NCBI GenBank assembly: GCA_001797815.1
Contig: MGQK01000065.1
Coordinates: 52,270 to 73,868 of the forward strand
DNA length: 21,599 nucleotides
Origin: Deltaproteobacteria bacterium RBG_13_61_14
Lineage (GTDB): Bacteria; RBG-13-61-14
Direction: 5' to 3'
A program made the translations under genes and the position numbers. How positions within the stretch are numbered: position 1 is the stretch's first letter; each line of letters starts with the position of its first letter. This document shows, piece by piece, positions 1 to 21,599 of this stretch. The notes below the pieces were generated by a model. It was not told the DNA's origin, searched no databases, and saw only the letters and a list, made by a program, of their open reading frames with translations.

Positions 1-1
1 C

Positions 2-1222
2 AACCTGACCATCGTGGCCGAAAAGGACCAGCTTGCGCTCACCCCGCCCATGGGCTGGAACTCCTGGAACGTGTGGGGCCTGGCGGTGGACGACGCCAAG
101 GTGCGGGCCGCGGCCGACGCCATGGTGGCGAGCGGGCTGGCGGCTCACGGCTTCCAGTTCATCAACATTGACGACGGCTGGGAGAAATGTTACCTGCCCC
201 GCAAGGGCCTGCGGGCCATGCTGCTCAAGCCCGACGCGGAGAAGCTCGCGGACTGCCGGGCCGCGGACGGCGCCGTCCTGACCAACGAGAAGTTCCCGGA
301 CATGAAGGCGCTGGCCGATTATGTCCACTCCCAGGGACTGAGACTCGGGATCTACTCTTCGCCCGGCCCGCTTACCTGCGGCGGCTACACCGGGAGCTTC
401 GGCCACGCGGCCCAGGACGCCGCCACCTATGCCGAGTGGGGGATAGATTACTTGAAATACGATTGGTGCAGTTACACCAGCGTGGACAAGCCGCAGAAAT
501 TCTCCGTGTATTGGGCCAAGCCCTACCGGGAAATGCGCGGCTACCTGGACCAGGCGCCCCGCGATATCGTCTTCAGCATCTGCCAGTACGGCATGGGCAA
601 CGTCTGGGAATGGGGGGAGCAGGCCGGCGGCAACCTCTGGCGCACCACCGGGGACATCCGGGACAACTGGAAGAGCCTGTCCCGGATCGGCTTCGGCCAG
701 AACGGGCTGGAGAAATACTCCGGGCCCGGCCACTGGAACGACCCGGACATGCTGGTAGTGGGCCGGGTGGGCTGGGGACCCACGGTCCACCCGACCGGGC
801 TCACCCCCGACGAGCAGATCACCCACATCACCCTCTGGAGCATGCTCGCCGCGCCGCTGCTCATCGGCTGCGACATGACCCAACTGGACCCTTTCACCCT
901 GGACCTCTTGACCAACGACGAGGTGCTGGAGGTGGACCAGGACCCGCTGGGCCAGCAGGGGGCGCGGCAGAGCAAGCTGGGCAAGCTGGAAGTCTGGTCG
1001 CGGCCGCTGTGGGATGGAACCCTCGCCGTTGCGCTATTTAACCGTTCGGAGAAACCGGCCGAGGTGACGGCCCGCTGGTCGGACCTGGGCATCCGCGGGC
1101 CGCAGCCGGTGCGGGACCTTTGGCGGCGCCGGGATCTCGGAAATTCCGAGGGCTCGTTCAGCGCCGCGGTCCCGCCCCACGGCGCGATGATGCTCAAGGT
1201 CGGAAACCTTAAGCCCGAGTAA
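2..1222 (+). CDS. GH27 alpha-galactosidase, 5' end missing
   Basis: This enzyme should hydrolyse terminal alpha-galactosides by the retaining GH27 mechanism. The GH27 opening motif TPPMGWNSWN is present. Counting from the GTG at 14, the nucleophile is Asp150 in LKYDWC and the acid/base is Asp214 in WRTTGDIRDNW, matching D170 and D231 of human alpha-galactosidase A. A TIM barrel (about residues 8-300) is followed by a beta-sandwich ending at about residue 395. The reading frame stays open to the left edge (NLTIVAEK...), and bacterial homologues often carry an extra N-terminal domain, so the GTG at 14 is probably internal and the gene starts outside the window. The GH38 mannosidase follows 84 bp downstream on the same strand, which suggests a glycan-degradation cluster. 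The true substrate (galactomannan, glycoprotein or glycolipid) cannot be read from the sequence. Confidence 0.93.
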   Translation, partial: NLTIVAEKDQLALTPPMGWNSWNVWGLAVDDAKVRAAADAMVASGLAAHGFQFINIDDGWEKCYLPRKGLRAMLLKPDAEKLADCRAADGAVLTNEKFPDMKALADYVHSQGLRLGIYSSPGPLTCGGYTGSFGHAAQDAATYAEWGIDYLKYDWCSYTSVDKPQKFSVYWAKPYREMRGYLDQAPRDIVFSICQYGMGNVWEWGEQAGGNLWRTTGDIRDNWKSLSRIGFGQNGLEKYSGPGHWNDPDMLVVGRVGWGPTVHPTGLTPDEQITHITLWSMLAAPLLIGCDMTQLDPFTLDLLTNDEVLEVDQDPLGQQGARQSKLGKLEVWSRPLWDGTLAVALFNRSEKPAEVTARWSDLGIRGPQPVRDLWRRRDLGNSEGSFSAAVPPHGAMMLKVGNLKPE

Positions 1223-1231
1223 AAAAGTTCT

Positions 1232-1263
1232 CCCGGTGACGACGCGAAGCGCGGACCACCGGG
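1232..1263 (+). repeat. inverted repeat between GH27 and GH38 genes
   Basis: CCCGGTG (1232-1238) pairs with CACCGGG (1257-1263), and a CGCG-AAG-CGCG hairpin lies inside. No T-run follows, so this is not a standard intrinsic terminator. It may be an intercistronic stem that affects mRNA stability or read-through into the mannosidase. Confidence 0.4.
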
Positions 1264-1306
1264 CCGGGAAGGATCCAGCCGGTCTTTCTTGCAGGAGGTA
1301 ATAATC

Positions 1307-4036
1307 GTGAAGAACTATCTTCGGAGCGCGCTGATCGCGGGGCTTCTGGGGCTGTTGGCGGCCCCGACCTTCGCCGGAGAGAGCCGGGGGGATCCCTTCT
1401 GGACCGGCCTGCTCGTCAAATTTTACCAGGCTGATCTGAAGCGCCACGGCTTCTCCCCGGCCGAACTCCACAATCACTCCATCGGCCAGTCTCACATTGA
1501 TGCGGCCTGGCTGTGGCGGGTGCCGCAGACCCACGACAAAGTCTTTCAGACCTTCAGCCAGGCAATCGAGCACATGGACCGTTATCCCGGGTTCACCTTT
1601 GCCGCCTCTTCCTCCCAATACTACGAATGGGTCCAAGAAGACCATCCCCAGCTTTTCGCCCGCATCCTGGAAATGGAAAAACAGGGCCGCTGGGAGATTG
1701 TCGGGGGCATGTGGGTGGAGGCGGATGGCAACATGCCCGAGGGGGAATCCTATGCGCGTCAGCTCTTGCTGGGCCAGCGCTTCTACCTGGAACATTTCGG
1801 ACACCTCGCCCCCATCTGCTGGCTGCCGGACACTTTCGGCTATAACCGCAACCTGCCGCAATTGATTTCCCGCGCCGGGGGCAAGTATCTGTGGGGAGCC
1901 AAACTCTCCTGGAACGACACCACCACCTTCCCCTTCCACAACTTCCTTTGGCAAAGCCCGGACGGGTCGCAAATCCTGATGAGCATGAACGTGGCCTCCG
2001 GATGGCTGATCTTCTATCCCTTTTCCGAACTTTCCCGCTTCCAGCCCACCCGTTACCTGCTGCCGGCCGGAAAACAACTGACCGGCAATTACACCATCCC
2101 CTATCCCGAACTCCACGCCGCCCTGTCCCCGGAATGGCTCCCGGAGATCGCCATCCTCTACGGCGTGGGCGACGGCGGGGCCGGACCCCGGGAAGTCGAG
2201 ATCCAGACCCAGCAGGCCCTCGCGGCCAAGGGTTACACCAACTGGTCCAGCGCCGCGGGATTTTTTGACGACCTGGACCAATTCCGCGACCGGCTCCCGG
2301 CCTGGGATGAAGAGCTGTATTTTGAATACCATCGCGGGGTGCAGACCACTCACGCCGAGATCAAGCGCGCGAACCGCATGGCGGAACAGATGATGCGCAC
2401 GGCCGAAACCCTGCGCGCGGTGATGAGCCGGCAGGGCCTGGCTTATCCCTACGAACAATTGAAAGCGCTCTGGAAGCTCGTCCTCCAGAACCAGTTCCAC
2501 GACATCCTGCCCGGGTCCTCCATCCCCGAGGTTTACGAGGACGCGAAAAAGGATTACGACCAGATCCAGGCCGGCGCCCGCTCCGCCACCGACGAGGGCC
2601 TGCGCGAGCTGGCCGCGCAAGTGCGGGTCGAGGCGGCGCAGCCGGAACTCGAAGCCGTCCTGGTCTTCAACAGCCTGGCCTGGCCGCGCTCGGGCCTGGT
2701 CCGGCTCGAGCTTCCGGCCGAGGCGCACGATCAAGTGCTGGACGATTCCGGCCGGACCCTGGCCGCGCAGGAAGAGGCCAAGGACGGCAAGCGTTACCTC
2801 TGGTTCCGGGCCGAGCAGGTTCCCTCGGTGGGCTACCGGCTTTTCTATCTCAAACCCGTCCCTGCCCCGAATCCTCCCTCGTCTCCGGGCGCGGGCGGGC
2901 TGAGCGTAAAAGAAGCGGAGGGCTTGATCGTGCTGGAGAACTCATCGGTCCGGGTCGCCGTGGACCAGGCCACCGGCTGGCTGACCTCGCTGCGGGACCG
3001 GGCCACCGGCCGGGAATTGCTCGCCAGCGCCTCCAACCGCTTGCTCGCCTTCTACGACCGGGATCCGAAATATCGGGCCTGGAACATCAACCCCAATTAT
3101 CTGGAGCACCCGCTCGAGGTGCCGGCGGCGGCCGAGGTGCGAATCACGGCCTCGGGCCCGCTCTGGGCGGAGGTCACCGCCGAGCGGACCATGACCCGGA
3201 ACGGCCGGGCCACCACTTTTATCCAGCGTGTCCGGCTGGTCCAGGGCGATCCCGTCATTTACCTCGATCTGGACAGCGACTTCCACCTGGAGAACGCGCT
3301 CCTTAAACTCGAATTCAACACCACGCTCCAGAGCGAGACGGTGGCGGCGGACGGCCCTTACCTGGTGGTCGAGCGGCCCACCCATCCCCGGACCCCGGCC
3401 GAGCAAGCCCGCTGGGAAATGGTCTGCCACAAGTGGATAGACCTGGCCGAGGCGGAGATCGGCCTTGCGCTTTTGAATAACGGCAAGTACGGCTTTTCCC
3501 TCAATCCCGACGGCGCCGGTTACCGGCTCTCGGTGATCAAGGGCGCCGAATATCCGAGGGCGGAAGCCGGTTCCATCGCCGTCGCCCATTACCGGTCCGG
3601 GAAACTGCCCTATACCGACCAGGGCGCGCACCACGTGGAAATGGGCCTGTTCCCGCACCCGGCCGGCTGGCGGGAGGCGAAACTGTGGCGCGCCGGCTAC
3701 GAGTTCAACACTCCGCTGGAAGCGGTCCGGACCCGGCCGCATCCCGGGTCATTGCCGGCCCAGGGGTCTTTTCTCGCCGTGGCGGCCGAAACCACGTATC
3801 TGGGTGCGATGAAGCGGGCCGAGGATGACTCTGACCTGGTCCTGCGCCTGGTGGAAGCCGCCGGCCGGACCGACCGCGCCACCCTTCAGTTCGGCCCGGG
3901 GCTCCGGGTCCTCTCCGCCCAGGAAACCGACCTGCTCGAGCTTGATCCGGCGCCGGTCTCCGCAGCCGGCGGAAAGGTTCTCCTGGAGATGGGCCCTTAC
4001 CAGGTCCGGACTTTGAAAATCAAACTGGCGGAGTAA
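1307..4036 (+). CDS. exported GH38 alpha-mannosidase
   Basis: This 909-aa class II alpha-mannosidase removes alpha-linked mannose using an active-site divalent metal, usually zinc. GTG at 1307 is the start: AGGAGG lies 8 bp upstream, and it gives a clean signal peptide (MKNYLRSALIAGLLGLLAAP). The GH38 signature is complete: His63 and Asp65 in HIDAAWLW, nucleophile Asp175 in LPDTFGYN, and His398 in QFHDILPGSS. The catalytic barrel occupies about residues 50-320, a helical middle domain about 325-430, and large beta domains the remainder, which is a normal full length for bacterial GH38 proteins. Export implies action in the periplasm or outside the cell. The neighbouring alpha-galactosidase suggests combined trimming of glycoprotein or mannan side chains. 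The linkage specificity is unknown. Confidence 0.95.
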   Translation: MKNYLRSALIAGLLGLLAAPTFAGESRGDPFWTGLLVKFYQADLKRHGFSPAELHNHSIGQSHIDAAWLWRVPQTHDKVFQTFSQAIEHMDRYPGFTFAASSSQYYEWVQEDHPQLFARILEMEKQGRWEIVGGMWVEADGNMPEGESYARQLLLGQRFYLEHFGHLAPICWLPDTFGYNRNLPQLISRAGGKYLWGAKLSWNDTTTFPFHNFLWQSPDGSQILMSMNVASGWLIFYPFSELSRFQPTRYLLPAGKQLTGNYTIPYPELHAALSPEWLPEIAILYGVGDGGAGPREVEIQTQQALAAKGYTNWSSAAGFFDDLDQFRDRLPAWDEELYFEYHRGVQTTHAEIKRANRMAEQMMRTAETLRAVMSRQGLAYPYEQLKALWKLVLQNQFHDILPGSSIPEVYEDAKKDYDQIQAGARSATDEGLRELAAQVRVEAAQPELEAVLVFNSLAWPRSGLVRLELPAEAHDQVLDDSGRTLAAQEEAKDGKRYLWFRAEQVPSVGYRLFYLKPVPAPNPPSSPGAGGLSVKEAEGLIVLENSSVRVAVDQATGWLTSLRDRATGRELLASASNRLLAFYDRDPKYRAWNINPNYLEHPLEVPAAAEVRITASGPLWAEVTAERTMTRNGRATTFIQRVRLVQGDPVIYLDLDSDFHLENALLKLEFNTTLQSETVAADGPYLVVERPTHPRTPAEQARWEMVCHKWIDLAEAEIGLALLNNGKYGFSLNPDGAGYRLSVIKGAEYPRAEAGSIAVAHYRSGKLPYTDQGAHHVEMGLFPHPAGWREAKLWRAGYEFNTPLEAVRTRPHPGSLPAQGSFLAVAAETTYLGAMKRAEDDSDLVLRLVEAAGRTDRATLQFGPGLRVLSAQETDLLELDPAPVSAAGGKVLLEMGPYQVRTLKIKLAE

Positions 4037-4110
4037 AAAGTTGACCCGCCGCAGCCCTTTGGTCCTTACTCTTCGAAGATGAGCGCGTTTGCTCGGGCGC
4101 TCTGATCGCT

Positions 4111-5052
4111 TCACGGCTGCTTCAGGTATTGGTCGAACAGGTCCACCACCGCCTGGACCGAGGCCAGGGTCTCCGGCTCCCAGTATTGCCAGGTAAAACC
4201 GTGCTTCTTCCCAGGAGCGGTGAAAAGCCGGCCGTCTCTCCCGAGCGCTTTCAGCTTCTCGGCATACTCCACGCTCTGGGGATAAAGGCGCAGCTCGTCC
4301 GCATCGCCGGTTAAGAACAGCGTGGGTGGGTCCGAGGCGTCAAGCTCGTTGCTGGGCGAGAGGTGCTTGATTGCTTCCCGGTATCGCTTGCCCACGCTCC
4401 CCACTAGGAGCAGATGCGCGAGCCCGGTCAGGTGATGAGTGTTCTCCCGCAAGGTCTGGTCCAGGTCCAGCACCGGGTAATAGAGCGCCGCCGCCAGCAC
4501 CTCCGAGTCCACCGCGCTCTCCCCCCGGCCGGTCGGGACGAAGTAAGGGTCATCGCTCGCCCAGGCCACCAGCGCGCCCAAATGGCCCCCGGCCGAGCCG
4601 CCGGTCACCCCGATCCGCGCCGGATCGCCGCCGTATTCCTTTGCGTGCTCCTTGACCCAGATCACCGCGCTCATCGCGTCCTCGGCCTGCCCCTTGAGCT
4701 TGGTCCCGGGCGCCAGCCGGTAGTCAATGGTAAAGACCACGTAGCCGCGCGCCGCCAGCGCCTGGCAGATGAAGACCTTGTTGTCGTAGCTCTTGGTGCC
4801 CTTGAACCACGCCCCGCCGTGGATCATCACCACCGCCGGCCACAGGCCCTCATGCGGGTTGGAATAAATATCCAGCCGAAGCTTCGGGTTGTGCTCCCGG
4901 CCGGGAACGTAGGGCACGTCCCTGATCACGATTTCGGCCCGGGCGCCATAGGCCTCATGCGGTCCGGGCGGGACGGGCTTTTTGTCCGCCAACGCCGGCC
5001 CGGCCGCCAGCATTGCCAACACCGGCATTACCATCAAATTCCGAAAATTCAT
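4111..5052 (-). CDS. exported alpha/beta-hydrolase (esterase, HSL/BD-FAE type)
   Basis: This 313-aa protein belongs to the alpha/beta-hydrolase fold, in the carboxylesterase group related to acetyl- and feruloyl-esterases. An N-terminal signal peptide (about residues 1-22, ending PALA) indicates export. The oxyanion-hole HGG is at residues 78-80, nucleophile Ser153 is in GGSAGG, Asp252 is in GDADEL and His284 is in KKHGF, so the triad is complete. AAGGAGG lies just upstream of the ATG. The gene converges with the mannosidase and may remove acyl groups from glycans, which is inferred from context only. It is a paralogue of the lipoprotein esterase at 6745-7662: both have EDA..AVIW.K.HA..Y.GDP.R between strand and nucleophile elbow. 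The substrate is not known. Confidence 0.88.
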   Translation of the reverse strand: MNFRNLMVMPVLAMLAAGPALADKKPVPPGPHEAYGARAEIVIRDVPYVPGREHNPKLRLDIYSNPHEGLWPAVVMIHGGAWFKGTKSYDNKVFICQALAARGYVVFTIDYRLAPGTKLKGQAEDAMSAVIWVKEHAKEYGGDPARIGVTGGSAGGHLGALVAWASDDPYFVPTGRGESAVDSEVLAAALYYPVLDLDQTLRENTHHLTGLAHLLLVGSVGKRYREAIKHLSPSNELDASDPPTLFLTGDADELRLYPQSVEYAEKLKALGRDGRLFTAPGKKHGFTWQYWEPETLASVQAVVDLFDQYLKQP

Positions 5053-5078
5053 GGCCCTACCTCCTTGTTCAAGAGAAG

Positions 5079-5107
5079 ATTCTACCGCATCTCGCTGGAT
5101 TTGGAAA
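5079..5107 (-). promoter_or_regulatory. sigma70-type promoter of the 4111-5052 esterase
   Basis: On the minus strand, TTTCCA (5102-5107), a 17-bp spacer and TAGAAT (5079-5084) lie 27-55 bp upstream of the esterase ATG. The -10 matches 5 of 6 consensus bases and the -35 matches 4 of 6. It is divergent from the promoter at 5150-5178. Confidence 0.45.
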
Positions 5108-5149
5108 AGTCGGGCCAGCTTCCCAAAGTATTTCTAGCTTTTTTCTTGC

Positions 5150-5178
5150 TGGACAGGGGATTGAAAAAAATTTACAAT
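5150..5178 (+). promoter_or_regulatory. sigma70-type promoter of the nucleotidyltransferase gene
   Basis: TGGACA (5150-5155), a 17-bp spacer and TACAAT (5173-5178) each match consensus at 5 of 6 positions. The predicted start near 5185 leaves a leader of about 23 nt before the ATG at 5208. Confidence 0.55.
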
Positions 5179-5207
5179 AGACCTGCTCGTGGAAAGCAGG
5201 CTGCGAT

Positions 5208-5561
5208 ATGGTTGATAAATCAGTAATCCAGGCCGTTCGCCATTACCTCGAGGTGCTCGCGGCGAATGGGATTAATGCCTCGAAAGCGATTTTATTCGGG
5301 AGCCAGGCCCGGGGAACCTCACGCCCGGAGAGTGATATTGAAATCCTGGTGCTGGCAAAGGAGTTTGATCGAAACCGATGGGCGAAAGAATCTAAATTGC
5401 ACATCCTCACCTTGCAAGCGGATTATCGGCTTCAGCCCATTCCGGTTGGAATCAGGCAATTCCTCAAGGATGAAGTGTCCCCGGTCATTGAAATGGCCCG
5501 CCGGGAAGGGATCGAGATTAAGCGCAAACCCAGGTGGAAGAAATCCAGGGAAAGACATTAA
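5208..5561 (+). CDS. small MNT-type nucleotidyltransferase domain protein
   Basis: This 117-aa protein has the minimal nucleotidyltransferase (pol-beta superfamily) core: helix, strand ILFGSQARG, then ESDIEILVL. Spacing is the canonical G-S-X10-D-X-D form, but the second carboxylate is Glu45 rather than Asp (G31 S32, D43, E45). I do not see an obvious third catalytic Asp; the third strand reads PIPVGI. Relatives transfer nucleotides to proteins or RNA, and many act as antitoxins beside a HEPN toxin. No HEPN partner is visible: the next gene, 43 bp downstream, encodes an exported YARHG protein. The basic C-terminus (KRKPRWKKSRERH) is unusual. The gene has its own promoter. Whether it is enzymatically active is uncertain. 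Confidence 0.8.
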   Translation: MVDKSVIQAVRHYLEVLAANGINASKAILFGSQARGTSRPESDIEILVLAKEFDRNRWAKESKLHILTLQADYRLQPIPVGIRQFLKDEVSPVIEMARREGIEIKRKPRWKKSRERH

Positions 5562-5604
5562 TGCGGGGCAATCTTAACCATCCCCATTGCCCAAAGGAGG
5601 CACC

Positions 5605-6702
5605 ATGGCTAAAGTTCAGAATTTTACAGCCGTTCTCCTGATCCTCTGCCTCTTCGCAATTCTCATTCCCAAAACCGCTTTTACAGACGATAGCTGGGTG
5701 GACGTTTACGGTGGAGCGGCCCAAATGCGCGATGGCGAGAGCACCGACATCCGCATGATATCAGAAACTGTTAGAATTTATCTTGAACACAACTCCTATA
5801 CAGTTGACGCCAGCTTCGAATTTTTCAATGATGGGAAAACAGCTACCCTAAACGTTGGATTTCCTCAATTGGTGCATATTAACGATAATGAATCCCTACA
5901 TGATTTTCAGACCTGGGTAAACGGGCAACGAGTAGAAATAAGGGAGATGCCCGGAATGGTTTTAGTGGGGGATACCGAATATCCAGCTGATAAACTTACC
6001 GATGAGCAAGAAGCGGAATCCAGAATAGCTAACCAGGTAACAAAATGGCTGATTAAAACTGTCACCTTCCCAGCAAATTCCAAAACGATCACTCGAGTTA
6101 GATATACTGCGCCATACGGCGCTTACGCTGGTCCTCCTTCCGGCAGATTTGTTACTTATAGATTTGGCACGGGAAGAAACTGGAAGGGTCCGATTGGGAA
6201 AGCGGAATTTATTGTTAAATCTTTATCCGCTTTTATCGTTGGCGGTGATCCAGCTAATTATTCACAAGAAGAAGAAAGGAAATGGTTTCAGACTGTCCAG
6301 TTAGGCACAAATGAACGGAAGCATACCCTAACGGATTTTGAGCCATATGAAGGGGACGAATTTGTAATATGGGTAGGTGAGACGAAGTCTTCTTGGGAAG
6401 AGACTTTTAACGGGGGTTTTTGCTCGGATTGGCCATTTTCTGTTGAGCGTGTTTCTAATCAAATGATGGGAGAACTGTCGCCGCATCAACTGAGGATTTT
6501 TAGAAACGCCTTTTACGCCCGTCATGGGAAAATTTTTAAGTCCAAGGATTTAAATGAGTTCTTCAAGAAATATGAATGTTACCAGCCCGACCCGAACTTC
6601 GATGAATCGCGGCTTAACGAAATTGAAAAAGCCAATATCGAAAAAATCTCCGGCTATGAAAAAGAGTTAAAAAAGCTAAACCAAAATAGGAAAAAAGAAT
6701 AG
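5605..6702 (+). CDS. exported YARHG-domain protein
   Basis: This 365-aa protein has a signal peptide (residues 1 to about 28, core AVLLILCLFAILI) and a C-terminal YARHG domain (about 290-345, with FRNAFYARHG at 299-308, then a helix and YQPDPNF). The N-terminal half, with many beta strands (GGAAQMRD...IRMISETVRIYL, then VGFPQL), resembles DUF4424-type extracytoplasmic domains, but I hold that match loosely. YARHG domains are extracellular and their biochemical role is unknown. The start is the ATG at 5605, with AAAGGAGG four bases before it. The gene is clearly A+T-richer than its surroundings (line 5761-5820 is 23/60 G+C), suggesting recent acquisition. The tail is Lys-rich. It may be cotranscribed with the nucleotidyltransferase. 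Confidence 0.8.
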   Translation: MAKVQNFTAVLLILCLFAILIPKTAFTDDSWVDVYGGAAQMRDGESTDIRMISETVRIYLEHNSYTVDASFEFFNDGKTATLNVGFPQLVHINDNESLHDFQTWVNGQRVEIREMPGMVLVGDTEYPADKLTDEQEAESRIANQVTKWLIKTVTFPANSKTITRVRYTAPYGAYAGPPSGRFVTYRFGTGRNWKGPIGKAEFIVKSLSAFIVGGDPANYSQEEERKWFQTVQLGTNERKHTLTDFEPYEGDEFVIWVGETKSSWEETFNGGFCSDWPFSVERVSNQMMGELSPHQLRIFRNAFYARHGKIFKSKDLNEFFKKYECYQPDPNFDESRLNEIEKANIEKISGYEKELKKLNQNRKKE

Positions 6703-6744
6703 AAAGAATAGGGACAGCCACCGGTACTAAATCCGGATCCCGCA

Positions 6745-7662
6745 TCAGGGCGCTCGCTTCAACTGCTCATCCAGAAACTTCACCATCCGGTCATAGGAGT
6801 CCTGGGCCGGCTTTTTCCAGTGCCAGGTGGGCCACAGGTGATCCTGGCCCAGGGCCATGTAGCCCTCGACCGGCGCGCCCACTTCCTTCAGCTCCGCCAC
6901 CCATTTCTCGTTCTGCTCGCGCAAAAAGTCTTCCTCGCCCCACAGCACCAACTGCGCCGGCAGGTCGGCCCGGAGGTAACTCCGGGGCGAGCACCGGCGA
7001 TACAGCTCCGGGTCTTCTTCCGGCAACACCCCGAACACCCGCTGCCAGCGCTTCCCGCTCTCCTCCCGGATCAGCGAATCAAACTCATAGACCCCGCTCA
7101 CCGGGATCGCGGCCTGCACCGAACAGTCGTTCCCCTTTGTGCTCGGATCGGTGGGCGGGAAATAGGGATCGCCGCAGGCCGTTGCCACCATCGCGGCCAG
7201 GTGCCCGCCGGCGCTGTGGCCGGCCACCGCCACCCGGCTCGGGTCGCCGTGATAGTCCGCGGCGTGATCCTTGGCCCAGATCACCGCGCCAAAAGCGTCC
7301 TCCACGATCGTCTTCATCTGGAATTGCGGCGCGGTCCGGTAATTCACGTTGACCACCACGTAGCCCCGGTTGGTGATATACCGGGCCAGGCCCACGTTGG
7401 CCTCCTTGGAAAAATCCTCCCAGGCCCCGCCGTGAATCCAGACCAGGACCGGGAACGGGCCCTCGCCCTCGGGCCAGCTCACGTCCAGCTTGAGCTTCTT
7501 CCCGCTTGGGCTCGCCCAGACCACGTCCCGCGCATAGTGCGCCACCTTCTCCGGCCGGAACACCGCCGGCACCAAGTCATCAATTTGCCGCGACATCCCC
7601 GGGGTCATGCAGCCGGCGAAAAACATACCCGCCAGAATGATCCATCCCATCCGGTAACGCAT
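6745..7662 (-). CDS. lipoprotein alpha/beta-hydrolase (esterase)
   Basis: This is a 305-aa alpha/beta-hydrolase anchored as a lipoprotein: the N-terminus MRYRMGWIILAGMFFAGC has a lipobox-like FAGC with Cys18 as the acylation site. Motifs are HGG (77-79), Ser150 in GHSAGG, Asp245 in WGEEDF and His275 in GQDHLW, so the triad is complete. ATG at 7662 is chosen because AGGAGG lies 6 bp upstream; an upstream in-frame ATG at 7683 has no ribosome binding site and lies upstream of the RBS. It is a paralogue of the esterase at 4111-5052. It lies 32 bp after bioF and has its own -10 box overlapping the bioF stop. It probably acts in the periplasm or at the outer membrane on an acylated substrate, which I cannot identify. 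Confidence 0.88.
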   Translation of the reverse strand: MRYRMGWIILAGMFFAGCMTPGMSRQIDDLVPAVFRPEKVAHYARDVVWASPSGKKLKLDVSWPEGEGPFPVLVWIHGGAWEDFSKEANVGLARYITNRGYVVVNVNYRTAPQFQMKTIVEDAFGAVIWAKDHAADYHGDPSRVAVAGHSAGGHLAAMVATACGDPYFPPTDPSTKGNDCSVQAAIPVSGVYEFDSLIREESGKRWQRVFGVLPEEDPELYRRCSPRSYLRADLPAQLVLWGEEDFLREQNEKWVAELKEVGAPVEGYMALGQDHLWPTWHWKKPAQDSYDRMVKFLDEQLKRAP

Positions 7663-7693
7663 TTTGAACCTCCTGCTTTTCAATCGAGATTCT

Positions 7694-7723
7694 ATTATAC
7701 CCGGTCGGCTTTGTGCAAAGCCG
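7694..7723 (-). promoter_or_regulatory. esterase promoter with palindromic operator-like site
   Basis: On the minus strand a perfect TATAAT (7694-7699) contains the TAA stop codon of bioF. The -35 position (GGCTTT, 7717-7722) is poor. A perfect palindrome, CGGCTTTG-TG-CAAAGCCG (7706-7723), covers it. A weak -35 under a palindrome is typical of regulated promoters. The 5' UTR would be about 25 nt. Confidence 0.4.
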
Positions 7724-8861
7724 AAAGCAAGGCATCCAATTGAGGCTGGGAATGATCCGCCCGCACGGTGATGCGCAGCCGCGAGGTGCCGGCCGGCACC
7801 GTGGGCGGCCGGATGGCCTGGACAAAGAGGCCGATTTCGAGCAGACGGTCCGCCGTCTCCAGAGTCTTTTTAGCATCGCCGATGATGAAAGGGAAGATGG
7901 GGACTTGGTGTTGGGGCAGCGGAAACCCTTGCCTCTCAAACCCCTGGCGCAGGGCGCGGACGTTGGCCAGGAGCGCCTGCCGGCGCGAAGGCTCCTGCTC
8001 CAGGATCCGCACCGCCTGAAGCGCCGCGCCCGCGGCCGCGGGCGGCAAGCCGGTGGCAAAGATGAAAGATCGTGCCCGGTTGATGAAGTAGGCGATCAAC
8101 TCCCGGCTCGCGCAGACGAACGCGCCGAAGCTCCCCAAGGCCTTGCTCAGCGTCCCCATGAGCACGTCCACCTCCGGCCCCATGCCGAAGTGCTCGAGCC
8201 CGCCCCGGCCGGCCGCGCCCAGGGTGCCGGTGGCATGGGCCTCGTCCACGTAGGTCATGGCATCATACTTTTTCGCCAGCGCGACCAGGTCGAGGAGCGG
8301 AAAGATATCGCCGTCCATGCTGTAAAGGCTCTCGACCACGATCAGGCGCCGGCGGAATTTTTGGGCCTGCCGGAGCTGCGCTTCGAGCTGGTTGAGGTCA
8401 AGGTGCTCGAAGATTTTCGTCTCGGCGCGGGCCAGCCGGCAGCCGTCAATCAGGCTGGCGTGGTTCAAGCGGTCGGAGAAGATGACGTCCCCGCGGTCGG
8501 CCAGCGCCGGGATCAGGCCGAGGTTGGCCTGGTAGCCGGAGCCGAGGAGGAGCGCGGCGGAGTAGCCCTTGAGCCGGGCGAGGGCGGACTCCAGCTCGGC
8601 GAAGAGGCCGAGGTTGCCCGCGATCAGGCGGGAAGCGCCGGCGCCGGCGCCCCATTTCTCGCTGGCCGCTTTGGCCGCGGCGATGACGGCCGGATCGCCG
8701 GCCAGTCCCAGATAGTCGTTGGAGCAGAAGTTGAGGACGCGCCGGCCGGTGAGGATAATTTCCGCGCCTTGGGGGGATTCGAGAGTGCGGAGGAACCGGC
8801 GCAAATCCTGACGGTCGAGCTCGGCCAGCTCCTGCTGAATCCAATCCAGGCGGTCGGTCAT
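7695..8861 (-). CDS. bioF: 8-amino-7-oxononanoate synthase (biotin synthesis)
   Basis: This 388-aa alpha-oxoamine synthase condenses L-alanine with pimeloyl thioester to give 8-amino-7-oxononanoate, using PLP. The family signature SNDYLGL is at 47-53, His134 stacks on PLP in LNHASLIDG, Asp206 and His209 sit in YVDEAHATG, and the Schiff-base Lys240 is in [11 protein letters not shown]. The start is the ATG at 8861, which overlaps the ecfT stop by four bases (ATGA), so the two genes are translationally coupled. A longer open frame reaches 9653, but that part is only the shadow of ecfT. Glycine C-acetyltransferase (kbl) is the main alternative; SNDYLGL and the length favour BioF. No other bio genes are in the window. 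Confidence 0.85.
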
Positions 8862-9640
8862 GCCACGCCTCCGTAGCCGAGCAGGCGCACGGTGACGCAG
8901 GCGGCGGCCAGCGCGGACATGAGCAAGAGGAAGACCGCGTCGGCGCCGGCAAAGCGGTATTGGCGGAAGCTCACGCGCGGAATGCCGGAGCCGAAGCCCT
9001 TGGACTCGAGCGCGATGGCAAGCAGGTTGGTGCGGCGGAGCGCGCTGGCAAAGACCGGCACCAGGAGCGGGAGGTAAGTGCGCAGGCGCTGTTGCGGGCC
9101 GCCGGCTTCGGTATCGAGTCCGCGCGAGCGCTGGGCGTCGAGGATGGTTACCGCGGTGTCGGTGAAGATGGGCACCAGGCGAAAGCTCAGGGAGAGGGCG
9201 AAGCTGATGGAGTAGGGCACGCCCAGGCGTTGCAGCCCGGCGGTGAATTCCTCCACCCGGGTGCTGGCCAGGAAGGTGAGCCCGGCATAAAGCATGAGGT
9301 TGAGGCGCAGCGCCATGCCGGCGCCGTAGAGGAGCGCGGGCTGGCGCAGGCGCAAGGGGCCGAGCGGGTAGGAGGGGCCGGCGCTGCCGGGGTAGAAGAT
9401 GCCCCAGAGGATGAAGCTCATGATCCCGATAATGACCATGAGCCAGCCCACGCGCTTGAGGCCCGGGCCCACGTGGGCGGCGAGGCCGGGAGGCACGAAG
9501 ACCAGGGCGAGGGGCAGGAGAAAGAGGGGGTGGCTGAAGGCCATGGCGGCGACAAAGGCGAGGAGCAGGCCCATGATCTTGGCTGAGGGATGGAGGCGGT
9601 GGAAGAGGGAGCCGCGCTCGCTGTATAGAAATAAGGACAT
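8858..9640 (-). CDS. EcfT-type transmembrane subunit of an ECF vitamin transporter
   Basis: This 260-aa CbiQ/EcfT family membrane protein is the coupling subunit of energy-coupling-factor importers, joining two EcfA ATPases to a substrate-binding S component. Hydrophobic segments lie at about 23-50, 63-82, 103-125 and 234-254. The two ATPase-coupling motifs of the family are present in variant form: SRG (172-174, in DAQRSRGLD) and SKG (213-215, in ALESKGFG). It overlaps bioF by four bases, so the transported vitamin is plausibly biotin (BioN role), although no BioM/EcfA or BioY is encoded in the window. It begins MSLFLYSERGSLFHRLHP, typical of the family. No strong ribosome binding site precedes the ATG. 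Confidence 0.85.
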   Translation of the reverse strand: MSLFLYSERGSLFHRLHPSAKIMGLLLAFVAAMAFSHPLFLLPLALVFVPPGLAAHVGPGLKRVGWLMVIIGIMSFILWGIFYPGSAGPSYPLGPLRLRQPALLYGAGMALRLNLMLYAGLTFLASTRVEEFTAGLQRLGVPYSISFALSLSFRLVPIFTDTAVTILDAQRSRGLDTEAGGPQQRLRTYLPLLVPVFASALRRTNLLAIALESKGFGSGIPRVSFRQYRFAGADAVFLLLMSALAAACVTVRLLGYGGVA

Positions 9641-9691
9641 GGGTGCCGCTCATGATAGCGCAATTCGGCGAGGTTGCGAAGCCAAGCGGGA

Positions 9692-9710
9692 TGCAGGTTG
9701 AAAACCTGCA
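9692..9710 (-). repeat. 8-bp hairpin between maoC-like gene and ecfT
   Basis: TGCAGGTT-GAA-AACCTGCA is a perfect stem with a 3-nt loop, four bases after the maoC-like stop. No T-run follows on the minus strand, so it is more likely a processing or stabilising stem, or a dispersed palindrome, than a terminator. Confidence 0.4.
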
Positions 9711-9713
9711 CCA

Positions 9714-10148
9714 CTAAGGAATTTCGATCGCGGTAGGATATCCCTCGCAGGTGATGACGGCTACCGCCTCGCCCTCGGGGTTCTTGCAGGTGGTGACGTA
9801 AACGATCAGGCCGCGCCGGCGGTCCTTCTCGATCACTTCCGCGGTGGAGGTGATGGGCTGGCCGACCAAGACGGGTTTGAAGAATTTCACCTCGACGCGG
9901 GTGGCGAGGATGGCCGGTCCGGGGAAGAAGTCGCCGCCGAAGTGGGTGAAGGCGGCGGCGGTGAGCATGCCGTGGACAATGGGTCTGCCGAAGCGGGCTT
10001 TTTTCGCGAACTCGGGGTGGGTGTGAAAGGGGTTGTGGTCCCAGGTGAGGTCGGCGAAGGCGCGGACTTCGTCTTCGGTGAAGGTGCGGACAAAGGTGGC
10101 GGTCTGGCCGACCTCTATCTCGTCAATCGAGCGGCCGATGACGGGCAT
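9714..10148 (-). CDS. MaoC-like (R)-enoyl-CoA hydratase family protein
   Basis: This 144-aa single hot-dog domain protein of the MaoC/PhaJ type adds water to trans-2-enoyl-CoA (or ACP) to give the (R)-3-hydroxyacyl form, or the reverse. The hydratase-2 signature is visible: DLTWDHNPFHTHPEFA with catalytic Asp37 and His42, followed by GRPIVHGMLTAA. It starts 10 bp after the thioredoxin stop and is probably in the same transcript. Single-domain members also take part in fatty-acid synthesis in bacteria lacking standard FabZ/FabA, or in PHA supply. A link to the pimeloyl chain for BioF is possible but is only a guess from position. Confidence 0.85.
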   Translation of the reverse strand: MPVIGRSIDEIEVGQTATFVRTFTEDEVRAFADLTWDHNPFHTHPEFAKKARFGRPIVHGMLTAAAFTHFGGDFFPGPAILATRVEVKFFKPVLVGQPITSTAEVIEKDRRRGLIVYVTTCKNPEGEAVAVITCEGYPTAIEIP

Positions 10149-10158
10149 GGAGAAGCGC

Positions 10159-10491
10159 TTAGACCGCGCGCAGGAGCATTTCTTCGACTTTTTTGCGGGG
10201 GGTCGAGCCGGAGAGGGTCCCCTTGACTTTGCCCTGCTTGAAGAGGAGGAGGGCGGGAAGACCCCGGATGCCGAAGCGGGCCGGGACCATCTTGTTTTCG
10301 TCCACGTTCATCTTGGCCACCAGGACCTTGCCGCTGTAGGTCTGGGCCAGGTCGTCCAACACCGGGCTGAGCACCTTGCAGGGCCCGCACCAGGGGGCCC
10401 AGAAGTCCACCACCACCGGCAACTCGGACCGGAGAACCAGAGCTTCAAAATCCTCATCCTTCACCGCAAACGGCCTGCTTTGAGCCACCAT
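10159..10491 (-). CDS. trxA: thioredoxin
   Basis: This 110-aa cytoplasmic thioredoxin carries the classical WCGPC redox site (Cys35, Cys38) in VVDFWAPWCGPCK and cis-Pro79 in RFGIRGLPALLLF, near the usual E. coli length. It reduces disulfides in ribonucleotide reductase, methionine sulfoxide reductase and other targets, with electrons from thioredoxin reductase. The residue before cis-Pro is Leu where Ile or Thr is more common, a mild change. AAGGAG lies upstream of the ATG at 10491. It is the first gene of the probable trxA-maoC-ecfT-bioF operon, reading from the promoter at 10675-10702 after a long leader. Confidence 0.95.
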   Translation of the reverse strand: MVAQSRPFAVKDEDFEALVLRSELPVVVDFWAPWCGPCKVLSPVLDDLAQTYSGKVLVAKMNVDENKMVPARFGIRGLPALLLFKQGKVKGTLSGSTPRKKVEEMLLRAV

Positions 10492-10668
10492 CTCCGCGCT
10501 CCTTTCTCCTTAAAACGCAATCCTAAATAAAGAAAAGACCACCCCAAGAACCCGGTCGCAGATAGACAAACCCTCAGACAGCGCCAGCCCGTATCCCCCT
10601 TCTGTTTGTCTGATCCTGCATGTCCTTCCAGCGGTCTTTTCGAATAACTGCCGATATCTTGTAGGAGT
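10492..10668 (-). promoter_or_regulatory. long 5' leader of the trxA operon
   Basis: This is the probable untranslated leader of about 175 nt between the predicted start site and trxA. It contains a long-range 8-bp inverted repeat, AGACAAAC (10564-10571) with GTTTGTCT (10604-10611), enclosing 32 nt. I recognise no known riboswitch. An 84-codon frame across it (10461-10715) runs into trxA and starts upstream of the predicted transcription start, so I do not call it a gene. Confidence 0.3.
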
Positions 10669-10674
10669 TCCCCA

Positions 10675-10702
10675 AGTCTAACACAATATCTTGCGCTGTC
10701 AA
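10675..10702 (-). promoter_or_regulatory. sigma70-type promoter of the trxA operon
   Basis: On the minus strand a perfect TTGACA (10697-10702), a 16-bp spacer and TAGACT (10675-10680, 4 of 6) are present. Transcription should start near 10668. Confidence 0.6.
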
Positions 10703-10789
10703 GGGAAAAATTCACCGTCTGTAACCCGTTGAAAATTCAGCCCCTGCCCTCCTCAACCGTAAAATGCCTTACACGCCGAGCCCTGTCCC

Positions 10790-11764
10790 CTATAACCACC
10801 CCAGGTCGGCCAAGGTCTTCTTGACCAGCTCACTCTCCTTGGGGGTGACCGGAGCAAAGGGCCGGCGGACGCGGTTGGTGATGGGGTGGCCTTGCAGGCG
10901 GAGCGCCTCCTTGACCAGGTGATGGCCGGGCTTGGTGCGGGCCGGCGGCCCCTTGTAGCGGCGGGACGAGAGCAGCTTGAAGCCGGCGGCGAGTGCAGCC
11001 GGGGGCAGGCTCATCCCGGTCATGATCGGGATGGCGCGGAGCACCTTGTCTTGCAGCGCGCGGGCCTGCCCGCGGTCGCCGCGGGAAAAAGCCTGGTGGA
11101 TGCCGCGCAGCTCTTGGGGTCCGATCAGGGGCAAGGGGCAGAAGACGCCGGCGCCTCCGAACTCCAGGGTATCGGCGAGGAGGAAGGAAGTTCCGGCGAA
11201 CACGGCCCAATTCTGCGGCCGGGTGGCGGCGATGGTCTTTTTCAGGAAGGAGCGGTTGGTGAGAGTGAGCTTGGCCCCGGGCACGCCGGGAATCGCCGCG
11301 ATCTCGGCCAACTCCTCCGGCTTTAGCTTGAGCCCGGTCGTCTCCGGGAAGTAATAGAAGAAGACCGGCAGCCCGCCTTCCTGCGCCAGGGCCTGCACGT
11401 GCGCCTTGACCTGGGAGAGGGTGACCGCGAAGTAAAGCGGCAGCGCGGCCATGACCCCGTCGCAGCCGGCGGCTTTCGCGGCCCGAGCATAGGCAATCGC
11501 CTGGTCGGTGCCAAAAGCCGAGGCGCCGGCCAGCACCGGCAGCCGGCCCCGGGCCTGGTCCGCGGCCGCGGCCATGACCCGGAGCTTTTCCTCATCGCTG
11601 AGATAGGGGAACTCGCCGTTGCTCCCCAACACCACCACGCCCTGCAGGCCCTGGTCGCAGGCAAAATCCACCAGGTGCCGCACTCCCTTCTCGTCCACCC
11701 GGTCGTCCTCGGTCAACGGGGTCACCAGGATGGCGAAGAGCCCTTGCCAGTTGGGTTGGCCCAT
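10790..11764 (-). CDS. DapA-family aldolase/lyase, substrate unknown
   Basis: This 324-aa class I aldolase belongs to the dihydrodipicolinate synthase / N-acetylneuraminate lyase superfamily. Lys165 in PGAKLTLTN is the Schiff-base lysine and Tyr137 in FFYYFPETTG the catalytic tyrosine. The pyruvate-binding loop reads LGSNGE (47-51) where true DapA has a GTTGE-like loop, and the Y-N-V-P motif of DapA is Y-Y-F-P here. I therefore expect a 2-oxoacid aldolase or lyase (sialic acid, 2-keto-3-deoxy-sugar or 4-hydroxy-2-oxoglutarate type) rather than lysine synthesis. The ATG at 11764 has GGAGG 8 bp upstream; a longer frame to 11869 lacks a ribosome binding site. It is monocistronic and flanked upstream by an inverted-repeat element. 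Confidence 0.85.
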   Translation of the reverse strand: MGQPNWQGLFAILVTPLTEDDRVDEKGVRHLVDFACDQGLQGVVVLGSNGEFPYLSDEEKLRVMAAAADQARGRLPVLAGASAFGTDQAIAYARAAKAAGCDGVMAALPLYFAVTLSQVKAHVQALAQEGGLPVFFYYFPETTGLKLKPEELAEIAAIPGVPGAKLTLTNRSFLKKTIAATRPQNWAVFAGTSFLLADTLEFGGAGVFCPLPLIGPQELRGIHQAFSRGDRGQARALQDKVLRAIPIMTGMSLPPAALAAGFKLLSSRRYKGPPARTKPGHHLVKEALRLQGHPITNRVRRPFAPVTPKESELVKKTLADLGWL

Positions 11765-11783
11765 GATCGTTGCCTCCGCCGCT

Positions 11784-11812
11784 ACCATAGCAAAATCGCC
11801 GGCGATGAACAA
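11784..11812 (-). promoter_or_regulatory. possible promoter of the DapA-family gene
   Basis: On the minus strand TTGTTC (11807-11812), a 17-bp spacer and TATGGT (11784-11789) are present. Only the spacing and the TTG/TAT cores match well. The -10 lies only 20 bp from the ATG at 11764. Confidence 0.3.
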
Positions 11813-11821
11813 CACCAAAAG

Positions 11822-12041
11822 GACCCTGTTAACCCGAATCGTGCAGTTGGGAAAAAGATTTTTAACCACGAAGGCACAAAGTCACGAAGAATAAGCGGGT
11901 TGAGACCACTAATTACGAGCGCGAGGGGTCAACTTTGATCGCGAAAAAATTCCAGCCGAATCGGCAAGAAATCATTCTGCCTTAGAGCCTTTGTGTCTTT
12001 GTGGTTAAATCCTAATTGCATTTTTCGGGGTTAACAGGGTC
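11822..12041. repeat. 220-bp element with two nested inverted repeats
   Basis: The outer arms are a perfect 14-bp inverted repeat: GACCCTGTTAACCC (11822-11835) and GGGTTAACAGGGTC (12028-12041). The inner arms are 21 bp with 19 matches: 11861-11881 (contains TTTAACCACGAAGGCAC) and 11989-12009 on the opposite strand. The 107 bp inside hold no convincing gene. The layout resembles a MITE-like or REP/BIME-like non-coding mobile element between the divergent DapA-family and asmA genes. No target-site duplication or transposase is evident. Confidence 0.55.
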
Positions 12042-12127
12042 AGACTCTTCCGCGCCCGCCGCCGCCGCTGTCCTTGGCGGCAAGAATAAAAACCGAAACT
12101 CGCGAGGACATTTTTAACCGGGTCCGC

Positions 12128-12156
12128 TTGAAGCCGAAAGCGCCAGATGCTAGTAT
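12128..12156 (+). promoter_or_regulatory. sigma70-type promoter of the AsmA gene
   Basis: TTGAAG (12128-12133), a 17-bp spacer and TAGTAT (12151-12156) each match 4 of 6 consensus bases. A start near 12163 gives a leader of about 60 nt. Confidence 0.45.
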
Positions 12157-12167
12157 GAGAAGGGTTG

Positions 12168-12212
12168 CAGGAACCGCAACCAGGAACCAGGAACCCGCAA
12201 CCAGGAACCCGC
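12168..12212 (+). repeat. degenerate direct repeats of CAGGAACC(C)GCAAC
   Basis: Four head-to-tail copies of a CAGGAAC core, some extended by CCGCAAC, fill the leader directly before the AsmA ribosome binding site (GGGAGG, 12213-12218). The repeat is non-coding and may vary in copy number. Confidence 0.5.
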
Positions 12213-12224
12213 GGGAGGTAAACG

Positions 12225-14909
12225 ATGAGCACAGGCAGGAAGATCGGGATCGGGGTCGGCGTCGTGGTGGCGCTGGTGATCGGCGCCATGCTGATCCTGC
12301 CCCTGGTGATGAACCCGGAGAACTACCGGGACCAGATCATCTCCCAGGCGGAGAAAGCGCTGGGCGGCCGGAAGGTGGAGATCGGCCGGATCAAGCTTTC
12401 GCTCTGGACCGGGCTGGCCCTGAGAGTGGACAAGTTGGTGGTCTGGAACCGGGAGGGCTTTTCGGAAGAGCCGCTGCTGGAAGTGAAGCAGTTCGAGATT
12501 AAGCTCTCGCTCCTGAGCCTGCTCTCGGATACGATCCGGGTGAAGCGGATCGTGCTCAAGCAGCCCCGGATCTTCCTGGAGCGCAACGAAAAGGGCGAGC
12601 TTTCGGTGGCGGACCTGCTCCAGCCCTCGGCCGAAGCCCCGCCCGAGAAACCCCAAGCCGAAGCGGAAGCCGCTCCGAAAAAGAAGTTCGCGGTCTCGTC
12701 GCTGCGGATCGAGCAGGGCCGCCTGGTCTTTGACGACATGAAAAGCCCGACCGGCGAGTATGTGTCCTCCCAGATTGACCAGCTCGAGGTCACGGTGACC
12801 GACCTGTCGCTGGATAAGCCGCTGAAGCTCCTGGTCAGCGCCGCGGTGCAGTCGGACCAGCCCAACCTGGAAATCAAAGGGCGGTTCGGGCCGATCGGGG
12901 AAGATTACCAGCTTTCCGCCGCGGCGGCGGACCTGCAACTGACCCTCCTCGCTTTCCCCCTGACCTTCGCCCAGCCTTATTACACCGAATACCTGCCGGT
13001 GGAGATCGCATCCGGCCGGCTGGAGACCAACCTGAAACTGACCGGAGAAGTGCAGGGCAAACTGGCCGCGGCCGGGACGCTGGCGTTGCGGGAGTTCGCT
13101 TACATTGACAAGCAGCACCTGGAGCCGCCGAGCCCCAAGTTTGACGTGGTGATCGAGGAGAAGGCGTGGTACGACCAGAAGCAGGGAGCGTTTGCGCTGG
13201 AGCCGGGCAGCCAGGCCACGCTGGGGCCGCTGGTGCTCAAGGTTTCCGGGAGCGGGGAGGACCTTGACCAGAGCCAGAAAATCACCTTGCAGGGCGAGAG
13301 CGAGAAAGTGGCGCTGGCCGAACTGATCAAGCTCTTGCCCTCCCTGGAAAAATCTTTCCAGGAAAGCGGATATCGGCTCGGGGGCCGGGGCCAAACGACC
13401 TTTTCGCTCGCGGGTGATAAGAGCGCGCGCCAGGTCAAGCTGCTCCTGGACTTGAACGATGCCAGCGTGGAGATGCCGGACCTTTTCCAGAAGGGCGTGG
13501 GCGAGCCGTTGTCCCTGGAGCTTGCCGCCCGGCTCACCGAGAAAAACTATCTGATCGAATCGCTCAAACTGATTCTGGGCGCGTTGCAACTTTCGGCTCA
13601 GGGCAAGGTCGGAGCCGGGGAGGAGTTGCCGGCCGAGATTTCTCTCGAGAGCAATCCGGTCCCCTTCGCGAGCCTGCAGAAAAACCTGGTGGCGCTCAAG
13701 GATTTGACCCCGGGAGGCACGGTCCGGCTTTCCGCCACCGTGCTCGGGCCGCTGGCCAAGACCGACCAGGTGGAGCTGCGGCTCGTCGGCCTGCAATACC
13801 AGTCGGACCACTCGGACGCGCTGCTCACCGGGTCGGTCAAGAACCTGGATGCTCCCCGGATCAGTTTTGCGCTCAGCTCGCAGAAGCTCAACCTGGATAA
13901 ACTCTTCCCCCCCTCGACCGAGACCGCGGCCCCGGCCAAGGCGGCGGCCCCAGCGGCCGGGGCGGCAGCGCCGGCCGAAGAAGAGAGCTCGCTGAAGAAG
14001 ATGGTGGTGGACGGGTCGGTGACCTTGAAGAAGGTGATTTACTCCGGGCTTTTCCTCACCAACGTGACCATGAAGCTGGGCATGCAAAAGGGAGTGCTGC
14101 AAAGCCCGGGCCTGTCCGGCGGGGTCGCGGGCGGGAGCTTCAACCTGCCCTTTCGGGTGGACTTGGCGGCCAAGGAGCCGGCGTTCACGGTCAAGCCCTC
14201 TCTTTCCGGGGTGGACATCAACCAGGTGCTCTCGGCGCTGACCGATCTGAAAGATTCGATCAAGGGCAAGGTGAATGGCCAGGTGGAAGTGAGCGGAGTC
14301 GGCACCGAATGGGAGAAAATGAACAAGACCCTCACCGGCCAGGGCCGTCTCGAGCTGACGGATGGCTCGATCAAAGGCTTTGACCTGTTCGGCGGGCTGA
14401 TGGGAGAGTGGGCCAAGTCGGAGACGGTGCGCAAGTATGCGGCATCGGGGATGGGCAAGGCGGAGTATGCCGCGCTCTCGGAGACCAAGTTCACGCAGCT
14501 CTCGAGCGACCTCAAGATCCGGGATGGCCAGGTTCGGGTTCCGAATGCGGTGATGGCGGTGGCCCAGGGCAAGGTGGAGGCGGAGGGGAAGTTCGGGTTC
14601 GACTACAAGACCGATTTCCAGGGCAAGATGGTGGTGACGGAGGCGGAAACCAAGAAGATTACCAAGAATGCCGGGATCGGCCCGGAATTTCAGGCCTTGC
14701 TCTTGGAGGACGGGAAATTGGTGTTGCCCTTTATCCTGAAGGGAACTTACCCCGACCTCAAAGTCCTGTTTGACGGCGGGGAATACGGCAAGATCGTGCA
14801 AAACAACCTGAAGAAGGCCGCGGGCAAGGCGGTGAAAGAGGGGGCCAAGAAGCTCCTGGAGGGCAAAGACCTCAAGAACATGAAATTCGATGATTTTTTC
14901 AAGCCGTGA
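12225..14909 (+). CDS. AsmA-family envelope protein
   Basis: This 894-aa protein has one N-terminal membrane helix (about residues 8-30, GIGVGVVVALVIGAMLILPLV), the AsmA N-terminal region (MNPENYRDQIISQAEKALGGRKVEIG) and long beta-rich stretches. Pro/Ala/Glu-rich linkers lie at about 125-148 and 565-588, and the conserved AsmA C-terminal segment at about 670-860. AsmA relatives (AsmA, TamB, YhdP, YdbH) span the periplasm as lipid-conducting bridges and support outer-membrane phospholipid supply, so the protein implies a diderm envelope. GGGAGG lies 6 bp before the ATG. The tail is Lys-rich and ends in an amphipathic helix (FDDFFKP). A nearly full-length antisense frame (12150-14801) is a G+C-driven shadow. 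Confidence 0.9.
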   Translation: MSTGRKIGIGVGVVVALVIGAMLILPLVMNPENYRDQIISQAEKALGGRKVEIGRIKLSLWTGLALRVDKLVVWNREGFSEEPLLEVKQFEIKLSLLSLLSDTIRVKRIVLKQPRIFLERNEKGELSVADLLQPSAEAPPEKPQAEAEAAPKKKFAVSSLRIEQGRLVFDDMKSPTGEYVSSQIDQLEVTVTDLSLDKPLKLLVSAAVQSDQPNLEIKGRFGPIGEDYQLSAAAADLQLTLLAFPLTFAQPYYTEYLPVEIASGRLETNLKLTGEVQGKLAAAGTLALREFAYIDKQHLEPPSPKFDVVIEEKAWYDQKQGAFALEPGSQATLGPLVLKVSGSGEDLDQSQKITLQGESEKVALAELIKLLPSLEKSFQESGYRLGGRGQTTFSLAGDKSARQVKLLLDLNDASVEMPDLFQKGVGEPLSLELAARLTEKNYLIESLKLILGALQLSAQGKVGAGEELPAEISLESNPVPFASLQKNLVALKDLTPGGTVRLSATVLGPLAKTDQVELRLVGLQYQSDHSDALLTGSVKNLDAPRISFALSSQKLNLDKLFPPSTETAAPAKAAAPAAGAAAPAEEESSLKKMVVDGSVTLKKVIYSGLFLTNVTMKLGMQKGVLQSPGLSGGVAGGSFNLPFRVDLAAKEPAFTVKPSLSGVDINQVLSALTDLKDSIKGKVNGQVEVSGVGTEWEKMNKTLTGQGRLELTDGSIKGFDLFGGLMGEWAKSETVRKYAASGMGKAEYAALSETKFTQLSSDLKIRDGQVRVPNAVMAVAQGKVEAEGKFGFDYKTDFQGKMVVTEAETKKITKNAGIGPEFQALLLEDGKLVLPFILKGTYPDLKVLFDGGEYGKIVQNNLKKAAGKAVKEGAKKLLEGKDLKNMKFDDFFKP

Positions 14910-14940
14910 GCGGGCGCCGAGGGGAAAATTAGGATGACAG

Positions 14941-15003
14941 CTCCGACCTTTGCCTTTTCACCGGCGGGGACCGGGTGTTTTCTCCGGAAAACCCGAGTCG
15001 GAG
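14941..15003 (+). repeat. structured spacer after the AsmA gene
   Basis: An outer 7-bp pair, CTCCGAC (14941-14947) and GTCGGAG (14997-15003), encloses a strong hairpin at 14972-14995 (CGGG..TTTTC, TCCG loop, GAAAACCCG, with a 2-nt bulge). No T-run follows on the plus strand. It could end or protect the AsmA mRNA, and it abuts the promoter at 15011. Confidence 0.4.
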
Positions 15004-15010
15004 AAAAAAC

Positions 15011-15038
15011 TTGACCGCCAATGATTTATTGGTATTAT
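15011..15038 (+). promoter_or_regulatory. sigma70-type promoter of the PilO-like pair, leaderless
   Basis: TTGACC (15011-15016), a 16-bp spacer and TATTAT (15033-15038) match consensus at 5 of 6 positions each. Transcription should begin at about 15044-15047, only a few bases before the ATG at 15050. No Shine-Dalgarno sequence is present, which fits a leaderless mRNA. Confidence 0.6.
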
Positions 15039-15049
15039 TAACCAACTAA

Positions 15050-15841
15050 ATGGCAGGTAGCCTTGCGGAAAAGTCCGGCGCGCAACCCAGGGCTCGCATC
15101 CTGGCCTGGGCGGGCTTGGTCCTGGGGGTGACCGCGCTCGGCCTGGTCGGCTGGCAAGGATGGGACTATCGCCGGCAGCGCCGGCAGATGGATGAAGCCG
15201 TGACGGCTTTGCACCAGGCGCTGGCGGAAGCGCCCCAGCCCGGTCCGGACTGGGGGGACCAGATCGAGCGGAAGGAACAAGCCCTGGACCGGGAGTTTCC
15301 CGCGAAGCTGGATCTGCCGGCGCTGGAGCAGGAGATTCAAATGCTGGCCATCCGCCAGGGTTTGGCCCTGACCGGGTTCGAGCCGCTCCTGGCCCAGGAT
15401 TTTCATGGGTATCGGCTGCAATCGCTGCGCCTGACCGTCCTGGGTTCGGCCCGACCGGTGGCAGGGTTGGTGAAAGGATTGGAAGAGGTTCCGGGCATCC
15501 ACCGGGTGCGGGTGGATAAGTCGCAGGGCCCGCATGAGGGATTCCAGCATGACCTCTACTGGGATTGGTACCTTTACCTCCCCGGCTCCCGAGGGGCGGA
15601 GCCGTGCCCGGAACCCAAGGATCGAATCGCGCTTCCGCCGCGGAAACAGAACCTGTTGGCGTGGGCGGGAGGGAACCTGCAAGCGGGACGAGAGGAGGCC
15701 GAGGCTTTAAAAGCGCAACTGGCCGAGGCTGATACCCAGGCGCAAAAAGCCTGCCGTCAGCGCATGCACTGGGAGAGCTTGCAACAACGTGAGGCTTCTG
15801 CCCAAGCCTTGGCCCAGCAGTTGTCAAAATCCGCGCCTTAA
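15050..15841 (+). CDS. PilO/GspM-like inner-membrane protein, copy 1
   Basis: This 263-aa protein has a basic cytoplasmic N-terminus, one membrane helix (about 18-40) and a short coiled coil. A PilO-like ferredoxin fold follows (about 90-180): helix EQEIQMLAIRQGL, strand RLQSLRLTVLG, helix VAGLVKGLEEVPGI, then strands. A C-terminal helical extension of about 80 residues follows, with Cys186 and Cys235. PilO and GspM are periplasmic alignment subunits of type IV pili and type II secretion. The next gene encodes a protein of the same build and almost the same size. No other pilus or secretion gene is in the window. The ATG at 15050 is forced by a stop codon immediately before it. I infer the PilO fold from the pattern, not from strong identity. 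Confidence 0.6.
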   Translation: MAGSLAEKSGAQPRARILAWAGLVLGVTALGLVGWQGWDYRRQRRQMDEAVTALHQALAEAPQPGPDWGDQIERKEQALDREFPAKLDLPALEQEIQMLAIRQGLALTGFEPLLAQDFHGYRLQSLRLTVLGSARPVAGLVKGLEEVPGIHRVRVDKSQGPHEGFQHDLYWDWYLYLPGSRGAEPCPEPKDRIALPPRKQNLLAWAGGNLQAGREEAEALKAQLAEADTQAQKACRQRMHWESLQQREASAQALAQQLSKSAP

Positions 15842-15898
15842 GTTGCCGGAATAGGGGCCGGTTCGAGAGGCCGGAAAGCAGAGGAAGGAGATGCGCTC

Positions 15899-16672
15899 AT
15901 GATTGATTGGGACGAAATCAATTGGAAGCAAGGGATCGCGACCTTGGTGCTGGGCATCTTATTGATTGCCGGCGGGATCTTTGTCGTGGATGATTATCTT
16001 CGCTCCATCCGCACCCAGGAAGCGCTGCAAGGCAACCTGGACGACTTGAACAGCTATGCGGCCAAATACCAGCCCCCGGCGCTCAAGGATCCCAGTAAGC
16101 TGGAGGCGGAGGTAGGGGACCTGGAAGTTCGCCTGGCCCAGGCGCAGGTGAAGCTGCCCGAGAGCTATGACCCCGCGGAGATCCAGGCGGACATCGAGAA
16201 TCGGGCCCGCATGCAATTGGTCAACCTGCTCAGCGTGGAGGCCCAGCCCAGCTATACCCGCGGCCACCTGGTGATTCATCCCTTCCAGGTCAGCTTCAGC
16301 GGGACGCGGGATCAAATCACCGACTTCCTGCGGAGTCTGGATCAGATCCCCTCTTTGCACGAAATGGAAAGCGGCAACGTCAGCATCTCGGACAAAGTGC
16401 GGGTCACCGTCAGCCTGGTCAGCTTTGACCAGGATTCCTGGCTGGAGGCCAACCCCTGCCAGGAGTTGACGCCTCCGCCCCAACTGCGGGAAACCAAGGC
16501 GGAGAGCCTGCGCCTGTTCAAGGGCAACCTTCTCCAGATGCAGCAGGAGATTGCAAGAAAGTTGGAAAACCTGAAAAGGGCACAGGATAATGTGCAAAAG
16601 ATCTGCGATTTAAACCATCGGTTGGGAATCGCTCGGGACAAGCTGCAGGCCTTGAGCGCCCAGGGCGAATAA
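15899..16672 (+). CDS. PilO/GspM-like inner-membrane protein, copy 2
   Basis: This 257-aa protein is built like its upstream neighbour: a short cytoplasmic start (MIDWDEINWKQG), one membrane helix (about 13-31), a coiled coil (LEAEVGDLEVRLAQAQVKL) and a PilO-like alpha/beta domain (about 95-180, helix ENRARMQLVNLLSV, strand IHPFQVSFSG, helix ITDFLRSLDQIPSL). A helical extension with Cys187 and Cys236 ends the protein. These cysteines have the same 48-residue spacing as in copy 1, and the GNL and QK.C contexts align. AAGGAG lies before the ATG, and the gene is 57 bp behind copy 1, so the two are probably cotranscribed. They likely form a heterodimer, as PilN/PilO do (inference). Confidence 0.65.
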   Translation: MIDWDEINWKQGIATLVLGILLIAGGIFVVDDYLRSIRTQEALQGNLDDLNSYAAKYQPPALKDPSKLEAEVGDLEVRLAQAQVKLPESYDPAEIQADIENRARMQLVNLLSVEAQPSYTRGHLVIHPFQVSFSGTRDQITDFLRSLDQIPSLHEMESGNVSISDKVRVTVSLVSFDQDSWLEANPCQELTPPPQLRETKAESLRLFKGNLLQMQQEIARKLENLKRAQDNVQKICDLNHRLGIARDKLQALSAQGE

Positions 16673-16680
16673 ATCCGCCG

Positions 16681-16704
16681 CGGCTGGTCGGAAGCGACCG
16701 GCCG
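16681..16704 (+). repeat. 10-bp hairpin after the PilO-like pair
   Basis: CGGCTGGTCG-GAAG-CGACCGGCCG forms a 10-bp stem with one G-U pair, 8 bases after the stop codon. No U-run follows. It is probably a 3' end or stabilising structure. The rest of 16705-16875 has only weak hairpins (e.g. AGGAT-GAA-ATCCT) and no gene I can support. Confidence 0.45.
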
Positions 16705-16875
16705 GATCGGCGAATCGAAAAATACCGCCCTGCTCCTGAGAGCCGGCGACGAAACGGACATGGTCTCGATCAGGAATGGCCCGCCTTTCCCTCCTCCGGG
16801 CGGGTTCAGGTCCAGGATGAAATCCTTTCGGATCAGGCTTTTCTTCCAGCCCCCTTCGGCACCGGCAGACCTCCG

Positions 16876-18036
16876 ATGGTTCTCGATCCCATAGCTCTGG
16901 CGCGCCGGGCGCAAGCGATCCCGCCCTTTATCGTGGTGGACGTGATTGATCGGGCGGTGGAGATGCAGAAGGCGGGGGAAGACGTGATCATGCTGGCGGT
17001 GGGCGAACCGGATTTTCCGACGCCCGCCTGCATCGTGGCCGCGGCGGAAGCGGCGCTCCGCCAGGGCAAGACCAAATACACCCACTCGCTCGGCATCCCG
17101 CCGCTGCGGGAAGCGATCGCCGCGGACTATCACCGGCGTTACGGGGTAAGGGTCACGCCCGAGCAGATGATCGTCACCCCGGGCACCTCGCCGGCCATGT
17201 TCCTGGTCTTTTCCGGCCTGCTCGAGCCGGGAGATGAGATCATCCTTTCCGACCCCGGCTACCCTTGCTACCAAAACATGATTGAATACCTGGGCGGCCG
17301 GGCGGTGCGGGTGCCGGTGTTTGAGGAAGACGGCTTCCAGTATCGGCCGGAAATGATCCAGGAGAAGATCACGCCCCGGACCAAGGCCATCCTGGTCAAC
17401 TCGCCCAGCAACCCCACCGGGAACCTGCTCGACCCCGAGCGCATGGCCGCGATCGCGCGCCTGGGGCCGCTGGTCATTTCCGACGAGATCTACCACGGCC
17501 TGGTCTACGTCGGCCAAGAGCATTCGATCCTGGAGTTCACCGACCGGGCGATCGTGCTCAACGGCTTCTCCAAGCGCTACAGCATGACCGGCTGGCGGGT
17601 GGGCTACACCATCCTGCCCCCGGACCTGGTGCGGCCCCTGCAGAAGGTGCAGCAGAATTTTTTCATTTCCACCGGCGACTTCGTGCAGTGGGCCGCCCTG
17701 GCCGCCCTCACCTCGGCCGGGCCGGAAGTGGAGCGGATGCGCCGGACCTTTGATCGGCGCCGGCGGGTGATGATCCAGGGTCTGCGCGCGCTCGGCTTCG
17801 GGATCACCGTGGAGCCGACCGGGGCCTTTTACGTGCTGGCCAATGCTCGGGCTTTTTCCAGCGATTCCTATCGGCTGGCCTTTGATATCCTGCTTTCCGC
17901 CAAGGTGGGCGTCGCGCCCGGAATTGATTTCGGGCCGAACACCGAAGGCTACCTGCGCTTTTCTTACGCGGTGAGCGAAGCCAAGATCGAAGAAGGATTG
18001 CGCCGGATCGAGCGCTTCCTGAAGAGCCGTTCCTAG
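16876..18036 (+). CDS. PLP-dependent class I/II aminotransferase
   Basis: This 386-aa fold-type I aminotransferase swaps amino groups between an amino acid and a 2-oxo acid. Landmarks are GEPDFPTP (43-50), the PLP-phosphate loop TPGTSPAM (101-108), Asn179 in NSPSNPTG, Asp203 in ISDEIYHG, Schiff-base Lys233 in FSKRYSMTGWR, and substrate-carboxylate Arg361 in YLRFSY. The last points to a carboxylate-bearing substrate such as aspartate or alanine. The length is normal for the aspartate aminotransferase Ib-like group. The ATG at 16876 lacks a clear ribosome binding site. The frame is open upstream but has no start codon there, and homologues begin like this one. The precise substrate cannot be assigned. 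Confidence 0.9.
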   Translation: MVLDPIALARRAQAIPPFIVVDVIDRAVEMQKAGEDVIMLAVGEPDFPTPACIVAAAEAALRQGKTKYTHSLGIPPLREAIAADYHRRYGVRVTPEQMIVTPGTSPAMFLVFSGLLEPGDEIILSDPGYPCYQNMIEYLGGRAVRVPVFEEDGFQYRPEMIQEKITPRTKAILVNSPSNPTGNLLDPERMAAIARLGPLVISDEIYHGLVYVGQEHSILEFTDRAIVLNGFSKRYSMTGWRVGYTILPPDLVRPLQKVQQNFFISTGDFVQWAALAALTSAGPEVERMRRTFDRRRRVMIQGLRALGFGITVEPTGAFYVLANARAFSSDSYRLAFDILLSAKVGVAPGIDFGPNTEGYLRFSYAVSEAKIEEGLRRIERFLKSRS

Positions 18037-18045
18037 CCGCCAGGC

Positions 18046-18078
18046 CGGACCCGGTTCCCAGGTTCCGCGCTCTTTTTT
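18046..18078 (+). terminator. possible terminator after the aminotransferase
   Basis: CGGACC (18046-18051) pairs with GGTTCCG (18061-18067) with a one-base bulge, and a T6 run follows at 18073-18078. The stem is short and the T-run is offset by five bases. Confidence 0.35.
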
Positions 18079-18109
18079 AAAAATCCGGACCGGGCCGGCG
18101 AGGGGGGAC

Positions 18110-18137
18110 TTGCGTTCCGGGAAAGCGTGGTTATCTT
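18110..18137 (+). promoter_or_regulatory. weak promoter candidate for spoVG
   Basis: TTGCGT (18110-18115), a 16-bp spacer and TATCTT (18132-18137) are present. The leader of about 95 nt then contains a 7-bp hairpin, CAACGCC (18179-18185) with GGCGTTG (18193-18199). Confidence 0.3.
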
Positions 18138-18240
18138 AGAAGGTAGAGAGGACGGCTACGGACGCAATCCTTGACCGGCAACGCCGATCACGGGCGTTGG
18201 CGGGGAACAACCCGGTTTTGACAGAGCAGGAGGAGTTTTG

Positions 18241-18534
18241 ATGAAGATCACAGAGATAGCAGTCGTTCCCGTCGAAGAGAACAAACTGCGGGCCTACGTC
18301 AATATTACGATTGACCACGTGTTTATGGTCAGGGGGCTCAAGATCATTCAGGGCAGCGATGGTCTGTTCGTGGCCTTTCCCAACAAGAAAGGCAAGAACG
18401 GCATGTTCCGGGACGTGGCCCATCCTTTGAACTCGGAGACCCGCCGGGAGATCGAGGAGATGGTGTTAAACGCTTACGAACAGGCGTTGAAGGAAAGGCC
18501 CCCGCAAAAAGCGGCCGTGGGAGAGGACCGGTAG
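18241..18534 (+). CDS. spoVG: SpoVG family regulator
   Basis: This 97-aa protein matches SpoVG along its length: ITEIAVVPV, LRAYVNITIDHVF, GLKIIQGSDGLFVAFPNKK, FRDVAHPLNSETRREIEEMVL, close to the Bacillus protein. SpoVG binds DNA and RNA and acts as a regulator; in Bacillus it affects sporulation septation, but many non-sporulating bacteria carry it. AGGAGGAG precedes the ATG at 18241; a TTG three bases earlier is not needed. The C-terminal tail (ERPPQKAAVGEDR) is variable. The gene stands alone between an aminotransferase and a region rich in regulatory sequence, so its targets are unknown. Confidence 0.93.
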   Translation: MKITEIAVVPVEENKLRAYVNITIDHVFMVRGLKIIQGSDGLFVAFPNKKGKNGMFRDVAHPLNSETRREIEEMVLNAYEQALKERPPQKAAVGEDR

Positions 18535-18623
18535 AAAAATCCTGGCGGTCAAAATTCCGTAATTGAATAAAAACACCCTCACCGTTTCCCGGGAGCGGGG
18601 GAAGCGGCGGGATTCTTTCATGC

Positions 18624-18665
18624 GAGCGCAGGAACAAGCCGGATCAAGCCGGCGGGCCTGCGCTC
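18624..18665 (+). repeat. 9-bp perfect inverted repeat
   Basis: GAGCGCAGG (18624-18632) and CCTGCGCTC (18657-18665) enclose 24 nt that hold two CCGG blocks able to form an inner 4-bp stem. It lies 34 bp before the small ORF at 18700 and could be a leader structure or a non-coding RNA element. No T-run follows. Confidence 0.45.
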
Positions 18666-18699
18666 AATTGGTCTCCGGCCAAGGAAAGGAGGTCCCGGC

Positions 18700-18768
18700 G
18701 TGCGATGTAATATGAATTACGATTATACCGGGAGTGCGGATGTGCCGGGTTCTCTTTTAATTTTCTAA
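18700..18768 (+). CDS. possible 22-aa small protein
   Basis: A GTG at 18700 is preceded at the ideal distance (6 bp) by AAAGGAGGT (18685-18693), the best Shine-Dalgarno match I noticed in the window. The frame encodes MRCNMNYDYTGSADVPGSLL plus two more residues and ends in TAA at 18766. It has no recognisable domain. It may be a leader peptide, a small protein or the remnant of a lost gene. Support comes only from the ribosome binding site. Confidence 0.3.
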   Translation: MRCNMNYDYTGSADVPGSLLIF

Positions 18769-18830
18769 CTAGTTGATATTTCGAGTGATTTTATTTTCTT
18801 TGAATTTTTGGTATTTTTTCTAAATTTTTC

Positions 18831-18858
18831 TTGACAATACCAGATGTAGTGGTAATAT
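18831..18858 (+). promoter_or_regulatory. upstream promoter P1 of the methyltransferase/ATP-grasp gene
   Basis: A perfect TTGACA (18831-18836), a 16-bp spacer and TAATAT (18853-18858) are present. About 50 bp of A/T-rich sequence (18775-18830) lies directly upstream, like an UP element. The spacer holds TACCA-N7-TGGTA (18838-18854), a short operator-like repeat. Confidence 0.6.
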
Positions 18859-18905
18859 TGCTGCCAGCCGCAGAATATTGTGGTTTTAAGGATTAAGGCA
18901 ATTGC

Positions 18906-18934
18906 TTGACAAACGAGGCGATTGTCCTTAATAT
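18906..18934 (+). promoter_or_regulatory. downstream promoter P2 of the methyltransferase/ATP-grasp gene
   Basis: A perfect TTGACA (18906-18911), a 17-bp spacer and TAATAT (18929-18934) use the same hexamers as P1, 75 bp away. A start near 18941 leaves a leader of about 37 nt and excludes in-frame starts upstream of the ATG at 18978. Confidence 0.55.
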
Positions 18935-18977
18935 CTCAAACTTAATTTCGGTCCTAAAGGAGGAACGAACTGAAACT

Positions 18978-21023
18978 ATGAACGAAAAAAAATCTTCGGA
19001 TAAACCTCCACAGCGAAGCAAAAACGGCAAGCATTCCCGAACGATCCTGGGACCTGTCCCCAACCTGGAAGAGCATGTGCGGCCGGATTGGTGGCGTTGC
19101 ATTTTCAATTCGCTCTACATCAAGACCGATGGGGACGTCGTCGACGATCAAAACATTACCCACCAGGAAGTTGATCTCTTTTCCCAAGTTCTCCAGATTT
19201 CCCCGGAAAATGTGATCTTGGATCTCTGTTGCGGCCAGGGCCGCCACTCGATGGAGCTGGCGCGCCGCGGGTTTAAGAACGTGGAGGGACTCGACCGGTC
19301 GCACTACCTGATCCAGAAAGCCAAGGCTCTGGCCAAAAAAGAGGGCCTGTCGGTCAAGTTCCGGGAGGGTGACGCGCGCAAGCTGCCCTATGCGCCCGAT
19401 ACCTTTGACGTGGTGATGATCCTGGGCAACAGCTTCGGCTATTTCGAGACCATGCAGGAAGACCTGCGGGTGCTCAAGGAAGTGTTCCGGGTGCTCAAGC
19501 CCGTGTTCCGGGTGCTCAAGCCCTGGGGCCGCCTGCTCATTGACGTCACCGACGGCGAATACCTGCGCCAGCACTTCCAGCCCCGGTCCTGGGAATGGAT
19601 TGACAAGAAGCATTTTGTCTGCCGGGAGCGCTCCCTCTCGGTGGACAGCCAGTGCCTGATCTCCCGGGAAGTGATCTCCCACGTCCAGAAGGGCGTGATC
19701 GCCGACCAGTTCTACATGGAACGGCTCTACACCAAGGAGAGCCTGAGCGAACTGATGAAGGCGGCCGGGTTCAGCGAGGTCGCCCCCCATGCCGAGCTTT
19801 CGCCCGACTCCATCCGCAACCAGGACCTGGGCATGATGGAGCGGCGCGTCCTCATCACCGCCCGGGTGCGCAAGGAATGGGCCGCTCTCAACGTCAAGCC
19901 CAAGCCGACCATGCGCCAGGTGGCGGTGGTGATGGGGGACCCCCACAAGCCCGACCCGCTCAAGCCCCTCTCCGTCTTTGACGATGACGACTTCTACACC
20001 ATTGACCAGTTGAAAGACGCCTTGCGCGAGTTAAAGGAATACCACTTCCTCTACCTCAATAACCATGACACCCTGATCCACGACTTGAGCCGGCTGGCCG
20101 GCAAGGTGGACCTGGTCTTCAACCTCTGCGACGAGGGTTATTTGAACGACCCGCGCAAGGAGCTCCACATCCCCGCGCTCCTGGAAAAACTGGACCTGCC
20201 CTATTCCGGGGCCGGACCCCAGAGCCTGGCCTATTGCTACGACAAGTCCCTGGTGCGCGGCATTGCCAAGGAAATGGAAATCCCGGTCCCGGCCGCTTTC
20301 TTTATCAAGCCGGAAGATACCGCTTTCGACCTGCCCTTCGGGCTCCCGGTGATTGTCAAGCCCAATTTCGGGGACTCCAGTTTCGGCATCACCCAGCGCT
20401 CGGTGGCCTTTCGGCCGGATGACCTGCTCCACGCCATCTCCGAAATCCGCGAGAAGTTCGGCTACGATAAGCCCATCCTGGTGGAAGAGTTCCTCAAGGG
20501 CAAGGACCTGAGCGTCGGGATCATCGGGAACCCGCCTTCCAGTTACACGGTTCTGCCCATCACCGAAGAGGACTATTCGCAGGTGCCGGAGGACTTGCCT
20601 CCGATCTGCGGCTACGAGGCCAAGTGGTGTCCGGATTCGCCCTATTGGAAAATCACCTCGGTCCCCGCGGCGATTCCCAAAGAGACCCAAAACTTCATTG
20701 TGGAATGCTGCCTCAAGTTGTTCGAGCGGCTGGAATGCCGGGACTATGCCCGGTTTGACTGGCGGCTGGACTCCGAGGGCCGTCCCAAGCTGCTGGAGGT
20801 CAACCCCAACCCCGGCTGGTGCTGGGATGGGCACCTGGCCAAGATGGCCAAGTATGCCGGCCTTTCTTACATGGACATGCTGGTCCTGATCCTCCGCGCC
20901 GCGGAACAGCGCCTGGGCTTGCAAGCCGTCTGCCAGAAGAAAGAGGAGGAGACCACCGCCATGGAAGCGGCGGGAAAAGAGCTATGGGCAAATTCCCATC
21001 CGCCGCTCCGAGAAGGAAACTGA
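18978..21023 (+). CDS. SAM methyltransferase fused to a D-Ala-D-Ala-ligase-type ATP-grasp enzyme
   Basis: This 681-aa two-domain protein has no export signal. Residues about 60-305 form a class I methyltransferase: motif I LDLCCGQGRH (81-90), GLDRS, GDARKLPYAPDTFDVV, then strands. Residues about 312-650 form an ATP-grasp ligase of the Ddl type: NLCDEGY, LPYSGAG, Lys461 in PVIVKPNFGDSSFG, VEEFLKGKDLSVG, and metal ligands Asp594, Glu607 and Asn609 in RFDW and LLEVNPNPGW. Such ligases join a carboxylate to an amine through an acyl phosphate. The fusion suggests one small molecule that is both ligated and methylated, such as a modified dipeptide. Two tandem promoters drive it. The AAGGAGG box is unusually far (14 bp) from the ATG. 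Product and substrates are unknown. Confidence 0.85.
   Translation: MNEKKSSDKPPQRSKNGKHSRTILGPVPNLEEHVRPDWWRCIFNSLYIKTDGDVVDDQNITHQEVDLFSQVLQISPENVILDLCCGQGRHSMELARRGFKNVEGLDRSHYLIQKAKALAKKEGLSVKFREGDARKLPYAPDTFDVVMILGNSFGYFETMQEDLRVLKEVFRVLKPVFRVLKPWGRLLIDVTDGEYLRQHFQPRSWEWIDKKHFVCRERSLSVDSQCLISREVISHVQKGVIADQFYMERLYTKESLSELMKAAGFSEVAPHAELSPDSIRNQDLGMMERRVLITARVRKEWAALNVKPKPTMRQVAVVMGDPHKPDPLKPLSVFDDDDFYTIDQLKDALRELKEYHFLYLNNHDTLIHDLSRLAGKVDLVFNLCDEGYLNDPRKELHIPALLEKLDLPYSGAGPQSLAYCYDKSLVRGIAKEMEIPVPAAFFIKPEDTAFDLPFGLPVIVKPNFGDSSFGITQRSVAFRPDDLLHAISEIREKFGYDKPILVEEFLKGKDLSVGIIGNPPSSYTVLPITEEDYSQVPEDLPPICGYEAKWCPDSPYWKITSVPAAIPKETQNFIVECCLKLFERLECRDYARFDWRLDSEGRPKLLEVNPNPGWCWDGHLAKMAKYAGLSYMDMLVLILRAAEQRLGLQAVCQKKEEETTAMEAAGKELWANSHPPLREGN
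19467..19523 (+). repeat. 21-bp in-frame tandem duplication inside the methyltransferase domain
   Basis: Bases 19482-19502 and 19503-19523 are identical 21-bp units that encode VFRVLKP twice. The 12-mer CGGGTGCTCAAG also occurs at 19467, 19488 and 19509, exactly 21 bases apart, so the run reads as LRVLKE-VFRVLKP-VFRVLKP-WG. Confidence 0.9.
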
Positions 21024-21036
21024 ACGGATCACCGGG

Positions 21037-21097
21037 ACTTTCCGGGAAAGTTTTCTGCCGGCGGTGGAACTCCCTCGGTTCCGCCGCCTGCGCGTTT
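21037..21097 (+). terminator. terminator region after the fusion gene
   Basis: Two hairpins follow the stop codon. ACTTTC-CGG-GAAAGT (21037-21051) runs directly into TTTC. GGCGGTGGAAC (21060-21070) pairs with GTTCCGCCGCC (21078-21088) over 11 bp with one G-U pair, and TTTT follows five bases later (21094-21097). Confidence 0.5.
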
Positions 21098-21114
21098 TCA
21101 GGACGACCCGGCGT

Positions 21115-21143
21115 TTGTTCGGAGCGGCATCGCGTGCTATCAT
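21115..21143 (+). promoter_or_regulatory. promoter of the flavodiiron gene
   Basis: TTGTTC (21115-21120), a 17-bp spacer and TATCAT (21138-21143, 5 of 6) are present. The short leader contains AAAGGGG before the ATG at 21169. Confidence 0.45.
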
Positions 21144-21168
21144 CAATCCCCGGAAAGGGGAATTCACG

Positions 21169-21599
21169 ATGAGCAACACCAGCAAAGCCCGACCGATTCG
21201 CGACGGCGTGGATTGGGTGGGGGCGATGGATCCGGACCGCCGGCTTTTCGACGCCCTGATTCCCTTGCCCGAGGGCACCAGCTACAATGCTTACCTGATT
21301 CGAGCCAGCCCCAAGACGGCCCTGATTGACGCGGTGGACCCGCCCTTTGTCCCGGTGCTTCTGGGACGGCTGGCCGGCCTGGGGCTCAAGCGCCTCGATT
21401 ACCTGATCGTCAACCATTGCGAGCAGGACCACAGCGGGGCCATCCCCTCCGTGCTCGAGGCTTATCCCGAAGTGGAAATCTACACCACGCCCAAAGCTAA
21501 AGGGATGCTTTGCGACCTGCTTCCGGTGGCGGCGGAGCGCATTCGGACGGTGGAGGACGGCGCCACTCTGTCCCTGGGCGATCGGACCCTGGAATTCAT
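21169..21599 (+). CDS. flavodiiron protein (O2/NO reductase), 3' end missing
   Basis: The first 143 residues of a flavodiiron protein (FprA / rubredoxin:oxygen oxidoreductase type) are present; the gene runs off the right edge. The metallo-beta-lactamase-like diiron domain is recognised by GVDWVGAMDPDRRLFDALIP, GTSYNAYLI, LIDAVDPP and the metal-binding NHCEQDHSGAIP. In the last, His83, Glu85, Asp87 and His88 give the H-X-E-X-D-H motif (all with iron-type Glu rather than hydrolase-type spacing). These enzymes reduce O2 to water or NO to N2O in anaerobes and microaerophiles. The flavodoxin domain and any rubredoxin fusion would lie outside the window. Confidence 0.93.
   Translation, partial: MSNTSKARPIRDGVDWVGAMDPDRRLFDALIPLPEGTSYNAYLIRASPKTALIDAVDPPFVPVLLGRLAGLGLKRLDYLIVNHCEQDHSGAIPSVLEAYPEVEIYTTPKAKGMLCDLLPVAAERIRTVEDGATLSLGDRTLEF

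Follow-up and report, generated by a model that had tools for sequence, protein, structure and literature searches.

A conserved methyltransferase–ATP-grasp fusion of bacteria and archaea and an associated DoeB-like hydrolase

What does a single polypeptide that joins a methyltransferase to a Ddl-type ATP-grasp ligase make? The question is raised by a gene in a 21,599-nucleotide stretch of the genome of Deltaproteobacteria bacterium RBG_13_61_14, the whole of which is referred to here as the window. The original prediction held that a complete SAM-binding domain and a complete Ddl-type ATP-grasp domain lie in one frame, and Pfam, an AlphaFold model and the 681-residue open reading frame all bear this out. 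Translation shows the frame to be open throughout, ending in a stop after residue 681. Its GC3 of 0.81 matches that of the neighbouring genes (0.74–0.85), indicating that the gene is not a compositional chimera. An Rfam search gave zero matches in the window and no informative element at eight other fusion loci. The main features of the gene are as follows.

18958–18963, + strand: AGGAGG, Shine-Dalgarno-like, 14 nt before the ATG, read directly from the sequence
18978–21023, + strand: methyltransferase–ATP-grasp coding sequence, 681 aa (ORF call, Pfam, structure and at least 80 full-length relatives)
18978–19046, + strand: basic N-terminal tail, residues 1–23 (charge comparison of 73 family members)
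19047–19094, + strand: family signature LGPVxNLExHVxPDWW, residues 24–39 (alignment)
19089–19874, + strand: methyltransferase domain, residues 38–299 (Pfam, structure and sequence comparison)
19908–20921, + strand: ATP-grasp domain, Ddl-type, residues 311–648 (Pfam and structure comparison)

Both domains score far over the curated Pfam cut-offs (Methyltransf_25, E = 1.5e-21; Dala_Dala_lig_C, E = 5.7e-26). An AlphaFold model of the whole protein, built with 39 aligned relatives (mean pLDDT 78.5, pTM 0.51), shows two complete folds, one per domain. Residues 38–299 resemble the methyltransferase 1wzn (Z score of 24.0, 2.4 Å over 225 residues), and residues 312–643 resemble Ddl (Z score of 26.7, 3.0 Å over 293 residues). 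The methyltransferase half modelled alone reaches a pLDDT of 86 and a pTM of 0.86; at a whole-protein pTM of 0.51, the placement of the two domains relative to each other is undefined. Judged by their motifs and predicted folds, both halves look catalytically intact. The signature that precedes them contains five residues invariant in the family alignment (G25, L30, E31, W38 and W39).

The methyltransferase half displays the hallmarks of a class I SAM enzyme: a glycine-rich motif I, an acidic ribose-binding residue (D106) and the complete fold.

19221–19244, + strand: SAM motif I DLCCGQGR, residues 82–89 (family alignment)
19425–19445, + strand: motif IV region GNSFGYF, residues 150–156, all invariant (family alignment)
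19467–19523, + strand: 21-bp in-frame tandem duplication encoding VFRVLKP twice, private to the window

Its best solved match by sequence is 9ri2 (E = 1.4e-20), the structure of NmbA, an enzyme that adds a methyl group to the cysteine nitrogen of bacillithiol (PMC12719100). Its structural neighbours include the N-methyltransferases CypM, TylM1, GSMT and GNMT together with several C-methyltransferases, and we favour a putative N-methyltransferase activity for this half. The 21-bp duplication, which was seen in none of the 62 relatives compared, falls in a low-confidence loop of the predicted methyltransferase domain and is either genuine or an artefact of assembly.

Alignment with two Ddl proteins locates the corresponding elements of the ATP-grasp half.

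20121–20162, + strand: NLCDEGYLNDPRKE, residues 382–395, replacing the Ddl HGxxGEDG loop
20358–20387, + strand: KPNFGDSSFG, residues 461–470, with the ATP lysine and Ser of the Ddl KPxxxGSSxG motif
20613–20627, + strand: YEAKW, residues 546–550, omega loop (YEAKY in Ddl)
20751–20759, + strand: RFD, residues 592–594, Arg and first Mg ligand
20796–20834, + strand: EVNPNPGWCWDGH, residues 607–619, Mg ligands and then an altered acceptor-site segment (EANTSPGMTSHSL in Ddl)

The ATP-grasp lysines and metal ligands had been described as intact, and they are: K423, K461, K549, D594, E607 and N609 align with Ddl, and all of them, together with R592, are invariant in the family except E607, which is kept in at least 90% of members. 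The motifs retained relative to the two Ddl proteins are DK (K423), KPxxxxSSxG (K461 and S467–S468), YEAK (K549), RxD (R592 and D594) and ExN (E607 and N609). The same alignment confirms that FNLCDEGYLNDPRKE stands in place of the HGxxGEDG loop and places GWCWDGH at the position of Ddl GMTSHS, the segment that holds the second D-Ala in Ddl. Residues W614–H619 are all invariant in the fusion family, which indicates an acceptor site that is specific yet unlike that of Ddl.

Could the protein nevertheless be a ligase of peptidoglycan synthesis that forms D-Ala-D-Ala (or D-Ala-D-Lac/Ser), or one that confers resistance, with the methyltransferase as an appendage? The closest sequence matches of the ATP-grasp half, Ddl and VanA, speak for this reading, but every Ddl/Van model scores below half of its cut-off on the fusion (TIGR01205, 113.7 against 245.65; PRK01372, 117.5 against 243), and a model search found no curated family that covers it. 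A tree built from 31 ATP-grasp domains puts the fusion halves in one clade (support of 100/100, stem of 1.91 changes per column), with Ddl across a separate 100/99 branch; tandem ATP-grasps of Planctomycetota are the nearest groups, joined with weak support (86/76). In the seven fusion-bearing archaeal genomes, no Ddl scored above the curated cut-off, and the fusion coexists with a true Ddl in four bacteria (Desulfonema magnum, an Atribacterota genome, HR19 and GBS-1). Because the clade is separate, the acceptor site altered and the archaeal carriers devoid of Ddl above cut-off, we reject a cell-wall role as very unlikely and leave the ligase-plus-methyltransferase explanation next to no probability. 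The earlier judgement that this is not a standard Ddl thus holds on scores, clade and loop alike. The window genome's own Ddl match (G000:C113:65115-65626, L208) consists of two adjacent short frames, as if frameshifted.

Searching both halves together, as had been suggested, showed that the fusion is conserved. A scan of 84,980 species genomes, with relatives counted as listed, returned at least 80 loci, each covering nearly the whole query and both domains at 65–74% identity, with neighbouring genes that are mostly not shared. The matches listed fall into some 25 bacterial and archaeal lineages, mostly of uncultured anaerobes. Bacterial carriers include Aerophobetes, Atribacterota, Planctomycetota, Desulfobacterota, Zixibacteria, Aminicenantes, Thermotogota, Spirochaetota, Chloroflexota, Actinomycetota, Omnitrophota and Hydrogenedentota, among others; the archaeal carriers are Jordarchaeia, Freyarchaeota, Lokiarchaeota, Altiarchaeota and Methanophagales. 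The gene is present in 31 of 50 Atribacterota genomes and sparse elsewhere (8/297 Desulfobacterota and 8/294 Planctomycetota); among the 60 genomes nearest to that of the window, it occurs in the window's genome itself and no other.

Homologues consistently split into separate genes would have spoken against a functional fusion. No split version appeared among the matches listed or in scans of Planctomycetota, Desulfobacterota and Atribacterota; every relative with a high score is a full-length fusion. Those from the scans of Planctomycetota and Atribacterota reach at least 800 bits, against no more than about 190 bits for relatives with the ATP-grasp or the methyltransferase domain only. Partial copies turned up in just two genomes, both of Atribacterota: in one the gene is reduced to a truncated remnant, in the other its C-terminal half is interrupted. 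The remnant (L209:4714-5031), a decayed piece of the methyltransferase half, lies beside a nadA-like gene, at the site where a related genome (L175) has a full-length fusion gene.

Archaeal and bacterial fusions interleave in the family tree, in which phylum labels require 25 changes for 20 groups, a pattern that fits transfer between phyla and to which mis-binned contigs contribute. One Methanophagales and one Nitrosotalea contig (L026 and L028) carry almost the same fusion gene, and at least one of the two contigs is probably mis-binned. Carriage by mobile elements was considered and dropped, as viral contigs, phages and plasmids yielded no full-length relative and only distant single-domain matches.

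We next turned to gene context. Clustering of 825 neighbouring ORFs, with Pfam counts on 108 of them, revealed no conserved operon around the fusion; the neighbourhoods have almost nothing in common. Small recurrences comprise CorA (five, four of them in one Atribacterota clade), AstE (three), and MgtE (in sister genomes), MscS and MarC (two each). CorA, MgtE and MscS recur too seldom beside the fusion to bear on a solute role. The original prediction had also drawn a parallel to mycosporine pathways, in which a methyltransferase is paired with ATP-grasp ligases; no neighbouring gene backs the parallel, and no cyclitol (DHQS-like) synthase is found among the recurrent neighbours of fusion loci. 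AstE was the sole recurrent neighbour that held up on closer analysis.

The AstE/AspA gene overlaps the end of the fusion by 16 bp in D. magnum, follows it by about 69 bp in a Desulfobacteraceae MAG and precedes it by about 61 bp in a TA06 genome, and the three hydrolases are 63–64% identical. In Phycisphaerae SG8_4, a decayed copy interrupted by stops lies about 120 bp downstream of the fusion, and an intact, unlinked one is present as well. The hydrolase gene is therefore adjacent to the fusion in two phyla, decays beside it in a third and is unlinked in other genomes, among them the window's own (G000:C79:44674-45663). Close orthologues, defined by E below 1e-100 (57–64% identity, the query itself aside), are present in 13 of 52 fusion-bearing genomes, including that of a Jordarchaeia archaeon, and in none of 575 sampled genomes that lack the fusion (286 Planctomycetota and 289 Desulfobacterota). 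The hydrolase seems restricted to fusion carriers. Conversely, it is absent from about three quarters of the examined genomes with the fusion, and fusion-bearing Atribacterota hold distant family members only, indicating that it is not needed for synthesis.

By Fisher's test, the association gives p = 7e-4 in the evenly drawn samples alone (2/16 versus 0/575), each phylum sample being drawn around a genome chosen for its fusion that is also that sample's one positive. Within Planctomycetota, with the addition of fusion genomes found independently of the hydrolase, it gives p of about 1e-7 (5/14 versus 0/286); both tests ignore phylogeny and concern a family picked after inspection of neighbours. 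Hydrolase and fusion distances correlate across 13 genomes (r = 0.53, Mantel p = 0.002), which shared descent alone could partly explain.

All 13 hydrolases keep HGDE, DLH and ELG, and with them the Zn ligands and catalytic Glu of the AstE/AspA family; the motifs DLNRSFPG and ELGE are also present. The window genome's protein matches PF24827 at 94.2 bits (cut-off of 25), and among solved structures Mlr6093 and DoeB-type proteins are its best relatives. The nearest NCBIfam model is DoeB, but the score of 64.6 bits lies so far under the cut-off of 402.7 that the hydrolase represents a different subfamily. In several Planctomycetota, the unlinked hydrolase gene occurs with genes for an L-2-hydroxyglutarate oxidase, a CGGC-domain protein and a PriA-like protein (L199, L203 and L205, and L201 by eye); the oxidase could be a sign that the product contains a hydroxyacid. 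In two lineages (L204:6212-9200 and L206:5509-10079), the partner hydrolase gene is closely followed, possibly by chance, by one for a class II tRNA synthetase that has an editing domain and looks prolyl-type by eye.

At the level of sequence and structure, then, the protein has intact domains, is an obligate fusion in a clade apart from Ddl and is associated with a hydrolase. The reading we prefer, to which we give an even chance, is that a soluble bifunctional enzyme builds a small N-methylated amide, or pseudo-dipeptide, that the partner hydrolase recycles. Ddl-type ATP-grasps form an acyl phosphate and then pass the acyl group to an amine, and AstE/AspA enzymes hydrolyse N-acyl amino acids having a free carboxylate. 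By this scheme, the ATP-grasp half would activate a carboxylate as an acyl phosphate and couple it with the amine of an amino-acid-like acceptor; the other half would methylate a nitrogen of a substrate or of the product, and the DoeB-like zinc amidohydrolase, linked or unlinked, would cleave the amide again. The methyl group would mask the amine, as methyl groups do in glycine betaine and N-methyl-bacillithiol. That a ligase and a hydrolase of matching chemistry share genomes suggests that the two make and recycle one metabolite, whose likeliest role would be that of a compatible or stress solute in anaerobes. An amide product, methylation of nitrogen rather than oxygen and a hydrolytic direction of the partner's step are inferred; the substrates are a matter of speculation, as is the solute role, a guess prompted by the DoeB-like partner alone, and channelling between the modelled domains would be conjecture. 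Of the original proposal that the fusion makes a methylated amide or dipeptide-like metabolite or else modifies a peptide, the amide stands as the best reading, with the AstE/AspA partner as independent support, and modification of a peptide is a less probable alternative.

The three other explanations we weighed differ in what the two activities act on. In a macromolecule-modifying system, the ATP-grasp half would ligate an amino acid to the end or a side chain of a protein in the manner of RimK, the methyltransferase would methylate it, and the basic tail would dock on the ribosome, nucleic acid or an anionic surface. Such a tail is a constant of the family, with a median net charge of +5 and a positive value in 72 of 73 members on an otherwise acidic protein, and the extreme conservation (157 of 646 alignment columns at 98.5% or more) would suit a conserved target. 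The Ddl-type fold is, however, that of small-molecule ligases, the associated enzyme comes from a family of N-acyl amino acid hydrolases, and the sporadic spread within Desulfobacterota and Planctomycetota would be odd for a housekeeping modification, making this explanation unlikely.

We regard as improbable that the product is an N-methylated low-molecular-weight thiol or thiol conjugate analogous to N-methyl-bacillithiol. NmbA is the closest solved methyltransferase by sequence, and the hosts are largely anaerobes, in which thiol chemistry would be expected to matter; yet archaea carry the fusion although a survey reported no bacillithiol pathway from them (PMC12719100), and no thiol genes recur beside it. 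The halves might instead do unrelated jobs and be joined for co-expression only, or the hydrolase association might reflect nothing but a shared habitat. Most fusion genomes do lack the hydrolase and the model leaves the interplay of the domains undefined, but no lineage among the matches listed has a split version, and the hydrolase gene overlaps or adjoins the fusion in separate lineages while being absent from all 575 non-fusion genomes; we accord this explanation little probability. Returning to the N-methylated amide, a fuller account remains tentative: a previously unknown N-methylated pseudo-dipeptide of anaerobic bacteria and archaea, including Asgard archaea, would be synthesized by a single polypeptide, and a DoeB-like hydrolase dedicated to it would recycle it, with the genes moving between phyla singly.

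A defined and important product is to be expected from about 70% identity between bacteria and archaea, a constant fusion and an associated hydrolase. As one gene appears to carry both activities, that product could be sought with a single expressed protein and metabolomics. If it were a compatible solute or a thiol, it would constitute a new metabolite class for subsurface anaerobes, including Asgard archaea and Atribacterota. We found no description of the fusion in the openly searchable literature, and the passages found in a survey of archaeal fusions make no mention of it. We classify the system as a new combination of known domains and known chemistries, obligate and very strongly conserved, with a partner first recognised here.

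Compared with known systems, the fusion shares with Ddl (PF07478) the fold, ATP lysines, Mg ligands and omega-loop lysine. It differs in the replaced HGxxGEDG loop, the acceptor segment WCWDGH, the separate clade, the attached methyltransferase and its occurrence in archaea without Ddl above cut-off. The methyltransferase half has the fold of NmbA (PDB 9ri2) and the segment SFGYFET in common with it, but NmbA is a stand-alone protein tied to the bacillithiol pathway, and the identity of about 27% over the aligned structural core is under the 35% or more required in the NmbA network (PMC12719100).

The nearest non-fused relatives found, the tandem ATP-grasp pair of Planctomycetota, share ExDYS..P and YEAKW..SP.Y with the fusion but come without a methyltransferase and are linked to a lysine 2,3-aminomutase-family gene (KamA). 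Their four-gene cluster (L163–L169, for example L167:4102-7943) encodes a pair of Ddl-like ATP-grasps in tandem, a GNAT-like protein and a radical SAM protein of the lysine 2,3-aminomutase family; it is conserved in all seven loci with enough DNA and looks like a pathway to a beta-amino-acid peptide. A KamA-derived beta-amino acid, hinted at by these relatives, was rejected as the substrate of the fusion: KamA does not track the fusion in Atribacterota, being absent from many of its carriers there. A second large fusion of 714–721 aa, joining a Ddl-like ATP-grasp to a C-terminal M20-peptidase-like part, was observed at L089:1107-5759 and L091:3372-7524; it adjoins an N-formylglutamate amidohydrolase gene and, in D. 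magnum, also gamma-glutamyltranspeptidase genes.

The partner hydrolase resembles DoeB, the N-acetyl-L-2,4-diaminobutyrate deacetylase of ectoine breakdown, as an AstE/AspA zinc hydrolase with HGDE, DLNRSFPG, DLH and ELGE, and departs from it in subfamily and in its association with the fusion. By concept, the nearest precedent would be the NAGGN osmolyte system, in which N-acetylglutaminylglutamine synthetase (Ngg) fuses a group-transfer domain to an ATP-grasp, a peptidase belongs to the system and the product is a capped-dipeptide osmolyte. The likeness is one of concept only: NAGGN genes are clustered, and an acetyltransferase takes the place that the methyltransferase occupies here.
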